A DNA stretch of 64,000 bases, taken from assembly GCA_021404565.1 (NCBI GenBank), contig JAAWWF010000010.1, positions 62,001 through 126,000 of the forward strand. Direction: 5' to 3'. Shown in pieces: positions 1-64,000 of the stretch (its first letter is position 1; every line of letters starts with the position of its first letter). The notes under the pieces were generated by a model. The model searched no databases. It saw only the letters and a list, made by a program, of their open reading frames with translations, and was not told where the DNA came from. The DNA is from Roseivirga sp. GTDB lineage: Bacteria > Bacteroidota > Bacteroidia > Cytophagales > Cyclobacteriaceae. Made by a program: the position numbers and the translations under genes.

Positions 1-932
1 TATCCTGCCAACAGTCTGATGGGTTTGTCATAGGTGTATCAATTGGCACGGACCACCTACATGATGTAGAAGCAATTAGTAACAAGGAGGCTTTTGCCTA
101 CTCTTATGGCACCGGAAACATCTATCACAGCAATGATGGTGGCCGGGGATGGAACAGATTAGCACATCTTGATTCGGTATATTTTGAACAAATACAATTC
201 ATAGATACTAAGACAGGTTGGATTTGTGGAGAGCAGGGTAAAATATACCGTACCGTAAATGGAGGAATTGACTGGGAAGACATTTCGATAAACCTGCCTG
301 AGCATGAAGGAAATCTCCTATTATATGCACTCTACTTTGACGATGAGCTGCATGGAATCGTGGCAGGTATGTCTGCCAACTTTGAAACCCGAAAGAGGAA
401 AGTGAGGCTCTACCAAACAAAGAATGGCGGTCGCAACTGGACTGAAAAGGAAGTGCCTACAATGCTGATGAACATTGTAAAAGGCCCTGAAAGCGAACTT
501 TGGGGAATGGGCTCAGGGATGGTGCTTGTAAAAGAAAACATGGACGCTCCCTGGAAAACTGTTTTGCAAAGTGATAGCCTGAGAAGAATAGCCGACATCC
601 GCTCCCTGGATTTCGGTATGGAAAAAGGTCATGTGATAGCCGCGGAATTCAGTACAGGTAAGCTCCATATCAGCAAGGACCATGGGAAAACCTGGACGAC
701 TCAGGCCATTACCAAAAACAGGGTTCGTAGCATTATCCGGTATGCCGATGAAGACTGGCTGGCAGTGGGTGATTTGAATAAAGAGTCGGGTAATGTATAC
801 TGGAGCCATGACGATGGCCTGACCTGGCAGAGAGATTCACTCAAATACCCGGATATACACAGACTTGCCCTTAGCCGGAACTATGTTTGGGCAGTAGGCA
901 AGGATGGATATTCAGCCAGACTAAAAAGGTGA
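1..932 (+). CDS. BNR/YCF48-type beta-propeller protein, 5' end outside window
   Basis: The frame is open from base 3 to the stop at 930-932, so about 309 residues of the C-terminal part are present and the true start lies to the left. It carries repeated Asp-box-like motifs, for example NDGGRGW, VNGGIDW, KNGGRNW, KDHGKTW and HDDGLTW, each following a short beta-strand stretch. This is the pattern of BNR or plant PSII-assembly YCF48-like propellers, which in Bacteroidota are usually secreted or lipid-anchored. The first visible residues read SCQQSDG, which would fit the Cys of a lipobox, but the signal peptide itself is not in the window. Function is unknown; a scaffold or glycan/protein-binding role is inference. 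The gene runs convergently into the next one, 12 bases away. Confidence 0.8.
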   Translation, partial: SCQQSDGFVIGVSIGTDHLHDVEAISNKEAFAYSYGTGNIYHSNDGGRGWNRLAHLDSVYFEQIQFIDTKTGWICGEQGKIYRTVNGGIDWEDISINLPEHEGNLLLYALYFDDELHGIVAGMSANFETRKRKVRLYQTKNGGRNWTEKEVPTMLMNIVKGPESELWGMGSGMVLVKENMDAPWKTVLQSDSLRRIADIRSLDFGMEKGHVIAAEFSTGKLHISKDHGKTWTTQAITKNRVRSIIRYADEDWLAVGDLNKESGNVYWSHDDGLTWQRDSLKYPDIHRLALSRNYVWAVGKDGYSARLKR

Positions 933-944
933 CCTATACAGGTA

Positions 945-1616
945 TTAGAATTTCTCTACGAGCTCGTCAAGGGCCTTTCTGAAAGTATCGAGGATTACTT
1001 GTTGACTGTCTTCTATGGTACTGTTTTTACCCACCGTAGCAATCCGTAAAAATGAGTTCTGTTTCAGCACAATCCTCTCCTTGGAAGTCGCAGCCCCTTT
1101 TACATTTTTGGTCCTTTTTCCCTTGTCATTGAATATCATTACTCGCACAACCAGTCTTGGCTTAAACTTTTTCTTGTCTCCTTTGATACCAATCTCTTTG
1201 ATTGTTAAACCTCCGGTATCAGAACCTCCCAGTCCACCTCTTTCCATGCGTATCTGCACAGTGTATAATGAATTTCCCATTAGTCCTTTCGCGGCCCTTT
1301 TTGGCGACATTTCGGGCAGCTCATAGGCATTCATATTGAAACCCTCAGGATAGTTTGTCAACGGTAGCGGGTTCAGGTTTAGCGAAGCGGCATATTCTTC
1401 ATGGAAAATGCGGTAGAATTCGTTGATAAAAGCATTAATTACCCGGTCCTTACCCTCCTCTTCTGCTTCCATCTCATCCATGGTAGTATTGATACTTTTC
1501 ATCGAGAGTCTGTAACTCTCATGATATTCGAGAGTAAAATTTGCCAGCACATCAGCTTCCTGGGCGTTCACAAAACCGAACAACAACAATCCGTTTATTA
1601 TTAGCAACCATCTCAT
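945..1616 (-). CDS. secreted protein of unknown function
   Basis: The 223-residue product begins with a clear signal peptide (MRWLLIINGLLLFGFVNAQ, cleavage expected after Ala-19), so it should reach the periplasm or cell surface. The mature part is mixed alpha/beta with a charged helical region near residues 40-75 (DEMEAEEEGKDR), a Gly-rich stretch (ERGGLGGSDTGG) near residue 127 and a C-terminal helix. I do not recognise a family, metal site or catalytic motif. It is a single-gene unit, convergent with the BNR protein on its left and divergent from the TM protein that starts at 1765. Confidence 0.7.
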   Translation of the reverse strand: MRWLLIINGLLLFGFVNAQEADVLANFTLEYHESYRLSMKSINTTMDEMEAEEEGKDRVINAFINEFYRIFHEEYAASLNLNPLPLTNYPEGFNMNAYELPEMSPKRAAKGLMGNSLYTVQIRMERGGLGGSDTGGLTIKEIGIKGDKKKFKPRLVVRVMIFNDKGKRTKNVKGAATSKERIVLKQNSFLRIATVGKNSTIEDSQQVILDTFRKALDELVEKF

Positions 1617-1764
1617 CCTGCAAAGAAATGATATTCATAGTACAGAGTCCATTCCTTACTCGTCAAATGGATCATAACAGGCATGAAAAGAAAAATTCGG
1701 GACATGAATTATTGAAGGTGTGCCAAAGTCATTTTCTTTTTAACTTCGGTTACTGATTACAGCT

Positions 1765-2373
1765 ATGAAAAAACCGGAATTAAAAAGACTTACCAGGGAA
1801 GGGCTCATGATTGTATTCAGTGTCCTCTTTGCTTTGTTTATAAGCCAATTGGTGGATGACAATAAGACCAGGAGACAGAAGGATCAGGCTCTCGACCATA
1901 TATTCAAAGAACTGGAGACGAACAAGGGTACCCTGGAAAGGTGGATCGCCAAGCATGGCAAAATTGAAAGCGACATCAGCCGAATGATTGAAGATCCGAA
2001 CGATAGCATGAGATTAGTATTAACACAAAGCCCTCGCCTGGACTTTGGAGTAATCACGTCCACTTTCATTGATGCCTTGCTGGGAGACACGGCCTGGGAA
2101 GCGGCTAAATCCACCCAGATCATTTCTGAATTTGACTTTAATCTCGTTGAGGACCTTACCCGAATTTATGGTCTGCAAAAGATCATTATGAACAACACAG
2201 TTGAAAAGTTTTCGGACGTTTATTTCGACAGAGCCAGCCATGAACCTGCCAATCTTGAATCGACTCTTATTCAATTGCAGCTGGTGATGAACGAGATTGT
2301 AGGCCAGGAGGGAACACTAATTTATTTACTGGAAGTACTCGATCAGAAATTCGGAGAGCTTAAAAATATATAG
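1765..2373 (+). CDS. single-TM protein, DUF6090-like (paralogue 1)
   Basis: The 202-residue protein has a short basic N-terminus, one hydrophobic segment (about residues 13-30, GLMIVFSVLFALFISQLV) and then a charged coiled-coil-like region (DDNKTRRQKDQALDHIFKEL). This layout, a basic tail, one TM and a long soluble helical domain, matches the Bacteroidota proteins grouped as DUF6090; the assignment is from memory of the pattern. The gene is followed 23 bases later by a second protein of the same layout, so the two probably form an operon. A third copy lies at 5647. Function is unknown. The soluble part contains no metal or nucleotide motif that I can see. Confidence 0.7.
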   Translation: MKKPELKRLTREGLMIVFSVLFALFISQLVDDNKTRRQKDQALDHIFKELETNKGTLERWIAKHGKIESDISRMIEDPNDSMRLVLTQSPRLDFGVITSTFIDALLGDTAWEAAKSTQIISEFDFNLVEDLTRIYGLQKIIMNNTVEKFSDVYFDRASHEPANLESTLIQLQLVMNEIVGQEGTLIYLLEVLDQKFGELKNI

Positions 2374-2396
2374 ATTGGGAACTTATTCGCTCTGGT

Positions 2397-3083
2397 ATGG
2401 CAAAATCACGTAGGTCTGTTTCTCGCTTCGTTCTTGAAATCTTCTCCATCTTCCTGGGTGTTACCATTGCCTTTTTGGCCAATCACTGGAATGAGCAACG
2501 AAAAGAACGGATAATAGAAAGAAAAACCTTAAAGGAAATCAGTATTGAACTAAAGTCAGACATACGTGATATCAGGGGTAATATAATGGGTCACAAACTA
2601 GCCATTGAAGCTGTCAACGTATTTCAGCGGTATAACCACGGTGAAGTAGTAGCCTATGATTCCCTCAATATCTATTTTGACAGGCTTTATCGCGACTATA
2701 TCTCTATCACCAATACCACTGCCTATGAGACCCTGAGGTCCAGAGGAATCGAAATCATCTCCAATGATCAGCTTAGAGCTGATATTGTGGAGCTTTACGA
2801 TTTTGCCTATGAGATTATCCAGAAGCTGGAGGAGGACTACTATCCGGCACAGTTTCACAGAAACTACTTCAATGATATATCGGAGTACTACAAGAAGTAT
2901 ATGGAGATTGAAGGAGATGACATTAGGTTTATTAAACCCCATCAGGGGAAACCTGACCCTAAAATGCTACTCATTCTGAGAGAGATTAAGCAATGGCGAC
3001 TCTTCAATATTGCCTCTTACGAACAGACAGAGGAAAAAATCATCAAACTAATACAAGATATTAATACAGAACTCGATGAATAG
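2397..3083 (+). CDS. single-TM protein, DUF6090-like (paralogue 2)
   Basis: The 228-residue protein has the most typical form of the family: a basic start (MAKSRRSVSR), a TM at about residues 11-30 (LEIFSIFLGVTIAFLANH) and then the hallmark WNEQRKERI leading into a long helical domain. The TM is nearly superimposable on that of the gene at 5647 (LEIFSIVFAVLLALMLDAWRERIK). It is probably co-transcribed with the gene at 1765. The next gene on this side is convergent and ends 65 bases downstream. Its job is unknown; anchoring of a periplasmic or cytoplasmic helical bundle is all the sequence shows. Confidence 0.75.
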   Translation: MAKSRRSVSRFVLEIFSIFLGVTIAFLANHWNEQRKERIIERKTLKEISIELKSDIRDIRGNIMGHKLAIEAVNVFQRYNHGEVVAYDSLNIYFDRLYRDYISITNTTAYETLRSRGIEIISNDQLRADIVELYDFAYEIIQKLEEDYYPAQFHRNYFNDISEYYKKYMEIEGDDIRFIKPHQGKPDPKMLLILREIKQWRLFNIASYEQTEEKIIKLIQDINTELDE

Positions 3084-3148
3084 TGGGAATCCCCAGAGTT
3101 CTGCCGTGCACAATTGGCAGATACTCTGAGGAAAGGAGGATAATCGAA

Positions 3149-4738
3149 TTATTTCTTTTTAGAGAGCTTCAGTTGAATACCCGTTTCAAACAGTCTTTCT
3201 GTATAAGAGGATCCCTCCAGAATAACTGGTGCCACAAACAGACTCCAGCCCGGCTTGACTTCGTAATATGCTATCAAGCCCAACTCGGCTCCTAAACGGG
3301 CATTATTTAGGTTGATAGAAGCCCCGGTGTAAGCACCAAACCTCAATTGTTTTCTGAGAAGAAAATGATATTGAGCCTGGACGGGAAGTGCTATCTCATC
3401 GCGATCTACCCTAAGCCCTCCTCTGATAAAAAGTCTGCGCTTTAAGTATCGGCCTATGTAAGCACTATAGTCGACCACTTTGGTTTTCGCATCAAACGAG
3501 AAAGTAGCGGAAGCCTCTGCATACCAGTTAGTGGGCAACTCATAAAGAGGAACGGTATTCATCCAGTTATTGTCGCTAAGTACGCGCTCGGTTCCACTCA
3601 GCCTTATTTGGGCTCCAAACTCAAACACACCCGTTTCCCCTCCTCTTTGTTCACCAAAGTTGATCCCGCTCTCATAATTGGCAGCAAAATAGAAGCGCCA
3701 GTTTTTGAGGTTTTCAGGAATATATAAAAGCCCCAGCCCCATTCTCAGATTAACATTCTCGCCCCAGGCCACTCCGCCTTGTGCATATGGCCTGAGCCTG
3801 CCGGGTAAAAGCAGCCTGGCATAAGTAGCCCTCATGTTAAATCCATGGTCCCAGGCACCTCTGAGGCTTATTTCAATGAAGGAGTCAGGAGTAAGGTATT
3901 TACCCGCGCCAAAGGCAAGGCCGTCAAGCCCGAGTATAAATTTTCTGTCAGATTGCAGGCTGGCATCCGCTACAAAAGCACCGGAAACAAACCAGTGACC
4001 TCCCTTTATTTTCTCATCGCCCTGCGCTTTTTCCATCCAGCTTCGTGCCATATCTCTGCGTACCTTTACTGGAAGAGGATCATTCAGTGAAGCCCAGGAA
4101 GGCATCTCGGAGTCAATTTTCAGATGATCCAGATTGCGCATATCCAGAGCCAGATCAAACGAATTGACACTGAAAGCATTGTAAATACCATCATCTCCTA
4201 CCTGGTTCTCAGGGGGATAGTCAGTACTCTTATTTTCAGAGGATACACCTAATAATTCTTCTTTTGGCACATCCTTTTTTTCTGAAGATTGAGTCTCGGT
4301 ATTGTCTTTTTGGTATTCTGTGCTCCCTGGCATACCCAGTTCTGGCTCGTTCGCTTCAGGCGATCGTTCTTTATCGTCATCCTCAGCAAAACCACTCCCT
4401 ATATCAAACCCATTATCCGGAGCTGACATTACTTCTGATGGACTTTCCGGACTTGCTTCTTTCACCAAAGCTTTGTCTGGGCTTTGTTGTAAGGCCAGTT
4501 CCTGAAAGGGCACTTTCGGGTTGAGCATTTGATAGCCCTGCAAAACCCCGAAGGTAAAGATCACACCAAGCACTAACAGCATTCCTAACTTCCAGTATGG
4601 AGCCCGACTCAGTTTTTTGCCGTTAGCCATAGCACCATTGGCTACAACTCCCTTCCAAACCTCATCGCCTGGACTTTTCGCAAAGTCTTCAAAATGATCT
4701 TTGAACAATTGATCCATATAGTCTTCTTCCCTTCTCAT
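3149..4738 (-). CDS. anti-sigma-like protein fused to predicted outer-membrane beta-barrel
   Basis: The 529-residue product starts with about 48 cytoplasmic-type residues (MDQLFKDHFEDFAKSPGDEVWKG), then one TM (about residues 49-66), then about 130 acidic, low-complexity residues rich in E, S, P and D, and finally a C-terminal half of alternating beta-strands (NWRFYFAANYESGINFGE, LFIRGGLRVDRDEIAL) ending in KLSKKK. The first part resembles the anti-sigma or sigma-linked region common beside ECF sigma factors in Bacteroidota; the last part resembles a porin-like barrel. Its ATG overlaps the sigma stop by one base (TAATG), so the two are translationally coupled. A protein bound to both membranes, or proteolysed between them, is inference. 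An alternative start is Met-8. Confidence 0.75.
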   Translation of the reverse strand: MRREEDYMDQLFKDHFEDFAKSPGDEVWKGVVANGAMANGKKLSRAPYWKLGMLLVLGVIFTFGVLQGYQMLNPKVPFQELALQQSPDKALVKEASPESPSEVMSAPDNGFDIGSGFAEDDDKERSPEANEPELGMPGSTEYQKDNTETQSSEKKDVPKEELLGVSSENKSTDYPPENQVGDDGIYNAFSVNSFDLALDMRNLDHLKIDSEMPSWASLNDPLPVKVRRDMARSWMEKAQGDEKIKGGHWFVSGAFVADASLQSDRKFILGLDGLAFGAGKYLTPDSFIEISLRGAWDHGFNMRATYARLLLPGRLRPYAQGGVAWGENVNLRMGLGLLYIPENLKNWRFYFAANYESGINFGEQRGGETGVFEFGAQIRLSGTERVLSDNNWMNTVPLYELPTNWYAEASATFSFDAKTKVVDYSAYIGRYLKRRLFIRGGLRVDRDEIALPVQAQYHFLLRKQLRFGAYTGASINLNNARLGAELGLIAYYEVKPGWSLFVAPVILEGSSYTERLFETGIQLKLSKKK

Positions 4739-5277
4739 TATGCGATCATCTGCTTTTTAAGTGTTTGCTGAAGGATTTGTCGTCCTCTCATCAGTCTCAC
4801 CTTTGAATTAGCCTCGCTGATATTCAACATTTCGGCAATTTCCTTGTGTGCATAACCCTCTATAGTGTAGAGGTTAAAAACAGTCCGATATTCCGTGGGT
4901 AGTTTCTGGATCAACCAAAGCAACTCGTCTGTACCTTCTGAATCTTCAGGCTCTATTTTTACCTGAGACACATTATCATTGAGTGGTTCTTCGCGCTCTG
5001 TTCGGTTTTTATTTTTCCGAAGCTGTCCCAGTGCGGCATTGATTACCACCCTTTTTACCCAGTAAAAAAGAGGGCTGTTTTGCTTGAACTGATGAAGCCC
5101 TTCGAACACCTTGATAAAACCTTCCTGCAGCATGTCGCTGGCTTCAGCTTCAGAGCTGGCATAGCGCAGGCATATGCCGAACATCTTGTCTTTATAAAGA
5201 CCATAGAGTTCGGAATGGGCCTTTCGGCTCCCATTCAGGCATTCCTTAACAAGTCTGTCCTCGTTTTGCTCTTGCAC
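4738..5277 (-). CDS. ECF-family RNA polymerase sigma factor
   Basis: The 179-residue protein has the two ECF domains. Region 2 includes DMLQEGFIKVFE (residues 48-59) and a core-binding helix ending near residue 90. The linker is acidic (residues 95-118). Region 4 carries a helix-turn-helix (residues 142-168, YAHKEIAEMLNISEANSKVR). ECF factors bind core polymerase and direct it to stress or envelope promoters. Its stop overlaps the start of the membrane protein at 4738, the normal place for a cognate anti-sigma factor. The 369 bases upstream contain no other convincing gene and should hold its promoter. Confidence 0.93.
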   Translation of the reverse strand: MQEQNEDRLVKECLNGSRKAHSELYGLYKDKMFGICLRYASSEAEASDMLQEGFIKVFEGLHQFKQNSPLFYWVKRVVINAALGQLRKNKNRTEREEPLNDNVSQVKIEPEDSEGTDELLWLIQKLPTEYRTVFNLYTIEGYAHKEIAEMLNISEANSKVRLMRGRQILQQTLKKQMIA

Positions 5278-5646
5278 GCTGTTAGTTTATTCTATGCCGG
5301 CAATCGTTAGTTCCGCCAGCGGTATTAAGGTCACTCAATAAAAGGATGAATAAAGGTACGGAAACGTTACAAGCCTCTGTCTGTTTATTACAAAACCACT
5401 TCGAAAGCTTTAAAAAGGGGTTTTTATCAAATAAAAATTCGTCCATCCCATTATGTTTGGCAAAGGAGGTTCTCTCTATTACTTTGAGTACTTTGTTGAC
5501 AGGCTAAAAATGAAAAAGCAGCCCACCTTGTTTTTTATGGTAGCCTTGAGTGCTCCTTGTTCCGTATACAAAAACGCAAGAAGCACCGACAGGGCCTCAT
5601 TTACAATGGGTAGCTTTGATGGTAAAAACCTAACCTTTATTTGACA
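5278..5646. other. intergenic region between ECF sigma gene and TM protein
   Basis: This 369-base spacer separates the divergent sigma gene and the DUF6090-like gene. It is AT-rich near 5398-5445. On the plus strand it contains TATGTTTG (5452-5459) and two TACTTTG words (5480-5495), which loosely resemble the Bacteroidota -7 box TANNTTTG, but without a clear -33 TTG. A 63-codon frame at 5453-5644 has no start signal or family and is not annotated. Confidence 0.4.
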
Positions 5647-6228
5647 ATGCAGAAAAAACCATTCGCGCTTAAATGGGTCAGTTTAGAAATTTTCTCAATC
5701 GTTTTTGCAGTCTTACTAGCCCTGATGCTTGACGCATGGCGCGAAAGGATCAAGATTGAGCAAAAGGTGCAAAATGCACTTGAAGACATCGTGTCAGAGA
5801 TTGATACTTTCATCGGTATGGATGAAACCATTGAATTCAATACTGTTCAAATGGACTCTCTGGAAGCTATGATCAAAAGACACAGAGCAGGCCAGGAAGT
5901 GCATTTTGTATCGGGGGTAGCCAGACCAGAAGTGAGGTCATTGGCCTGGGAAACTTCACGGGCAAGTGGCATAGCCTCTGACTTCGAAAGACAAATCTTT
6001 GTGGATATCACTGAGATCTATGTTGAATTCGACCGACTGGAGAAAATACTCGCTTATAACCGCGAATTCGGCATGAAAAGTGACCCATCGATGCCTGCTG
6101 TAGACAAAGCTATTCACCGTTACCGGCAATTAGACGGCATTATTTTCAGGTCTCAGGAGTTACAGGACCGTGCAAGGGAGTTTCTGGAAAAGTATAAGGA
6201 CGCTGAGTTCACACAGCACCTTGAATAA
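5647..6228 (+). CDS. single-TM protein, DUF6090-like (paralogue 3)
   Basis: I start the gene at ATG 5647 rather than the TTG at 5641, giving 193 residues. The N-terminus is basic (MQKKPFALKW), the TM covers about residues 11-30 and is followed by AWRERIKIEQKVQNALEDI, which matches the WNEQRKERI hallmark of the gene at 2397 in place and character. The remaining 150 residues are helical and charged with no recognised motif. The pair of paralogues at 1765 and 2397 lies on the other side of the sigma/anti-sigma pair, so three copies flank one ECF locus. Function is unknown. Confidence 0.72.
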   Translation: MQKKPFALKWVSLEIFSIVFAVLLALMLDAWRERIKIEQKVQNALEDIVSEIDTFIGMDETIEFNTVQMDSLEAMIKRHRAGQEVHFVSGVARPEVRSLAWETSRASGIASDFERQIFVDITEIYVEFDRLEKILAYNREFGMKSDPSMPAVDKAIHRYRQLDGIIFRSQELQDRAREFLEKYKDAEFTQHLE

Positions 6229-6301
6229 AAAAACAGCTGTAACCGGATACAAAAAAAGCCATAGGGTCTCCCCTACAGCTTCACTATTTCGTAATAAAAT
6301 C
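6229..6301. terminator. possible bidirectional terminator
   Basis: The 73 bases between two convergent genes contain an inverted repeat, AGCTGTA (6235-6241) with TACAGCT (6274-6280), enclosing AGGG-tctc-CCCT. A-runs on both sides provide T-runs on the opposite strand. The long loop makes this a tentative call. Confidence 0.4.
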
Positions 6302-6730
6302 TTAAGCGATCTCTACCAGCTCGATATCAAAGATCAGGTCTTTTCCTGCCAGGTCATGGTTGGCATCAATCACTACTTTATCTTCGTGTACCTCTCTGAT
6401 TCTTACCGGTACCTGCTGGCCATTTGGCTGACTCATACCCAGTTGCTGGCCTACCTCAGGATTCAAATCCGGTGGCAGGTTTGTTCTTGGCACATCAATA
6501 ATCAACTCAGGGTTCTCAGCGCCATAGGCCTCAGCAGCCGGGATTTCGGTGGTTACCTTATCGCCTACTGCCATACCATTCACAGCTGCATCAAATCCCT
6601 TGATCATCATGCCTGCTCCCACCTCAAATTCAAGCGGCTCTCTGCCTGCTGATGAATCGAATTGTGTACCATCCGTTAATTTACCAGTGTAATGTACTTT
6701 TACTTTATCTCCTGCTTTTGCTGTCGACAT
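6302..6730 (-). CDS. FKBP-type peptidyl-prolyl cis-trans isomerase, SlyD-like
   Basis: The 142-residue protein has the split FKBP fold of the SlyD group: VKVHYTGKLTDGTQFDSS (residues 10-27), GAGMMIKGFDAAVNGMAVGD (38-57), an inserted chaperone flap (about 72-125) and the returning strand NHDLAGKDLIFDIELVEI (124-141). It catalyses proline isomerisation and can act as a folding chaperone in the cytosol. The His/Cys-rich nickel-binding tail of E. coli SlyD is absent, so a role in nickel enzyme maturation is not indicated. It is a single gene; a perfect 8-base-arm inverted repeat lies 86 bases upstream. Confidence 0.93.
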   Translation of the reverse strand: MSTAKAGDKVKVHYTGKLTDGTQFDSSAGREPLEFEVGAGMMIKGFDAAVNGMAVGDKVTTEIPAAEAYGAENPELIIDVPRTNLPPDLNPEVGQQLGMSQPNGQQVPVRIREVHEDKVVIDANHDLAGKDLIFDIELVEIA

Positions 6731-6815
6731 CTTACTTTCCTTTCAAAATTGATAATACCCCTGATCTCCAAGGGACTGCAAAGGTAGGGAAAGCTGATAG
6801 AATTGCTAAAGGAGG

Positions 6816-6837
6816 CTGATTTAATCCACTAAATCAG
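6816..6837. promoter_or_regulatory. perfect inverted repeat between usp and FKBP genes
   Basis: CTGATTTA (6816-6823) is exactly mirrored by TAAATCAG (6830-6837) with a 6-base gap. It could be a stem at the end of the upstream usp transcript or an operator of the FKBP gene; there is no T-run, so I leave the role open. Confidence 0.45.
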
Positions 6838-6885
6838 TCACTTAGCCTGGAAATACTGATGTTCCGGATATCAGGCCTTCAGTTC

Positions 6886-7716
6886 TCAATCTACCGGAAT
6901 ACTTAGAAAGGAAACCTCAAGATGATTGATCAGCTCCTCTACATGCCTGCGCACATACCTGTTTTTAGTCTTTTTCTTGTTGTATAGCATGGTGAGTAAG
7001 CCAGGACTCTCCTGCTTACACCAGCTGATCAGGCCCTCTTCTTCTGTCAGGGCATTGTACAAATGAGTATCTTCTACCAGTTTGGGAGCAGCAGACTTAT
7101 AAAGGCTCAACCTGGCATCCGCTTCCGGGCTGGGATAAAAGTCGTTCGGGGTACAGACCAAAAGCAAGTCCATTTTGGCATCCAGTTCTTTGGCCAGGTT
7201 TACCACAGGCACAAAAGATTCCAGCTCATCTATTTCAAAGTCATTGTGCACCAGCAGTCGATTCGCTTTTACCTCGGCCAGCTCTCCTTTTACCACCAGC
7301 ACGGGTACCTCAGCATTTCTCACTACTCGTTGGGCGTTGCTACCGATGAGCCATTCACGAAAGCCCGAAGCCCCATGTGAGCCCATTACAATCATATCTA
7401 CCTTTTGGTCACTGGCATAGGCCAGAATCCCTTTATAATCCTGATTGTAGAGTAAGTGCTTTTGGGCATTCAGGCCTTCTTTTTTTGCTTCTGACACGAG
7501 CTGCGAAAGTTGCTGCTGGTGATCATTTACCTTTTTTGTTATATCGGCATAGAGAGTAGTTTCTGCCTTGCTAACGATGGTAATCCAATCGGCAGGGATA
7601 TCTATAATATGCAGAAAATGCAGTTCAGCATCCTGAGCCTTCGCTATATCCATGGCGACTTTCACTGCCTTGGTAGCACAATCTGAAAAATCTGTAGGTA
7701 GGAGTATCTTTTTCAT
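6886..7716 (-). CDS. universal stress protein, two Usp domains
   Basis: The 276-residue protein has two Usp folds in tandem. Domain 1 starts with MKKILLPTDFSDCATKAV and ends with the ATP-binding loop MGSHGASGFREWLIGSNAQR (residues 111-130), which satisfies the GX2GX9G(S/T) signature. Domain 2 (about 150-276) is degenerate and lacks the loop. Usp proteins bind ATP and help cells through starvation and oxygen limitation. An FNR-like palindrome lies 65 bases upstream, shared with the divergent gene at 7850. Two more usp genes in the window adjoin the oxidase genes, which supports a low-oxygen role. Confidence 0.92.
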   Translation of the reverse strand: MKKILLPTDFSDCATKAVKVAMDIAKAQDAELHFLHIIDIPADWITIVSKAETTLYADITKKVNDHQQQLSQLVSEAKKEGLNAQKHLLYNQDYKGILAYASDQKVDMIVMGSHGASGFREWLIGSNAQRVVRNAEVPVLVVKGELAEVKANRLLVHNDFEIDELESFVPVVNLAKELDAKMDLLLVCTPNDFYPSPEADARLSLYKSAAPKLVEDTHLYNALTEEEGLISWCKQESPGLLTMLYNKKKTKNRYVRRHVEELINHLEVSFLSIPVD

Positions 7717-7780
7717 GGTTACAGGGTTTTTGAGAAACTTTATTGAGATTGAATTACTTCAAAATCTTATCAAATAAGCA

Positions 7781-7792
7781 TGATCCAAATCA
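7781..7792. promoter_or_regulatory. FNR-like box between usp and eRF1-like genes
   Basis: TGAT-CCAA-ATCA within CATGATCCAAATCAG. It lies 65 bases before the usp start (7716, minus strand) and 58 bases before the start at 7850 (plus strand), so it could serve both directions. It matches three other boxes in the window. Binding is inferred. Confidence 0.6.
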
Positions 7793-7849
7793 GCCTTTTG
7801 ATTGATTTGAGTCAGCTCCCGTTTGCCGCCTGATCATGATCTTTGGAAC

Positions 7850-8263
7850 ATGGGCAAAGTGCAAACAGGGATATGGATTGACTCACGAGAAGCACTCATT
7901 TTTGCAATGAGAAAGGACTCAGAACACTTCGAACGAATCGTTTCTGAGGTTGAAGAATACCATGTGCACAGTGAGGGTAAATCGGCATCTCCTTTTGTAG
8001 TCCGCGATGCGATCAAAGAAAAACAGATTCTGAACAGACGCACCTTACAATTCCAAAAATTCTTTACCCAGGTTCTTGAAGCCATTGCTCTCAGTGATGA
8101 GGTGTTGGTTTGTGGTCCGGGAGAAACAAAATCGGGCCTTGAGAAAGCCATACTCTCTGACAAGCAAAGAAGCTACCGCCTGATGGGCTGTCATACGCTG
8201 GACTCCCTCACCGAGAATCAGATCAGAGCCTGGATCAGAGAAAGGTTTGGTTTGAGGCGCTGA
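7850..8263 (+). CDS. eRF1/pelota-like conserved protein
   Basis: Starting at ATG 7850 (a TTG at 7823 is in frame but less likely) gives 137 residues. The pattern GIWIDSREALIF (residues 7-18), an acidic ISEVEEY, VLVCGPGETKSGLEKAI (86-102) and the C-terminal TENQIRAWIRERF (121-133) matches a widespread family resembling domains of archaeo-eukaryotic release factors, often found beside stress genes and usually labelled hypothetical or host-attachment protein. The GPGETK loop is its most conserved element. A translational-stress role is inference from the fold. It is divergent from a usp gene across an FNR-like box, so the two are likely co-regulated. Confidence 0.7.
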   Translation: MGKVQTGIWIDSREALIFAMRKDSEHFERIVSEVEEYHVHSEGKSASPFVVRDAIKEKQILNRRTLQFQKFFTQVLEAIALSDEVLVCGPGETKSGLEKAILSDKQRSYRLMGCHTLDSLTENQIRAWIRERFGLRR

Positions 8264-8350
8264 GAGAAGTTCTGCAATCAGCACAGTAGACAATCAGTGT
8301 ACACCCATGTACAAAAATTGTTTTTAGCCCTGATTTTCAGTAACTTATAA

Positions 8351-9076
8351 ATGCACCAATCAATCAAAACCATGAAACTCACACACTTCATAGGGGCCCT
8401 GATCATGTGCCTCCTCTCTCCTGTTTCTCTCTTCTCCTTTCAAAACAGCTTTACCGGTATCTGGGAATTCTCCGATGAAGACGGGGATACCTTTCTGGTA
8501 CAAATAGCCGAAGATAACCGTGTCATCAGCAATTACGCCAAGGGAGACAATGCCATCATACCCGAAGAGGGCTATTGGCATCTGAGCGGTAATGAACTGC
8601 ATATACTTTACAATAATGGCTGGATGGACATACTGCGCAGTACCAAAAACGGCTACTCGAAAACAGCCTATAAACCCGGTGAAACAGCTGAGAAAAAAGG
8701 AGGAAAAACCAGTGTAGCCTTTAAAACCGGTCGAAAAACCATTTGGGGGAGTACCTCTGAAGCCCACTTTACGGGTTATTGGAAATTACTGGATGAAAAC
8801 AAAAAAGTTTTCTATCTCCATATACAGGAAGACCATTCCGCCCGCTCTACCTACAGCGATGGGGCCAATGGCCTGTTTGGCGAAAAGGGAATCTGGCGTT
8901 TTGAGCAAAACCGTATTATGGTTATGTATGACTCCGGCTGGGTGGATGTAATCACCAAGCAGGGATCCAGCTTCAGCAAATTCTCTTATGCCCCGGGCCA
9001 GCGCATTGGCGGAAAACCAGACAATACCTCTATGGTAGAAAGAGCTAATATGGAAGAACTGGGAGTAAAGCGATAA
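8351..9076 (+). CDS. secreted protein with two tandem repeats, unknown function
   Basis: The 241-residue product has a signal peptide (MKLTHFIGALIMCLLSPVSLFS, starting at Met-8; the true start could be 8372). The mature chain holds two copies of an approximately 78-residue beta-rich unit, residues 34-111 and 140-217. Both begin FTG(I/Y)W, share NYAKGDNA / TYSDGANG, then G(Y/I)W, then YNNGWMDI / YDSGWVDV, and end with YKPGE / YAPGQ. A lysine/glycine-rich linker joins them. I do not recognise a named family. It stands alone between the eRF1-like gene and the desaturase gene. Confidence 0.75.
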   Translation: MHQSIKTMKLTHFIGALIMCLLSPVSLFSFQNSFTGIWEFSDEDGDTFLVQIAEDNRVISNYAKGDNAIIPEEGYWHLSGNELHILYNNGWMDILRSTKNGYSKTAYKPGETAEKKGGKTSVAFKTGRKTIWGSTSEAHFTGYWKLLDENKKVFYLHIQEDHSARSTYSDGANGLFGEKGIWRFEQNRIMVMYDSGWVDVITKQGSSFSKFSYAPGQRIGGKPDNTSMVERANMEELGVKR

Positions 9077-9151
9077 TACGCCTGACCATATTGATGGAAA
9101 CGGGCGAGGCTTTTACTAACTTGGCGACACACAGACCTCGACCCATCTTTG

Positions 9152-10222
9152 ATGCAAGAAACAACAGCTGAGAAAATTGTGCTGGACAAAGGCAGAATCC
9201 AATCTCTTACCCGCTATGCCAGGGAACATAAATCCAAGGCAACCATCCAGATTATCAATTCTTTTTTACCCTTTATTGGTCTCTGGATAGCCATGTACTT
9301 TTCACTGGATGTCAGCTATTGGCTCACGCTGGGCCTGGGAGTGATCAACACCTTCTTCCTTGTCAGAATCTTTATCATTCAACATGACTGCGGACATCAG
9401 TCTTTTGTGAAAAACCGCAAAGCTCAAAAGGTCATAGGGCATATCTGCAGCTATTTTTCTACCATTCCTTTTAAGTACTGGGCAAAGTCGCATAATGTGC
9501 ATCATAAAGTAAATGGTCAGCTAGAGCTGAGAGATATTGGCGATGTACCCACCTTCACCGTGCTCGAGTTCAAAGGGTTCAGCAAGTTTCAGCGGCTTAT
9601 TTATCGTATTTACAGGTCTCCGCTGGTAATGTTTCTGCTAATGCCCATCTACTATCTGTTTGTGCAGATCAGGTTGGTCAAAGTAAAATTGCCATCATTT
9701 AAGAAAGAAAAGAAAGGCCTGCTTCTGAATAACCTCCTGATCCTCGCGGTATTTACCATTCTCGGTTTCACTCTTGGCTGGGCAGATTTTCTACTAGTCC
9801 ACCTCACTATCCTGGTGCTGTTTTCTATTGTGGCCATGTGGTTTTTCTATGTACAACACCAGCATGAGTATGGCTATAAGCAATGGAAAAAGAACTGGGA
9901 CTATGTGACTTCTGCTCTGAAGGGCAGCACCTATTACAAAATCCCCAGGCTTTTCAACTGGCTCACCGGCCATATTGGTTTACACCATATACATCACCTG
10001 AACCCCGCCATTCCCAATTACAACCTCAAAAAATGTATTCAGGAAAATCCCTGGCTCAACCAGTTCTCTACCATCATCAGCTTTAAGGATAGCCTGAAAC
10101 TGGCCTCTCACAAGCTTTGGGACGAAACACAACAGCGGATGATCTCTTTCAGAGAATTTTATGATCTTGACAAGCGGGGACTTATACCTGTGCCTGTAGA
10201 ACCGTCAAAAGCAAAATACTAA
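9152..10222 (+). CDS. membrane fatty acid desaturase
   Basis: From ATG 9152 the product is 356 residues. It has the three histidine clusters of di-iron membrane desaturases: HDCGH (78-82), HNVHH (114-118) and HIGLHHIHH (about 273-281), with hydrophobic pairs between them (about 35-75, 160-175 and 190-230). Such enzymes introduce double bonds into acyl chains of membrane lipids using oxygen and an electron donor. The HxxxH..HxxHH..HxxHH spacing fits the omega-6/delta-12 group; the exact position of the double bond cannot be read from sequence. TAACTTGG at 9116 is a weak promoter candidate. The trmL gene follows after 5 bases, so they are probably co-transcribed. Confidence 0.9.
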   Translation: MQETTAEKIVLDKGRIQSLTRYAREHKSKATIQIINSFLPFIGLWIAMYFSLDVSYWLTLGLGVINTFFLVRIFIIQHDCGHQSFVKNRKAQKVIGHICSYFSTIPFKYWAKSHNVHHKVNGQLELRDIGDVPTFTVLEFKGFSKFQRLIYRIYRSPLVMFLLMPIYYLFVQIRLVKVKLPSFKKEKKGLLLNNLLILAVFTILGFTLGWADFLLVHLTILVLFSIVAMWFFYVQHQHEYGYKQWKKNWDYVTSALKGSTYYKIPRLFNWLTGHIGLHHIHHLNPAIPNYNLKKCIQENPWLNQFSTIISFKDSLKLASHKLWDETQQRMISFREFYDLDKRGLIPVPVEPSKAKY

Positions 10223-10227
10223 GCAGC

Positions 10228-10683
10228 GTGCCTTTTAATATTGTACTGATAGAACCGGAAATTCCCACAAACACCGGTAATATAGGTAGGCTTAGCCTGG
10301 CCTCCGGCTCTCACCTGCACCTGGTAAAACCACTGGGTTTTGAGTTGGATGATAAAAGAGTGAAACGTGCGGGACTGGATTACTGGAAGCATATCTCACT
10401 TCATATTTACGAGAGCACGGATGAGTTTTTCGAAACCCACAAAAACAAACCCATGGTCTTTTTCTCAAGCCATGGAACCCAGAACCACTGGTCCATCGAC
10501 TATCAGGATGATATGTTTCTGATTTTCGGAAAGGAGTCGGTGGGGCTGTCTGCGGAAATCACTGAAGCAAATGCTGAGCGCCTGTACAAAATACCGATTG
10601 ACACCACCCACGTAAGAAGCCTTAATCTGGCCAATGCTGTCAGTATTGTAGTATATGAAGGCTTGAGACAAGTGCGTCATTAA
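10228..10683 (+). CDS. trmL: tRNA (cytidine/uridine-34 2'-O)-methyltransferase TrmL
   Basis: The 151-residue SPOUT enzyme uses SAM to methylate the ribose of the wobble base in leucine tRNAs. Family motifs are clear: NIVLIEPEIPTNTGNIGRLS (motif 1, residues 4-23), LDYWKH, IFGKESVGLS (knot region, about 92-101) and IPIDTTHVRSLNLANAVSIV (about 117-136). The start is GTG at 10228, chosen because homologues begin just before the FNIVL strand and no ATG is available. It follows the desaturase stop by 5 bases. Confidence 0.94.
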   Translation: MPFNIVLIEPEIPTNTGNIGRLSLASGSHLHLVKPLGFELDDKRVKRAGLDYWKHISLHIYESTDEFFETHKNKPMVFFSSHGTQNHWSIDYQDDMFLIFGKESVGLSAEITEANAERLYKIPIDTTHVRSLNLANAVSIVVYEGLRQVRH

Positions 10684-10738
10684 ATCGCGCAGAGGGCACT
10701 TAAATCATTCAAACGGTACGAACTTACCAATCCACAGA

Positions 10739-13378
10739 CTAGTCACTCGCCAAATACCTGGAAGGATTGGCCCTTTTCAGTTTTGCCGAGTGATAGCTGA
10801 TAGTAAGGAAAGTGAGCAACAGAGAGCCCAAAACGGCCACTGCGAAAACCCAGGGGTCAACCTCAATTCGATAGGCAAAGGACTGCAACCAGCTATCAAC
10901 CGCCCAATAGTAGGCAAGCGGAGCAGCCAATGCGAACGACATAAGAATAGGCAGAGCGAAACCTTTATTCACGATAAATACCAACTGTCCTATGGTAGCC
11001 CCCAGCACCTTGCGAATGCTAAATTCCTTCATTCGTTCCTCGACCATAAAAGCACTGAGACCCAAAATGCCCAGAATGGAAATACCAATGGCCATGGCAG
11101 CAAAAACAGAAAGCATTTTACCCAGACGTATTTCAGTGTTATACTCCTTGTTAAACTTGTCATCGTAGAAGGTGAAATCAAAAGGGCGATCATCAACATA
11201 GCGTTCCCAAACGGTCTCAATGGATGAAATGGTCCGACTCATTTCCTGAGGGCTCAGCCTGGCCACCAGGTAGCTCGGAATGATAGAATCAGGAGATATC
11301 ACCATCATCATGGGTTTTATCTCTGACTTAAGCGATTGATCATTAAAGTCTCGAACGACTCCTACAATCGTGTTGTCCGTGAGATGCGCAGGACCTCCCT
11401 TTTGAGGTTTTACTATCTTACCGACAGGGTCGTCCCAACCCAATTGTCTGGAGAGTTGCTCGTTGATGATAAATCCTTTTTGTCCATCACTTTGAAAGTC
11501 AGTGCCCTCCACGATTTCCATACCCATGGTTTCGATAAAGCTCTCCCCCACCCGATAAAAATTAGCCCAGAACTGTTCATCACTTCTGTCCTCCAGCCCT
11601 TCAAAATGATTGATAGGATAAGCTGTCATATCTCCGTTATTCAGCAGATTTGACACGTAGGTACTGGAAGTGACTGATGGAATAGCATTGATGTCATTCT
11701 TAAAAGCAGCATAATGCTCATCCAGTTCACCTTTGGCTGGGATGTAAATAAGCTGCTCCCGATCATAACCAATGTCTTTATTGAGAAGAAAGCTGAGTTG
11801 AGATTGAATAATAATGGTCACTATTACCAGAATCTGGGCAATCAGGAACTGAAAGGTGATCAGGCCTTTTTTCAACAACCTCCCCCTGCCCCTCGGAGAC
11901 TTACCCTTTAAAGCGTTGACTGTAGAAAATCTGCTTAGAAAAAGGGCCGGATAGAACCCCGACAAGAAAGTAATAACCAAAACAATACCGGCTATCAGCA
12001 GCACAAAGGCAGGTGGTAAGCCTGAAAAAGAGAGCTCCTTGTCGAGAAACTGGTTAAAACCCGGCAATAGACCACTGATGGCGATAAGCGATAAAACGAG
12101 TGATATGAGCACATACAAAAAAGTCTCTGCCAGGTAAAGTCTGACCAAGGCTCCTTTAGTCGCTCCAATCGCCTTTCTTACCCCTACTTCCCTGGTTCTG
12201 TTAATAGACCGAGCCACCGCAGCATTGGTGTAATTTACACAGGCAATAATGAGTATCACCAGTCCAATCGCACTGAAAATGTACATATAGCGAAGGTCAC
12301 CCGTCTCTGAAGCCTCGGTATCAATCCGGGATTCCAGGTGTATTTCTGCTATGGGCTGCAGGTTAAAAACACTGGGTTTCAAATTCCGCTTTTCCGACCA
12401 GGCATCACCATAGTTGGAAGGAAAGTGCTCGTTTTTTAAATCGTCAATCTTGGCTACTACGGTAGCATAATCTGCTGGTCTTATCTTCAGGTAAGTAATA
12501 CATGGAGTCTGTGAAAAGGCCGCATTACCTCTTCTCTCCAAAGGGACCAACGAAACCAGAAATTGAAACTGTAGCTGTGTATTGGCAGGAGGGTCTTTCA
12601 CAATGGCAGCCACCCTTTTCGGGTCATTTTTATTGAGGATCAATACCTCTCCCAATGGGTTGGTGTCCCCGAAATACTTGTTTGCAAGGCTTTCGGTAAT
12701 AATGATCGCGCCCGGGTCATTCAAGGCACTTTCTACGTCACCTGCCAATACCGGAAAGTTGAAAAAATCAAAGAAAGACTTTTCAGCGTAATAACCATTA
12801 CTCTCATAAAAGACCTTATCACCAGCTTTGACAATCACCTGCCCTTTGGTACCCAGACGCGTATAAGATTCCACCTCCGGGATTTTCTCCTTTACCATGG
12901 GCCCGATACTCATAGAAACCCTGGTAAATTCGAAAGAACCCATGGGCACATTTCGCTCATGTGACATGCGATGGATGGACTCATAATCATTATGAAATCT
13001 ATCGTAGCTCAGCTCATGACTCACAAACATGGAAATGAGAATAAAGGCACTTAAGCCTGCAGTCAGGCCTAGTATATTCATCAGGCTATAGGCCCTGTCC
13101 TTTCTGAAATTGCGGACTGAGATAACAAAGTTGTTCTTGAACATGGCGATGCGATTTGATGAGTAATGTGACTTGCCTTTGAAGTAGAGATGAAATAGAA
13201 TGCTGATCGTGTCCTTCCAATAGCGGAGTACCGCAGGCCTCCTGCCCCTTTTCAGAAGATCCTTTTCATAAGTCTCTTCCAGGTCCCAAAGGGCTGTCTG
13301 TAAGAAGTCATAGGAGCAGAACCATTCCAGAAGTTTTTGGGCCAGTCTGGGAGGTGAGGGTTTAGCTTCGGGCTTCAT
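10739..13378 (-). CDS. FtsX/MacB-type ABC permease with N-terminal prefix domain
   Basis: The 879-residue membrane protein begins with a soluble 'permease prefix' (residues 1-75, RLAQKLLEWFCSYDFLQTAL), then the MacB-like order: TM near 98-120, a periplasmic domain, three TMs with the FtsX motif NRTREVGVRKAIGAT, a fourth TM, a second periplasmic domain and a final set with MKEFSIRKVLGAT. Such permeases use mechanotransmission to drive export or lipoprotein release. No ATPase gene is adjacent, which is common in this Cytophagales-type family. The start overlaps the PadR stop by four bases (ATGA), so the regulator and permease form a coupled pair. Confidence 0.88.
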   Translation of the reverse strand: MKPEAKPSPPRLAQKLLEWFCSYDFLQTALWDLEETYEKDLLKRGRRPAVLRYWKDTISILFHLYFKGKSHYSSNRIAMFKNNFVISVRNFRKDRAYSLMNILGLTAGLSAFILISMFVSHELSYDRFHNDYESIHRMSHERNVPMGSFEFTRVSMSIGPMVKEKIPEVESYTRLGTKGQVIVKAGDKVFYESNGYYAEKSFFDFFNFPVLAGDVESALNDPGAIIITESLANKYFGDTNPLGEVLILNKNDPKRVAAIVKDPPANTQLQFQFLVSLVPLERRGNAAFSQTPCITYLKIRPADYATVVAKIDDLKNEHFPSNYGDAWSEKRNLKPSVFNLQPIAEIHLESRIDTEASETGDLRYMYIFSAIGLVILIIACVNYTNAAVARSINRTREVGVRKAIGATKGALVRLYLAETFLYVLISLVLSLIAISGLLPGFNQFLDKELSFSGLPPAFVLLIAGIVLVITFLSGFYPALFLSRFSTVNALKGKSPRGRGRLLKKGLITFQFLIAQILVIVTIIIQSQLSFLLNKDIGYDREQLIYIPAKGELDEHYAAFKNDINAIPSVTSSTYVSNLLNNGDMTAYPINHFEGLEDRSDEQFWANFYRVGESFIETMGMEIVEGTDFQSDGQKGFIINEQLSRQLGWDDPVGKIVKPQKGGPAHLTDNTIVGVVRDFNDQSLKSEIKPMMMVISPDSIIPSYLVARLSPQEMSRTISSIETVWERYVDDRPFDFTFYDDKFNKEYNTEIRLGKMLSVFAAMAIGISILGILGLSAFMVEERMKEFSIRKVLGATIGQLVFIVNKGFALPILMSFALAAPLAYYWAVDSWLQSFAYRIEVDPWVFAVAVLGSLLLTFLTISYHSAKLKRANPSRYLASD

Positions 13379-13713
13379 AAGTCGAGGAATTTAACCTTCG
13401 GTAATGGCAGGCGATCAAAAAGCTGGTTGCGCAGCGACTTTACCTCATGCAGGGCCCTGACCCCGGCCTCCGTAATGTCATAGTACTGTTTTCTTCTACC
13501 ACCCTGTTTTTCAGTAATGCCCCCTACCCTGGAATCCACCCAACCTTTGTCTTCCAGTCGCTGCAGGGCTGCATACAAAGCGCCCAGACTGATGTCCTTC
13601 TGCAGGTTCTCCTCCAGCTCCTCGCGAATGGTCACCCCATAGGCATTGTCTTTCAGTACTCCCACGGTAAGCAGGACCAGTTCCTCAAAAGCCCCGAGCG
13701 TCATCTTTTTCAT
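13375..13713 (-). CDS. PadR-family transcriptional regulator
   Basis: I start at ATG 13713, which has a good Shine-Dalgarno-like GAGGAG just upstream, giving 112 residues instead of the longer frame from 13833. It has the PadR winged helix: LGAFEELVLLTVGVL, YGVTIREELEE, SLGALYAALQRLEDKGWV and the wing GGRRKQYYDITEAG, followed by a short dimerisation helix. It is expected to repress its own operon, including the permease that overlaps it by four bases. The ligand is unknown. Confidence 0.92.
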   Translation of the reverse strand: MKKMTLGAFEELVLLTVGVLKDNAYGVTIREELEENLQKDISLGALYAALQRLEDKGWVDSRVGGITEKQGGRRKQYYDITEAGVRALHEVKSLRNQLFDRLPLPKVKFLDL

Positions 13714-13836
13714 TTCTCCTCTTTTTGGTAATATACTCTGATTCGAGAAATTAGTTTCTAAAAAGAGAGGATATATTTTTAAAGGACTGCTCGTTGAGGT
13801 TAGAATTAATTTTTCAGGGGGTATATCCCTCATCGG

Positions 13837-13885
13837 ACAACCTGCCAGCAGCAGGCGGGCTCTCCTTAGAAGGGAGCAGTTGGTA
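13837..13885. repeat. palindromic repeat unit A, copy 1
   Basis: Hairpin-forming segment with CCTGCC..GCAGG followed by GCTCTCC..GGGAGC. It aligns with the copy at 14097-14145 over about 49 bases with several mismatches, in the same orientation. Confidence 0.6.
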
Positions 13886-13900
13886 CTCGAACGCTACTAA

Positions 13901-13993
13901 GAGATTGCCCCGCTCCATAGGTCGCTCGCGATGACGAACTGTAATGTCATTGCGAGAAAGACGAAACGCGGTGAAGTCTGACGTGGCAATCTC
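13901..13993. repeat. REP/BIME-like nested palindrome
   Basis: Outer arms GAGATTGCC (13901-13909) and GGCAATCTC (13985-13993) are perfect complements; inner arms CTCGCGATGAC (13925-13935) and GTCATTGCGAG (13946-13956) match at 10 of 11. The GTCATTGCGAG..GCAATCTC wording is that of a dispersed intergenic repeat seen in many bacterial genomes. Confidence 0.7.
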
Positions 13994-14096
13994 CTGGAGG
14001 AGTTCGTGTACTATTCCCCTCATGGATAGGTGGGGTTAGGGGTGGTGGATACCCCTCGGTCCATTAAGACTGGTTTCAATTTCTTAATTTCCGTAG

Positions 14097-14145
14097 GGAC
14101 AGCCTGCCCGCAGCAGGCGGGCTCCCCTTTTAGGGGAGCATTTGG
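14097..14145. repeat. palindromic repeat unit A, copy 2
   Basis: GCCTGC..GCAGGC followed by GCTCCCC-TTTTA-GGGGAGC, a perfect 7-base stem. Directly repeated relative to 13837-13885. Located just downstream of the formate dehydrogenase operon, so it may also end that transcript. Confidence 0.6.
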
Positions 14146-14199
14146 CTCACTTCCATCAATATGCCGAAGGAGTCAATTTCAAAGTTAGCTATTTTAAAC

Positions 14200-16998
14200 T
14201 TACCCCCTGATCTTATCCTGCGGTACGGCTTCCATACCAGCACTTGCGCTTTGGGAAGCTTTCATCAGCTTATTGGCGCCTTTAGACTTACGGATTTTTA
14301 CAGCAACCACCTTGTACTCAGGGCACTTGGCTTCTGAGTCATGGACGTCTGAGGTAATCAGGTTGACCATGATTTCCGGGAAGTGGAAAGTGGTGCTCAT
14401 CACACCGGGCTTTACTTCTTCCGTCACACGGGCCTTGATATCTACCTTGCCACGGGCTGAGGTGACACAAACCATATCACCATCTTTGATCCCGTTATCA
14501 GAAGCATCCTTTTCATTGATCAGGAGTACATCTTCTTTGAGGATTTCGCCATTACCGGTTCTGCGGGTCATCGCACCACAGTTGTAGTGCTCCAGCTCGC
14601 GGTTGGTGGTAATAATATAGGGATATTCTTCCCCATGCTCTTCTATCTCGGCAGATTCTCTCCAATCGAAATAGGTGAACAGACCTTTGCCTCTTTTGAA
14701 TTCTTCCAGGTGGATGATCTCTGTGCTGGAACCATCTTCTGGTACAGGCCATTGCTTGCCATTCTCGGCCAGTTCTTCCCATTTGATACCTTTGAAGAAG
14801 GGCACTATCTGAGAGATTTCTTCCAGCATGGTATCCGGTGCATAGTCAGGCTGATCATAGCCCATACGCTGCATGACGTCTACAATGATCTGTCCGTCCG
14901 CTTTGGTGCCCGGCACAGGCTCTACCACTTTGTTGACTCGCTGTACCCTACGCTCACCATTGGTGAAAGTGCCTGATTTTTCCAGGAAGGAAGCTCCCGG
15001 TAAAACCACATCGGCCAGCAGAGCTGTTTCTGTCATAAAGAGCTCCTGTACGATAAAGAGGTCCAGACTCGTGAGGGCTTTCTTCACCTTACTCGTGTTC
15101 GGGTCAGTTTGTACCACATCCTCCCCTATAATCCACATGACTTTGAGGTCACCGGCAATGGCGGCATCGAACATCTCCGGGATCTTGTACCCGATATGCA
15201 GTGGCAGCTTATCTATGTTATAAAAATCTATATACTTTCTGTTGACATCAGGGTTGGTAACATCGAGATATCCCGCACCCTGGTGAGGCTGTGCTCCCAT
15301 ATCGGCAGCACCCTGTACATTATTTTGCCCACGGAGCGGATTTACCCCCACGCCTCTTCTACCGATGTTTCCGGTAATCATAGCGAGGTCAGCAATTTGC
15401 TGCACCGTGAAAGTACCCTGTGAGTGTTCCGTAACTCCCAGACCATGGAAAGACATGGCATTTGGTGCAGAAGCATAAGTAATGGCCGCAGCTCTTACTT
15501 CTTCTCTATCCACACCGGTAATGGCTTCCATGGCGTTGATATCGAGTTCTTTGATATGGGCCACAAAGTCATCATAACCTTCTGTACGGTTAGCGATAAA
15601 GGTATTATCTGCCACTCCTTCTTCCACTATGTAGTAGAGCATCATATTGAGTAGAGCCACATTAGTACCAGGTCTCAGTTGCAGGAAGTGATCGGCATAT
15701 TTTGCCAGTTCAATTTCTCTCGGATCAATCACAATCAGCTTAGTACCTTTCATGGCGGCCTGCTTGATCTTAGCCCCTGTCACCGGGTGAGCAGCAGTTG
15801 GGTTGGCCCCAATCACCATCATACAGTCGGTGTACTGGATATCAATCACCGAGTTGGTGGCTGCACCAGTTCCGAATGAGCGTTGCATACCCAATGCAGT
15901 AGGTGAGTGACATACCCTGGCACAGCAGTCTATGTTATTGGTACCAACCACCGCACGGATAAACTTCTGCATGAGGTAATTTTCCTCGTTGGTACAGCGG
16001 GCAGAGGAGATACCAGCAATTGAATCCGGTCCGTGTTCTTCCCTGATATGAGTGATCTTATTGACGATATAGTCATAAGCCTCATCCCAACTTACATTTT
16101 CCAGCTGGCCGTTCTTACGCACCATTGGGGAACGTAAACGCTCCGGGTGATCGTAAAATTTAAAGGCATAACGCCCTTTAAGGCAGGTATGCCCTTGATT
16201 TACCTCAGCATCGTAAGGAGCAGTGATACTGATAATTTCTTCGTCTTTGGTAGCCACATCCAGGTTACAGCCTACACCACAGTAGGTGCAAACGGTACGG
16301 GTACTTTCAGTAGCATCGTTGGTTTTGGAATCAAATACATCGGTAATGGCTCCCGTGGGACAAGCCTGACTACAGGCTCCGCATGACACGCAGTCAGACT
16401 CCATAAAGCCTTCGTTCATGCCCATGACAATCTTGCTATCGAAACCACGGCCTTCCATGGTCAGTACCATTTCGCCCTGCACTTCATCGCAAGCTCTTAC
16501 ACAACGAAAGCAGTTGATACAGGAAGAGAGATTGGCCCGCATATAGGGGTGACTTGTGTCTTCTACCCTATCCATGTGGTTGCGTCCAGGCTCATAGCGT
16601 ACCTCGTCCATAGTGAGGCCTACATCCAGCGCTACCTTCTTCAGCTCGTTCTGATTGGGGTTATCCGTTTCGAATTTCTCTTTTGGATAGTCTGTCAGTA
16701 CCAGCTCAACAATATTCTTACGCAGTCGCTCAATCTTATTGGTATGGGTATAGATATAAGAATCGGCCATTACCGGAGTATGGCAGGAAGCCTGTACCCG
16801 GGTAGGTCCGTCTTTCTTAAGGGCTACCTCTACGCTACACACCCTGCAAGAGCCAAAGGGATCGAGGTTGGGTGCATCGCACAAGGTAGGAACGGGGTCT
16901 GGCCCCAAAGTTCTTCTTAGCAGCGTCAGGATCGTTTCTCCACTCTCGAAGTTTACCTGCTCATCATTGATATAAACGGTGTTTTTTGACTCGCTCAT
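14200..16998 (-). CDS. fdhA: NAD-linked formate dehydrogenase alpha subunit (Mo/W-bis-MGD)
   Basis: The 932-residue protein oxidises formate to CO2. In order it has a [2Fe-2S] domain (Cys-40, 51, 54, 72), a His-Cys region, two ferredoxin [4Fe-4S] sets (Cys-160/163/166/170 and 203/206/209/213), the catalytic-domain [4Fe-4S] (Cys-237/240/244/272) and the molybdopterin domains. ARVCHSP (360-366) places the metal ligand as Cys-363, so it is the cysteine and not the selenocysteine form. This is the layout of cytosolic NAD-dependent FdhF/FdsA enzymes. The beta subunit ends 11 bases upstream, so they are one operon. No signal peptide is present. A short tail after residue 900 (SQSASAG) is unremarkable. 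Confidence 0.93.
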   Translation of the reverse strand: MSESKNTVYINDEQVNFESGETILTLLRRTLGPDPVPTLCDAPNLDPFGSCRVCSVEVALKKDGPTRVQASCHTPVMADSYIYTHTNKIERLRKNIVELVLTDYPKEKFETDNPNQNELKKVALDVGLTMDEVRYEPGRNHMDRVEDTSHPYMRANLSSCINCFRCVRACDEVQGEMVLTMEGRGFDSKIVMGMNEGFMESDCVSCGACSQACPTGAITDVFDSKTNDATESTRTVCTYCGVGCNLDVATKDEEIISITAPYDAEVNQGHTCLKGRYAFKFYDHPERLRSPMVRKNGQLENVSWDEAYDYIVNKITHIREEHGPDSIAGISSARCTNEENYLMQKFIRAVVGTNNIDCCARVCHSPTALGMQRSFGTGAATNSVIDIQYTDCMMVIGANPTAAHPVTGAKIKQAAMKGTKLIVIDPREIELAKYADHFLQLRPGTNVALLNMMLYYIVEEGVADNTFIANRTEGYDDFVAHIKELDINAMEAITGVDREEVRAAAITYASAPNAMSFHGLGVTEHSQGTFTVQQIADLAMITGNIGRRGVGVNPLRGQNNVQGAADMGAQPHQGAGYLDVTNPDVNRKYIDFYNIDKLPLHIGYKIPEMFDAAIAGDLKVMWIIGEDVVQTDPNTSKVKKALTSLDLFIVQELFMTETALLADVVLPGASFLEKSGTFTNGERRVQRVNKVVEPVPGTKADGQIIVDVMQRMGYDQPDYAPDTMLEEISQIVPFFKGIKWEELAENGKQWPVPEDGSSTEIIHLEEFKRGKGLFTYFDWRESAEIEEHGEEYPYIITTNRELEHYNCGAMTRRTGNGEILKEDVLLINEKDASDNGIKDGDMVCVTSARGKVDIKARVTEEVKPGVMSTTFHFPEIMVNLITSDVHDSEAKCPEYKVVAVKIRKSKGANKLMKASQSASAGMEAVPQDKIRG

Positions 16999-17009
16999 GA
17001 TATGCGCTT

Positions 17010-18662
17010 TTAGCTAAAATATGCTTTTAATTCTTCATCAAAATACTGGAGAGCATTCTTAATACCTAATGGCAAACCTCCACCCAGGGCACAGAGTGAG
17101 CCTATTTCCAGCGTTTCCAGTAAATCGTCCATTAGTTGTCGGTCCATCTTCGGACCGCCATTCCTGGACTTTTCTATCATCTCTTTACCACGTACTGAAC
17201 CGATGCTACAGGGGAAACATTTTCCGCACGACTCATCAGCTGTAAACTCGAAGAGATGCTCTAAATATTCTATCATCGGGAATTTCTCCGGTACCGAAAC
17301 GATACCGGCATGTCCCAATAAAAAGCCGCCATTGGCAAAGCTTTCAAAGTCTATGTTCAGGCTGTCGATTTTATGAGTCGGAACGATGCCTCCTAAAGGT
17401 CCGCCCACATGAACTGCTTTCACAGGTTCCTTGAATCCTCCTCCAATGTCATAAACGAGTTCTTTGAAAGAAGAGCCCATTTCTACTTCATACATTCCAG
17501 GGTTCACAAAGAAGGAATCGAGGCAAACTAGTTTGGTTCCGGTAGATCGCTCGGTACCGAGTTTGGCATAAGTATCTCCTCCATTTTTAATGATCCAGGG
17601 TACCGCAGCCAGGGTTTCTACATTGTTGACGATGGTAGGTTTGTTAAATAGCCCTTTTTGGGTTGGGAAAGGTGGTCTTACCCGAACTTCAGGTCTTTGA
17701 CCTTCCAATGAGGAAAGCAAAGCTGTTTCTTCTCCACAGATATAGGCACCGGCTCCTTCGATCACTTTGAACGTGAAATTGAAATCAGTACCCGCTATGC
17801 CCTCACCGTGCATGCCTATGGCTTCCAATTGTGCTACAGCCTCAGACATCGCTCTCACCGACTCAGGGTATTCTCCACGAATATATACTGCACCACGATC
17901 GGCACCGGTAACATAACCAGCGGTCATCATACCAAAGAGTACCAGCATGGGCTGCTCTTCCAAGAGATATCTATCGGAATAGGCTCCGGGATCACCTTCA
18001 TCTGCATTACAAACAATGAATTTCTGATCACCAGGTTCGTTACGGCACGCTTCGAACTTGAAGCCCATGGGAAAACCTGCTCCGCCACGACCCCTGATAT
18101 TGGAGGCTTTGATCTGATCGAGTGCCCAGTCGGAGCCCTGATCGAGCACGGCTTGAAACTGCACCTTGAAGCTTTCGGCTGTCATCGCATCACCGGTTAG
18201 TACACGCTCACAGGTGGCATCTACTTTATAGTTATCCGATAAATCCTCTTCCGTCTCTTTGACGATTTCTTCTATCTGATTAATGGCATCACCTGAGTAA
18301 TTGACCCCATCGTAGTTAAAGGCACTGTTTTCATGACAACGCCCAAGACAGCACATATGGCCTACCTCAGCGTCTTTGAAGTGTCTGGAAAGCTTACCCT
18401 TTACTTTATCCTGGGTACCGGCCACCAGGCAGGCACTACCATTGCAGACGTGTACTTTGACGCCTTCATGTTCTTTTTTCAAAAAATCGTAAAAGGAAGC
18501 CGTACCGTAGGTGATGGCATCACCCATCAGGTATTTCTCCGCCAACTGCTTTAATTCCTCATTATCCGGGGCTCCTGCCACCTTTGATTTTTCAACCAGC
18601 TGCTCGAAGAGGTTATCCTCCAAACCTTTTCTTCCCGATAATGCACTCAGGTTATCTGACAT
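17010..18662 (-). CDS. fdhB: formate dehydrogenase beta subunit, NuoE-NuoF fusion
   Basis: The 550-residue chain passes formate electrons to NAD. Residues 1-150 are a NuoE-like thioredoxin-fold [2Fe-2S] domain (Cys-73, 78, 105, 109). The rest is NuoF-like: GRGGAGFP (about residue 190) for FMN/NADH, the CNADEGDPGAY motif, an SLBB-type region, and the C-terminal [4Fe-4S] motif SCGKCFPC (478-485) with a later Cys near 524. The fusion matches the FdsB/HndC type of soluble dehydrogenase. It is directly upstream of fdhA. Confidence 0.92.
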   Translation of the reverse strand: MSDNLSALSGRKGLEDNLFEQLVEKSKVAGAPDNEELKQLAEKYLMGDAITYGTASFYDFLKKEHEGVKVHVCNGSACLVAGTQDKVKGKLSRHFKDAEVGHMCCLGRCHENSAFNYDGVNYSGDAINQIEEIVKETEEDLSDNYKVDATCERVLTGDAMTAESFKVQFQAVLDQGSDWALDQIKASNIRGRGGAGFPMGFKFEACRNEPGDQKFIVCNADEGDPGAYSDRYLLEEQPMLVLFGMMTAGYVTGADRGAVYIRGEYPESVRAMSEAVAQLEAIGMHGEGIAGTDFNFTFKVIEGAGAYICGEETALLSSLEGQRPEVRVRPPFPTQKGLFNKPTIVNNVETLAAVPWIIKNGGDTYAKLGTERSTGTKLVCLDSFFVNPGMYEVEMGSSFKELVYDIGGGFKEPVKAVHVGGPLGGIVPTHKIDSLNIDFESFANGGFLLGHAGIVSVPEKFPMIEYLEHLFEFTADESCGKCFPCSIGSVRGKEMIEKSRNGGPKMDRQLMDDLLETLEIGSLCALGGGLPLGIKNALQYFDEELKAYFS

Positions 18663-18764
18663 AGTTTATCTATTGTTATCGTCATATCCAGTGCGGGCTA
18701 AATCCTGCTACCGGATCGTCTTTATCTTTATAAATAAAGGTCTGACATGCTGTCCAACCTTGTA

Positions 18765-19127
18765 TCAGTGACTATCCTTCGGGTTGGGAAACATATCGCT
18801 TTGATCTTCTTCCCGATTGGTAAGACACTGAAAATCTTTTTCTACTAAAATACTCAATTTATCGCCATTAGGCAGACCCAACTCGGCTTTTACACCCACC
18901 TGATCTGTATTTACCCAGGTTTCAGCTTCTTCTTCACAGAGTACCACCGTTAAGGTATCCTGGGCATAGCTGACCAGTGTGTCGGTTCCTTCACGAAGTC
19001 GGTATACCAGTGCACTACCATTTGGAAAATGGAGTATCTGAGCCCACTTACCCGTCTTACCAAAGCTTTCCACTTCAGATTTGGAAAGCCTCAGTCTGAT
19101 GCTGTTTCCATTTATTCTGATTTTCAT
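18765..19127 (-). CDS. small conserved protein of the formate dehydrogenase locus (DUF7009-like)
   Basis: The 120-residue protein begins MKIRINGNSIRLRLSKSEV and is predicted mostly beta, with a Cys at residue 84 in VVLCEEE and a C-terminal helix (KDFQCLTNREEDQSD). I believe this is the small family catalogued as DUF7009, which I associate with fdh neighbourhoods, but that is from memory. Its start overlaps the fdhD stop by four bases (ATGA) and the fdhB start lies 102 bases further, so it belongs to the formate operon. A role in cofactor insertion or assembly is inference. Confidence 0.7.
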   Translation of the reverse strand: MKIRINGNSIRLRLSKSEVESFGKTGKWAQILHFPNGSALVYRLREGTDTLVSYAQDTLTVVLCEEEAETWVNTDQVGVKAELGLPNGDKLSILVEKDFQCLTNREEDQSDMFPNPKDSH

Positions 19128-19963
19128 AGTAATTCCTCCCTTCCTGAATATACATTGAAGCGATCTGCTTTCAAAAAGCCGATCAGGGTCATTCCAAACT
19201 CCTTGGCCAGGTTGACGGCCAGGCTGGAAGGTGCCCCTACCGCGGCAATGATAGAAATACCCGCCCTCAATGCTTTTTGAACCAACTCAAAGCTAATGCG
19301 TCCACTAAGCATCAGTATCAGCTGTTCAAAGTTGTTTTTGCCTTCTAATAGTCTCATTCCTATCAGTTTATCCAGAGCATTGTGGCGCCCTACATCTTCC
19401 TGATAGATTAGTAATTCCCCACCTGTAGTAAATAAGGCGGATGCGTGCAACCCACCTGTATGCTTAAATACCTGCTGGGCTTCCCTCAACTTGTCTGGCA
19501 ATGCAAACAGCACTGTTTTATCAAGCTTTACCCCCATCGGCTTCAGCGGAGCGCAATCTACCTTAATAGAATCGATCGATGCCTTACCACAAACACCACA
19601 GCTGGAGGTGGTATAAAAATTTCGTTTGAACTGCTCATCGCTGATTTCCACATCAGGTTTCAACTCCACGCGCATGAGGTTTTCCATTCCCTCAGTCCTA
19701 CCCAGATCTTCGCAATATTTCACACTCAGTACCTGATCCATTGAATTGATGACCGCCTCGGTAAAAAGAAAGCCAATACACAGGGCTTCGTCATTTCCAG
19801 GGGTACGCATAGTCACCGACAGACTGAATTGTTCTCGATCAGCCTCAGGCCCATGTCCCACCCGAATTTCCAGGGGTTCTTCCGTCACCAGGAGGTCAGG
19901 GAGCCGTTCGCTCTGCTCGGCACCCACTCTGAGTATCTCTATGGGCTGGATCGGGGTTGTCAT
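19124..19963 (-). CDS. fdhD: formate dehydrogenase sulfurtransferase FdhD
   Basis: The 279-residue protein carries sulfur from a cysteine desulfurase to the Mo/W-bis-MGD cofactor and is required for active formate dehydrogenase. The CGVCG motif (residues 122-126), holding both functional cysteines, is present, followed by the family block HTGGLHASALF and YQEDVGRHNALDKLIG. The length is normal. It overlaps the following small gene by four bases and lies upstream of fdhBA, so maturation factor and enzyme are probably co-expressed. Confidence 0.96.
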   Translation of the reverse strand: MTTPIQPIEILRVGAEQSERLPDLLVTEEPLEIRVGHGPEADREQFSLSVTMRTPGNDEALCIGFLFTEAVINSMDQVLSVKYCEDLGRTEGMENLMRVELKPDVEISDEQFKRNFYTTSSCGVCGKASIDSIKVDCAPLKPMGVKLDKTVLFALPDKLREAQQVFKHTGGLHASALFTTGGELLIYQEDVGRHNALDKLIGMRLLEGKNNFEQLILMLSGRISFELVQKALRAGISIIAAVGAPSSLAVNLAKEFGMTLIGFLKADRFNVYSGREELL

Positions 19964-19986
19964 TTTTTCCTTATGTTGGCGACTAT

Positions 19987-20047
19987 GAGGTAGGAGATAA
20001 GATGTCTTTCGATAACGTCCTACCTCTTACCTCCTACTTCCTACCTC
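19987..20047. repeat. iterated short-word inverted repeat
   Basis: GAGGTAGGA (19987-19995) has two perfect complements, TCCTACCTC at 20018-20026 and 20039-20047, set in a stretch of iterated CCTAC/TTACC words. It lies between fhs and fdhD and could form alternative hairpins. Confidence 0.55.
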
Positions 20048-20101
20048 GTTCTATCTGCAAATCACTTTCTAATTATCAAATCGTTTAGCTACTTCAACCC
20101 T

Positions 20102-21781
20102 CTACGAAAGCCCGGAAATATTACCGTCAGCATCAATATCAATACCTTCGGCCGCTGGAATCATAGGCAAGCCAGGCATTCTGAGCATGGCACCAGTAAT
20201 AGGAATTACAAAGCCTGCTCCGGCCGCAATTTCAATCTCTCTTACATTGAGTTCGAAGCCTTCTGGTCTTCCCTTGAGTTTGGGATTGTCAGAGATCGAA
20301 TTCTGCGTCTTGGCCATACAAATCGGTAAGTTCTGAAGTCCGAGACGCTCAATGCGTTTCAGGTTCAAAAGTGCCTTGTTCGCAAACTTCACGGAGGCCG
20401 CTCCATATACCTTGGTAGCTACTGCTTCAATCTTTTCCTTAACTGACATTTCCAGATCATAGGCTGGTATGAATTTACCTGTACAGCTATCTACAGCATC
20501 AACCACTTCTTGTGCAAGGTCTGTCGCACCGTCTCCGCCATGTTCCCAACCTTCACAAAGAGCTACCCGCACATTGTCCATAGCAGCGCAACGATCATTG
20601 ATATAGGCGATTTCCTCGTCCGAATCAGTAATGAATTTATTAATTGACACGACTACAGGTACGCCAAAAGCCTGCATATTTTCAATATGCTTTTCCAGGT
20701 TGCTGAAGCCATTGGCAAGCGCATCAACATTAGGTGTTTTCAGTTCTTTCAGGTCTTGACCTCCATGGTATTTAAGGGCACGTACGGTGGCTACAATCAC
20801 CACTGCTTTTGGAGACAGTCCGGCATAGCGGCACTTGATATCCAGGAATTTCTCTGCACCAAGGTCGGCACCAAAGCCAGCTTCGGTCACCACATATTCA
20901 CTATGGGAAAGTCCCATTTTAGTTGCAATAATGGAATTGGTACCCTGGGCTATATTGGCAAAAGGTCCGCCATGGATAATGGCCGGATTGCCTTCCAGTG
21001 TTTGTACCAGGTTCGGTTTGATGGCATCTTTCATCAAAGAGGCCATGGCGCCATTGGCTTTGATATCTCTGGCATAAATGGCCTTCTTGTCGTAGGTATC
21101 ACCTACATAGATATTGCCCATTTTTTCTTTCAGGTCGGCTAAATCTTTGGCCATACACAGGATCGCCATGATCTCAGAAGCAGCAGTAATGTTAAAACCA
21201 GCCTCACGCATGATACCTCCTGCAGAACCGCCCATACCACTGACGATACTTCGCAAAGCACGGTCGTTCATGTCCATTACGCGTTTCCAGGAGACCGTTC
21301 TCGGATCGATACCCAAGCTGTATTTCTTGTTCTGAATGTTATTATCGATGAGTGCTGACAGCAGGTTGTTTGCTTTTTCAATGGCACCAAAATCACCCGT
21401 AAAGTGCAGGTTGATGTCTTCCATTGGCACTACCTGTGAATAACCACCTCCGGCAGCTCCACCTTTCATTCCAAAAACGGGTCCCAGAGAAGGCTCTCGC
21501 AATACTACAGTAGCATTCTTCCCAATTTTATTCAGGCCTTCCGTCAAACCAATAGAGGTAGTGGTCTTTCCTTCCCCCGATGGAGTCGGGGTGATGGCGG
21601 TAACTAAAATCAGGTTGTTTTTCTCAACAGCCTCATCATCTATCAGGTTGATAGGGAGCTTGGCTTTGTGCTTACCATAGTGTTCCAGGTCTTCTTCAGA
21701 GATTCCTAGTTTGGTAGCTATCTTGTTGATATGGAGAAGTTTGGCTTCCTGGGCAATTTCCAGGTCAGATTTCACACTCAT
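20102..21781 (-). CDS. fhs: formate--tetrahydrofolate ligase
   Basis: The 559-residue cytosolic enzyme joins formate to tetrahydrofolate with ATP, giving 10-formyl-THF. The P-loop-like TPTPSGEGKTTTSIG (64-78) and the family blocks FGMKGGAAGGGYSQV, HFTGDFGAI and GAGFVIPITGAMLRMPGLP are present and the length is standard. It is encoded 138 bases upstream of fdhD on the same strand. Together with formate dehydrogenase this gives two outlets for formate, oxidation to CO2 or entry into one-carbon metabolism. No folD or ftr partner is adjacent. Confidence 0.97.
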   Translation of the reverse strand: MSVKSDLEIAQEAKLLHINKIATKLGISEEDLEHYGKHKAKLPINLIDDEAVEKNNLILVTAITPTPSGEGKTTTSIGLTEGLNKIGKNATVVLREPSLGPVFGMKGGAAGGGYSQVVPMEDINLHFTGDFGAIEKANNLLSALIDNNIQNKKYSLGIDPRTVSWKRVMDMNDRALRSIVSGMGGSAGGIMREAGFNITAASEIMAILCMAKDLADLKEKMGNIYVGDTYDKKAIYARDIKANGAMASLMKDAIKPNLVQTLEGNPAIIHGGPFANIAQGTNSIIATKMGLSHSEYVVTEAGFGADLGAEKFLDIKCRYAGLSPKAVVIVATVRALKYHGGQDLKELKTPNVDALANGFSNLEKHIENMQAFGVPVVVSINKFITDSDEEIAYINDRCAAMDNVRVALCEGWEHGGDGATDLAQEVVDAVDSCTGKFIPAYDLEMSVKEKIEAVATKVYGAASVKFANKALLNLKRIERLGLQNLPICMAKTQNSISDNPKLKGRPEGFELNVREIEIAAGAGFVIPITGAMLRMPGLPMIPAAEGIDIDADGNISGLS

Positions 21782-22007
21782 TGCTTGGGTTTAAGGGTTA
21801 TGCAATCGATTTCCAAAACAGCAACTTACGATTTTCAATCAATTAAAATCAAGTTATTTGTATAAACTGTGAGAACGAAAACAGAATAGATGAGCGGTTA
21901 AAGTTTAATTTGACCCTGAATTGGGTAAAAGCCTCTTTTTCGGGCATATTCGAAAGCAACTTTTTTCGTCTTTGCACCATCTTTACTCAAATCCAAATGC
22001 TCCTTTA

Positions 22008-22622
22008 ATGAAATTCATCAACATACTCGGCTGGTTCTTTTTCATCCTACTTGCAATAGTCATAGGCCTTTACCCCTTTGGCTATGTTATTAGCGATACA
22101 CTAACTGAGAATGGTCTGCTATCACAAAAGCCGGAAGGGATCAGGACTGATCAAATCTGGTATGTTCAGTTTTACGTGCACATCATACTTGGCGGAGTTG
22201 CCTTATTGACCGGATGGTCGCAGTTTCTCAAAAGGTTTCGGAGTAAGAACCTGGGTACACACAGGCTTCTTGGTAAGGTCTATATGATTGCCGTAATGCT
22301 CAGTGGTTTGTCGGGTTTATACATCGCTCTGTATGCAGAAGGAGGCATTGTGGCTAAGGCAGGCTTTGCCGGCCTGGCACTTTCATGGCTCTTCACTACC
22401 TCAAAGGCCTACATAGCTGTAAGACGAGGCCAAATCAACCCACATAAAAAGTGGATGATCCGAAGCTACGCGCTCACTTTCGCAGCGGTTACCTTAAGAA
22501 TCTGGTTACCGATGTTTCAGTTTGGTTTTGGAATGGATTTTATCTCAGCTTATGTCATTATTGCCTGGCTCTGTTGGGTTCCGAATATTATCTGGGCCGA
22601 ATGGAAAGTATCCCGGATTTGA
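22008..22622 (+). CDS. DUF2306-family membrane protein
   Basis: I choose ATG 22008 over a TTG at 21921 because it begins directly at the first TM (MKFINILGWFFFILLAIVIGLYP), giving 204 residues. It has about six hydrophobic segments, with HIILGG in the second and the pair GTHRLLGKVYM and NPHKKWMIRSYALTFAAV that marks the DUF2306 group. Conserved histidines lie at membrane edges, so haem or metal binding has been imagined for this type of protein, but none is shown here. The gene stands alone. Confidence 0.72.
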   Translation: MKFINILGWFFFILLAIVIGLYPFGYVISDTLTENGLLSQKPEGIRTDQIWYVQFYVHIILGGVALLTGWSQFLKRFRSKNLGTHRLLGKVYMIAVMLSGLSGLYIALYAEGGIVAKAGFAGLALSWLFTTSKAYIAVRRGQINPHKKWMIRSYALTFAAVTLRIWLPMFQFGFGMDFISAYVIIAWLCWVPNIIWAEWKVSRI

Positions 22623-22659
22623 AAGCCTGAAAATGACAAAGCAACAGTTGCCTCCTCGC

Positions 22660-22724
22660 TCAGGGTCTCCGTAGGGACTGGTAGAAGCCCTGATGGAGAG
22701 GGGATTCCACACTTTCGCAGGAAT
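22660..22724. repeat. possible dispersed intergenic hairpin
   Basis: TCAGGG (22660-22665) pairs with CCCTGA (22688-22693), followed by ATTCC (22704-22708) pairing with GGAAT (22720-22724) in a CGCAGGAATGATGG-like setting. Only one copy is in the window, so repeat status is a guess. Confidence 0.3.
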
Positions 22725-22860
22725 GATGGAACTACTTTTGAGATAGCCTCATTTACTGTCGCATCAGGATCGGAATCAATGGTAACGGACGCTGATCAAA
22801 AAGCCCTGTGCAAAACCGCCAACGGATTGTTATATTGAGTTAAATCAAATCCATCTGCTC

Positions 22861-23748
22861 ATGAAAAAGCTATCCAAAGAAGAAATCCATCCTGAAGTAT
22901 TCGAGTTGTATGATCAATATGCCCACAATAAGATCGACAGGAGGAAATTTGTAGAAAAGATTTCTCTCTATGCAGTAGGCGGCCTTACTGTCTCCACTTT
23001 GATGAGCAGCATGCTTCCCGATTATAAGACCACCCGCACCATCAAGGAAGGCGACAAGCGACTGACTTCAGATTATATTAATTACGACTCTCCCAAAGGA
23101 GGAGGAAGCATCAAAGGACTACTTTCCAAGCCGACAGGCGCCTCTGGAAAAGTATCCGGAGTGGTAGTAGTGCATGAAAACAGAGGGCTCAACCCTTATA
23201 TTGAGGATGTAGGAAGAAGAACGGCTGTAGACGGTTTTATCTCCCTGGCACCCGATGCGTTGACTCCTCTGGGTGGCTATCCAGGTACCGATGATGAAGG
23301 CAGAACAATGCAACGCAAGCGCGACCGCAACGAGATGCTGGAAGACTTTATAGCAGCATATAATTACTTGAAAAGCCACCCTGATTGTAATGGAAAGATT
23401 GGCGTGGTGGGCTTTTGTTTCGGTGGTTGGATTTCGAACATGATGGCGGTAAAAATCCCAACGCTCTCTGCTGCGGTACCCTTCTATGGCAGTCAACCCA
23501 ATGCGGAAGACACCGCAAAAATCAAATCACCATTGATGCTACAGTACGGTGGTCTTGATGAACGTGTAAACAAAGGATGGCCAGCCTATGAAAAAGCATT
23601 GAAGGCCAATAATGTAGAACATCAGGCCTTTGTTTACGAAGGAGCAAAGCATGGTTTTCATAACAATACCACTCCACGGTATGATGAAGAAGCCGCTACC
23701 CTGGCCTGGGAAAGAACCATCGGATTCTTTAAGGAAAAACTCGTTTAA
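22861..23748 (+). CDS. dienelactone hydrolase family protein
   Basis: The 295-residue alpha/beta hydrolase has the catalytic cysteine nucleophile in GFCFGGW (about residue 187), the acid in GLDER (about 233) and the His in KHGFHN (about 263), which is the DLH Cys-Asp-His triad. Residues 27-50 read DRRKFVEKISLYAVGGLTVSTLM, a twin-arginine-like stretch followed by a hydrophobic segment, set unusually far from the start after a 25-residue acidic lead. Export by Tat is possible but not certain. The substrate is unknown. Confidence 0.85.
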   Translation: MKKLSKEEIHPEVFELYDQYAHNKIDRRKFVEKISLYAVGGLTVSTLMSSMLPDYKTTRTIKEGDKRLTSDYINYDSPKGGGSIKGLLSKPTGASGKVSGVVVVHENRGLNPYIEDVGRRTAVDGFISLAPDALTPLGGYPGTDDEGRTMQRKRDRNEMLEDFIAAYNYLKSHPDCNGKIGVVGFCFGGWISNMMAVKIPTLSAAVPFYGSQPNAEDTAKIKSPLMLQYGGLDERVNKGWPAYEKALKANNVEHQAFVYEGAKHGFHNNTTPRYDEEAATLAWERTIGFFKEKLV

Positions 23749-23760
23749 TCTACGGGCTTC

Positions 23761-23786
23761 ACCTCTTTCAGCCTATTGAGGTTTTA
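23761..23786 (+). terminator. weak rho-independent terminator candidate
   Basis: ACCTC (23761-23765) pairs with GAGGT (23778-23782) and is followed by TTTT, directly after the dienelactone hydrolase gene. The stem is short. Confidence 0.35.
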
Positions 23787-23813
23787 GCTGCAAAAATGAT
23801 AATTTAGGAGCCG

Positions 23814-24947
23814 ATGGAAGGCATTCAGCTTAATATCTGGTCAGTACTGGTTTTTGTAGGAGCCATACAGGGCTTTGTAATGGCCAGGGCAATTACCGGC
23901 AAACAGCGGCCGAAAGCCAATCGCTATCTGGCAGTATTTCTGATTGCCCTCTCCCTGCACCTGATGGAATATGGCATAGACATCTCTGGTCTGGTGCTTG
24001 ATATCCCCCATGTGTTTACTGCCAGCTATCCCATTATATTTTTAATGGGCCCGGCCTTCTACCTCTATACCCAATCACTCTTTGAGCCTGACCGAGATTT
24101 TGATAAGAAACAGCTACTTCACCTTATCCCATCGCTGATTGTGCTGCTGCTCTTTATGCCTTTCTATCTGTTAAGCGGAGTTGAAAAAATCGCACTTATG
24201 CAAGAGCTCGGGTCAAGTGGCACGATGGAAATACCCACAGGTCAGTTTGCATTTATGGGTGCCCACCTGTTGCAAACCTTGATCTATGTAATATTAGCCC
24301 AGGCCGTACTCCGCAAAAAACAAAAAGAACTGGAACGGATCAGTGCTTCTACTGCCATTCAGCAATACGGATGGATTGGTAAGCTTACGAGGGCGTATAT
24401 GATCTACCTGGGGCTTTACCTATTACTCTTGATTATCCTACTCTCTACAAAGTATTACCGGGTAGAAATAGATTATGTAATGCTTTTGCTTACCTCCCTT
24501 TCCGTATATGCCATTGGTTATACCGCCATGCGTCAACCAGTTCTTTTCAATGCCCTGATATTGACCAATGGGCGTCAAAAGACCAACCTGAAGACAGAGA
24601 GTCAACAGGAGATCAAAAGCCGGCTGGAAAGCTACTTTCAATCTGAGAAACCCTATCTCAACGAAGAACTCAGACTGGATGACATCGCAACTGCCCTGAG
24701 CATTCCTGCCTACCAGCTTTCAGAAGTGATTAATGAATCGTTTGGCAAAAATTTCTTTGAGTTCACCAACAGCTATCGGGTGGAAGAGGCAAAACGATTG
24801 CTCGGCAACCCACAGTATAGTAATCTGAAAATCCTGGCAGTAGCCTTTGATGCAGGTTTCGGCAATAAGGCCACTTTCAATCGGGTATTTAAAAAGAATA
24901 CCGGCCTTACCCCTTCTCAGTTCAAGACAGCCAATGTCGGTGGGTAA
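23814..24947 (+). CDS. membrane-bound AraC-family transcriptional regulator
   Basis: The 377-residue protein has about seven N-terminal TM segments (residues 5-245, e.g. SVLVFVGAIQGFVMA, HLIPSLIVLLLFMPFYLL, YLLLLIILLSTKYY) and then a cytoplasmic AraC DNA-binding domain (about 265-375) with LRLDDIATALSIPAYQLSEVINESFGKN and the second helix-turn-helix FDAGFGNKATFNRVFKKNTGLTPSQF. Such 7TM-AraC fusions are common in Bacteroidota and sense an unknown membrane or periplasmic signal. The neighbouring SRPBCC gene, 85 bases downstream, may be a target. Confidence 0.9.
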   Translation: MEGIQLNIWSVLVFVGAIQGFVMARAITGKQRPKANRYLAVFLIALSLHLMEYGIDISGLVLDIPHVFTASYPIIFLMGPAFYLYTQSLFEPDRDFDKKQLLHLIPSLIVLLLFMPFYLLSGVEKIALMQELGSSGTMEIPTGQFAFMGAHLLQTLIYVILAQAVLRKKQKELERISASTAIQQYGWIGKLTRAYMIYLGLYLLLLIILLSTKYYRVEIDYVMLLLTSLSVYAIGYTAMRQPVLFNALILTNGRQKTNLKTESQQEIKSRLESYFQSEKPYLNEELRLDDIATALSIPAYQLSEVINESFGKNFFEFTNSYRVEEAKRLLGNPQYSNLKILAVAFDAGFGNKATFNRVFKKNTGLTPSQFKTANVGG

Positions 24948-25032
24948 AAAAACAGGTCTCACTTTCTAAAATAGTACCTCTAAGCCCTGAAATCCTCTGA
25001 TTATTGCTCAACGAAACAAAAACGAGCATACA

Positions 25033-25473
25033 ATGAAAATCGAAAACCACATCACTATTCAGGCCACACCAGAGCTGGTTTGGGAGGTATTTACAGACGA
25101 TTCTAAAATAGACAAGTGGCTTACCGGCTTCAAACAATCAAAGACCATCTCGGGAGAGCCATTACAGGTGGGCAGCAAGCATGAAATGACCTTTCTGGAA
25201 CGGGGAAAGGAAATGACTTTTCTGGAAACTGTTACCCAGGTGGTTCCCGCACAAGAGTACAGTTTCAACTTGTCGAACGACATGATGACCAGTAAAAACA
25301 AAGTGAGCCTGAAAGCAAAGAATGGTGCTACAGAGCTCTGTCAGATAGTGGATTTTAAAGCCCAGAGTTTCGGTTTTAAGCTGATGATGTTTTTTATGAA
25401 GGGCGCTATGAAAAAGAGAAATCAATCCGATCTGGAACGCTTAAAGCACTTGATTGAAAATACCCGAATCTAG
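25033..25473 (+). CDS. SRPBCC (START/Bet v1-like) domain protein
   Basis: The 146-residue protein begins with the SRPBCC opening strand and turn (IENHITIQATPELVWEVFTDDSKIDKWLTGF) and ends with the long C-terminal helix (MKKRNQSDLERLKHLIE). These proteins fold into a cup that binds a hydrophobic ligand. A Met/Phe-rich segment (GFKLMMFFMKGAMKK) precedes the last helix. No ligand can be named from sequence. It lies downstream of the AraC gene and before the YHYH operon, without an obvious terminator. Confidence 0.8.
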   Translation: MKIENHITIQATPELVWEVFTDDSKIDKWLTGFKQSKTISGEPLQVGSKHEMTFLERGKEMTFLETVTQVVPAQEYSFNLSNDMMTSKNKVSLKAKNGATELCQIVDFKAQSFGFKLMMFFMKGAMKKRNQSDLERLKHLIENTRI

Positions 25474-25519
25474 CCCAACGGTCGTGCACTAAGCCCGTAA
25501 ACTCCGCAGGAATTGTTTA

Positions 25520-25561
25520 GCGGGACGACATGGTTTTTTGATAAAAATCATGTTATCCCGC
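25520..25561. promoter_or_regulatory. FNR-like box inside a long inverted repeat
   Basis: TGAT-AAAA-ATCA at 25539-25550 lies 57 bases before the YHYH gene start. The box is nested in a larger inverted repeat, GCGGGA (25520-25525) to TCCCGC (25556-25561), with about 16 of 19 arm positions complementary. The structure could act as an operator in DNA or as an RNA hairpin. Confidence 0.6.
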
Positions 25562-25606
25562 AAGTTTTCATAAAGGCTGTCATCTAAGCCTGTAAACAGA
25601 CTTATT

Positions 25607-26365
25607 ATGAAAACCTTAAAAACTCATTTTACCTTATTTTCAGCCGTACTTGCGATGATCGCATTTACTGGCTGTGGAAGCGATGACAGCGGAGATGACG
25701 GGACCACAACAACTGCTGAGCTGTCTATCGCTTTTGAAGCATTTGACACTGACAACACTACTATCTATCTCGATGGAGATGAGGTAGTCATTGAAACCAA
25801 CGGGCTACCCAATCACACCTCGCCCTATTGGTCGAGCACACACCCTTTATACGTAGCACCAACCGTGGCTACTGGTCTGGCTCCCGGTAACATAGACAAC
25901 TTTAATGGCTCGTATACACTACGTATTCCTGCCAACCCCACAAAGGCATCCAGCAGCTCACGCACGGGATTGGGTGCCATCGGTATTGCCGTGAGTGGCT
26001 CTGTAATTTATAATGATGAGGAAGGTCCCAATGTGCCGCTCGATAATGCTGCACCTTCGCTGGACTATACCGGAGCTCATACCGGACCCCAAAGTTATCA
26101 CTACCACCTGGAGCCAAAGGCCTGGTCAAATGATGACGATGTGCTGATTGGTGTAATTTCAGATGGATTCTTTCTATTTGGCAGAAAATGTAACGCTACA
26201 GGCACTTACCCAACAGATCTGGATGTATCGGGAGGACATAGCAGCACTACACAGTATCATACGGATGCTGTTTATCACTACCACATTCAAAATGAGCTGT
26301 ACCTGAACACGTATTACATTCTTTTCCCGGGAGATTACCAGGGAACACCCAATTCCATCAATTAA
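25607..26365 (+). CDS. YHYH-domain lipoprotein
   Basis: The 252-residue product has a lipoprotein signal peptide with lipobox AFTGC (Cys-23) followed by an acidic Ser/Asp/Thr stretch. The rest is a YHYH domain: SYHYHLEP (about residues 165-172) and VYHYHIQNELY (about 224-234), with WSSTHPLY and GAHTGPQ between them. The family is named for this motif and has no settled function; paired His residues near the surface would suit metal binding. It begins a three-gene operon with a MORN lipoprotein and a SCO copper chaperone, under an FNR-like box. Confidence 0.9.
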   Translation: MKTLKTHFTLFSAVLAMIAFTGCGSDDSGDDGTTTTAELSIAFEAFDTDNTTIYLDGDEVVIETNGLPNHTSPYWSSTHPLYVAPTVATGLAPGNIDNFNGSYTLRIPANPTKASSSSRTGLGAIGIAVSGSVIYNDEEGPNVPLDNAAPSLDYTGAHTGPQSYHYHLEPKAWSNDDDVLIGVISDGFFLFGRKCNATGTYPTDLDVSGGHSSTTQYHTDAVYHYHIQNELYLNTYYILFPGDYQGTPNSIN

Positions 26366-26371
26366 ATCCCG

Positions 26372-26950
26372 ATGAGGCACCTAATAACGATTCTGTTTTT
26401 TTTCTCTCTGTGCAGCTGTGGGTCCTTGGTTAAGGAGGCTTCGCAGTCTGCCATTGAGATAAACAAATCTGAGCTTACACTCAGAGCCAATGAAGGGCTT
26501 TTCTACTATAAGGAAAGTCCCTTCACCGGCACTGCCTTATCCTATATGACAGATGGTCGCATCATTGAGAGGGAGAGCTTTGTTAACGGAAAACGAAACG
26601 GCTTGCTGAAAAAATGGTATGCCGATGGTCAGCAGAGCTATCAGGCCAGCTACAAGAATGGCAGACTGCATGGAACAGGTAATACCTGGTGGCCGAATGG
26701 ACAAATGAGAACGGCCTCTAACTATGTAGAGGGCACTACACATGGCAAACAGTTACAGTGGTATCAGAGCGGTGTACTGTTTAAAGAAATCAACCTGATT
26801 GACGGTAAAGAACAGGGTCTGCAAAGAGCCTGGCGCGAAAACGGAAAAATCTACAACAATTACGAGGCCAAAAATGGCGGAATTTTCGGACTCAAACGAT
26901 CAAAACTTTGTTTTGAATTAAGCGAAGAGGAGGTACAATATGCGGACTAA
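26372..26950 (+). CDS. MORN/YwqK-type repeat lipoprotein
   Basis: The 192-residue product has a short signal peptide with lipobox SLCSC (Cys-16). It then contains about five MORN-variant repeats of the form Gxx-x-x-WYxxGQxxxxxxYKNGRLHG (for example KWYADGQQSY, TWWPNGQMRT, QWYQSGVLF, AWRENGKIY), the pattern often annotated as toxin-antitoxin system YwqK family antitoxin although most are envelope proteins. No toxin gene is adjacent. The stop lies 11 bases inside the SCO gene, which supports co-translation. Confidence 0.88.
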   Translation: MRHLITILFFFSLCSCGSLVKEASQSAIEINKSELTLRANEGLFYYKESPFTGTALSYMTDGRIIERESFVNGKRNGLLKKWYADGQQSYQASYKNGRLHGTGNTWWPNGQMRTASNYVEGTTHGKQLQWYQSGVLFKEINLIDGKEQGLQRAWRENGKIYNNYEAKNGGIFGLKRSKLCFELSEEEVQYAD

Positions 26951-27605
26951 ATACCTTACCCCATTACTATTGCTACTGGTTGTTTCCTGCAGCAAACCAG
27001 GAGAAAATCAAGCGCAAAACAGCCGGGTGGAGACCCTACCCTTTTATAAGGAAGCTACCTTTACACCTGACTGGCTGGAGCCGGACAGTGAAGAACTGCA
27101 AGACTATCATAAAATACCGGCTTTTAATCTGATCAATCAGTTGGGAGATACGGTAACTGAGGCGAGCCTGACCGGAAAGATTTACGTATCCGATTTCTTC
27201 TTTACCACCTGTCCGGGCATTTGCCCCAAAATGACAACGAATATGGGACTCTTGCAGGAGGAGTTTCTGGAAGATGACGATATCATGCTGCTCTCCCACT
27301 CGGTGACTCCTGAGATTGACAATGTGATCATGCTGCAAAACTATGCGGAAGCCAAGGGTGTCAAGGCAGAGAAATGGCACTTGCTTACAGGTGATCGTAA
27401 AACGATCTACGACCTGGGCCGCAAGTCCTACTTTGTAGAAGAGGACCAGGGCGTAGATAAAACAGAAGATGAATTTCTGCATACCGAAAACTTTGTTCTG
27501 ATTGACCAGAACCGGCATATCCGAGGGATTTACAATGGACTCAATAAAGCATCGGTAAGTCAATTAATAGCCGACATCAAGACGCTTAAGAAAGAAATAC
27601 TCTAG
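26940..27605 (+). CDS. SCO1/SenC-family copper chaperone lipoprotein
   Basis: The 221-residue product has a lipobox VVSC (Cys-17) and a thioredoxin fold with the Cu-binding TTCPGICPKMT (Cys-91 and Cys-95) and the distal His-181 in EFLHTENF. SCO proteins deliver copper to, or keep reduced, the copper sites of haem-copper oxidases. Here it is not next to a cytochrome aa3 operon but is cotranscribed with YHYH and MORN lipoproteins behind an FNR-like box like that of the cbb3 operon. This makes the CuB site of cbb3 the most likely client; that link is inference. Confidence 0.95.
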   Translation: MRTKYLTPLLLLLVVSCSKPGENQAQNSRVETLPFYKEATFTPDWLEPDSEELQDYHKIPAFNLINQLGDTVTEASLTGKIYVSDFFFTTCPGICPKMTTNMGLLQEEFLEDDDIMLLSHSVTPEIDNVIMLQNYAEAKGVKAEKWHLLTGDRKTIYDLGRKSYFVEEDQGVDKTEDEFLHTENFVLIDQNRHIRGIYNGLNKASVSQLIADIKTLKKEIL

Positions 27606-27707
27606 TTTCCAATCAAGCCTCAATCACATAGAGCGTTGGCTCAAATTCTCCCTTGAAACTGAAAAAAACGGCCCTTTCAAAAAAAGGGTATTTTTTTTGA
27701 ACTATTA

Positions 27708-27719
27708 TTGTATATACAA
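27708..27719. promoter_or_regulatory. MarR operator candidate
   Basis: TTGTATATACAA is a perfect 12-base palindrome 18 bases before the MarR start, so binding would cover the promoter and give autoregulation. The flanks are AT-rich (run of eight T at 27691-27698). Confidence 0.5.
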
Positions 27720-27736
27720 ATGTTGTTAACACAATT

Positions 27737-28159
27737 ATGAGCAAGAAGATTTATTTCAGCACGATTCATCAGATCATTAAGACGGGTCATTGGATTACCG
27801 ATAGTGTCTCTTCGGAGCTCAAACCTTTTGATATATCAGAACCTCAGTACAATGTACTTCGCACTCTGAATAGTCAGCAACACCAGCCGCTGACTGTAGA
27901 ACAGATAGGGAAGCAAATGATTCAGAGGTCGAGTAACGTAACCCGGATAATAGATAAGTTGCTCGGCAAAGGTCTGGTGAGCCGTAAGGAATGCCCCAGC
28001 AACAGGAGAAAAATGGATATCATGATTACTCCGGAGGGTCGCAACTTTCTAAGAGAGTTGGATGTAAAACTCGCACAATGGCATAGTCCCTTGCTTAATA
28101 AACTTACCGATGAGGAGCTTCAAACACTGACACGACTCATCAGGAAATTGAGAAAATAA
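27737..28159 (+). CDS. MarR-family transcriptional regulator
   Basis: The 140-residue winged-helix protein has the MarR dimerisation helix (KIYFSTIHQIIKTGHWITDSV), the recognition region IGKQMIQRSSNVTRIIDKLLGKGLVSR (about 58-84) and the wing CPSNRRKMDIMITPEG. A Cys in the wing region is the only Cys, so a redox switch is possible but not shown. A perfect palindrome lies in its promoter. The reductase gene follows after 9 bases, so oxidative or quinone stress is a plausible signal. Confidence 0.92.
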   Translation: MSKKIYFSTIHQIIKTGHWITDSVSSELKPFDISEPQYNVLRTLNSQQHQPLTVEQIGKQMIQRSSNVTRIIDKLLGKGLVSRKECPSNRRKMDIMITPEGRNFLRELDVKLAQWHSPLLNKLTDEELQTLTRLIRKLRK

Positions 28160-28168
28160 CAAACAACA

Positions 28169-28717
28169 ATGAATATACTAGCATTTGGAGCCAGCTCAAG
28201 CAGCACCTCCATCAACCAAAAACTGGCAGTTTATACTGCACAGCAAATTGAAAACAGCACTGTAACCGTGGCCGATCTCAACGATTTCGAGATGCCGATC
28301 TACAGTTCTGATCGAGAAAAGGCAGGAGGTATTCCCCAACTGGCCAGTCAATTCAAAAATCTGATTACCCAGGCAGATGGCATTGTGATCTCTTTTGCCG
28401 AACACAATGGTAGCTACACTGCAGCTTTCAAAAATCTGTACGATTGGGTCAGTCGACTTGAAGGTAAAGTCTGGCAAGGCAAACCTGTACTCCTTATGGC
28501 CACCTCTCCCGGAGGACGTGGCGGGCAGACTGTGCTCAAGCAGGCAGTTGTCTCCTTCCCTTTTATGGGAGCAGATGTAGCTTCAGAATTCTCTCTACCT
28601 TCTTTCCATAAGAACTTCGATAGCGAAAGTGGTATCACTGATCAAACACTAAAAGTTCAGTTTGAGGAAGCTTTGCAAGCTTTTAAGGTCACCCTGCCTA
28701 TCAACTTAACGCACTAA
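28169..28717 (+). CDS. NADPH-dependent FMN reductase (flavodoxin-fold)
   Basis: The 182-residue protein has the FMN reductase fold: ILAFGASSSSTSINQKLA (phosphate-binding loop, residues 3-20), DLNDFEMPIYSSDRE, ISFAEHNGSYTAAFKNLYDW and LLMATSPGGRGG. It should reduce FMN or quinones with NAD(P)H. It is probably a target of the MarR regulator upstream. Its 3' end overlaps the convergent hydrolase gene by 12 bases. Confidence 0.9.
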   Translation: MNILAFGASSSSTSINQKLAVYTAQQIENSTVTVADLNDFEMPIYSSDREKAGGIPQLASQFKNLITQADGIVISFAEHNGSYTAAFKNLYDWVSRLEGKVWQGKPVLLMATSPGGRGGQTVLKQAVVSFPFMGADVASEFSLPSFHKNFDSESGITDQTLKVQFEEALQAFKVTLPINLTH

Positions 28718-29683
28718 AAAGTCTAATACAGCTTTTGAATAGGCTGCTCTCTGTTCGATAAAGGGAAAATGGCCGGCCTTTTTGATCACAACCAATTCTG
28801 AAGACTTGACCCGACCCACGATTTTGTCGGTATATATGGTATTGGCCGGTTCGGTTTCACCATAGATCATCAATGTGGGACAGGTGATTCTCTCCATCTC
28901 GGGGTAAAGATTAAAGCTGGCCATATCAGGTCGTAGCATTGCATACACCTGATTGCGTTTCATAAAATCTATCGGTACATAAAGCTTGAGACTATCCAGG
29001 TTGGCCCTATCATACATCTGGGGCCTGAAGGATTGTAATAACAACTTCCTGACAGCCTCCCGTGGATCTTCAGCACCCAATGCCCCGGAGGCCAGCAGTG
29101 CTTCCCGCTCCCTGGTTTCTTCCGGAGTTACGCGCTTACCAATCTCGGATGTTTCCGTTTCCCAGTCCTTCACACTGGGTGCCATAGAGCCGCTCAAAAT
29201 CAAGTGGTCGAGATTTCCTGCGTATTTGATGGCATACTTCATACTGATCAAACCACCCCAACTATGGCCAAGGAGATTGATTTTCTTAAATCCGAATTTC
29301 TTCCTGAGCTGTTCAATATCCTCAACAAAACCGGCAAGGTTCATAAATGCCGAATCAACTTCTATGGAAGATCTGCCGGCAGCGCGTTGATCGTAGAAGA
29401 AGAGCTGATATTCTTTGGCCAGCTCATCGAGGTGGGGAATAAAGTAGGAATGATCCATGACCGGTCCACCATGTACCATAACAATGGCTTTTCTCTGCCA
29501 GACAGAGAGTGAATCTTTGCCCAGCGCATAGCGCTTGTAATACAACTCAGAGCCATTGACTTCAATACTGCCATCAATGGTAAACAGCTTATCTGGTTCA
29601 CTTTGGCATGCTGTCAGCAAACACACCAGCCCCCAAAGGCATAGACCAAAGCGTGATGTTCTAGCCACCAACTCTTTTTGCAT
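28706..29683 (-). CDS. alpha/beta hydrolase lipoprotein, proline iminopeptidase-like
   Basis: From ATG 29683 the product is 325 residues with a lipobox LLTAC (about Cys-26). It shows the S33 pattern: oxyanion HGGPVMDHS, FYDQRAAGRSS, nucleophile GHSWGG, and the catalytic His in KKAGHFPFIEQ. The acid position reads IYGETEP, with Glu where most members have Asp. It is expected to act on short peptides or esters at the envelope. The start overlaps the end of the SUI1 gene by about 23 bases. Confidence 0.82.
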   Translation of the reverse strand: MQKELVARTSRFGLCLWGLVCLLTACQSEPDKLFTIDGSIEVNGSELYYKRYALGKDSLSVWQRKAIVMVHGGPVMDHSYFIPHLDELAKEYQLFFYDQRAAGRSSIEVDSAFMNLAGFVEDIEQLRKKFGFKKINLLGHSWGGLISMKYAIKYAGNLDHLILSGSMAPSVKDWETETSEIGKRVTPEETREREALLASGALGAEDPREAVRKLLLQSFRPQMYDRANLDSLKLYVPIDFMKRNQVYAMLRPDMASFNLYPEMERITCPTLMIYGETEPANTIYTDKIVGRVKSSELVVIKKAGHFPFIEQRAAYSKAVLDFLVR

Positions 29684-30014
29684 TATAGCCTTCGGCAGTA
29701 AGTAGCTGTAAGATTTTATCCCTGAAATCACCCTGGATCAGAATCTCTCCATTCTTGGCAGAGCCTCCTACACCACACTTCGACTTCAGCAGTTTCCCCA
29801 AGCCTTTGAGGTCATCTTCTGCACCAACGAACCCTTCGATCAAGGTCACCTGTTTGCCTCCGCGGCTCTTTTTATCGAGCATTACTTTCAGTCGCTGTTC
29901 TGAGGCGGGCAGCGTTTCTTCTTCAAAATCATCATCGTTTTGGTAGCTGTAGTCGTTGTTGGTAGAATAGACCACTCCCGATCTGCCTCGATCTCTTTTG
30001 TTCTTCTTTGCCAT
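29661..30014 (-). CDS. SUI1/YciH-family translation initiation factor
   Basis: The 117-residue protein is an eIF1-like factor: a basic and then acidic N-terminus ([17 protein letters not shown]) and the SUI1 fold with [38 protein letters not shown] and a C-terminal NAKRVGG. Bacterial YciH proteins bind the small ribosomal subunit and influence start-site fidelity. The gene is alone apart from the overlap with the hydrolase. Confidence 0.94.
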
Positions 30015-30126
30015 TAGCCAAAGCTAAGAAAGACCAGTCAAATGCTATCTATGACCCGATCATCTTTTTAAGAATGTATCAAGCGCCTCAACACCTCAAC
30101 ACTCAAATATTTCAATACTTGATCAC

Positions 30127-32382
30127 CTATACCCGATCCACAGGCAGTCTGCGCATGCGCTTGCCGGTAGCAGCAAAAATAGCGTTGCAGATAGCGGGTG
30201 CAAAAGGCGGCACTGGCGGCTCCCCCACTCCTGTAGGCGCTGCCTCACTTTTAACAATATGCACCTGTACGTCCTTCGGAGACTGATTCATTCTGGTGAG
30301 CTTATAGTCGTTGAAGTTGCTCTCTTTTACCTTGCCCTTTTCTATGCTCAATTTCGTATACAAAGCCAGACTGGTACCAAAAACAGCTCCCCCTTCAAAT
30401 TGTGCTCTGATTCTCTCAGGATTTACAGCCACACCACAATCCACTGCATAGTGTACCTCAGGAATAGTCACCCTGCCATCTGATTCTACTTTTACCCTCA
30501 CCACACAGGCTACATAGGTAAGGAAGCTTCTGTGGGCAGCAATGCCCATACCCTCTCCGGCAGGAAGTCTTTTGCCCCAACCACTCTTTTCCGCAGCGAG
30601 CTCAATTACATTGCGTAAACGTCCCGTTTGACAAGTGTAACTGTCGGTCGCTTCTCCGTAATTCCAAAACTGAGGAGAACGTTTGGTGAAGTCTATCGTC
30701 CGATCCGCCCCCAGTAAATCCAGCAGGTTGTCTTTGGGGTCCATTTTACGAGCATGGGCAATTTCATCGAGGAAAGAGCCAACACCGAAGCCATGGTTGA
30801 TATTGGCAACAGAACGCAGCCAGCCAATTCTTACCCCGGCAGGTTCGGCCGTACCCACTTCCATTTTAAGGTTGGGAATATCATAGGGAAAATCTTCGAA
30901 GCCCTGTCCGGCTTCCGCTCCTGACATTTGTTTGGCTTCCAGGTTGTCAGTGCCTGAAATGCTCGGAAAAGCAGACTGATGGTTCCAGGAAGTCACTTTG
31001 TTATTGGAGTCAATCGTAGCCCTGAGTCTTTGAGCACTCTGAGCATGATAGAAGCTATGGTGAATGTCGTCTTCACGGGTCCAGGTGAGTTTTACAGGAC
31101 AGCCACAGGCTTTCGATACGACAGCCGCCTCTGCCACAAAATCCGGCTTGGCTTTACGCCCGAAGCCACCACCCAGCAGTGTAACGTTCAGCTTTACCTT
31201 ATCGGGGCTCATGCCCACAATACCGGCTACTGTACCCCTGGCCCATTGAGGAGATTGGGTAGGTGCCCAAACCTCACAACTATCCGCCCGTACATCTGCC
31301 AATGCCACGGGAGGTTCCATAGGAGTATGCGCATAGTGCGGAATAAAATAGCTGGCCTCTACCTTCGTTTGGTCAGTCGGTATGTCTCCCACGTTGATTC
31401 TCACGTTAGTCGTGTCATCAAAACCCGCCAACATTTGTTCCTGGCTTTTTACTGCATTGTAATTGCCGTTTACTCCCTCATCCCATTCTATCTTGAGCTT
31501 CTCTCTTCCTTTTATGGCAGCCCAGGTGCTCGTAGCTACCACGGCAATTCCTCCAAGAGGTCGGGCAAAGCCTCCCGGAGCACCGGGAGAATTCAGTTTC
31601 ACCGTCTTTTCCACTCCGGGAATTTTCAAGGCCTCCGTATCATCAAAGGACTTTACCTTACCACCATATACCGGGCAACGGGCTATTACAGCATATCGCA
31701 TCCCTTCTATTTTCTGATCAATGCCATAGCCTGCCTTGCCGCTGACAATATCTTCTATATCAGCAGATGGAATCTTCTTGCCTATCATGTTGAAATCAGC
31801 CGTTTTCTTGAGCTTCACCGCAGCCCCAGCGGGCACCTTCAGGGTGGAAGCTGTCTCGACCAGATCACCAAAGCCAATTTCTCTCTGGGTGTTTTTTTCT
31901 TTGACCAGGCCTTGTTCAGCCGATACGCTGGCCACACTCACTCCCCATTTTTGAGCTGCTGCGGTCTCCAGCATCTGCCTGGCCGTAGCACCCATTCTAC
32001 GCATGCTCATATAGAAGGTGCGCACACTTTTGGATCCATCCGTACTCTGGTCTCCATACTTACGGTCTCCTTCTGCCTGGATTACTTCTACCTGCTGCCA
32101 ATCGGCCTCCAGCTCATCGGCAATGATTCCAGCCATGGTAGATTTAGAGCCCTGCCCCATCTCAGATCTTGAAACAATTAGCTTCACCTTTCCGCTCTTC
32201 TCTATCACTATATGCACATTAGGCGCAAAGGTCTCAACATATTCTTCGGCCTCCTGCCCTACCAGCCTATTTACAGAAGCCAGACTGAGCACCAACCCGG
32301 TGACACTGAAGGTTCCGAGCTTGAGAAAAGTGCGTCTTTCAATGGATTCACTTATAGGTGGGGTGTATACTTCTGAGATCAT
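30127..32382 (-). CDS. Tat-exported molybdopterin oxidoreductase, IorB-like, xanthine dehydrogenase family
   Basis: I start at ATG 32382, giving 751 residues (a Met at 32430 adds 16). [21 protein letters not shown] (residues 11-31) is a Tat signal, so the enzyme should act in the periplasm. Two molybdopterin-binding halves follow, with [24 protein letters not shown] and the C-terminal [22 protein letters not shown]; the catalytic-loop Glu of the family sits in GVGEP. Members oxidise aldehydes or N-heterocycles and normally need a [2Fe-2S] small subunit (IorA). None is adjacent on either side, so this copy is an orphan here. Confidence 0.86.
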
Positions 32383-32753
32383 ATCGGTTTTTGATTTTCC
32401 TAAGCAGAATGTACGCAACTTCGTCCCCATGGATGTGCGAAGGGGATTAAAACACTTACTGAACTATAATTCTGTTAATTAAAAAGGAGAATAGACCGGT
32501 AAGAGCTGGTCTTAGCGAGACGTTAAGATCGGGGAGGTGTTGCAATGCGTTGATAGTCTTAGCAAGACGTTAAGACAGGTTAGAGGCCTGCGATCGGATT
32601 GATATGCGTTCAGCCTCGCACCCCATCTGTCCATTTTCAGAACATTCTTGAAGTTAAACGCTCGACAAAACCAGCCAGTTTACCGGGTATGAGTCATTTT
32701 TCTTAACAGGCATAGTTTCTGATGCTTCGTTGATACAACAGTCAAAAAAACTC
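32383..32753. other. intergenic region with direct repeats
   Basis: A 371-base spacer between the divergent oxidoreductase and ankyrin genes. It holds two 20-base direct repeats (32509 and 32556, listed separately), TGCAATGCGTT (32541) and GATATGCGTT (32600) words, and presumably both promoters. I see no gene in it. Confidence 0.5.
32509..32576. repeat. pair of direct repeats, GTCTTAGC(G/A)AGACGTTAAGA
   Basis: Copies at 32509-32528 and 32556-32575 differ at one base and are spaced 47 bases apart start to start. Each unit is itself partly palindromic (GTCTTA..TAAGAC in the second). Confidence 0.6.
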
Positions 32754-33869
32754 ATGAAAACATTCACTACCATGAAACCGGTCATCTTCGCTATGATCGG
32801 CATTTTAAGTTTAAGCCTGAGTTCAGAATTTGAAAACCGGAGTTGGCGAATAGAAAGCCTTAGCATAGATATTCAGGATTGTAGTGAATTGGTAAAGGCC
32901 GCCAGAGATGGAGATTATGACCTTGTCAACTCACTACTGGAAGATGGTGCGGATCCTAACTGCTCTTACAGTGTCAGAAACGGCCCGAGAACCGCCCTCA
33001 ATGCAGCTGCCAGATATGGAGAAATCGAGGTTGCCAGGCTACTGATAGACAAAGGGGCAAACGTGAACTTTCATGCCAAGGGAGATGCTACGCCTTTGAT
33101 TGCGGCCAGTCGCGAAGGAGATTTGGCAATGGTCACCCTGCTCCTGAAAAATCAGGCTGATGCTGATAAGACTGTAAGAGGTGATGGATCTCCCCTGATT
33201 TCAGCTGTACACAGCGGGAATAAACGCATCGTAGAATTGCTTTTGGAATATGGAGCTGATCCTGATAAGAAAGTAAGAGGAGATGGCAGCCCCATAATCG
33301 CTGCCACCAATTTAAGAGATACAGACATCCTTGATTTACTGCTGGAGGCAGGAGCGGATGTTGACGAAGGTGTACCAGGGGATGGTAATGCTTTGATCTC
33401 TGCCACTCAGAGTAACAATTTAAGGCTCGTAGAAAAGCTATTGGCCGCTGGTGCCGATGCCAATCAACCGACTCAGGGAGATGGTAGTCCTTTAATCCAT
33501 GCGAGTGGTAATGGCAACCTGGCTCTGGTTAAACTACTGGTGAAATATGGTGCGGATGCTGACAAAGGAGTGCGCGGAGATGGCAGTCCATTGATCGCAG
33601 CTGCCAGCAATGGTGAGCTAGAGGTGGTAGAATTTCTGGTAGCTGAGGGAGCTGATGTGGATAAAGAGGTAAGAGGTGATGAAACACCTTTGATTGCCGC
33701 AGCCTGGTCAGGTCACCTGGATGTGGTACAGTACCTGGTGGAAAACGGAGCTGACGTGAACAAAACTACCGTAGAAAGGGGTAGAGTAAGGTCAGCACTG
33801 CGTATGGCCGAAATGGAAGGTCACAGAAGAGTGATTTCTTACCTAAAGCAACAAGGGGCAAAAAGATAG
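32754..33869 (+). CDS. secreted ankyrin-repeat protein
   Basis: From ATG 32754 the product is 371 residues with a signal peptide (MKTFTTMKPVIFAMIGILSLSLSS). It contains about nine ankyrin repeats of 33 residues. The turn between helices is unusually uniform: VRGDGSPLI(S/A)A, VPGDGNALISA, QGDGSPLIHA and VRGDETPLIAA recur in place of the usual G.TPLH. The protein should be periplasmic and bind a partner protein. It runs alone, convergent with the usp gene. A bidirectional terminator follows. Confidence 0.9.
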   Translation: MKTFTTMKPVIFAMIGILSLSLSSEFENRSWRIESLSIDIQDCSELVKAARDGDYDLVNSLLEDGADPNCSYSVRNGPRTALNAAARYGEIEVARLLIDKGANVNFHAKGDATPLIAASREGDLAMVTLLLKNQADADKTVRGDGSPLISAVHSGNKRIVELLLEYGADPDKKVRGDGSPIIAATNLRDTDILDLLLEAGADVDEGVPGDGNALISATQSNNLRLVEKLLAAGADANQPTQGDGSPLIHASGNGNLALVKLLVKYGADADKGVRGDGSPLIAAASNGELEVVEFLVAEGADVDKEVRGDETPLIAAAWSGHLDVVQYLVENGADVNKTTVERGRVRSALRMAEMEGHRRVISYLKQQGAKR

Positions 33870-33878
33870 CCTATAAAA

Positions 33879-33907
33879 AAGGAGCCAGCGTTCAGGGCTG
33901 TCTCCTT
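33879..33907. terminator. bidirectional terminator
   Basis: AAGGAG (33879-33884) pairs with CTCCTT (33902-33907); inside, CAGC pairs with GCTG. An A-run precedes the stem, so it works best for the minus-strand usp/cco operon and less well for the ankyrin gene. Confidence 0.5.
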
Positions 33908-33933
33908 CATAATTCCTCCTCTATTTAATCTTC

Positions 33934-34785
33934 TTACTTTCTCATAGACAGCGTCCAGACCGGAACCTGAGAGTGGTTCACCAGATCTTCAGCAATACTA
34001 CCGCTGAGCAGGTGTAACAGGCCTGTTCTGCCGTGAGTACCGATGGCAATCAGGCAGGCTTTAATATCCTGGGCGAAGTAAATGATGCCATCTTCTTCAG
34101 TGGCGTCATTGTAGATGTTGGTAGTATAGTCAGTGAATTCATACTTATCTATGAATTTTGCGAATTCGTCTCTGATTTGTCTGTCGGTATGGAAATGATT
34201 CGGAGTATTTACCTTCACCAGATGTAAAGTAGCACCGGTCAGTTTTTGAATCTTTTTCAATTCCGCCACCATACGGGTTTGATCCTCCACCAGGTTGGTC
34301 GCAAAAACGATGTTTTTGATGCTATCCAGCCCTACAGCTGCTTTCACAGTGATGACAGGACATTTGGAGTAGCGTACCACCTTTTCCGTATTAGAGCCTA
34401 TCAACACTTCCTCCAGCCCGGAGCTGCCCTTGGTCCCCATCACCACCAGCTCTGCCCCACAACGGGCAATTTCTTTGGCAATACCCTTATAAGGATTACC
34501 AACTTCCACAGTGCCTGTCATAGACACTCCGTCAAACTCATCCTGATTGATCAGGTTGTTCAATTCCTCTTTGGCTCTTTCAAGCAAGTGAGCCATCAGC
34601 ACTGCATTCTCACCACTTCCCGCATTCACCTCTCCCACCGTGTTGAACGAATGCTGTCCCAGGCCTTCCAGGATATGTAAGACCATAATTTCTGTTTCTC
34701 CTGATTTACGAGCTATCTGAGCTGCAAATCGCAGGGCGTTGGCGGCCTGCTCTGAAAAATCGGTTGGTACTAAAATGGTTTTCAT
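33934..34785 (-). CDS. universal stress protein, two Usp domains
   Basis: The 283-residue protein has a full first Usp domain (MKTILVPTDFSEQAANALRF; VVMGTKGSSGLEEVLIGSNT) and a second with the later loop IGTHGRTGLLHLLSGSIAE near residue 250-268, so both may bind ATP. It lies 62 bases downstream of the cco cluster on the same strand and is probably its last gene or has its own promoter. Its role is not known; the position points to adaptation during microaerobic respiration. Confidence 0.92.
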   Translation of the reverse strand: MKTILVPTDFSEQAANALRFAAQIARKSGETEIMVLHILEGLGQHSFNTVGEVNAGSGENAVLMAHLLERAKEELNNLINQDEFDGVSMTGTVEVGNPYKGIAKEIARCGAELVVMGTKGSSGLEEVLIGSNTEKVVRYSKCPVITVKAAVGLDSIKNIVFATNLVEDQTRMVAELKKIQKLTGATLHLVKVNTPNHFHTDRQIRDEFAKFIDKYEFTDYTTNIYNDATEEDGIIYFAQDIKACLIAIGTHGRTGLLHLLSGSIAEDLVNHSQVPVWTLSMRK

Positions 34786-34846
34786 CGTCTTGTGGGTTAA
34801 AGTTAAAAGCTTGATTCACTTACTATGTTGCCGACCTTATCGACAA

Positions 34847-35590
34847 CTACTTCTCCTTTGTTATAGAAACAAAAGTTGTTACTGTCTCGTTCCCGATACA
34901 GTCTGTAATCTGATGCTCAGAGGAGAGTGCCGGACTGACATAGGGAATACCCAGGTTAAGCCCTCTGAGAATAAACAGAATCCCTACTATGGCTACCAAT
35001 TTCGGAGCTAAACTCCAGATACGCTGCTTAAAGCGCTGGCTGATTACTTTGCCAAACAGTGCCGCTGCCAACATCATAGGAAAGGTACCCAGGCCGAACA
35101 ACGCCATGTACAGTGCTCCTCCCTGCACAGAGCCCATGGAAAGGGCTGCAATCAGGGCCGCATACACCAGCCCGCAGGGTAAAAGACCGTTGAGCATCCC
35201 CAGGGCCAACTGAGCTTTGAATCCTTTTTTTGCCAGCAGGCCCCCTATCCGTTTCTTTACCCAAAGCACCACTTTGCTCAGCGGCCTCAGTAAAGCTTTA
35301 TCAGGTACCTCCATGCCAAAAAACAGCACTCCCAAGAGCATCAGTGCACCTGCTCCTATAGAAAGCCCCTGCTGCCAGCCGGCCATAGAGAAGGTACTCC
35401 CAAGTAAGCCTGCTATAATACCGAGGCCTGCATATGTAACTACCCGACCGGAGTTATAGATCATTCTACCGCCCAGCCATCGCCATTTCTCCTGCCGATT
35501 GCCGGGTACGGCCCAGGTAATGGGCGCACACATGCCCAGGCAATGAAAACTGCCAAGCAAACCGACCAATATGGCTGTGGAGAGTAGCAT
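34847..35590 (-). CDS. SafE/TauE-like membrane protein of the cbb3 cluster
   Basis: I start at ATG 35590, which overlaps the ccoH stop by one base (TGATG), giving 247 residues. About six to seven TM segments are visible; the first contains FHCLGMCAPITW, the typical Cys-X-X-X-Cys-like signature of the sulfite exporter TauE/SafE-annotated proteins that end ccoNOQPGHI-type clusters in many Bacteroidota. A role in copper handling or haem-c maturation is commonly supposed; the sulfite-exporter name should not be taken as function. Confidence 0.88.
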   Translation of the reverse strand: MLLSTAILVGLLGSFHCLGMCAPITWAVPGNRQEKWRWLGGRMIYNSGRVVTYAGLGIIAGLLGSTFSMAGWQQGLSIGAGALMLLGVLFFGMEVPDKALLRPLSKVVLWVKKRIGGLLAKKGFKAQLALGMLNGLLPCGLVYAALIAALSMGSVQGGALYMALFGLGTFPMMLAAALFGKVISQRFKQRIWSLAPKLVAIVGILFILRGLNLGIPYVSPALSSEHQITDCIGNETVTTFVSITKEK

Positions 35591-36030
35591 CAAAGTATCA
35601 TGGTCGTTTCATTGTAATATTCGCGGTTTTTCGACTTCCAGGAAATCTTCACCTTCCACAGTCCTTTGGGGAAGCGGGAAACATCGAAGGTTTGAAGCCC
35701 CTCATCGTCTAATCGAATATCGAAGGTCTGATCCAGGGCTGCACTGGAAGGTCTGAAAAACTGAATGCTTCCCTCGTAGATGGAGCCTTTGAGATCAGTC
35801 GGGAATTGGAGCCTCGCCTGCCCTCGTTTTTTGTCCAGCGAAACAGCTGGTTTCTCCAGAAGTCCATCCGTATTCTTAATTCTTTCTATCTGGTCTTCAT
35901 AGGCCAGTTCCTGCTCATAGTAGTTATCTGCTACCAGGCTGATGTCCTGCTGCATTGAAATGTAGGCCAGTGTGAAAATCACTCCGAAAAAGCCTACGAA
36001 TGCCAATATGATTCCTTTTCCCCAATTCAT
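35590..36030 (-). CDS. ccoH: cbb3 oxidase assembly protein CcoH/FixH
   Basis: The 146-residue protein has one N-terminal TM (GKGIILAFVGFFGVIFTLAYISM) followed by LVADNYYEQELAYEDQIER, the FixH signature, and a periplasmic beta domain ending KNREYYNETTMIL. CcoH is needed for stable assembly of cbb3 and copper insertion. It overlaps ccoG by four bases upstream and the SafE-like gene by one base downstream, so the four reading frames are translationally linked. Confidence 0.93.
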   Translation of the reverse strand: MNWGKGIILAFVGFFGVIFTLAYISMQQDISLVADNYYEQELAYEDQIERIKNTDGLLEKPAVSLDKKRGQARLQFPTDLKGSIYEGSIQFFRPSSAALDQTFDIRLDDEGLQTFDVSRFPKGLWKVKISWKSKNREYYNETTMIL

Positions 36031-37460
36031 GGTTTTAAGATTATAGGTCCTAGAAAATTCGTTTTAATCTCGTCTATCAGCACATCCCCGTTGTAGAGTC
36101 CGAGCTTCACCCGGGTTTTGGCTCCGGTAAGTTGGTCTTCCGGAATCAGGAAGGTAAAAACAGCATCCAGCTTTCCTTTGGCCGGTACAAGTATTTCCGG
36201 CCCGCCTACCTTTTCCAGGCTAGTACCCTCCAGGTTCAGCACCTTTAAGGTAAGCTCTATGGGCTCGGTGGTCTTATTGATAAACTGGACATTGTACAGG
36301 TTTTGAATCTGATCATCATCTACCCGCTGGTAGAGCATTCCTGGAACGCGGAGTACGGTAGCCTCTACATCGGCCCTACCTGATATAAATACGGTAAGCA
36401 ATACCATAAGCAACGTCAACACCACAGAGTAACCCGCCACGCGAGGTGTGAAAATTCTTTTGTTCCCACTTTCAATCGCACTGTGAGAGGTTGGCCGGAT
36501 CAGTCCCGTAGGCTTACCTATTTTGGTCATCACATCATCGCAGGCATCAATACAGGCTGTACAATTCACACATTCCAGCTGCGTACCATTTCTAATGTCG
36601 ATACCCGTTGGGCAAACATGTACACAGAGCTTGCAATCAATGCAGTCGCCCTTTTCGGCCTGTACCTCCTTCTTCCTGAGCTTGCCTCGGGGTTCTCCCC
36701 TGATCCAGTCATACATCACAGCCATAGAGTCTTTTACAAGGAGTACCCCTTGCAGGCGACCATAAGGACAAACAGCGATACAGGCCTGCTCTCTGAAAAA
36801 GGCAAATACTGCATAGAACACTGCACTAAAGGCTACCAGACCTAAAAAGCCCGCCAGGTTCTCTGCCGGGGACTCGGTCACTATCTCCTGAACCTGTTCA
36901 ATACCAATAAGATAGGCCATGGCCACATGACCAATGAGTACGGCTATGATGGCAAAAATGAAATGCTTCAGGCCACGTTTTCTGATTTTCTCCGCATTCC
37001 AGGGCCCACGTGCGAGCTTACGCTGCTGGTTGGCATCCCCGTCAATGAGGTATTCAATCTTTCTGAATACCATTTCCATAAACAAGGTCTGCGGGCAGGC
37101 CCAGCCACACCAAACCCGACCAAAAACTACCGTAAACAGGATAATGAACACAAAGAAGGAGATCAGCATCAAAGCCAGGATAAAGAAATCCTGAGGCCAG
37201 AACACTATTCCGAGAATTGAGAATTTTCGCTCAAAAACATTCAGCAGCAGAAAGGGTTCCCCCCCAATCTTGATAAAGGGGCCTGCAAAAAGAATGGAGA
37301 GCAGAATAACGGAAACCGCTATCCGCGCCCTGTGATACTTACCCTTTGGTTTTTTGGGGTAGACCCAGATTCTCCTGCCCTGCTCATCTACGGTAGCAAT
37401 GCTATCGCGATACTCCTCATCGTACTCGTATAGGTTATCTGGTTGCATGTTCTGTTTCAC
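36027..37460 (-). CDS. ccoG: cbb3 oxidase assembly ferredoxin CcoG/FixG (RdxA)
   Basis: The 477-residue protein has five or six TMs, the motif FGRVWCGWACPQTLFMEMVF, and two cytoplasmic [4Fe-4S] sets in KGDCIDCKLCVHVCPTGIDI and LECVNCTACIDACDDVM, followed by a C-terminal Ig-like FixG domain. It is thought to reduce Cu(II) to Cu(I) for the assembly pathway. A short hydrophilic N-terminus (YEYDEEYRDSIATVDEQGR) is typical. It lies downstream of ccoP with 108 bases between. Confidence 0.95.
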   Translation of the reverse strand: MKQNMQPDNLYEYDEEYRDSIATVDEQGRRIWVYPKKPKGKYHRARIAVSVILLSILFAGPFIKIGGEPFLLLNVFERKFSILGIVFWPQDFFILALMLISFFVFIILFTVVFGRVWCGWACPQTLFMEMVFRKIEYLIDGDANQQRKLARGPWNAEKIRKRGLKHFIFAIIAVLIGHVAMAYLIGIEQVQEIVTESPAENLAGFLGLVAFSAVFYAVFAFFREQACIAVCPYGRLQGVLLVKDSMAVMYDWIRGEPRGKLRKKEVQAEKGDCIDCKLCVHVCPTGIDIRNGTQLECVNCTACIDACDDVMTKIGKPTGLIRPTSHSAIESGNKRIFTPRVAGYSVVLTLLMVLLTVFISGRADVEATVLRVPGMLYQRVDDDQIQNLYNVQFINKTTEPIELTLKVLNLEGTSLEKVGGPEILVPAKGKLDAVFTFLIPEDQLTGAKTRVKLGLYNGDVLIDEIKTNFLGPIILKP

Positions 37461-37568
37461 CTACATCTTTGGTTACCCCATCCTTATCTTTATCTAACTC
37501 AAGTTATGGGTTATCTGCCAATAGCAAAATCATAAGTATTTTACTATTGATTGACAACCACTAACCCA

Positions 37569-38474
37569 TCACTGATTCACAGCGGTGCTATCAGATTCAG
37601 GTTCCCAAAGGTCACCCTCAGGTGCTTTGGCTCCCGGAGGGTTAGTCCCCTCCAGTGTAAGTACATAGGAAGACACCTGACGCATTTTTACAGGATTCAA
37701 TATAGTCTCCCAGGAAATCATGGCAGTGTTGGATACCCCGTTTTTAACAACCTTGTAAATATTCTGCATGCCTCCACCATTTTTCCAGTATTGGTCGGTA
37801 AGGTTAGGTCCTGCCACACCTCCACCATCAGCTTTATGGCAAATGGCACACTGACTTTCAAATATGCCTTTCCCTGCCAACAGTTCAGCTGTATCATCAG
37901 TAAAGGTGACCGTGTTTTCATCGAAGTCTACCTCAGGCTGAGGTATGTTGTTTTTGAGATCTTCGGCCGCTGCCATTTCCAGTTTGTACTGCTCTGCTTG
38001 TAAGGGCGCTGTTTTAAATACATGGAAAACCATGATATAGATAACCCCATAAACTATGGTGAGATAAAAGAGCCCCTTCCACCAGGGAGGCAGGTGATTG
38101 TCGAGTTCCTTGATACCATCGTAGTCATGATCGAGGATCAAAGCTTCCTCCTCTTCCATAGGTCTGAGATTGTTCCATTTATTCCAGAGCTTATCGAAAA
38201 GGCCCGGCTCAGCCTCATAGGCTACACGTTGCTCTTCGGACATATCTTTAAGCACGAAGGTTTTGAGCATCTGAAGTACATACAGAGCCACTAAGAGTAC
38301 TAATACTGCTGTGATAAAGACAAGCGTGAGCAATGAATAAAAGATGACCTCCTGAGTCCAGAAAGTACCGCTACCAGTAGTATCCTGGGCCATCAGCCCT
38401 CCACCGGCAAACATCAGTGTCAAGGTCATGATCAGTCTGCGAAACGGTTTAAGATTTGAAATAAGCTGTTTCAT
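37569..38474 (-). CDS. ccoP: cbb3 oxidase subunit CcoP (monohaem)
   Basis: The 301-residue subunit carries electrons to CcoO. It has a signal-like start (MFAGGGLMAQ), two TMs (about 42-67 and 130-150, the CcoP PWWKGLFYLTIVYGV hallmark), and a C-terminal cytochrome c domain with a single haem motif CAICH (about residue 205) and a Met near the end. Proteobacterial CcoP has two CXXCH motifs; only one is present here. It follows ccoQ by 4 bases. Confidence 0.95.
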   Translation of the reverse strand: MKQLISNLKPFRRLIMTLTLMFAGGGLMAQDTTGSGTFWTQEVIFYSLLTLVFITAVLVLLVALYVLQMLKTFVLKDMSEEQRVAYEAEPGLFDKLWNKWNNLRPMEEEEALILDHDYDGIKELDNHLPPWWKGLFYLTIVYGVIYIMVFHVFKTAPLQAEQYKLEMAAAEDLKNNIPQPEVDFDENTVTFTDDTAELLAGKGIFESQCAICHKADGGGVAGPNLTDQYWKNGGGMQNIYKVVKNGVSNTAMISWETILNPVKMRQVSSYVLTLEGTNPPGAKAPEGDLWEPESDSTAVNQ

Positions 38475-38478
38475 AAGG

Positions 38479-38682
38479 CTAGTGGTTATTTAAGTTGATG
38501 GAATGGGTTCTGATTTCAGGACTATCGTCTTTCAAGGGCATTTCACCCATCTGATCGACATAGGACTTCTTGATCTTCCATACATAAATCATCAGTCCCA
38601 GGAAGAAGACAAAGAAGATGGACAGGGAGATAATCGGCCAGATGGCCACATTATGAACTTGTTCGAAATAGTGCTTAAACAT
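38479..38682 (-). CDS. ccoQ: cbb3 oxidase subunit CcoQ
   Basis: The 67-residue protein has one TM (about 14-35, IWPIISLSIFFVFFLGLMIYVW) followed by a basic stretch and a polar tail, which is the normal CcoQ form. CcoQ stabilises the core oxidase, particularly under oxygen. It lies 6 bases after ccoNO and 4 before ccoP. Confidence 0.9.
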   Translation of the reverse strand: MFKHYFEQVHNVAIWPIISLSIFFVFFLGLMIYVWKIKKSYVDQMGEMPLKDDSPEIRTHSINLNNH

Positions 38683-38688
38683 GATCCT

Positions 38689-40809
38689 CTACTTTTGTGC
38701 TGTTTCTACTTTGATATCGGTACCCAATCGCTGCAGGTAAGCAATCAGTGCTATGATCTCAGCCCCTTCAGAGGCTTCTATGCCATCAGCCTTCAGACTT
38801 GCTACAATCTTCTGTGCCTGTGCCTTCAGCTCCTCATTGGCTGTATCTTCATAGCCTTCAGGGTATGGTACTCCCACCTTACGCAGTGCTCTGATCTTGC
38901 CTGCTGTCTTTTCCGGATCGATAGACTGTGTAAACAACCATGGATACGGAGGCATAATAGAGCCTTTAGAGGTAATTTGAGGGTCGTACATGTGCGAGTA
39001 ATGCCAGGCATCATTGTATCGGCCTCCTATCCTATGCAGGTCGGGGCCTGTTCGTTTAGAGCCCCACAGGAATGGGTGATCATAAACGAATTCACCCGCT
39101 TTGGAATACTCCCCCCGATAACGCTCTGTTTCTGACCTGAAAGGCCTTACCATTTGGGTATGACAGCTCACACAACCTTCTTTTATATAGAGATCTCTAC
39201 CATGCAGCTCCAATGGAGTATAGGGCTGTACCGTCTCAATCGTTTTTATGTTAGAGTCGATCAGAAAGGTTGGCACCATTTCCACAATACCTCCTATAAG
39301 AATAGCTACCAGTACGAGTACAGTGAAGAATACAGGCTTGCGTTCCCAGGCGCTATGCCAGTGACCACCCACAATTTTCTTTTTCTCCAATGCAGGAGCT
39401 TCAGCATCTTCGTTGGCTATAAAGTATCCGCTGGAAGCTGTTTTGATCAGGTTATAAGTCATGATAATGGCACCTGAGAGGTAGAGCAACCCACCTATGG
39501 CCCGCATCATATACATGGGTATAATCTGAGTAACAGTCTGCAAGAAGTTAGGGTACTCCAGGAAGCCTTCTGCATCGAAGTCTTTCCACATAAGGCTTTG
39601 AGTGACACCCGCAGCATAGAGCGGCAGCGCATATACGATGATACCGAGTGTTCCCAGCCAGAAGTGTACATTGGCCAGTTTGGTAGAGTGCAGCTTGGTG
39701 CCCCACATTTTTGGGATCAACCAGTAGAGCATACCAAATATCATGAAACCATTCCAGCCAAGACCGCCTATGTGTACGTGGGCAATGATCCAGTCAGTAA
39801 AGTGGGCGATGGCGTTGATGCTCTTAATTGAAAGCAAAGGCCCCTCCAGGGTTGACATACCATAGGCCGTAACGGCTACCACCATGAATTTCAGTACCGG
39901 ATCTTCCCGTACTCTGTCCCAGGCACCACGAAGCGTCAACAGTCCGTTAAGCATACCACCCCATGAAGGAGCGATCAACATGACGGAAAACACCACACCG
40001 AGCGATTGGGCCCAGTCGGGTAATGAGGTATACAGCAAGTGGTGTGGGCCTGCCCAGATATAGATAAATATGAGTGACCAGAAGTGAATAATCGAAAGTT
40101 TATATGAGTATACTGGCCGGTTGGCGGCCTTGGGCAGATAGTAATACATCAGCCCCAGAAAGGGCGTAGTAAGGAAGAAGGCCACAGCATTGTGTCCATA
40201 CCACCACTGTACCAGGGCGTCCTGCACTCCGGCATACCATGAGTAACTCTTAAAGAAATCGACCGGAATCGCAAACGAGTTGACTACATGGAGTACCGCT
40301 ACGGTGACGAACGTGGCTATATAAAACCAGATGGCCACATACATATGTCGTTCCCTTCTTTTCAGAATTGTTCCGATCATATTGATACCAAAGACGATCC
40401 AAATCAGTGTAATAGCGATATCAATCGGCCATTCCAGCTCGGCATACTCTTTAGAGCTGGTAAGCCCAAGAGGTAGCGTAATGGCCGCGGCCAAAATAAT
40501 AAGTTGCCAGCCCCAAAAATGGATCCAGCTAAGCATATCACTGAACATGCGCGTTTTCAGCAGGCGCTGCATGGAGTAATACACCCCCGCAAACATGGCA
40601 TTACCTACAAAGGCAAAGATGATGGCATTGGTGTGTAACGGTCTCAGCCTCCCGAAAGAGGTATACTGAAGGCCCATATTCATTTCGGGAAAAACTAATT
40701 GGGTGGCTATTAATAGCCCCACGAGCATACCTACCAGTCCAAAAATGACGGTAGCGATGATAAAGTACTTCGTGATTTTGTTATCGTACTTAAATTGTTG
40801 GAGTTCCAT
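38689..40809 (-). CDS. ccoNO: cbb3 cytochrome c oxidase fused CcoN-CcoO
   Basis: One 706-residue chain joins the catalytic subunit CcoN and the monohaem subunit CcoO, as is usual in Bacteroidota. CcoN (about 1-470) has the haem/CuB ligands in RPLHTNAIIF (His-59), WWYGHNAVAF (His-206) and AGPHHLLYT (His-256/257). The linker carries TM near 495-520, and CcoO supplies haem c through GCVSCHTQMVRPF (about residue 540) with GPDLHRIGGRYND. It reduces O2 with high affinity and pumps protons. An FNR-like box lies 86 bases before the start, and ccoQ follows after 6 bases. Confidence 0.97.
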   Translation of the reverse strand: MELQQFKYDNKITKYFIIATVIFGLVGMLVGLLIATQLVFPEMNMGLQYTSFGRLRPLHTNAIIFAFVGNAMFAGVYYSMQRLLKTRMFSDMLSWIHFWGWQLIILAAAITLPLGLTSSKEYAELEWPIDIAITLIWIVFGINMIGTILKRRERHMYVAIWFYIATFVTVAVLHVVNSFAIPVDFFKSYSWYAGVQDALVQWWYGHNAVAFFLTTPFLGLMYYYLPKAANRPVYSYKLSIIHFWSLIFIYIWAGPHHLLYTSLPDWAQSLGVVFSVMLIAPSWGGMLNGLLTLRGAWDRVREDPVLKFMVVAVTAYGMSTLEGPLLSIKSINAIAHFTDWIIAHVHIGGLGWNGFMIFGMLYWLIPKMWGTKLHSTKLANVHFWLGTLGIIVYALPLYAAGVTQSLMWKDFDAEGFLEYPNFLQTVTQIIPMYMMRAIGGLLYLSGAIIMTYNLIKTASSGYFIANEDAEAPALEKKKIVGGHWHSAWERKPVFFTVLVLVAILIGGIVEMVPTFLIDSNIKTIETVQPYTPLELHGRDLYIKEGCVSCHTQMVRPFRSETERYRGEYSKAGEFVYDHPFLWGSKRTGPDLHRIGGRYNDAWHYSHMYDPQITSKGSIMPPYPWLFTQSIDPEKTAGKIRALRKVGVPYPEGYEDTANEELKAQAQKIVASLKADGIEASEGAEIIALIAYLQRLGTDIKVETAQK

Positions 40810-41139
40810 AGTCGGTCTTATGGTTGATCAAATCTTCGATTCGAAGGTAGCGGTGCCTCCAGGGATGCAGGGTGATGAGGATTAGCCAAAAACATGATAT
40901 AAATCAGGTTTTTCCATGGCTTTGTGAAAATGGAAAAGCCGGGAATCCCCAGAACGTACAATGTACATTTCCGCACAAAAACTGTTCATTATGAGGCTTA
41001 TCAATGTTTTACCTGTACCGGTTCAATGAGAAAACCGCCTTCTACATAAAATTTCGGCAGTTTTATTAACTCATGGCCAACAGGCATACTTGTTGGAGAA
41101 CAAACTGTAAATAATTCACAAACTTAAAAACAACAACAC
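40810..41139. other. promoter region of the cbb3 operon and of the porin-like gene
   Basis: A 330-base divergent spacer. It holds an FNR-like box at 40895-40906 for the cbb3 operon, a symmetrical GTAC-AAT-GTAC (around 40955-40965) of unknown meaning, and the upstream region of the outer-membrane protein at 41140. I see no further gene. Confidence 0.5.
40895..40906. promoter_or_regulatory. FNR-like box upstream of cbb3 operon
   Basis: TGAT-ATAA-ATCA with flanks AAAACA and GGTTTTT, symmetric over about 25 bases. It is 86 bases before the ccoNO start, the same arrangement as the box before usp-ccoI. Confidence 0.7.
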
Positions 41140-41715
41140 ATGAGAAAATCAATACTACTCAGCGTAATGTTACTGGTCTGTACATTCGCTTTTGCCCAGA
41201 CTCAAAAAGGGCAGGTCCAGCTAGGTGGGGTCTTTAACTTCAGCAAGCAGGAAATCTCACAGAATGAAAATAACAACTTCAATTTCATACCACAAGCCGG
41301 GTATTTTGTCTCTGACCTCACAAGCCTGGGAGTCTTGCTTAATATCTCAAACAACAATTTCAAAAGCCCTACGGCAGATCTTGACCGCAACCTGTTTGAA
41401 TTTGGTGTCTTTGCTCGTTTCCACAAGTCTGTAGCTGACAAGCTCTATATGTACATTCAGCCCTCACTGAGCTTTGGTTCCGGTGAAAATGATAATATTG
41501 TTGGAGGGCCTAGCGACCTGAGCACTACTGCCATCCGGGTAAGTCCTGGTTTGTTGTACTTTGCCACTCCTAAGATTGCCCTGGAAATGAGGGTGGGGTC
41601 AGTCTTTTACGAGCAGGTGAAGGAAACTACAGGTGGTAACGAGGTGAGCATTGATAATTACGGTCTGACGTTTAACCTTGCTAACGTAAATTTCGGAGCA
41701 AGCTTCTTTTTGTAG
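41140..41715 (+). CDS. outer-membrane beta-barrel (OmpX/porin-like) protein
   Basis: The 191-residue product has a signal peptide (MRKSILLSVMLLVCTFAFAQ) and then alternating amphipathic strands (KGQVQLGGVFNFSKQEI, FNFIPQAGYFVSDLTSLGVLLNI, FEFGVFARFHKSV) ending in NVNFGASFFL with a terminal Phe-Phe-Leu, as expected for an 8-strand barrel. No substrate can be named. It ends in a strong terminator. Confidence 0.88.
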   Translation: MRKSILLSVMLLVCTFAFAQTQKGQVQLGGVFNFSKQEISQNENNNFNFIPQAGYFVSDLTSLGVLLNISNNNFKSPTADLDRNLFEFGVFARFHKSVADKLYMYIQPSLSFGSGENDNIVGGPSDLSTTAIRVSPGLLYFATPKIALEMRVGSVFYEQVKETTGGNEVSIDNYGLTFNLANVNFGASFFL

Positions 41716-41735
41716 ATAAGCCCACAAGCTTTAAG

Positions 41736-41783
41736 ACCTGCTTTGGTTACTGAGTGAAATCGGTGACTCAAGCAGGTTTTTTA
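41736..41783 (+). terminator. strong rho-independent terminator
   Basis: ACCTGCTT (41736-41743) pairs perfectly with AAGCAGGT (41770-41777), with an additional complementary inner part (ACTGAGT / GACTC), and is followed by TTTTTT. It ends the transcript of the porin-like gene. Confidence 0.85.
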
Positions 41784-41891
41784 TTTAAATGGTGGTAAAA
41801 ACTTCATCCCAATACGACCATGGCTATTTGACTAGCTCAAATCAGGCATTTTTTCAAAAAAACCTTACTTTGCGGGTCGTAATAGGGATGT

Positions 41892-42455
41892 ATGAAGTTT
41901 CTTTTAAAGCTTAAGCACTACCAGCTCTTTGCCCTGGCCTGGGGAATTGGTATCACCATTAACCTGCTTTCAATTTCGGAGCCGGGTTTACTGCTACGCT
42001 TTTTCCCATTGGTTGCGGGCCTTTTTGCCCTTGGTACGATAGGCTGGATGTGGGCCATCGTTACGCATCTTCATGAAAAACTTCCGGTGTCCTCTCCCAT
42101 TAATGTCGATTATTTTAAAAAGGCATTCAGAATCCCTGTCTTTTATGTGGCTATCATGGCATTGTTGCTTTACCGGCAAATCAACGGTCCGTATCGAGAG
42201 AATCTGCTGCCGGAAGGACTTTTTATTTTTCTGATTGTCATTCTGCATATTGGGTCGATCATAGCCCTCTTTTATGGTATGGCCATTGCTGCCAAGACTA
42301 TCAAATCGATCGAAATGGGTAAGAATGCACGTTTCTCTGACTATATCGGTGAATTCTTCCTCATCTGGTTCTCACTGATAGGCTACTGGATTTTACAACC
42401 ACGCATCAACCGAATCGTGCGATCCGAAAAGCCTGAAATTGGCGTTGCCGGTTAA
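41892..42455 (+). CDS. four-TM membrane protein of unknown function
   Basis: The 187-residue protein has four clear hydrophobic segments (about 10-30, 33-57, 80-95, 112-135) and a fifth near 150-172 (FSDYIGEFFLIWFSLIGYWILQPRINRIV). The ending FxxYxxEFxLIWxxxIGxWxLQPxINRI is characteristic of a Bacteroidota family with no name I can give reliably. It stands alone, preceded by TTACTTTG (41865-41872), a promoter-like word 20 bases before the ATG. Confidence 0.7.
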   Translation: MKFLLKLKHYQLFALAWGIGITINLLSISEPGLLLRFFPLVAGLFALGTIGWMWAIVTHLHEKLPVSSPINVDYFKKAFRIPVFYVAIMALLLYRQINGPYRENLLPEGLFIFLIVILHIGSIIALFYGMAIAAKTIKSIEMGKNARFSDYIGEFFLIWFSLIGYWILQPRINRIVRSEKPEIGVAG

Positions 42456-42539
42456 AGGCTCATTGACTGACATCTCAAAACCTTTAAAGGCTTTGTGTGC
42501 TACCAGAGCTCAGAAAACTTGCTCCCGATAAGACCATTG

Positions 42540-43841
42540 CTAAAACAAATGCTTCCTTATCCCCTGGGACTCTGGACTGAAAATAACCTTTTCACCATAC
42601 CCATCAGCATACAGCTTAACGATGTAAGGTTCAGGAGTGGATAGAACAATAGGTTGAAAAATCGTTTTTATCACAACCTGAGCATTTTCCCAGGATTTAT
42701 CCAGCAAATTAGAGTTGTTCAACGCATGATCATAGAGAATGTCTCTCGCTTCGTTTATAACCTGATTAACCATTTCAGGTTTGATAGAAACAGCCCATCC
42801 ATCGTCCAAATTTCTAGCCTGGTAGTTTACTTCATGCGAAAGGATTTGAGGTTTTCCTAAATGGACTTCAATCACTTTATGCTCATGATCAAAGACCAGT
42901 TCAAAGTATTCCTGAAGCTTAAAGCCGGCTTTTGTCACACTTGTAGCATCAATGTCAACATCAGCCCATGATGTAGTTGTGGTGATCAACCAATCCACTT
43001 TCGTGACAAAATCCTTTTCTACCGTAGTCTGTTTCTTTACCTCGGAAGTAGCCAATTCGGCCACTAATCTTTGTATCTGACTTTTGATTCTGATTGTCGA
43101 CTGCTCATAATCCTTTATAATCGCTTGTCTCTTTAACTCTTCTATAAGTGGCAAAAAAGCAGCAGTGGCGATAGTTTCACAGAAATTTTCCTTAGCCACT
43201 GAAAGAAATAGTGAATTCACAGGAACGTCAACGACACTCCCTGTAAAAAGTCCCATGGCCAAACAAGCACCCTTGCCTAAAACTCCTTCAAAATTGCTGA
43301 CGCTTGTAAAATTATTCTGAGTAAACAACACCTCCTCATCCTCTATAAAAGTCTCGTTATTCAAATCCACAAAATCTTCAAACGAGGCTCTGTAAATATC
43401 AGTATGACTCGCATCATAACGCTGTAACAGGAGTTCTCTCTCCTGGTTACTGAGGTAATATGTATTGGCCAGATAACTAATGAACTGCTTATTGATCTTC
43501 TTAAAATTATCTTCAAGACCAGGGCTATCACGACCAGGGCCATCCGATGTGATCTCTGCAAGCGAATTGACAATAGCTACCTTATCTACACTGGGCTTGA
43601 ATTGGCCGCTTATATCCTTGAATGCGGAATCAATTTTATAGATATCATCAAATTTCTTATTGAATCCCCTATTGAACCCGTCATTGCTGCCGGTTTTATA
43701 CCCCATTTCCTCACCTTCATCAAAGCCTGCTTGAAAACCAACTGTCAATCCATGATCTTCACCCTGATGGTAAGCTAAAAAAATGCCACCAATCAGAAGC
43801 ACAACTAATACTGAAATAGCATAAAAGTATTTTCTATTCAC
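42540..43841 (-). CDS. membrane-anchored protein with GX3 repeats and DUF4230-like tail
   Basis: The 433-residue product has one N-terminal TM (about residues 5-24) followed at once by glycines at 27, 31, 35, 39, 43, 47, 51, 55 and 59, exactly every fourth residue, mostly as G(F/Y)xx. The middle is helical (INKQFISYLANTYYLSNQE). Residues about 290-350 (WADVDIDATSVTKAGFKLQEYFELVFD; VIEVHLGKPQILSHEV) resemble the DUF4230 pattern, which is also membrane-linked and of unknown function. No metal or catalytic motif is visible. It is a single gene; the terminal region beyond residue 400 is polar. Confidence 0.7.
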   Translation of the reverse strand: MNRKYFYAISVLVVLLIGGIFLAYHQGEDHGLTVGFQAGFDEGEEMGYKTGSNDGFNRGFNKKFDDIYKIDSAFKDISGQFKPSVDKVAIVNSLAEITSDGPGRDSPGLEDNFKKINKQFISYLANTYYLSNQERELLLQRYDASHTDIYRASFEDFVDLNNETFIEDEEVLFTQNNFTSVSNFEGVLGKGACLAMGLFTGSVVDVPVNSLFLSVAKENFCETIATAAFLPLIEELKRQAIIKDYEQSTIRIKSQIQRLVAELATSEVKKQTTVEKDFVTKVDWLITTTTSWADVDIDATSVTKAGFKLQEYFELVFDHEHKVIEVHLGKPQILSHEVNYQARNLDDGWAVSIKPEMVNQVINEARDILYDHALNNSNLLDKSWENAQVVIKTIFQPIVLSTPEPYIVKLYADGYGEKVIFSPESQGIRKHLF

Positions 43842-43888
43842 ATAATGAAATAAATAAATTACAATTTAAAAATCAAATTATAAAATTA

Positions 43889-44206
43889 ATGATTTCCAGA
43901 ATATGGCACGGCTGGACAAGCCACGAGAATGCAGACCGCTACGAGCACATTCTCAAAACAGAAGTAATGCACGAAATAGAAGGCAAGGAGGTAGAAGGGT
44001 TTAAAGAGATCAGGCTTCTCAGAAGGGCCCACGAAACTGAGGTGGAATTCATCACCATTATGCAGTTCGAGCGCCTCGAAGATATCAGGAAGTTTGCAGG
44101 AGAGGATTATGAGAGGGCCTTTGTACCTGACGTGGCCCGGGCAGTCTTAAAAAGGTTCGATGCTACCTCTCAGCATTATGAGGTAAGGCATGAGCTTACC
44201 TACTGA
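43889..44206 (+). CDS. antibiotic biosynthesis monooxygenase (ABM)-like small protein
   Basis: The 105-residue protein opens MISRIWHGWTSHENADRYEHIL, has the ferredoxin-like strand EVEFITIMQFERLEDIRKFAGEDY and ends VPDVARAVLKRFD, which is the dimeric ABM/YdhR-like fold. Such proteins are cofactor-free monooxygenases or haem-degrading proteins, but many have no assigned reaction. It is divergent from the GX3-repeat gene across 47 bases. Confidence 0.75.
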   Translation: MISRIWHGWTSHENADRYEHILKTEVMHEIEGKEVEGFKEIRLLRRAHETEVEFITIMQFERLEDIRKFAGEDYERAFVPDVARAVLKRFDATSQHYEVRHELTY

Positions 44207-44214
44207 TACAAACA

Positions 44215-44245
44215 AAACCCGACAAGCCTGAAGCCTGCCGGGTTT
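44215..44245. terminator. bidirectional terminator
   Basis: AAACCCG (44215-44221) pairs perfectly with CGGGTTT (44239-44245), between two convergent genes, with additional pairing of GCCTG segments inside. A/T-runs lie on both sides. Confidence 0.7.
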
Positions 44246-44270
44246 ATCTTTAATACTTTGATTCTCGCAA

Positions 44271-45998
44271 TCAGTTCTTCATAATGGTGATCCCCCATCT
44301 TTCAGCGTCACGCGGAGCATCGGCATTCCATCGTCTGTAAGAATGAGAGCCATCTGATTCGTATACGATTCTGTAGCTTCCTTTTTCCAGTGTGATGGTT
44401 TCGTTGAACTCACGATTTTTCCGAGCACCACCTGCATAGTCGGAATTGCGGTAACGCATCTCCCATACAATTTTACCGGTATCCATGTTTTTGATATAGC
44501 CAAAGTCATGCATTTCGTCATCCGTACCTTCACCAAGACCAATGACCCGCACCTTGGTGTCCTGATCCAGGTCAAAAGTTCTTTTGATGTACTCATCATT
44601 GCCTACCATGGTGATTTCAGCAATTACATTCGCGCTCTTATACGCTCTTGGTTCGAAGGTTGATATTTTATTGATATCGGCATCATTAGTTGCCCAAATG
44701 CTGATTCCCCAAAGGTCAGCTTCTTGTGGTCTCGTAGCATTCCAATCTCTGTAAGAATGTGAATCGTCCGTAACATAATAGACGATATACTCACCTGGTG
44801 CCAATTTGATTTTTTCTTCCTGCATTCGGTTTTTGTCTGCGCCACCGGCATGTTCAGCATCCCAGGCATCCATTTCCCAAACCTTTTCACGTGTTGCCGC
44901 ATTGATCATCCAGCCATAGTCAACCATTTCGTCATTGCCGCTGGCTTCACCCAGACACAAAACGCGTACTTCCACTTCGCTGTCAACCTTAAGTCCTTCA
45001 GATACCAATTCATCATCCCTTATCTGAGTAAGGTCAACTAATGGTGTGGCAGTTTTGGGTTGGACAAAATCGGTAACATTCCTTCTGTCGGCTTCGGAAG
45101 AAGCCCATACAGTAACACCCCAGAATTCAGGGTCATCCGGTGGTAAAGCATTCCAATCACCATAGGAGTGAGAATCGTCTGTGACATAGCTCAAAATATA
45201 GCTACCGGCAGGTAATTTGATGGTTTCATTCAACGTGATGTTCTTATCCGCTCCACCTCCAAATTCTGTATTGCGATAGTTCATTTCGAATACTCTTTCG
45301 CGATTGGCAGCATTGCGAATCCAGACGTAATCGAAGATTTCACGTTTCCGGCCTTCTCCTACTGCATAAATATCCAGGCTGGTTTCGGCCGTAAGAGTAA
45401 AGCCCTTTTCTAAATCTTCATCTTCTCTTACCCTGTTGAAAGACACAATGGCTCCTTCCAGTTTGTTTTTGATGAGCGCATCAATATTTGCAGATTTAAG
45501 ACCTGCCGATTCTACAGAGATAAACAAATCATCGGCATAGCGATCTCTGTATTTTGACCTTTTCCGCGAATCGAATACGGCATCTACGATATCGCCAAGG
45601 CTGCTGGCGCTAAAGTTACGGCCATTATTCCATCCACTTCCGTTTCCGTTACCCCCGGTAAAGTAAAGCTCATAGTTGCCTTGTTTCAGGTCTACATTTA
45701 CATCGAAATCGTAAGTACCTTCACGATCTCTGTCACGATCACGGTCCTTTCTTTCATCAAATAAATGCCAGACTACTTCGCGAGTATCAGAGTTGACAAT
45801 CCATCCGTAAAAAACCAGCGTTCGCCAATCATCACTAAACACGGCTGCGGTGCCTTTTACATTGACTGAGGCATCTTGAGAAAGAGTGAATCCCTCTGCC
45901 TCAATTTCCTGTGGGTATACCCTGTTAATTTCCACCTTCTGCGACCAGGCCATTACGGGGAGCAATAGCATGAGGGCGGACATCCAAATCTTCTTCAT
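44271..45998 (-). CDS. secreted multi-repeat protein of unknown function
   Basis: I start at ATG 45998 because it leads straight into a signal peptide (MKKIWMSALMLLLPVMAWSQ); the product is 575 residues. It has four copies of an approximately 110-130 residue unit, the first divergent. The unit reads: helix/strand, then DY(V/G)WI(R/N)NAA(N/T)RE(R/K)VWEM, then AGGADKN.....I.L..G.Y, then (Y/E)(V/S)TDDSHSY.(D/R)WNA..P...E.WG(V/I)(T/S)(I/V)WA. The DSHS..WNA block is the best-preserved part. I know no named domain for this. A repeat-adhesin or carbohydrate-binding role is only a guess. Codon use is like the neighbours. Confidence 0.7.
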   Translation of the reverse strand: MKKIWMSALMLLLPVMAWSQKVEINRVYPQEIEAEGFTLSQDASVNVKGTAAVFSDDWRTLVFYGWIVNSDTREVVWHLFDERKDRDRDRDREGTYDFDVNVDLKQGNYELYFTGGNGNGSGWNNGRNFSASSLGDIVDAVFDSRKRSKYRDRYADDLFISVESAGLKSANIDALIKNKLEGAIVSFNRVREDEDLEKGFTLTAETSLDIYAVGEGRKREIFDYVWIRNAANRERVFEMNYRNTEFGGGADKNITLNETIKLPAGSYILSYVTDDSHSYGDWNALPPDDPEFWGVTVWASSEADRRNVTDFVQPKTATPLVDLTQIRDDELVSEGLKVDSEVEVRVLCLGEASGNDEMVDYGWMINAATREKVWEMDAWDAEHAGGADKNRMQEEKIKLAPGEYIVYYVTDDSHSYRDWNATRPQEADLWGISIWATNDADINKISTFEPRAYKSANVIAEITMVGNDEYIKRTFDLDQDTKVRVIGLGEGTDDEMHDFGYIKNMDTGKIVWEMRYRNSDYAGGARKNREFNETITLEKGSYRIVYESDGSHSYRRWNADAPRDAERWGITIMKN

Positions 45999-45999
45999 G

Positions 46000-46262
46000 G
46001 TTAAATAGTTTTTGATCCACCCTCTGCTACTCAATTATAATGCCTTACTAAAAACCTTTGAATACGGGCAATGGAGGCAGGTAGAGCAAATAATGATTGT
46101 GCATATTCGGACAGCGCTGTATCAATTCCATACAGCAAATCAGAGACAGAGATCATGCTCTTAAAAGCGCTGATTATCAGCCTTGTGAAAAGTCTTTAGG
46201 GGAATTGGAACAAGAGAAATATCCTACCGAAAAAATGCAAAGATCAGGCAATCCGGATTCAG
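46000..46262. other. intergenic region downstream of hemN
   Basis: 263 bases between hemN and the repeat protein. It contains a perfect inverted repeat GCTGTAT (46116-46122) and ATACAGC (46130-46136) with a 7-base gap, which may be an operator of the repeat-protein gene or an RNA stem after hemN. Otherwise nothing stands out. Confidence 0.45.
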
Positions 46263-47612
46263 TCAAACGGCCTGGCTGAACAGTTTTTTTGAAGGTTGAT
46301 TTCCAAAATTCGGGTCAAAAACCGAGCATATGTTTCTGAGAAACTGAATGCCTTTTTCAGACACCTTGTAGTCATCCCATTCACCAATAATCAGACCTTC
46401 TGAAATCATTTCCTTAAAGATAAGTTTTCTATCCTCAGGCAAGGCTTCCACGTCTGCTTTGTTCATCCATCGGTTGCAGATAATATTAAGGATCATCGCA
46501 CGCGAATCCTGCTCGAAAGCTGACATCATATGTCCTTTAAATACCGGTAGCTGACCTGAGTCAACCAGGTCAATATAATTCTCTACTGTTTTTACATTCT
46601 GACCATAGGCAATCCCCAGGTCCGAAATGGCGGAGGTACCCAAACCAATCATAAAGCTGCTGTTGTGCTCAGTATAGCCCATGAAATTACGATGGAGCTG
46701 ACCTGACTGCATAGCCAGATAAAGGGCATCACCCGGCAAGGCAAAGTGATCCATACCAATATCCTTGTAGCCCAGCTTGAGCAGTTCATCCCGCCCAAGT
46801 GCATTCAGTCTGCGTTTGGCTTCACCCTTTGGCAGATCATCTTCTGAATAGGCCCGTTGACCCGGCTTAAACCAGGGTACATGAGCATAACTATAATAGG
46901 CGATTCTATCAGGCATCAACTCCGCAACATGACTGACTGTTTTCCGGATACTTTCTTCCGTTTGAAAGGGCAAACCGTAGATCAGGTCAAAATTCACCGA
47001 TTCATAACCAATTTTTCTGGCCCAATCGGTAACGCGCTTCACCTCATCGTAGGTCTGTATACGGTTGATTGCCTTCTGAACTTTCAGGTCAAAATCCTGA
47101 ATGCCATAGCTCACCCTTCTAAACCCAACTCTGTATAAAGCTTGCAGGTGCTCATAGCTGGTGTTGCCAGGGTGCCCCTCCAGACTAAAGGCATGATCAG
47201 GGTGCAGACCAGCTGTATTGAGAATGGACCTGATTAGAAATTCCAGGTTTTCAGCGGAGAAGAAAGTTGGGGTTCCTCCCCCCAAGTGAATCTCCCTGAT
47301 CACTGGCTTGCTCCCCAATGCTTTGAGATAGAGTTTCCATTCGGCCAAAAGGCCATGGATATAAGGCAATTCCACAGCATGGTTGACCGTAATACGGGTA
47401 TTGCAACCACAATAGGTGCACAGCGATTCACAGTAAGGCAAATGGATATACAGACTAATACCCTCTTCGGTAGTAGCCTGAAAGCCTGCTTTTACTTGTT
47501 TAGGCCAGTCTTTGGACTCAAAATCTTCAATACGCCAATGGGGCATGGCCGGAAAGCTGGTATAGCGGGGCACCGGCTTGTCATACTTCTTTACCAGCGG
47601 CTCAAACTCCAT
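46263..47612 (-). CDS. hemN: oxygen-independent coproporphyrinogen III dehydrogenase HemN
   Basis: I start at ATG 47612 (449 residues), which overlaps the ccoS stop by 11 bases; the frame runs on upstream but without a good start. The radical-SAM cluster motif is CESLCTYCGC, followed by EIHLGGGTPTFF and the C-terminal HemN domain. It carries out coproporphyrinogen decarboxylation without oxygen. It is a classic FNR target and is placed here behind ccoI and ccoS under one FNR-like box. Confidence 0.95.
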   Translation of the reverse strand: MEFEPLVKKYDKPVPRYTSFPAMPHWRIEDFESKDWPKQVKAGFQATTEEGISLYIHLPYCESLCTYCGCNTRITVNHAVELPYIHGLLAEWKLYLKALGSKPVIREIHLGGGTPTFFSAENLEFLIRSILNTAGLHPDHAFSLEGHPGNTSYEHLQALYRVGFRRVSYGIQDFDLKVQKAINRIQTYDEVKRVTDWARKIGYESVNFDLIYGLPFQTEESIRKTVSHVAELMPDRIAYYSYAHVPWFKPGQRAYSEDDLPKGEAKRRLNALGRDELLKLGYKDIGMDHFALPGDALYLAMQSGQLHRNFMGYTEHNSSFMIGLGTSAISDLGIAYGQNVKTVENYIDLVDSGQLPVFKGHMMSAFEQDSRAMILNIICNRWMNKADVEALPEDRKLIFKEMISEGLIIGEWDDYKVSEKGIQFLRNICSVFDPNFGNQPSKKLFSQAV

Positions 47613-47778
47613 GGGTTTCACTTTTAGATTTCTTGCTTTTCTTTTCTTCAAACAGCATGCGCACCGAGGGCGAATAGGTATCGTCATACTGACCGGATTT
47701 TACGGCCCAGTAAAAGGCTCCCAGAAAAAGGAGAGCGACAATGATACTGGTGATAATGAGTATAAGAATGACTGACAT
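47602..47778 (-). CDS. ccoS: cbb3 oxidase assembly protein CcoS
   Basis: This 58-residue product begins MSVILILIITSIIVALLFLG and continues with FYWAVKSGQYDD, the CcoS signature (F.WAV..GQ(F/Y)DD), then a basic tail. CcoS is needed for haem/copper incorporation into CcoN. It starts one base after the ccoI stop and overlaps hemN by 11 bases. It was found by reading the strand directly. Confidence 0.95.
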   Translation of the reverse strand: MSVILILIITSIIVALLFLGAFYWAVKSGQYDDTYSPSVRMLFEEKKSKKSKSETHGV

Positions 47779-47779
47779 A

Positions 47780-50197
47780 TCAGCTTAGTTTAAATTTTTT
47801 AGCTAAGAGATGGACTCCGAAGGTGGTAAAGAACACCACCGAAATACTGCTTAAAGGCATAAGAATGGCAGCTATCAAGGGCGTAAACACTCCGATGACA
47901 GCCAGGGATATACCCACCACATTGTATAAAAATGACAGAACAAAACTGGCCCATATCACTTTTCTGCTGCTCTTACCAAAACTGAGCAGCTGATTGAGTT
48001 TCGACAAAGCTGAAGCTTCCAGAATAGCGTCACTGGCAGGAGAAAAAGCTGCAATATCTTCAGTTACCGCAATGCCTATGTCACTCTGTTTCAAGGCCCC
48101 GGCATCGTTCAGTCCGTCCCCCAACATGACCACCGCATGCCCTTGCTCCTGCATGCCTTTTACCTCCTGCAGCTTGCTTTCCGGACTCTGATTGAATTTC
48201 ATGCTGGTGTCTGCAGGGAAAAATTGCTTAAGGGCACCGGCCTCATTGTTGTTATCTCCTGATAAAACAGCCAGCCCATACTCCCGTCCAAGCTCCTGAA
48301 TACAGGTTTCGATTCCAGGCCGGTACTGCGATTTGATGCTGAAGCTGCCACGAAGTCTCTCCCCTATTTTCAGGTATACCTTGGTAAGCCCGGGGACCTG
48401 GCTGCTGTTCTCACCCACAAAGCTTGAAGAACCCAGCAGAATTCTCACCCCCGCCACTGTAGCTTCAATGCCTTTACCGGGCAGTTCCGTATAGGATTCC
48501 GGCTGATATTTTTCTCTGGTTTCTCCTAAAAAGTTCTTGATCAAACGGCTGAGCGGATGCGTGCTGCCCGTCACTATTGGTAGTACCAGGGCTTTTTCCT
48601 GATCCGTCAATGCCTCACCGGAAAAGCTTACGGCCTTGTTTGTGGTATGGGTAATAGTACCGGTTTTATCAAAGACTACGGAATCAATGCTGCTGAATTT
48701 TTCTACCACGGCAGCATTCTTCAGGTAAAACCTATTCCTGCCCAATACCCGCATCACACTACCACTGGTAAAAGGAGTCACCAGGGCCAGGGCACAAGGA
48801 CAGGCCACGATCAATACTGCAGTAAAAACCAGCCAGGTATTGGCGGGATCGGTCAGCTGCCAATAGACACCGGCTAAAACAGCAATACCAATAATGATAA
48901 GCGTGAAATACTTGCTGATGCGATCGATGATGCTGCGACTTTCAGCTCCATCATTAAAAGCCTCGTCATTCCAAAGTCGGGTAAGGTAGCTCTGCGATAC
49001 TTCTTTTTGTACGATCATTCTGGCCATAGGCCCGGTATGACAACCACCTGCATAGAGATAATCTCCCTTTGTCTGTTGTACGGCCTCAGATTCTCCGGTA
49101 ATGAAACTGTAATCTATAGCGGCTTCATTGTCTATAAGAATGGCATCGGCCGGAATGATCTCTCCATTTCTCATGGCTATCTCGTCCCCCCTCTTCAGCT
49201 CCGTCACCTGGGTAGAAACCAGATCTGCGGCTTCACTCTTGAGCACGGCCAGAGGAAAGTATGATTTATAATCACGGTCAAAAGACATGCTGCGATAGGT
49301 CTTGTTCTGAAACCATTTGCCTATGAGCAAATAGAAAATCAAACCTACCAAAGAATCAAAATAGCCGGGACCTATACCCCAGGCGACTTCATAAAAGCTT
49401 CTCAGAAAAAGTACAGATACGCCCAGGGCAATGGGAATATCAATGTTGGCATAACGTTGGCGAATACTTTTGAAAGCTGATACAAAATAATCTGCTCCTG
49501 CATAGAACACCACAGGTAAAGCCAGCAGTACGTTCAGATAGCGAAAAAAAGACTGATAGGTTTGCTCGATACCGGTCAGGCCCAGGTAATCGGGGAAGCT
49601 GAGTAGCATGATATTGCCAAAGCAAAAACCGGCAACTCCCATCTTGATGATCAGCTGACGGTCATAAGTTTCTTCCTCGCGCTTCTTATCCCCGTTATCA
49701 TCCAGGTTGATCAAAGGGGCATAACCAATACTATCGAGTATTTCTGCGAGAGTTCTCAGGCTCAGCACTTCAGGGTTATAATGGACTGTTACAGTTTTGT
49801 GCGAAAAATCCACTTTCGAATCAATCACTGCATCATTCAGTCGGTCCAGGTTTTCCAGTAACCAGATGCAGGAACTGCAATGGATGGATGGTACGCTGAA
49901 GGTCACCTTTTCATGATGGTCGCCAGAAAAATCCAACATCTTTGACTTAATGGCCTGATTGTCCAGAAAATCGTAGATGGATTTCTCATCAGCATCTTTC
50001 AGGGTAAGTCCCGGGGATTCTTCCAGATCATAATAAGCGCAAAGCTCATTTTCATTCAGAATCTCATAAACCGTTTTACAGCCCTGGCAACAAAAATCCT
50101 TCTCATCAGATACGATTTTATCTGAAATACAGGCATCACCACAGTGGTAACATTTGCTGGTGTTGTCAATGGATTTTGGTTCCCTGATAATGCTCAT
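47780..50197 (-). CDS. ccoI: copper-exporting P-type ATPase CcoI/FixI
   Basis: The 805-residue pump has a Cys-rich N-terminus (CYHCGDACISDK, FCCQGCKTVYEIL), an HMA domain with CSSC in SIHCSSCIWLL (about residue 110), eight TMs with the metal-gating CPC in ACPCALALVTP, the phosphorylation motif DKTGTITH, TGES and a final GDGLNDAGAL. In cbb3 bacteria, CcoI loads copper for the oxidase rather than detoxifying the cell. It overlaps the upstream usp gene by four bases (ATGA). Confidence 0.95.
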   Translation of the reverse strand: MSIIREPKSIDNTSKCYHCGDACISDKIVSDEKDFCCQGCKTVYEILNENELCAYYDLEESPGLTLKDADEKSIYDFLDNQAIKSKMLDFSGDHHEKVTFSVPSIHCSSCIWLLENLDRLNDAVIDSKVDFSHKTVTVHYNPEVLSLRTLAEILDSIGYAPLINLDDNGDKKREEETYDRQLIIKMGVAGFCFGNIMLLSFPDYLGLTGIEQTYQSFFRYLNVLLALPVVFYAGADYFVSAFKSIRQRYANIDIPIALGVSVLFLRSFYEVAWGIGPGYFDSLVGLIFYLLIGKWFQNKTYRSMSFDRDYKSYFPLAVLKSEAADLVSTQVTELKRGDEIAMRNGEIIPADAILIDNEAAIDYSFITGESEAVQQTKGDYLYAGGCHTGPMARMIVQKEVSQSYLTRLWNDEAFNDGAESRSIIDRISKYFTLIIIGIAVLAGVYWQLTDPANTWLVFTAVLIVACPCALALVTPFTSGSVMRVLGRNRFYLKNAAVVEKFSSIDSVVFDKTGTITHTTNKAVSFSGEALTDQEKALVLPIVTGSTHPLSRLIKNFLGETREKYQPESYTELPGKGIEATVAGVRILLGSSSFVGENSSQVPGLTKVYLKIGERLRGSFSIKSQYRPGIETCIQELGREYGLAVLSGDNNNEAGALKQFFPADTSMKFNQSPESKLQEVKGMQEQGHAVVMLGDGLNDAGALKQSDIGIAVTEDIAAFSPASDAILEASALSKLNQLLSFGKSSRKVIWASFVLSFLYNVVGISLAVIGVFTPLIAAILMPLSSISVVFFTTFGVHLLAKKFKLS

Positions 50198-50991
50198 TCG
50201 GGGTTGCCTTTGTAGATAAAGGAAGGAGAACCGTCCGTGATCTGTCGGTTTTGGGTATTACAATTCATGATTTCAGAGCCGGCTTTGCCCCCGAAAAGCA
50301 GCATGGGTTTATCCGCGGTAGTTTCAATGGACTTAACCAGGCAGTTTACCGTATCATCTGACATCAGCTGAACCCCTATATCATCAAAAAAGAGCTTAAT
50401 GTAATCGATAAAAACACGTTCCTGCTCCATGTCCTTTTTGCTATCCGGGTCTTGTACCAAAACACTAAAGGGGAGTTTTCTGAGACGAGGGTGAAAAAGC
50501 GAAAGAAAGCCTTTTAAGGTTTGAATGGACGAAAAGGAGCCATCATAGACCATGAGCAGACTCTTAATCTCCTTGTCTTCCGGTAGCACCAGTACCGGAC
50601 AATAAACACTTTTGACAAGGTCTTCGAGAATTCCTTCTCCACAATAGGGGGCCAGCACCTTTCTGTCTATGACCATCAGGTCTGCCACGGCACTCATGTG
50701 CTTCAGAGCATTGTCATCAAGACGGCCCTGGAACATATCAAATTCCATGTTATGCTGACTGGCCAGGTGCTCCATTTCCAGGCTATGCTCCAGAATGGTC
50801 AGTAGTTTGCTCACCTCCTTATCTTCGGTAGTTTCCCCACTCGCCAGCACCAATTTTTGTTCCAGGTACTGCGATAGTCTTACCCCGGTAAGGTATTTTT
50901 TATGAGATTCATTCAAAAGCTCCTGAAGGTCGCTGAAGACATTCATTTCCCAGGAGCGTTCGTCCAGTGCTATAAGAATCTTGTGTTTCAC
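50194..50991 (-). CDS. universal stress protein-like, degenerate
   Basis: The 265-residue protein has a Usp-like first strand (MKHKILIALDERSWEMNVF) and a second half of the same fold (SLLMVYDGSFSSIQTLKGF), but neither half has an ATP loop like that of the other two usp genes; the C-terminal part is divergent (LLFGGKAGSEIMN). It is the first gene of the usp-ccoI-ccoS-hemN unit, 77 bases downstream of the perfect FNR-like palindrome, and its stop overlaps ccoI. Its position suggests it works with the oxidase; the mechanism is unknown. Confidence 0.85.
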   Translation of the reverse strand: MKHKILIALDERSWEMNVFSDLQELLNESHKKYLTGVRLSQYLEQKLVLASGETTEDKEVSKLLTILEHSLEMEHLASQHNMEFDMFQGRLDDNALKHMSAVADLMVIDRKVLAPYCGEGILEDLVKSVYCPVLVLPEDKEIKSLLMVYDGSFSSIQTLKGFLSLFHPRLRKLPFSVLVQDPDSKKDMEQERVFIDYIKLFFDDIGVQLMSDDTVNCLVKSIETTADKPMLLFGGKAGSEIMNCNTQNRQITDGSPSFIYKGNPE

Positions 50992-51060
50992 AATCTGCTC
51001 AGTAATCTTAAGATCAAAATTACCTTAGCAGCGGATCAGGCCGGTTGATGGGTATCAGAG

Positions 51061-51086
51061 AAAAACATGATAAAAATCATGTTTTT
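51061..51086. promoter_or_regulatory. perfect FNR-like palindrome upstream of usp-ccoI-ccoS-hemN
   Basis: AAAAACATGAT (51061-51071) and ATCATGTTTTT (51076-51086) are perfect complements around AAAA, with the TGAT-N4-ATCA core at 51068-51079. It lies 77 bases before the usp start at 50991 and just after the stop of the FNR-type regulator gene. Confidence 0.75.
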
Positions 51087-51088
51087 GA

Positions 51089-51808
51089 TCAGGCGTAGAA
51101 ATCTGCCTCGTGGATCAGAGCGTTTACGTCCAGTACTTTTATGCGTTTTCCCTCCAGTGCAATCATGCCGTCTGACTTAAATTCGGAGAGCAAGCGAATG
51201 ACCGTTTCCGTGGCGGTACCCACAATATTGGCAAGGTCTTCTCTGGACAAAGCAATGTCAATTACATCACTGCCCTCTCCTTCCATACCATAGGTCTCTT
51301 TGAGCATCAGAATGGTAGATGCAAGCCGCTCACGTACAGACTTTTGTGCAATCTGAGCCAGCTTATCTTCCATTACACCCAACTCATGACATACAGCCTG
51401 CATTAGCTTTCTGAAAAAAGAAGGATTGGAATTAAGGATACTCAGGAAATCACTCTTGGGAATAAAGCAAATAGCTGCGGGTTCGATCACGGTGGCAGAG
51501 GCACCATAAAACTCTTCGCTCAGCATAGAACGGTAACCCAAAAAGTCACCAGGCTGGGCGATGAAGAGAATTTGTTCCCTGCCATTCGAACCCATTTTAT
51601 AGACCTTGACCTTACCCCGGTTAATACAGAAAATACCCATAGGCCGGGTACCTTCATAAAACAGAGTTTGTCCTTTTTTGTAGCCCACGCATGATTTATG
51701 AGAGGAGAGAACGGTTAATTCTTCTTCATTCAGGTCAGCAAAATGAGAGCTGCCCTTGGCCTGACAAAATTGACATTGTACATCAAGTTGATTACTTCTA
51801 CGAGCCAT
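51089..51808 (-). CDS. CRP/FNR-family regulator, probably FNR-type
   Basis: The 239-residue protein has a cyclic-nucleotide-type beta roll (about 30-150) and a C-terminal helix-turn-helix with LSREDLANIVGTATETVIRLLSEFK (about 187-211). The recognition helix reads E-T-V-I-R, close to the E..SR of FNR and fitting TTGAT half-sites. An N-terminal CQFC (Cys-12 and Cys-15) and Cys-40, plus several internal cysteines, are candidates for a [4Fe-4S] sensor; the spacing differs from E. coli FNR. It sits beside the ccoI operon, whose box matches this specificity, so it is the natural candidate to bind all four boxes. Oxygen sensing is inferred. Confidence 0.88.
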   Translation of the reverse strand: MARRSNQLDVQCQFCQAKGSSHFADLNEEELTVLSSHKSCVGYKKGQTLFYEGTRPMGIFCINRGKVKVYKMGSNGREQILFIAQPGDFLGYRSMLSEEFYGASATVIEPAAICFIPKSDFLSILNSNPSFFRKLMQAVCHELGVMEDKLAQIAQKSVRERLASTILMLKETYGMEGEGSDVIDIALSREDLANIVGTATETVIRLLSEFKSDGMIALEGKRIKVLDVNALIHEADFYA

Positions 51809-51901
51809 AGCCTTACTGTTACACTAACGAAGTTATGTACCTAATCGGTCAAATCCTATAATGAATATGAGTTTATACGACCTGCTATCAGAGCTTGCTG
51901 A

Positions 51902-53500
51902 CTAACAGAATTTGAACTTTTGAGCAGCACTATTCAGAGGCTCTTCACCGGACATGATGGCCAGTTTCGCTTCTATTTCTCTGGAGGCCTTGCTGATACT
52001 TAACCCACCCAAACCGGTACAGCGAAGCTCATGCGCCATGGCATGTCCTACCTCGTCCATCGCCTCAATTACCTGATCAAGTGGTACCAGGTGGTCGTAG
52101 TCTGCAAGAGCCATATTGGCCGTAGACAGGGCATTGGATGCGGCCATTACATTTCTGCCAAGACAAGGAGCTTCTACCCTGTTGGCTACCGGATCGCAAA
52201 TCATTCCCAGGGAGTTTTGCAGTGCCATAGATGAAGCGGCAAGTGCCTGATCCAGGCTACCTCCCATTATGCCCACGATACCTGCAGCGGCCATGCCTGA
52301 GCCGGAACCACATTCCGCCTGGCAACCGCCAACCTCTGCAGCAAAAGTGGCTCGTTCGGAGATAAAGACCCCAATCATACCCGCTGCCAGCATGGCTTTT
52401 ACCGCAGCGTCCTCATCTAAATCAAGGGCCGAGCAAACACCGAGCAGTGCACCTGGTAAGGCACCACAGGAACCGGCCGTGGGTGCGGCTACAATCACGC
52501 CCATGGAGCTTTTCACCTCCATCATGGCGGTAACAAATAAGATAATTCTGTTTAGCGAATCTCCCGCCACCAGTTTACCCTCATCCATTTGAGTTTTAAA
52601 ATTTCCGGACTGGTAACCCAGGATTCGGTCTTTGTATTCAGTGCCCTTTAGACCAGATTTTATCGAGTCGCTCATGATCTGCACAATGCCTCTCATCTGC
52701 TCATAAACCTGCTCTTTGGAGATGTTACCCCTGGCGCTTTCATAATCAACTGCCAGCTCCCAAAGGTCAAGGTTCTTGCCTTCGTTATAGACCAGCATTT
52801 CTTCACAGGTACTGAAGGGTACCGACAGGTTTTTTCTTGATTTAACTGGTAATACAGGTCGAAGCGTTCGGATTACATTAACCCCTTCTATGCTACTCAG
52901 CTCATCCAGCATGGTACCCGGGAGAGGACCTTGTGATTTCAGGTTCACAAAAGACTTATCTCCTTCACAGACCTGCAAATGGTCATAGTCCTTGTAGGTA
53001 TTAAGGAGTGCTGTCACCGATTCGGGGTTACTGGTAAAGATCAGGTTTTCAAAGTAACCTCCGGTCATATTGACTCCTGCTCCGTCTATGCTGATAACCT
53101 CGATCATGCCTCCACCAATGGACAGTGCAATCAATTGATGTGCTTCCTCTCCATTCTTAAGGTTGATCTGGTAGGTATTGGGGTGATCAGCACCTATATC
53201 TTTGATCTCAATCACAGGATAGATGCCTGCAGCCGAAATTTCGGCCTGATAGTTTTCCAGTCTAGGGTCATCAGCTTCCCAACCCAAAAAACCTCCGAAT
53301 AAGCCCATATCACTGCCCTGGCTTTTGTGGGTGGTGGCCAGCGAACCCGTAGGGTCATATTCTATCAGTACATCAGTAATGGCGCCTCCCATCAGGTCCA
53401 GGCACATTCTGCCAATCCGTAAGGAGGCAGCACAGTGCGAACTGGAAGGTCCCCTCATTACAGGACCAATGACATCGTTGAAAATACTGGAAGGCATCAT
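51902..53500 (-). CDS. sdaA: iron-sulfur L-serine ammonia-lyase (fused beta-alpha)
   Basis: The 532-residue enzyme deaminates L-serine to pyruvate. The beta part (about 1-225) starts with GPVMRGPSSSHCAASLRIGR and ends in an ACT-like region; the alpha part (about 230-532) has APTAGSCGALPG, ATFAAEVGGCQAECGSGSG and CDPVANRVEAPC, whose cysteines hold the [4Fe-4S] cluster. It is a fusion of the separate SdaAB and SdaAA chains of Bacillus. The last residue is Cys in KFKFC; a C-terminal Cys contacts the cluster in a related crystal structure. It is a single gene. Confidence 0.93.
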   Translation of the reverse strand: MMPSSIFNDVIGPVMRGPSSSHCAASLRIGRMCLDLMGGAITDVLIEYDPTGSLATTHKSQGSDMGLFGGFLGWEADDPRLENYQAEISAAGIYPVIEIKDIGADHPNTYQINLKNGEEAHQLIALSIGGGMIEVISIDGAGVNMTGGYFENLIFTSNPESVTALLNTYKDYDHLQVCEGDKSFVNLKSQGPLPGTMLDELSSIEGVNVIRTLRPVLPVKSRKNLSVPFSTCEEMLVYNEGKNLDLWELAVDYESARGNISKEQVYEQMRGIVQIMSDSIKSGLKGTEYKDRILGYQSGNFKTQMDEGKLVAGDSLNRIILFVTAMMEVKSSMGVIVAAPTAGSCGALPGALLGVCSALDLDEDAAVKAMLAAGMIGVFISERATFAAEVGGCQAECGSGSGMAAAGIVGIMGGSLDQALAASSMALQNSLGMICDPVANRVEAPCLGRNVMAASNALSTANMALADYDHLVPLDQVIEAMDEVGHAMAHELRCTGLGGLSISKASREIEAKLAIMSGEEPLNSAAQKFKFC

Positions 53501-53625
53501 AGCATACTGGTTTACAGGTCAACCCGGTTTATGCAATAGATTGTAATGAGGTAGTAAGTGGCAACGAATCAGGAAATTTGGTTTTGAAAGCATAGCATCA
53601 CTATGGTGAGAAAACAAATGAAGCC

Positions 53626-53644
53626 AGCTTGTCTTCGACAAGCT
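53626..53644 (-). terminator. perfect hairpin downstream of menA
   Basis: AGCTTGTC (53626-53633) and GACAAGCT (53637-53644) form a perfect 8-base stem with a 3-base loop about 90 bases after menA. It lacks a clear T-run, so it may be a stabilising or repeat hairpin rather than a terminator. Confidence 0.45.
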
Positions 53645-53735
53645 TAGCGACTGATTCAAAGCGAATTATGACCGTAATAGATAGTCTATTGCATTATCCG
53701 GGTTCAATATACTCCGAAAAAAGGTCAAAAGGAAT

Positions 53736-54629
53736 TCAACCCAGCAACTGCCCTACCCCAAACAGGATGACAAAGAATAAAGTAGAAAGCGCCATTTGCT
53801 TCAGAAAGGGATCGAGGGCAACAGCCTCTTCATGTATTTTGACCGCACGGGCATTTTTTACCAGCAGCGGAAGGGCCAAAAGCACCAGAAACTGAAAGGG
53901 TGAGCTGTAGTTTAGCCCTATATAGGTCAATGTAGCAAGGTAACCTATGGACAGTATCATCCAATGGTAAATAACCGCCTTATCCCTCCCCAGTCGGACA
54001 GGAATTGAATACTTACCAGCTACCCGGTCAGATTCGATATCACGGATGTTGTTAACATTGAGTACGGCCACTGAAAACAGGCCGGTAGAAATCGCGGGCA
54101 GCACATACTCCCACCTGAGTTCTTTTTCATACAGAAAGGCACTGCCCATTACAGCTATGAAGCCAAAAAAGATCAGCACACTGATATCACCCAAACCAGC
54201 ATAACCATAAGGCCTGCTACCTGAAGTGTAGGTGATCGCAGCAATGATGGCGAGCACACCAAGCCCCATAAAAATGGTAAATACTTTCATAGACCAACCG
54301 AAGGCCAGGTAGATCAAACCAATGCCGCTGGCCAGAGATAGCAGCACAAAAATGGCAATGGCCTTCTTCATAGCTGCGGGGGTAATCACACCGGACTGAA
54401 TGGCCCTGGAAGGCCCTACTCTTTGGGCTCCATCTGCGCCATGAATAGAATCGCCATAGTCATTGGCCAGATTGGAAAGTACCTGTAAGAAAATGGTAGT
54501 CAAAGCACAGAGTGTGAAGATATCGGCCTGGAAGCTACCTGAAGCAGCTGCCAGAAAGGTACCCATGCCAATACTGGCGAGTGCCAGAGGCAGGGTTCTT
54601 AACCGAAATGCTTTGATCCAATGCTTCAT
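53736..54629 (-). CDS. menA: 1,4-dihydroxy-2-naphthoate polyprenyltransferase MenA
   Basis: I start at ATG 54629 (MKHWIKAFRLRTLPLALASIG), giving 297 residues; the frame continues upstream through the peroxidase gene but without support. The UbiA-fold protein has about eight TMs and the aspartate-rich NLANDYGDSIHGADG (first motif) and NNIRDIESDRVAGK (second motif) that bind Mg-prenyl diphosphate. It makes demethylmenaquinone, the likely quinone pool for respiration to cbb3. It follows the glutathione peroxidase gene after one base. Confidence 0.93.
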   Translation of the reverse strand: MKHWIKAFRLRTLPLALASIGMGTFLAAASGSFQADIFTLCALTTIFLQVLSNLANDYGDSIHGADGAQRVGPSRAIQSGVITPAAMKKAIAIFVLLSLASGIGLIYLAFGWSMKVFTIFMGLGVLAIIAAITYTSGSRPYGYAGLGDISVLIFFGFIAVMGSAFLYEKELRWEYVLPAISTGLFSVAVLNVNNIRDIESDRVAGKYSIPVRLGRDKAVIYHWMILSIGYLATLTYIGLNYSSPFQFLVLLALPLLVKNARAVKIHEEAVALDPFLKQMALSTLFFVILFGVGQLLG

Positions 54630-54630
54630 A

Positions 54631-55083
54631 TTAAAGCAGATCGGTGATGGTTTCTTCCATAGGGTTGACTGAGGAAGGGAAAAAGCCCAATATCTTCCCT
54701 CCTTCATCCAGCAGATATTTGCAGAAATTCCAGTTGGGTTTATTGCCGTTTTCATCCTCCAGCCATGCATATAGCCCATGACGGTCGCTTCCGGTAACGG
54801 ATATCTTTTCAAAAAGCTGAAAGTTCACACCATAGTTTACCTGGCAAAACTGCGCAATGTTGCTATTACTATCGGGCTCCTGCCCACCAAAGTTATTGGC
54901 AGGAAAACCAAGTACCACCACCTTATCGCCATGAGCTTCATGCAGGTTTTGGAGATCTTCGTACTGTGGTGTAAAACCGCATTCGGAGGCCGTGTTAACA
55001 ATTAATACTTTTTTGCCCTTGTATTGAGAAAAATCAATAGGTGTACCATCAATTCCTTTCATGGTAAAATCATAAAACCCCAT
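54631..55083 (-). CDS. glutathione peroxidase-like thiol peroxidase
   Basis: The 150-residue protein is a compact GPx: KVLIVNTASECGFTPQY with peroxidatic Cys-35, a Gln in GFPANNFGGQEP and WNFCKYLLDEGG with the catalytic Trp/Asn (WNF). A resolving Cys near residue 80 (AQFCQVNYG) supports thioredoxin-dependent use, typical of bacterial and plant GPx. No signal peptide is present. It lies directly upstream of menA. Confidence 0.93.
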   Translation of the reverse strand: MGFYDFTMKGIDGTPIDFSQYKGKKVLIVNTASECGFTPQYEDLQNLHEAHGDKVVVLGFPANNFGGQEPDSNSNIAQFCQVNYGVNFQLFEKISVTGSDRHGLYAWLEDENGNKPNWNFCKYLLDEGGKILGFFPSSVNPMEETITDLL

Positions 55084-55124
55084 AGTGATTTCGGTTGTGT
55101 TTTTCGAAAACTAATTCACCCGTA

Positions 55125-56927
55125 TTACATCCTTTCAGGCACATCTATGCCCAATAGACCCATGCACAACTTGATTGTTTGAGCTGTTAAGGCCGACAGG
55201 GCAATATGAAAATTGCGTTTTTCAGTATCACCCTCATCAAAAATCTTCACCTCGGCATAAAAACGATTATAGCCCTTGGCCAGGTCGTAAACATATTGTG
55301 CAATAACCGCAGGAGAACTCTTCTCAGCGGCCAGGTGAAGCTTTTCAGAATATAACCCTATACCATGGATCAAGTCCTTTTCTGTTTCATGCAAGGTCTC
55401 AATTTGTTCGTACTGAATGGTTACCAAATCAATATTCAACTGGTCTGCTTTGCGGACAATAGAACGAATCCTTGCATAAGTGTACTGTACAAAGGGGCCT
55501 GTATTCCCCTGAAACTCGATCGATTCATGAGGATTAAAGAGCATGCGTCTAAGGGGATCTACCTTAAGGAGGAAATATTTTAAGGCTCCAAGCCCCAGCA
55601 CACTGTAAAGTTTCTCTGCCTGTTCTTCGGTAAATCCGTCAATCTTGCCCAGCTCCATGGTACGATCCTTTGCAGTCGCAGCCATTTCGCGCATCAGGTC
55701 ATCGGCATCTACTACCGTGCCTTCACGTGACTTCATTTTACCCTCGGGCAAGTCTACCATACCATATGAGAGGTGATAACAGGCCTCTGCCCAGCTGTAA
55801 CCCAGTTTTTTCAAAATGGCAAACAGCACTCTAAAGTGATGTTCTTGTTCATTGCCCACTGTATAAATCAGCTGAGATAGTTCGGGATAATCTTCGTAGC
55901 GCATGATGGCGGTACCAATATCCTGCGTCATATAAACAGAAGTTCCGTCTTTTCTAAGCAGTAGCTTCTGATCGAGTTTTTCATCGGTAAGGTCCACCCA
56001 TACAGAGCCATCCTCCTTTTTAAAGAAGACACCTTTTTCAAGCCCTTCCATCACACGGTCGCGACCAATGAGGTAGGTATTACTCTCATAGTAAAGCTTG
56101 TCAAAGTCAACCCCCATACGCTTATAGGTGGTCTCAAAGCCGGCATATACCCAGCTGTTCATGGTCTCCCATAAACTATAGACTTCAGGATCTTTGGCTT
56201 CCCACTTTTTCAACATCTCCTGAGCAGCTTTCAGAATAGGGGCTTCCTTCTCGGCCAGCTCTGAAGACATACCCTCAGCTACCAATTCAGCGATTTCCTT
56301 TTTATAGGCCTTGTCAAAAGCAACATAGTATTTCCCCACCAGGTGATCGCCCTTGATGCCGGTAGATTCAGGTGTTTCACCATTGCCAAATCGCTGCCAG
56401 GCCAGCATAGACTTGCAAATGTGGATGCCTCGGTCATTGATGATCTGCACTTTTACCACTTTATGCCCGGATGCTTCAAGGATACGCGCCACAGAATTGC
56501 CCAAAAAGTTATTTCTGAGGTGGCCTAGGTGTAGTGGTTTATTGGTGTTAGGTGAGGAGTACTCCACTACTACCGTTTTATTCTTTCTTTCTACCTTAAA
56601 TACCGGAGAGCTGGCGATATCGGTCCCATTGAACATGGCGGCAAACTGGTCTACCTGAGAATTTTCTGAGAGCACCAGGTTCAAAAAGCCCTTTACCGTA
56701 TTGTAATCAGCAACTGCGGCTAAGTTTTGCTTCAGGTATTCGCCAAGCTCATTGCCTGTGTCTTCAGGGCCTTTCTTACTCACTCTGGCAAAAGGGAAAG
56801 TCAGGAAGGTATAGGTACCCTCAAAATCTTTACGGGTGGGTTGGAGTGCCACGTCATCTGCGGCTAAATCGTGGGTATACAAGGCCTGAAAAGCGGCCGA
56901 GATCCCTTCTTTAATTTGTGATTCCAT
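55125..56927 (-). CDS. argS: arginyl-tRNA synthetase
   Basis: The 600-residue class I synthetase has the N-terminal Arg-tRNA domain, the HIGH-type motif SSPNTNKPLHLGHLRNNF (about 130-147), the KMSK-like GKMKSREGTV (about residue 403) and the DALR-type anticodon-binding domain ending in LCMGLLGIDVPERM. It charges arginine tRNA in the cytosol. It lies 3 bases downstream of the arginase gene, so the two are co-transcribed. Confidence 0.97.
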   Translation of the reverse strand: MESQIKEGISAAFQALYTHDLAADDVALQPTRKDFEGTYTFLTFPFARVSKKGPEDTGNELGEYLKQNLAAVADYNTVKGFLNLVLSENSQVDQFAAMFNGTDIASSPVFKVERKNKTVVVEYSSPNTNKPLHLGHLRNNFLGNSVARILEASGHKVVKVQIINDRGIHICKSMLAWQRFGNGETPESTGIKGDHLVGKYYVAFDKAYKKEIAELVAEGMSSELAEKEAPILKAAQEMLKKWEAKDPEVYSLWETMNSWVYAGFETTYKRMGVDFDKLYYESNTYLIGRDRVMEGLEKGVFFKKEDGSVWVDLTDEKLDQKLLLRKDGTSVYMTQDIGTAIMRYEDYPELSQLIYTVGNEQEHHFRVLFAILKKLGYSWAEACYHLSYGMVDLPEGKMKSREGTVVDADDLMREMAATAKDRTMELGKIDGFTEEQAEKLYSVLGLGALKYFLLKVDPLRRMLFNPHESIEFQGNTGPFVQYTYARIRSIVRKADQLNIDLVTIQYEQIETLHETEKDLIHGIGLYSEKLHLAAEKSSPAVIAQYVYDLAKGYNRFYAEVKIFDEGDTEKRNFHIALSALTAQTIKLCMGLLGIDVPERM

Positions 56928-56930
56928 TTA

Positions 56931-57881
56931 TCAGAAGTTGTCTATCAGGGATTCTGTGGTGGCCTCAAGAATATCAAAGGCATTTTCAGCCATTTTATTC
57001 CCGGCATCCAGGGTAGGGTTTACCTCTACCAGCTCCCAGCAGCAGACTCGTGTGTCTTTAATCAATTCAATATTTAATTCAGCGGCCTGATCTTTAAAAA
57101 GGCCATTGGGTACGGGAGTACCGGTACCCACAGAAACAGAAGTATCCAGACTGTCTACATCAAATGAGATATAGATTTGATCGCAGTCTTTCAGTACCTC
57201 AAGCACTTCAGCGGCAATGGCCTTCACTCCCTTTTTATGTACTTCTTCGGTTTTGAAGTTGCGGATTCCGTGTTTCTCCATAATGTGATCCTCAGCCTTT
57301 TCGGTATCGCGAACCCCGATAAAAACCACATCTGAAGGATTGATCTTGGCGCCATTCCCTCCTATTTCTTTGATGCGTTCCCATAAAGCCTCGGTTTCTT
57401 CCTCTACATCATTTACCTCACACTCTTCGTTGTCGATACCTGTGACCATTGCCAAAGGCATACCATGCATATTACCCGAGGGTGTGGTATAAGGAGAATG
57501 AAAGTCTGCATGGGCATCGATCCAGACAACTCCCAGTCGTTTGTTGGGATGTGCTTTCTTAATGCCGCAAATTGTTCCCGCTGCTGTAGAATGGTCTCCT
57601 GCCAAAACAATAGGAAAAAGCTCTTCTGACCTCAATTCGGCAATATGGTCGCTTACCCGGCCCAGTACTGTATACACGCCCTCACCATATTTGGCGAAGT
57701 TATACTGAGGATCTTCAAAAAGAAGACTGTTCTCAGTCTTGACTCTTACTGGCTCAAAACGTGTAAAGAAATTAGATTTCTTTCCCAGACTTGCCACTTT
57801 CATGGCATCAATGCCCAAACTGGCACCCCTGGTTCCGGCTGCTAATTCTGACTTGACCTCGACTAACCTGATCTTTCTCAT
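56931..57881 (-). CDS. arginase-family hydrolase
   Basis: The 316-residue ureohydrolase has the manganese motifs GDHSTAAG, WIDAHADFHSP and SFDVDSLDTSVSVGTGTP, and the arginase-type ending ELVEVNPTLDAGNKMAENA. The serial SPSGN-like TPSGNMHGMPLA also favours arginase over agmatinase. The residue after DAHAD is FH rather than the usual (I/L)N, so substrate choice needs care. It would yield ornithine and urea from arginine. It is divergent from the arginine decarboxylase gene and cotranscribed with argS. Confidence 0.88.
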   Translation of the reverse strand: MRKIRLVEVKSELAAGTRGASLGIDAMKVASLGKKSNFFTRFEPVRVKTENSLLFEDPQYNFAKYGEGVYTVLGRVSDHIAELRSEELFPIVLAGDHSTAAGTICGIKKAHPNKRLGVVWIDAHADFHSPYTTPSGNMHGMPLAMVTGIDNEECEVNDVEEETEALWERIKEIGGNGAKINPSDVVFIGVRDTEKAEDHIMEKHGIRNFKTEEVHKKGVKAIAAEVLEVLKDCDQIYISFDVDSLDTSVSVGTGTPVPNGLFKDQAAELNIELIKDTRVCCWELVEVNPTLDAGNKMAENAFDILEATTESLIDNF

Positions 57882-58033
57882 AACAGGTACAAAGCTACGT
57901 TTTTTGTCAAAACAACATTCCTATTTCAGTCCTAATATCCACCTGTTGATGAGAAGCATATACAATCTGAAAAGGGGTATTGGATTCCTGCGTTTTTTAT
58001 ATGAAAATTGCCAGACTATTTCAGTCACCAGAA

Positions 58034-59422
58034 ATGAGAAAATATATTGACCTGATTGAGCAAACCTTCGATTTTCCGACAAAGGAATTTGCGGTTAATG
58101 GAAACTATCTGTCATTCAATGACATACCATTGATTGACATTGTTAAAGAATATGGTACACCTCTGAGGCTTACGTACTTACCAAAAATCGGGGAGAAAAT
58201 TGAAGAGGCAAATACCTGGTTCAATAACTCTATTAAGAAATACAATTACCAGGGTAGCTATAACTACTGCTACTGTACCAAGTCCAATCACTTCAGCTTT
58301 GTAATAGATAAGGTTTTGGAAAAGGGTTCGCAGATAGAAACTTCCTCGGCCTTTGATATGGCCATTATTCGCAGCCTGTACAAAGAAAAGAAGATCGATA
58401 AAGATCTGTTGATTGTCTGTAATGGGTTTAAAAGGCCTGCTTACGTAAAATATATAGCGGAGACCATCAACGAAGGGTTTACAAATTGTACCCCCATACT
58501 TGACAACCTCAACGAGCTGGCTTTGTATGAAGAACAGGTGAAAAAAGACAGCTATCAGGTGGGCATCAGAGTAGCGGCCGATGAAGAACCAAGCTTTGAA
58601 TTTTATACCTCACGCCTGGGCATTCGATACAGAGATATTGACGACCTCTATGAGGAGCAAATCAAACCCAGCAGGGCTAAATTAAAAATGCTTCACTTCT
58701 TCATCAATACGGGCATCAGAGACAGTGCCTACTACTGGAGTGAGCTCAGCAGATTTATGTACAAGTACTGTGATCTGAAAAAGAAATGCCCCGACTTAGA
58801 TACTGTTGATATAGGTGGAGGATTCCCTTTTAAAAGCTCTCTGGGTTTTGAGTACGACTACCAGTACATGACTGATCAGATCATTGAGAACATCAAATGG
58901 ATTTGTGATAAAAGTGACGTACCGGTTCCCAATATCCTCACTGAATTCGGCAGTTTTACGGTAAGTGAGAGTGGGGCCTTTATTTACTCCATACTGGATC
59001 AAAAGCTGCAAAACGATAAGGAGCTATGGTATATGATCGATGGGTCATTTATCACCCACATTCCTGATACCTGGGCGCTTAATCAGAAATACATTCTGAT
59101 GGCTGTGAATAAATGGGATCACCCTTACCATAAGGTGAATATCGGAGGCCTGACTTGCGACAGCATGGACTATTACAACTCCGAAGCCCATAGCTCAGAA
59201 GTGTTTTTACCACTGATCGAAGAGGACGAAAACCTGTACATCGGTTTCTTTCATACCGGAGCTTACCAGGAGTCTCTGGGAGGTTATGGAGGCATTCAGC
59301 ACTGCCTGATTCCCGCACCTAAGCACGTATTGATCGATCGGGATGAAAATGGTGAGTTGACTACCAGGCTTTTTGAAGAGGAACAAAAAGAGGAAAGCAT
59401 GCTGAAGGTACTGGGGTACTGA
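58034..59422 (+). CDS. speA: biosynthetic arginine decarboxylase, fold-III PLP type
   Basis: I start at ATG 58034 because homologues begin MxKYxDLIxQTFxFP; 58001 is the other option. The 462-residue enzyme has the PLP-binding Lys in YCYCTKSNHFS, the barrel NGFKRPAYVKYI and DTVDIGGGFPFKSS, and the active-site CDSMDYYN (tail of the barrel from the dimer partner). It converts arginine to agmatine for polyamine synthesis; the related substrates carboxynorspermidine and diaminopimelate are less likely from the Bacteroidota-type sequence. The arginase gene is divergent 152 bases away. Confidence 0.85.
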   Translation: MRKYIDLIEQTFDFPTKEFAVNGNYLSFNDIPLIDIVKEYGTPLRLTYLPKIGEKIEEANTWFNNSIKKYNYQGSYNYCYCTKSNHFSFVIDKVLEKGSQIETSSAFDMAIIRSLYKEKKIDKDLLIVCNGFKRPAYVKYIAETINEGFTNCTPILDNLNELALYEEQVKKDSYQVGIRVAADEEPSFEFYTSRLGIRYRDIDDLYEEQIKPSRAKLKMLHFFINTGIRDSAYYWSELSRFMYKYCDLKKKCPDLDTVDIGGGFPFKSSLGFEYDYQYMTDQIIENIKWICDKSDVPVPNILTEFGSFTVSESGAFIYSILDQKLQNDKELWYMIDGSFITHIPDTWALNQKYILMAVNKWDHPYHKVNIGGLTCDSMDYYNSEAHSSEVFLPLIEEDENLYIGFFHTGAYQESLGGYGGIQHCLIPAPKHVLIDRDENGELTTRLFEEEQKEESMLKVLGY

Positions 59423-59477
59423 CATCCTTATCTTCCTAAATAAGTGTACTGAACTTCCCGAACGTCTTATTAATGAT

Positions 59478-60482
59478 ATGAGGCTACAGTATTTTATTTT
59501 TTCCCTGATCACTCTCGGGCTATTGTCCTTTTCATGTGGCAGTGACGATGAGCCAACCAATACACCTACGGCCAACTTCGAGGCTTTCTGGAATACCTTC
59601 GATCAGCAGTATTCGTATTTCGAACTAAAGAATATAGACTGGGATGCGATTAAAACAGAGTATGCACCGCAGATTACCGACAATATCACTGACAGACAGC
59701 TTTTCGATACGTTTTCAGAAATCATCTGGAAATTAAAGGACGGGCACGTGAGATTACAATCCAGTCAGGGCAACAGCTTCTACAGACTGGAGCCCGGAGA
59801 GGTCGATAACAGCGCTGTCAATCCTCAGCAATATGTCAACATCACAGAGCAGAATAATCGCTTTACCATTGGCAGGTTGAAGGATAAAAATGTAGGCTAT
59901 ATCGCAGTACATTCCCTATCAGGCAATATTGACGGCCCTGAATATCAGGCACTGTATGCATCTGTTTCATCTTTTAGCTCCTATGATGGACTCATTATTG
60001 ACTTAAGGAATAATGGCGGGGGCAATGATGCGATTGCCCAAAGGTTTGTGCAAAGTTTTGCCAGCCAAAGTGTTGTGTTCAGACGATTCAGGTTCAGGGA
60101 GCAAAGCAGCAGAAATGCTTTTACCCCCTGGCAGGAAAGCTTAATTACACCTGAAAACACCATCAATTTCGAAAAGCCCATTGTAGTACTGACCAACCGC
60201 AGGGTAGTCAGCTCGGCCGAGGGTTTCACATTAATGCTCAAGGCGCTGTTCAATGTGACTCTTATGGGAGATACCACAGCCGGCTCAACAGGTAACCCCG
60301 GAGCCTTTCAGCTGCCCAATGGTTGGGAGCTGTATGTATCGCGCTGGCAGGTAACTGACCCTGACGGCAACTATGTGGAGGACCAGGGTATTGCTCCGGA
60401 TCAGGTTGTGTATATAACTGAAGCAGATCGAAACTCTGGTGTAGATACGATATTGGAAGCCGCAATAGCGTCCTTCAACTAA
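59478..60482 (+). CDS. S41-family peptidase lipoprotein
   Basis: The 334-residue product has lipobox SFSC (about Cys-20). It has a tricorn-core-like start (FEAFWNTFDQQYSYFELKNIDWD), a short beta domain and the catalytic domain with LIDLRNNGGGND, and the serine in RRVVSSAEGFTLMLK (about residue 237) with the following Lys/Glu region. PDZ domain is short or absent. It should cut periplasmic or surface proteins. It ends next to the convergent ArsC gene. Confidence 0.9.
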   Translation: MRLQYFIFSLITLGLLSFSCGSDDEPTNTPTANFEAFWNTFDQQYSYFELKNIDWDAIKTEYAPQITDNITDRQLFDTFSEIIWKLKDGHVRLQSSQGNSFYRLEPGEVDNSAVNPQQYVNITEQNNRFTIGRLKDKNVGYIAVHSLSGNIDGPEYQALYASVSSFSSYDGLIIDLRNNGGGNDAIAQRFVQSFASQSVVFRRFRFREQSSRNAFTPWQESLITPENTINFEKPIVVLTNRRVVSSAEGFTLMLKALFNVTLMGDTTAGSTGNPGAFQLPNGWELYVSRWQVTDPDGNYVEDQGIAPDQVVYITEADRNSGVDTILEAAIASFN

Positions 60483-60824
60483 TCAGAATAGGGTTTTTAC
60501 ATTCTCCGGAGGTCTGCCCAATACGGCCTTATTCCCCTTTACCACAATGGGTCTCTCGATAAGTTTGGGGTAGGCTACCATGGCAGCAATCCATTCATCT
60601 TCAGAGAGTTCTTTTCCTTTAAACTGCTCTTTAAAAACAGGTTCTCCTTTCCTCAGGATATCCTTAGCCTCCAGGTTCAATTTATTCAAAAGCGCTTTAA
60701 GCTCTTCAGCCGTGGGGACTTCTTTCAGGTACTCAACTATTTCTACTTCGGCACCGGCCTCTTTGATAATGTCAAGTGTCTGGCGGCTTTTGCTACAGCG
60801 GGGGTTGTGATAAATCGTGAGCAT
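60483..60824 (-). CDS. ArsC/Spx-like arsenate reductase family protein
   Basis: The 113-residue thioredoxin-fold protein has the catalytic Cys-10 in YHNPRCSKSRQTL, the helix VPTAEELKALLNKL and the substrate-binding end LIERPIVVKGNKAVLGRPPENV, which places the three arginines of glutaredoxin-type ArsC. It should reduce arsenate using glutathione or another thiol; no arsB or arsR is adjacent, so a general thiol role is possible. It is a single gene, convergent with the protease. Confidence 0.9.
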   Translation of the reverse strand: MLTIYHNPRCSKSRQTLDIIKEAGAEVEIVEYLKEVPTAEELKALLNKLNLEAKDILRKGEPVFKEQFKGKELSEDEWIAAMVAYPKLIERPIVVKGNKAVLGRPPENVKTLF

Positions 60825-60995
60825 AGGTTATTAGGTCTATCGTTTGCGCAAAAATAAGCGATCATTCCTTAGCATTTCAAGAACTTATTTTGATCTTCGA
60901 AACAAGGGCCTTTGGAATCGTTCATAATTACTTTGGTAAGTCTGGACATCAGATATTGGCTGGAACTGTTGACCCGGAATATTGATTTAAAGCAT

Positions 60996-61895
60996 ATGGA
61001 AAGAATAAAACTTAGTGAGCAGGTAGACATCAGCCGCATTGTACACGGCATGTGGCGACTGACTGAATGGAATTTCAGCAATGAGCAAATCGTAAGATTT
61101 GTAGAGGAATGTCTGGAAATGGGAATCGACACCTTTGATCATGCGGATATATATGGTGGTTATACCTGTGAGACACTCTTTGGCAATGCTTTATCCACTC
61201 ATCCATCACTGAACAACAAGCTCAAAGTCGTTACCAAGTGCGGTATTAAACTAGTAACTCCCAACAGGCCCGAACACTATATCCAACATTACGACACCAG
61301 CTTTGATCATATTATCTGGTCGGCAGAAAATTCGCTCAAGCAGTTGCAACGGGATAACATTGATGTACTGCTGATCCATCGCCCCGACCCTTTTATGAAC
61401 CCCGCTGTGGTAGCCCGCGCTTTTACCAAACTGCGGGAAGAAGGCAAAGTGAAAGAGTTTGGTGTCAGTAACTTTCTTCCTTCACAATTCAATACTCTCC
61501 AATCTTACCTTGATTTCTCATTGGTTACCAACCAGGTCGAAGTTTCCGTTGCTGCCCTCCAGGAGTTTGAGAATGGTGTAATCGATCAGTGTCTGGAAAA
61601 AAGGTTTTCGCCTATGGCCTGGTCTCCTCTGGCTGGTGGCTCCGTATTTACTGCAGAAACGCATCGCTTTCTTACTATAAAGAATGTACTGTACAGAATT
61701 GCCAAACGACTGGATGTATCCATTGATCAGGTGATGTACGCCTGGTTACTGAATCACCCTGCAAAGATGGTCCCGCTGGTGGGCTCAGGAAAAATCGACC
61801 GGGTAAGGAAGGCTGTTGACTCTCTGGACATCGAACTCAGCACACAGCAGTGGTTCGAAATCTGGGTGGCTTCTCAGGGTAAGAATGTGCCTTAG
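60996..61895 (+). CDS. aldo/keto reductase, YdhF-like
   Basis: I start at ATG 60996 (299 residues) rather than 60912 because the region before it has no family features. The barrel has the tetrad with TFDHADIYGG (Asp/Tyr), VVTKCGIKL (Lys) and LLIHRPDPFMNP (His), then the NADPH-binding end LVGSGKIDRVRKAVDS. It should reduce aldehydes or ketones with NADPH. The promoter-like TTACTTTG (60928-60935) lies 60 bases upstream. Confidence 0.92.
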   Translation: MERIKLSEQVDISRIVHGMWRLTEWNFSNEQIVRFVEECLEMGIDTFDHADIYGGYTCETLFGNALSTHPSLNNKLKVVTKCGIKLVTPNRPEHYIQHYDTSFDHIIWSAENSLKQLQRDNIDVLLIHRPDPFMNPAVVARAFTKLREEGKVKEFGVSNFLPSQFNTLQSYLDFSLVTNQVEVSVAALQEFENGVIDQCLEKRFSPMAWSPLAGGSVFTAETHRFLTIKNVLYRIAKRLDVSIDQVMYAWLLNHPAKMVPLVGSGKIDRVRKAVDSLDIELSTQQWFEIWVASQGKNVP

Positions 61896-61974
61896 TCTGG
61901 TGATTGGTTAATTGATGAATCGTTATTGGTTGTAGCCTATTCATGAGCTCTCAAATATTAGACTCGAAAACCTA

Positions 61975-62406
61975 ATGCTGGCAAATCTATTTAAAAGAAA
62001 GAAAGGCTTACAGAGGTCTGTAGCAAGTGAATTAGAAAGCATTTTCAAACAGAACCCGACAAATCTTCAAATTGACATTTATATCAAAGATCAGATATTG
62101 TTTCAGATCATGGAGGCAAAGGTTTTCGAACAGTACAACTTTCAAGCCCATAGCCCGAATAATTTCGCGGCCCTCCATTTCTTTAACAAGAACAAAACAC
62201 TCACGTTTGACAAGTTGTCGAAATTCCAGTATCTGGATTTTGGAGATCTATACTATCATTTTGAAGAACCTAAGGGAAATCACAATTTCATAAAAGAGAT
62301 TGGCAAGACACCTGAAGATATAGAGAGGGAAATAGATGCTGCTTTTAAAGATATTTATGAACTGGCAGACTTGACCGACATCACAATCCAGTATCTCGAT
62401 TATTAA
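61975..62406 (+). CDS. small protein of unknown function
   Basis: The 143-residue protein has a basic start (MLANLFKRKKGLQRSVASELE), a beta-rich middle (DIYIKDQILFQIMEAKVFEQYNF; KLSKFQYLDFGDLYYHFE) and an acidic helical end (EDIEREIDAAFKDIYEL). I recognise no family or motif. No signal or TM is present, so it is probably cytosolic. It stands alone between the reductase and BstA-like genes. Confidence 0.6.
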   Translation: MLANLFKRKKGLQRSVASELESIFKQNPTNLQIDIYIKDQILFQIMEAKVFEQYNFQAHSPNNFAALHFFNKNKTLTFDKLSKFQYLDFGDLYYHFEEPKGNHNFIKEIGKTPEDIEREIDAAFKDIYELADLTDITIQYLDY

Positions 62407-62492
62407 AACGAACTATCTGGCACCCTAATTTTTAATTACCCGGGGTATTCATCATCACATATATCATTCTAAATTGAATAAAAGCACCTGAT

Positions 62493-63020
62493 ATGACTGA
62501 CCTGCGTTACCCTATTGGCGAATTGAGTTTTCCAGACGTGATTTCTGAGGATCACCTCAAAGCAAACATAGAAGCCATTCGTAGTACTCCTGAAAGAATG
62601 ACCAAAGCCCTGAGCGGCCTCACCGATGAACAGTTGGATACCCCCTATCGTCCGGGAGGCTGGACAGTAAGGCAACTCGCACATCACGTGCCTGACAGTC
62701 ACTTGCACAGTTACCTTCGCTTTCATTGGGCGCTCACCGAAGACAGTCCTATGATCAAACCTTATGATGAAAAAAGCTGGGCTACTATGGACTACCATCA
62801 ATCTGTACCGGTGGCTGTTTCGCTCAACCTGCTAAAAGCCATTCACGATCGCTGGATGGTTCTGATAGACAACCTCACAGAAGAGGATATGGCCTGCAGC
62901 TATCGCCATCCCGAGGACGGGCAAACCTACTCTGTCAAAAAAGCAATTCTGGTTTATGGCTGGCATGGAGATCATCACATAGGCCATATCCTGGCACTGA
63001 GGGAAAGAATGGGTTGGTAG
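62493..63020 (+). CDS. DinB/YfiT-like metal-dependent transferase (BstA-like)
   Basis: The 175-residue four-helix DinB protein opens DLRYPIGELSFPDVISEDHLKANIEAI, matching YfiT/BstA, with the metal histidines in RQLAHHVPDSH (about 67-74) and HGDHHIGHI (about 157-165). Such proteins transfer a thiol such as bacillithiol to toxic compounds, or hydrolyse amides, using Zn or Ni. In Bacteroidota the thiol is unknown. It is a single gene. Confidence 0.88.
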   Translation: MTDLRYPIGELSFPDVISEDHLKANIEAIRSTPERMTKALSGLTDEQLDTPYRPGGWTVRQLAHHVPDSHLHSYLRFHWALTEDSPMIKPYDEKSWATMDYHQSVPVAVSLNLLKAIHDRWMVLIDNLTEEDMACSYRHPEDGQTYSVKKAILVYGWHGDHHIGHILALRERMGW

Positions 63021-63218
63021 ATGTAGTGTGAGGGTATTCTGTATTGGGTATCTTGTGATGGGTATCGTCTCGGATGTATTGAGTAGGTTTAATTCGTTTC
63101 TCTCAACACTCAACTCAATACGCATTACTCAATACGAGGTACTCATTACTGTAAATCATACTTTGGTATGAGTGGCCATTCCGGCTATTTTTAGTGCTTT
63201 GAAGCAAACAAAAAGATT
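63021..63218. repeat. intergenic spacer with iterated short words and inverted repeat
   Basis: The 198-base spacer contains perfect 10-base arms, GTATTGAGTA (63076-63085) and TACTCAATAC (63126-63135), in a stretch where GTATT, CTCAA and ACTCAATAC words recur. The promoter-like ATACTTTG (63158-63165) lies 54 bases before the VOC gene. Confidence 0.5.
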
Positions 63219-63605
63219 ATGAGCGATAAAAACGAATCTGTATATGGTACCATAGGCTGGATGGACCTTACCGTTCCCAATGCCACCGAGGTCAAAGATT
63301 TCTATGTAGATGTAGCAGGCTGGAAAGCTGAACCTGTCAACATGGGAGACTATGAAGACTATAGCATGCTGGCCAATGGTGAGGCCAAGGCAGGAGTTTG
63401 CCATAAAAAAGGAACCAACAGTAACATCCCTTCCCAATGGATGATTTACATTAATGTACCTAATCTGGAAGAGAGCAGAGCAAAATGTGAAGCAGGTGGA
63501 GGCAAGTTATTGACTGATATTAAAAGTGCGGGAAGTATGGGGCGCTATTGTTTCATTGAAGATCCGGCCGGAGCAGCTTTTGCACTCTTTGAGCCTGCAG
63601 TCTAA
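63219..63605 (+). CDS. VOC-superfamily (glyoxalase-like) protein
   Basis: The 128-residue protein has two beta-alpha-beta-beta-beta units: GTIGWMDLTVPNATEVKDFYVDVAGW and WMIYINVPNLEESRAKCEAGGGKL, ending with GRYCFIEDPAGAAFALFEPAV. This is the usual scaffold of glyoxalase, dioxygenase and bleomycin-resistance proteins. The normal metal ligands (first-strand His and final Glu) are only partly present: the first strand has D/T where His is expected, so activity cannot be assumed. Confidence 0.88.
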   Translation: MSDKNESVYGTIGWMDLTVPNATEVKDFYVDVAGWKAEPVNMGDYEDYSMLANGEAKAGVCHKKGTNSNIPSQWMIYINVPNLEESRAKCEAGGGKLLTDIKSAGSMGRYCFIEDPAGAAFALFEPAV

Positions 63606-63689
63606 TCATTTTCAAAGGGCGTTCATGACCCTGTGAATGCCCTGTACAAATCTCATTGGCAAATATTCGTACTTTTAAGTCTCGACTTT

Positions 63690-64000
63690 ATGAGGTACTT
63701 CTTATCCATAGGCCTGTTTCTCATTGCCGGTTTTATCCCCAATGAGAAGGAAAACTGCAATACCTGCAATAAGCAGGACTGGGAATATAACTGTGCAGGC
63801 AACACACTCTCCATGAACTTCAGGCTTTGTATGGATATCTCCGAAGTATCCGGACTGATGTATAAAACCTTTCTGGAAGACCTGAAATCTGCTCATGGAG
63901 AAAGCTCTGAAGAGTATAAGAGCAACCTACCCGATTTTAAGAAATGGGAAGCCCTCTTCCCGGGTTTGACCACCTCCGAAATCTCGGCAAAATACTTTGA
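63690..64000 (+). CDS. secreted protein, possibly sulfatase-modifying/formylglycine-type, 3' end outside window
   Basis: About 103 residues are visible from ATG 63690: a short signal peptide (MRYFLSIGLFLIAGFIPNEK), a Cys pair CNTCN, then CAGNTLSMNFRLCMDISEVSGLMYKTFLEDLK and FKKWEALFPG. The EVSxxxYxxFLxxL and PDxxxW pattern is like the N-terminal part of SUMF1/GldK-type proteins. The frame is open to the right edge. The assignment is tentative. Confidence 0.5.
   Translation, partial: MRYFLSIGLFLIAGFIPNEKENCNTCNKQDWEYNCAGNTLSMNFRLCMDISEVSGLMYKTFLEDLKSAHGESSEEYKSNLPDFKKWEALFPGLTTSEISAKYF

Follow-up and report, generated by a model that had tools for sequence, protein, structure and literature searches.

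Because their linkage is kept in other genomes, three genes encoding a YHYH-domain lipoprotein, a MORN-repeat envelope protein and an SCO protein almost certainly form one co-inherited functional unit. We propose, at a probability of roughly 0.4, that the SCO protein of this trio is a dedicated metallochaperone, that its likeliest client is the co-encoded YHYH lipoprotein and that the MORN protein acts as an adaptor.

The trio lies in a stretch of 64,000 nucleotides from Roseivirga sp., the whole of which was analyzed and is called the window here. The three genes run in the same direction, with a 6-base gap between YHYH and MORN and an 11-base overlap between MORN and SCO; the coordinates of the window reading frames bear out the sequence-only reading on this point, and each product scores above its Pfam cut-off. 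The YHYH protein matches PF14240 with 42.2 bits (cut-off 25; profile positions 2–113 of 193), the MORN protein MORN_2 (PF07661) with 39.8 bits (cut-off 29.6) and the SCO protein SCO1-SenC (PF02630) with 87.7 bits (cut-off 22.8). At E 0.01, neither the YHYH nor the SCO protein was assigned to an NCBIfam family. All three N-termini are lipobox-like. The lipobox cysteine of YHYH is C23, followed by GSDDSGDD, and the N-terminus of the window MORN protein is consistent with the lipid anchor ascribed to it earlier. The closest named relative of the window YHYH is a protein of a Roseivirga metagenome bin (82% identity). The source genome comprises 8.57 Mb in 81 contigs, compared with 4.1–4.7 Mb in six other genomes of the genus that were sampled; its reported contamination is just 1.7%.

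Features of the operon and its upstream region (window coordinates)
Feature	Position	Strand	Basis
42-base hairpin 5' of the operon	25520-25561	+	inverted repeat
YHYH-domain lipoprotein, 252 aa	25607-26365	+	Pfam
MORN_2-repeat envelope protein, 192 aa	26372-26950	+	Pfam
SCO1/SenC lipoprotein, 221 aa	26940-27605	+	Pfam

The arms of the inverted repeat upstream of the operon (25520–25538 and 25543–25561) are 84% complementary, and the 133 bases from 25474 to 25606 fold with a z of −4.6. The element TTGATAAAAATCAT (25538–25551), formerly read as an FNR-like box, is the apex or loop of this hairpin. Searching the window for the FNR pattern with one mismatch allowed gave 7 sites where 4.24 are expected, and 7 or more turned up in 14 of 100 shuffles. 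FNR-like sites are thus about as frequent as chance predicts, and FNR control of the operon was rejected. The hairpin is single-copy in the source genome with up to 3 mismatches and may serve as an operator or terminate transcription of the upstream gene.

To survey linkage, 291 genomes of the window's order were scanned for YHYH. At least 98 carry YHYH of some kind; SCO of any kind is present in 270. Forty short-type loci (L036–L075) and, as controls, 14 long-type YHYH loci (L076–L089) were picked by hand from the matches listed for the order. Two further loci retrieved alongside the controls stand outside both counts: in L091 the order is MORN, SCO, YHYH, and L090 has two YHYH genes. A scan of named genomes yielded at least 561 relatives among at least 586 pattern matches, and the best 80 (L095–L174) were used, a sample skewed toward near relatives. 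Linkage was scored by tblastn as YHYH-MORN-SCO order on a single strand within 4 kb; 74 of the 80 named relatives and 36 of the 40 short-type loci show it, as do 0 of the 14 controls. Gene calling placed the trio directly consecutive in 68/80 named relatives and 33/40 short-type loci, counts lower than those of tblastn because overlapping frames hid some genes: in mechanical calls from the first start codon, the median spacings of adjacent trio genes are −14 and −32 bases. Among the loci missed by tblastn, four have YHYH alone (L045, L074, L075, L118) and three have YHYH and MORN with no detected SCO (L046, L120, L170); in L137 YHYH occurs at two places and room is short, and L161 and L169 stop at a contig end. 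The sequence-only reading would have been refuted by loss of linkage in other genomes, and the linkage is there.

Protein distances among 97 trios correlate between YHYH and MORN (0.92), YHYH and SCO (0.82) and MORN and SCO (0.85), each with 0/500 permutations reaching the value; this fits co-inheritance, with shared ancestry alone accounting for part of it. A tree of trio YHYH proteins (66 rows) holds 57 from Bacteroidota, 6 from Pseudomonadota, 1 from Balneolota and 2 with no phylum. Trio-bearing Gammaproteobacteria include Shewanella, Pseudocolwellia and Psychrosphaera; the proteobacterial names of some bins may be misassigned. In the two Shewanella loci the following genes are equal in size (Pfam for L165: UPF0047, a LuxR-type response regulator and UvrC), and the location looks like an ordinary chromosomal site. 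Five loci (L132, L139, L144, L145 and L173, at about 0–11 kb) are larger islands of differing content, in which the trio is accompanied by additional YHYH genes (some with EF hands) and by genes for sigma factors, sensors, EF-hand proteins and CotH kinase.

Conserved residues could form metal sites in the YHYH and SCO proteins. Invariant in all 97 distinct trios are YHYH residues C23, H70, D153, H158, H165, H167, D186, D206, H211, H224 and H226, leaving seven histidines and three aspartates as candidate ligands; the paired His motifs noticed earlier are therefore real. D153, H158, H165, H167, D186 and D206 are still invariant in 77 rows that include eight long-type proteins, and the window protein has the His triad and Asp of the PF14240 family. 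H224 and H226 lie in a second YHYH-like motif, not kept by the protein at L132:6792–7898. Window SCO ligands C91-x3-C95 and H181, the CxxxC and distal His of SCO proteins, are invariant in 97/97 trios, as is C180 of MORN, which is C-terminal and outside the lipobox.

A fair AlphaFold2 model of the window YHYH (pLDDT 83.2, pTM 0.77) found nothing in the PDB at E 0.001 or better by Foldseek (top E 1.1), and VIA-align 2 against 171 chains gave a top Z of 2.3, with rows spanning 35–54 residues; we make no claim that the fold is new. The YHYH sequence profile matched only EF-hand-type entries of the PDB, at E 0.06 or worse, mostly at positions where some long-type rows hold EF hands. The significant matches of the model (E 0.001 or better) are 5 predicted viral proteins, 4 of them named YHYH; a viral scan with YHYH recovered 13 distant relatives. 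Small EF-hand proteins are encoded directly 5' of the YHYH gene in L107, L113, L123, L140, L147, L154, L160 and L163, which suggests that calcium has some part.

Three or more acidic residues occur within the ten that follow the lipobox cysteine in 88/112 YHYH proteins, compared with 13/103 SCO and 10/78 MORN proteins, a lipobox being recognized in just 78 of 108 of the latter. Acidic export signals of this sort are carried by Bacteroidetes surface lipoproteins, according to passages of PMC5080379; the optimal signal of Capnocytophaga is C-X-K-(D/E)2-X, and the YHYH N-terminus shows a likeness to a surface signal. Since SCO and MORN mostly lack such residues, YHYH may face outwards and SCO inwards. 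An all-periplasmic relay, as first imagined, is doubtful for the same reason: the YHYH N-terminus is surface-like, whereas the SCO and MORN proteins for the most part have no such N-terminus.

Besides handling metal, SCO proteins may work as thiol-disulfide reductases, a point against the chaperone reading. SCO genes were searched in ten trio genomes, and a quick tree was built from 60 random rows of the 108 distinct trio SCO proteins plus 14 others. A single branch separates the trio SCO proteins from the rest (61 rows versus 13, SH-aLRT 99.8); this counts the second SCO of L066 on the trio side, because it lies inside that gene cluster and falls there, and under its original label two changes are needed. 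A second SCO gene in 6 of the 10 genomes (L189, L190, L192, L195, L198, L201) is flanked by COX4-size and DUF420-size genes and follows a COX3-size gene, the COX3-COX4-SCO-DUF420 pattern resting on Pfam in L190, L192 and L198 only and on gene size in the others. Other SCO paralogues lie between UPF0093 and cytochrome c (L207, and L092 of the source genome), and the aa3/caa3-like operon of the source genome holds a divergent SCO-like gene (L227:11382–11978; 29 bits with the trio SCO profile). Its own clade and its own gene place support the view of the trio SCO as a putative dedicated metallochaperone, distinct from the oxidase-adjacent paralogues.

MbnP reportedly binds copper, on the strength of a biochemistry paper of 2021 in PNAS. 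Among the listed matches, compared by eye, an MbnP gene lies 1.4–2.9 kb upstream of a long-type YHYH gene, on the same strand, in 11 of 36 genomes (G112, with its long-type match at a contig edge, was excluded), and 24 of the 36 have MbnP somewhere. MbnP-like, di-haem MauG-like and long-type YHYH genes stand in a row at L083:5222–8812, L084:5989–9383 and L085:5721–8813, an apparent second copper context of the YHYH family. As of 2013 there were no data tying close MbnP homologues to copper, and the pair was called mysterious (PMC3621798). A methanotroph has a surface copper protein, CorA, with a MauG-like partner, CorB (PMC3912023).

Clustering of neighbor genes over 121 loci found ECF sigma factors, some of them likely unrelated, in 43 loci, Metal_resist/LTXXQ-like sensors in 39, small membrane proteins in 22 and EF-hand proteins in 18, the largest clusters apart from the trio itself. 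The sensor-like gene is directly 5' of YHYH 27 times (median gap 46). Its profile matches PDB entries weakly (Spy 0.0016, NccX 0.06, CnrR (CnrX) 0.37 and worse); of four sensor proteins run against Pfam, one passes Metal_resist (54.1 versus 29.2), another passes LTXXQ and two pass neither. Sensor residues H66 and H119 are invariant in 28 aligned rows of 41, and L139 and L145 lack the second histidine. The sigma/sensor cassette was not found beside the window trio. A single cassette of this kind is present in the source genome, on a different contig from the trio and with no YHYH within the 16 kb read; lying elsewhere and beside a different gene, it indicates that the cassette is not trio-specific. 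Its ECF sigma, anti-sigma-like and sensor genes (L226:5943–8708) are 5' of a 392-aa lipoprotein that by eye resembles cytochrome c peroxidase. With SCO ligands intact, MbnP beside other YHYH proteins and a sensor in some loci, the copper link of the sequence-only reading is plausible, although its tie to cbb3 oxidase fails, and we consider it somewhat better than an even bet that the trio concerns copper.

That tie took the trio for a periplasmic relay delivering copper into CuB of the cbb3 oxidase, on the ground that the window has no other oxidase operon. A CcoNO fusion gene (38689–40809, minus strand) is indeed the sole COX1-type gene in the window, but the source genome has four. SCO proteins serve oxidases elsewhere, cbb3 is frequent in trio genomes, and the trio is 13 kb from ccoO in the window and 16 kb from it in G262 of the same genus. 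With kinship ignored, however, full-length FixO is found in 26/33 trio genomes (27/33 at the Pfam cut-off) versus 35/39 genomes without YHYH. No FixO match was obtained in six trio genomes (G250, 100% complete; G173, 100%; G129, 96%; G057, 92%; G026, 89%; G042, 87%), and G227 (99% complete) carries the trio and partial FixO matches only, through which it passes the Pfam cut-off. Among the 26 with full FixO, the trio is near ccoO in only 2, which belong to the window's genus; in the remaining 24 the distance is 1 Mb or more or the two are on different contigs, short contigs limiting some of these comparisons. Neither co-occurrence beyond expectation nor, on these draft contigs, conserved closeness to cco, as for a cbb3 assembly factor, was found, so that the cbb3 relay is highly improbable. 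That the trio helps to assemble a different known copper enzyme, for instance an aa3/caa3 oxidase or nitrous oxide reductase, is improbable as well. COX1 is matched in each of the seven trio genomes that lack full FixO (by a contig-end fragment in G173), but COX1 is too common to be diagnostic, and the separate SCO genes in a COX3/COX4/DUF420 setting count against this alternative. The NosZ domain nos_propeller is rarer in trio genomes (6/33 versus 19/39 without YHYH, kinship ignored). Both cbb3 and NosZ were rejected as common clients, there being no positive association in the genome comparison. In one genome, a YHYH match outside the trio has a ccoO gene some 6 kb away (G216:C19:58095–64912).

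Transfer might also run the other way, a surface YHYH scavenging copper and passing it inward via MORN to SCO and on to several cuproenzymes, oxidases included. The surface-type N-terminus of most YHYH proteins, the aptness of SCO as a copper acceptor, the MbnP neighbors and the precedent of methanotroph CorA (in the part of PMC3912023 that describes it) all speak for such an uptake route; the conserved set over the 121 clustered loci includes no outer-membrane transporter, and we regard the route as rather unlikely. One cluster of 5 loci (e.g., L062:471–2945) resembles by eye an outer-membrane receptor of the carboxypeptidase-regulated kind, which makes transporters near the trio rare rather than wholly absent. 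Alternatively, YHYH could be a metal-dependent hydrolase acting on an envelope or extracellular polymer, with SCO as its thiol or metal partner. For jumbo-phage YHYH, PMC7824862 predicts a Zn site of a His triad plus Asp and a tail-associated hydrolase; our model matches predicted viral YHYH proteins, and CotH-like genes (10/120 loci) and EF-hand genes (22/120) accompany some trios. A hydrolase leaves unexplained both the fixed SCO clade with intact metal ligands and the MbnP genes adjoining long-type YHYH, and we judge it unlikely.

We keep to the reading in which YHYH is the client of SCO, as against transfer in the opposite direction or to an oxidase, and give it slightly less than even odds. 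SCO would bind copper through its CxxxC and His and load YHYH in the periplasm, at a site drawn from some of the seven histidines and three aspartates. MORN, with its invariant C180, would hold the two proteins together or relay metal or electrons, and loaded YHYH would then be flipped across the outer membrane to its external face by way of its acidic lipoprotein export signal, to judge from its sequence. About a third of loci have the ECF sigma, small membrane protein and CnrX/Spy-like sensor, often directly upstream; since this cassette lies in the same stretch, metal or envelope state probably controls the operon there. Copper, location and direction of transfer are all things we infer here. 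The asymmetry in occurrence between SCO and YHYH across the order counts in favor of this scheme. Against it count the invariant ligands, which would also suit zinc or iron, zinc being what is predicted for the phage form; the presence of MbnP and MauG-like genes in only 2/120 short-type loci (L121 and L163, Pfam-confirmed) and the failure to find MbnP in the source genome; the window trio standing without the cassette; and the loci with YHYH alone or with YHYH and MORN without SCO. More tentatively still, the trio YHYH may be a new kind of surface metalloprotein in Bacteroidota that uses copper, perhaps as an enzyme, and is matured by its own SCO chaperone and MORN adaptor; YHYH would then be basically a copper family with two partner copper systems, SCO and MbnP/MbnH.

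YHYH proteins are found in bacteria, diatoms and phages. In the open-licence PMC literature on YHYH, SCO context, MbnP and ECF systems we found nothing on this operon, and in that on YHYH no functional test. A fixed trio with a likely copper chaperone offers a testable lead on the ligand of YHYH and on its loader, and, if SCO serves YHYH, could extend the known SCO targets beyond respiration.

The trio can be set beside several known systems. SCO1/SenC proteins of the BsSco/YpmQ type share with the trio SCO the Pfam SCO1-SenC domain, the CxxxC and distal His and the lipoprotein form, and the nearest solved structures are 4hde and YpmQ 1xzo; the trio SCO differs in having its own clade and a fixed place behind YHYH and MORN, with no oxidase operon in the loci read. 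CnrYXH/NccYXH-type ECF systems resemble many trio loci in combining sigma factor, small membrane protein and periplasmic sensor, although the PDB scores are weak and the window trio has no such cassette beside it. Jumbo-phage (PMC7824862) and diatom (PMC11992049) YHYH proteins belong to the same Pfam family, and conserved His and Asp are reported for the phage forms; the latter are tail-associated, whereas a pair of YHYH-like motifs and a MORN-SCO context mark the trio type. MbnP/MbnH (PMC3621798), CorA/CorB and MopE/SACCP (PMC3912023) are extracytoplasmic like the trio, and CorA and MopE bind copper at the surface; some long-type YHYH genes have an MbnP-MauG pair upstream, whereas trio loci mostly lack the pair and the trio contains no peroxidase. 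GlxA of Streptomyces lividans is a radical copper oxidase, whereas YHYH had no solved relative by sequence or fold here. By analogy, the trio might nonetheless work like Sco and GlxA in Streptomyces, where, according to PMC4736821, an SCO protein is needed for the copper maturation of an extracytoplasmic, non-respiratory enzyme.
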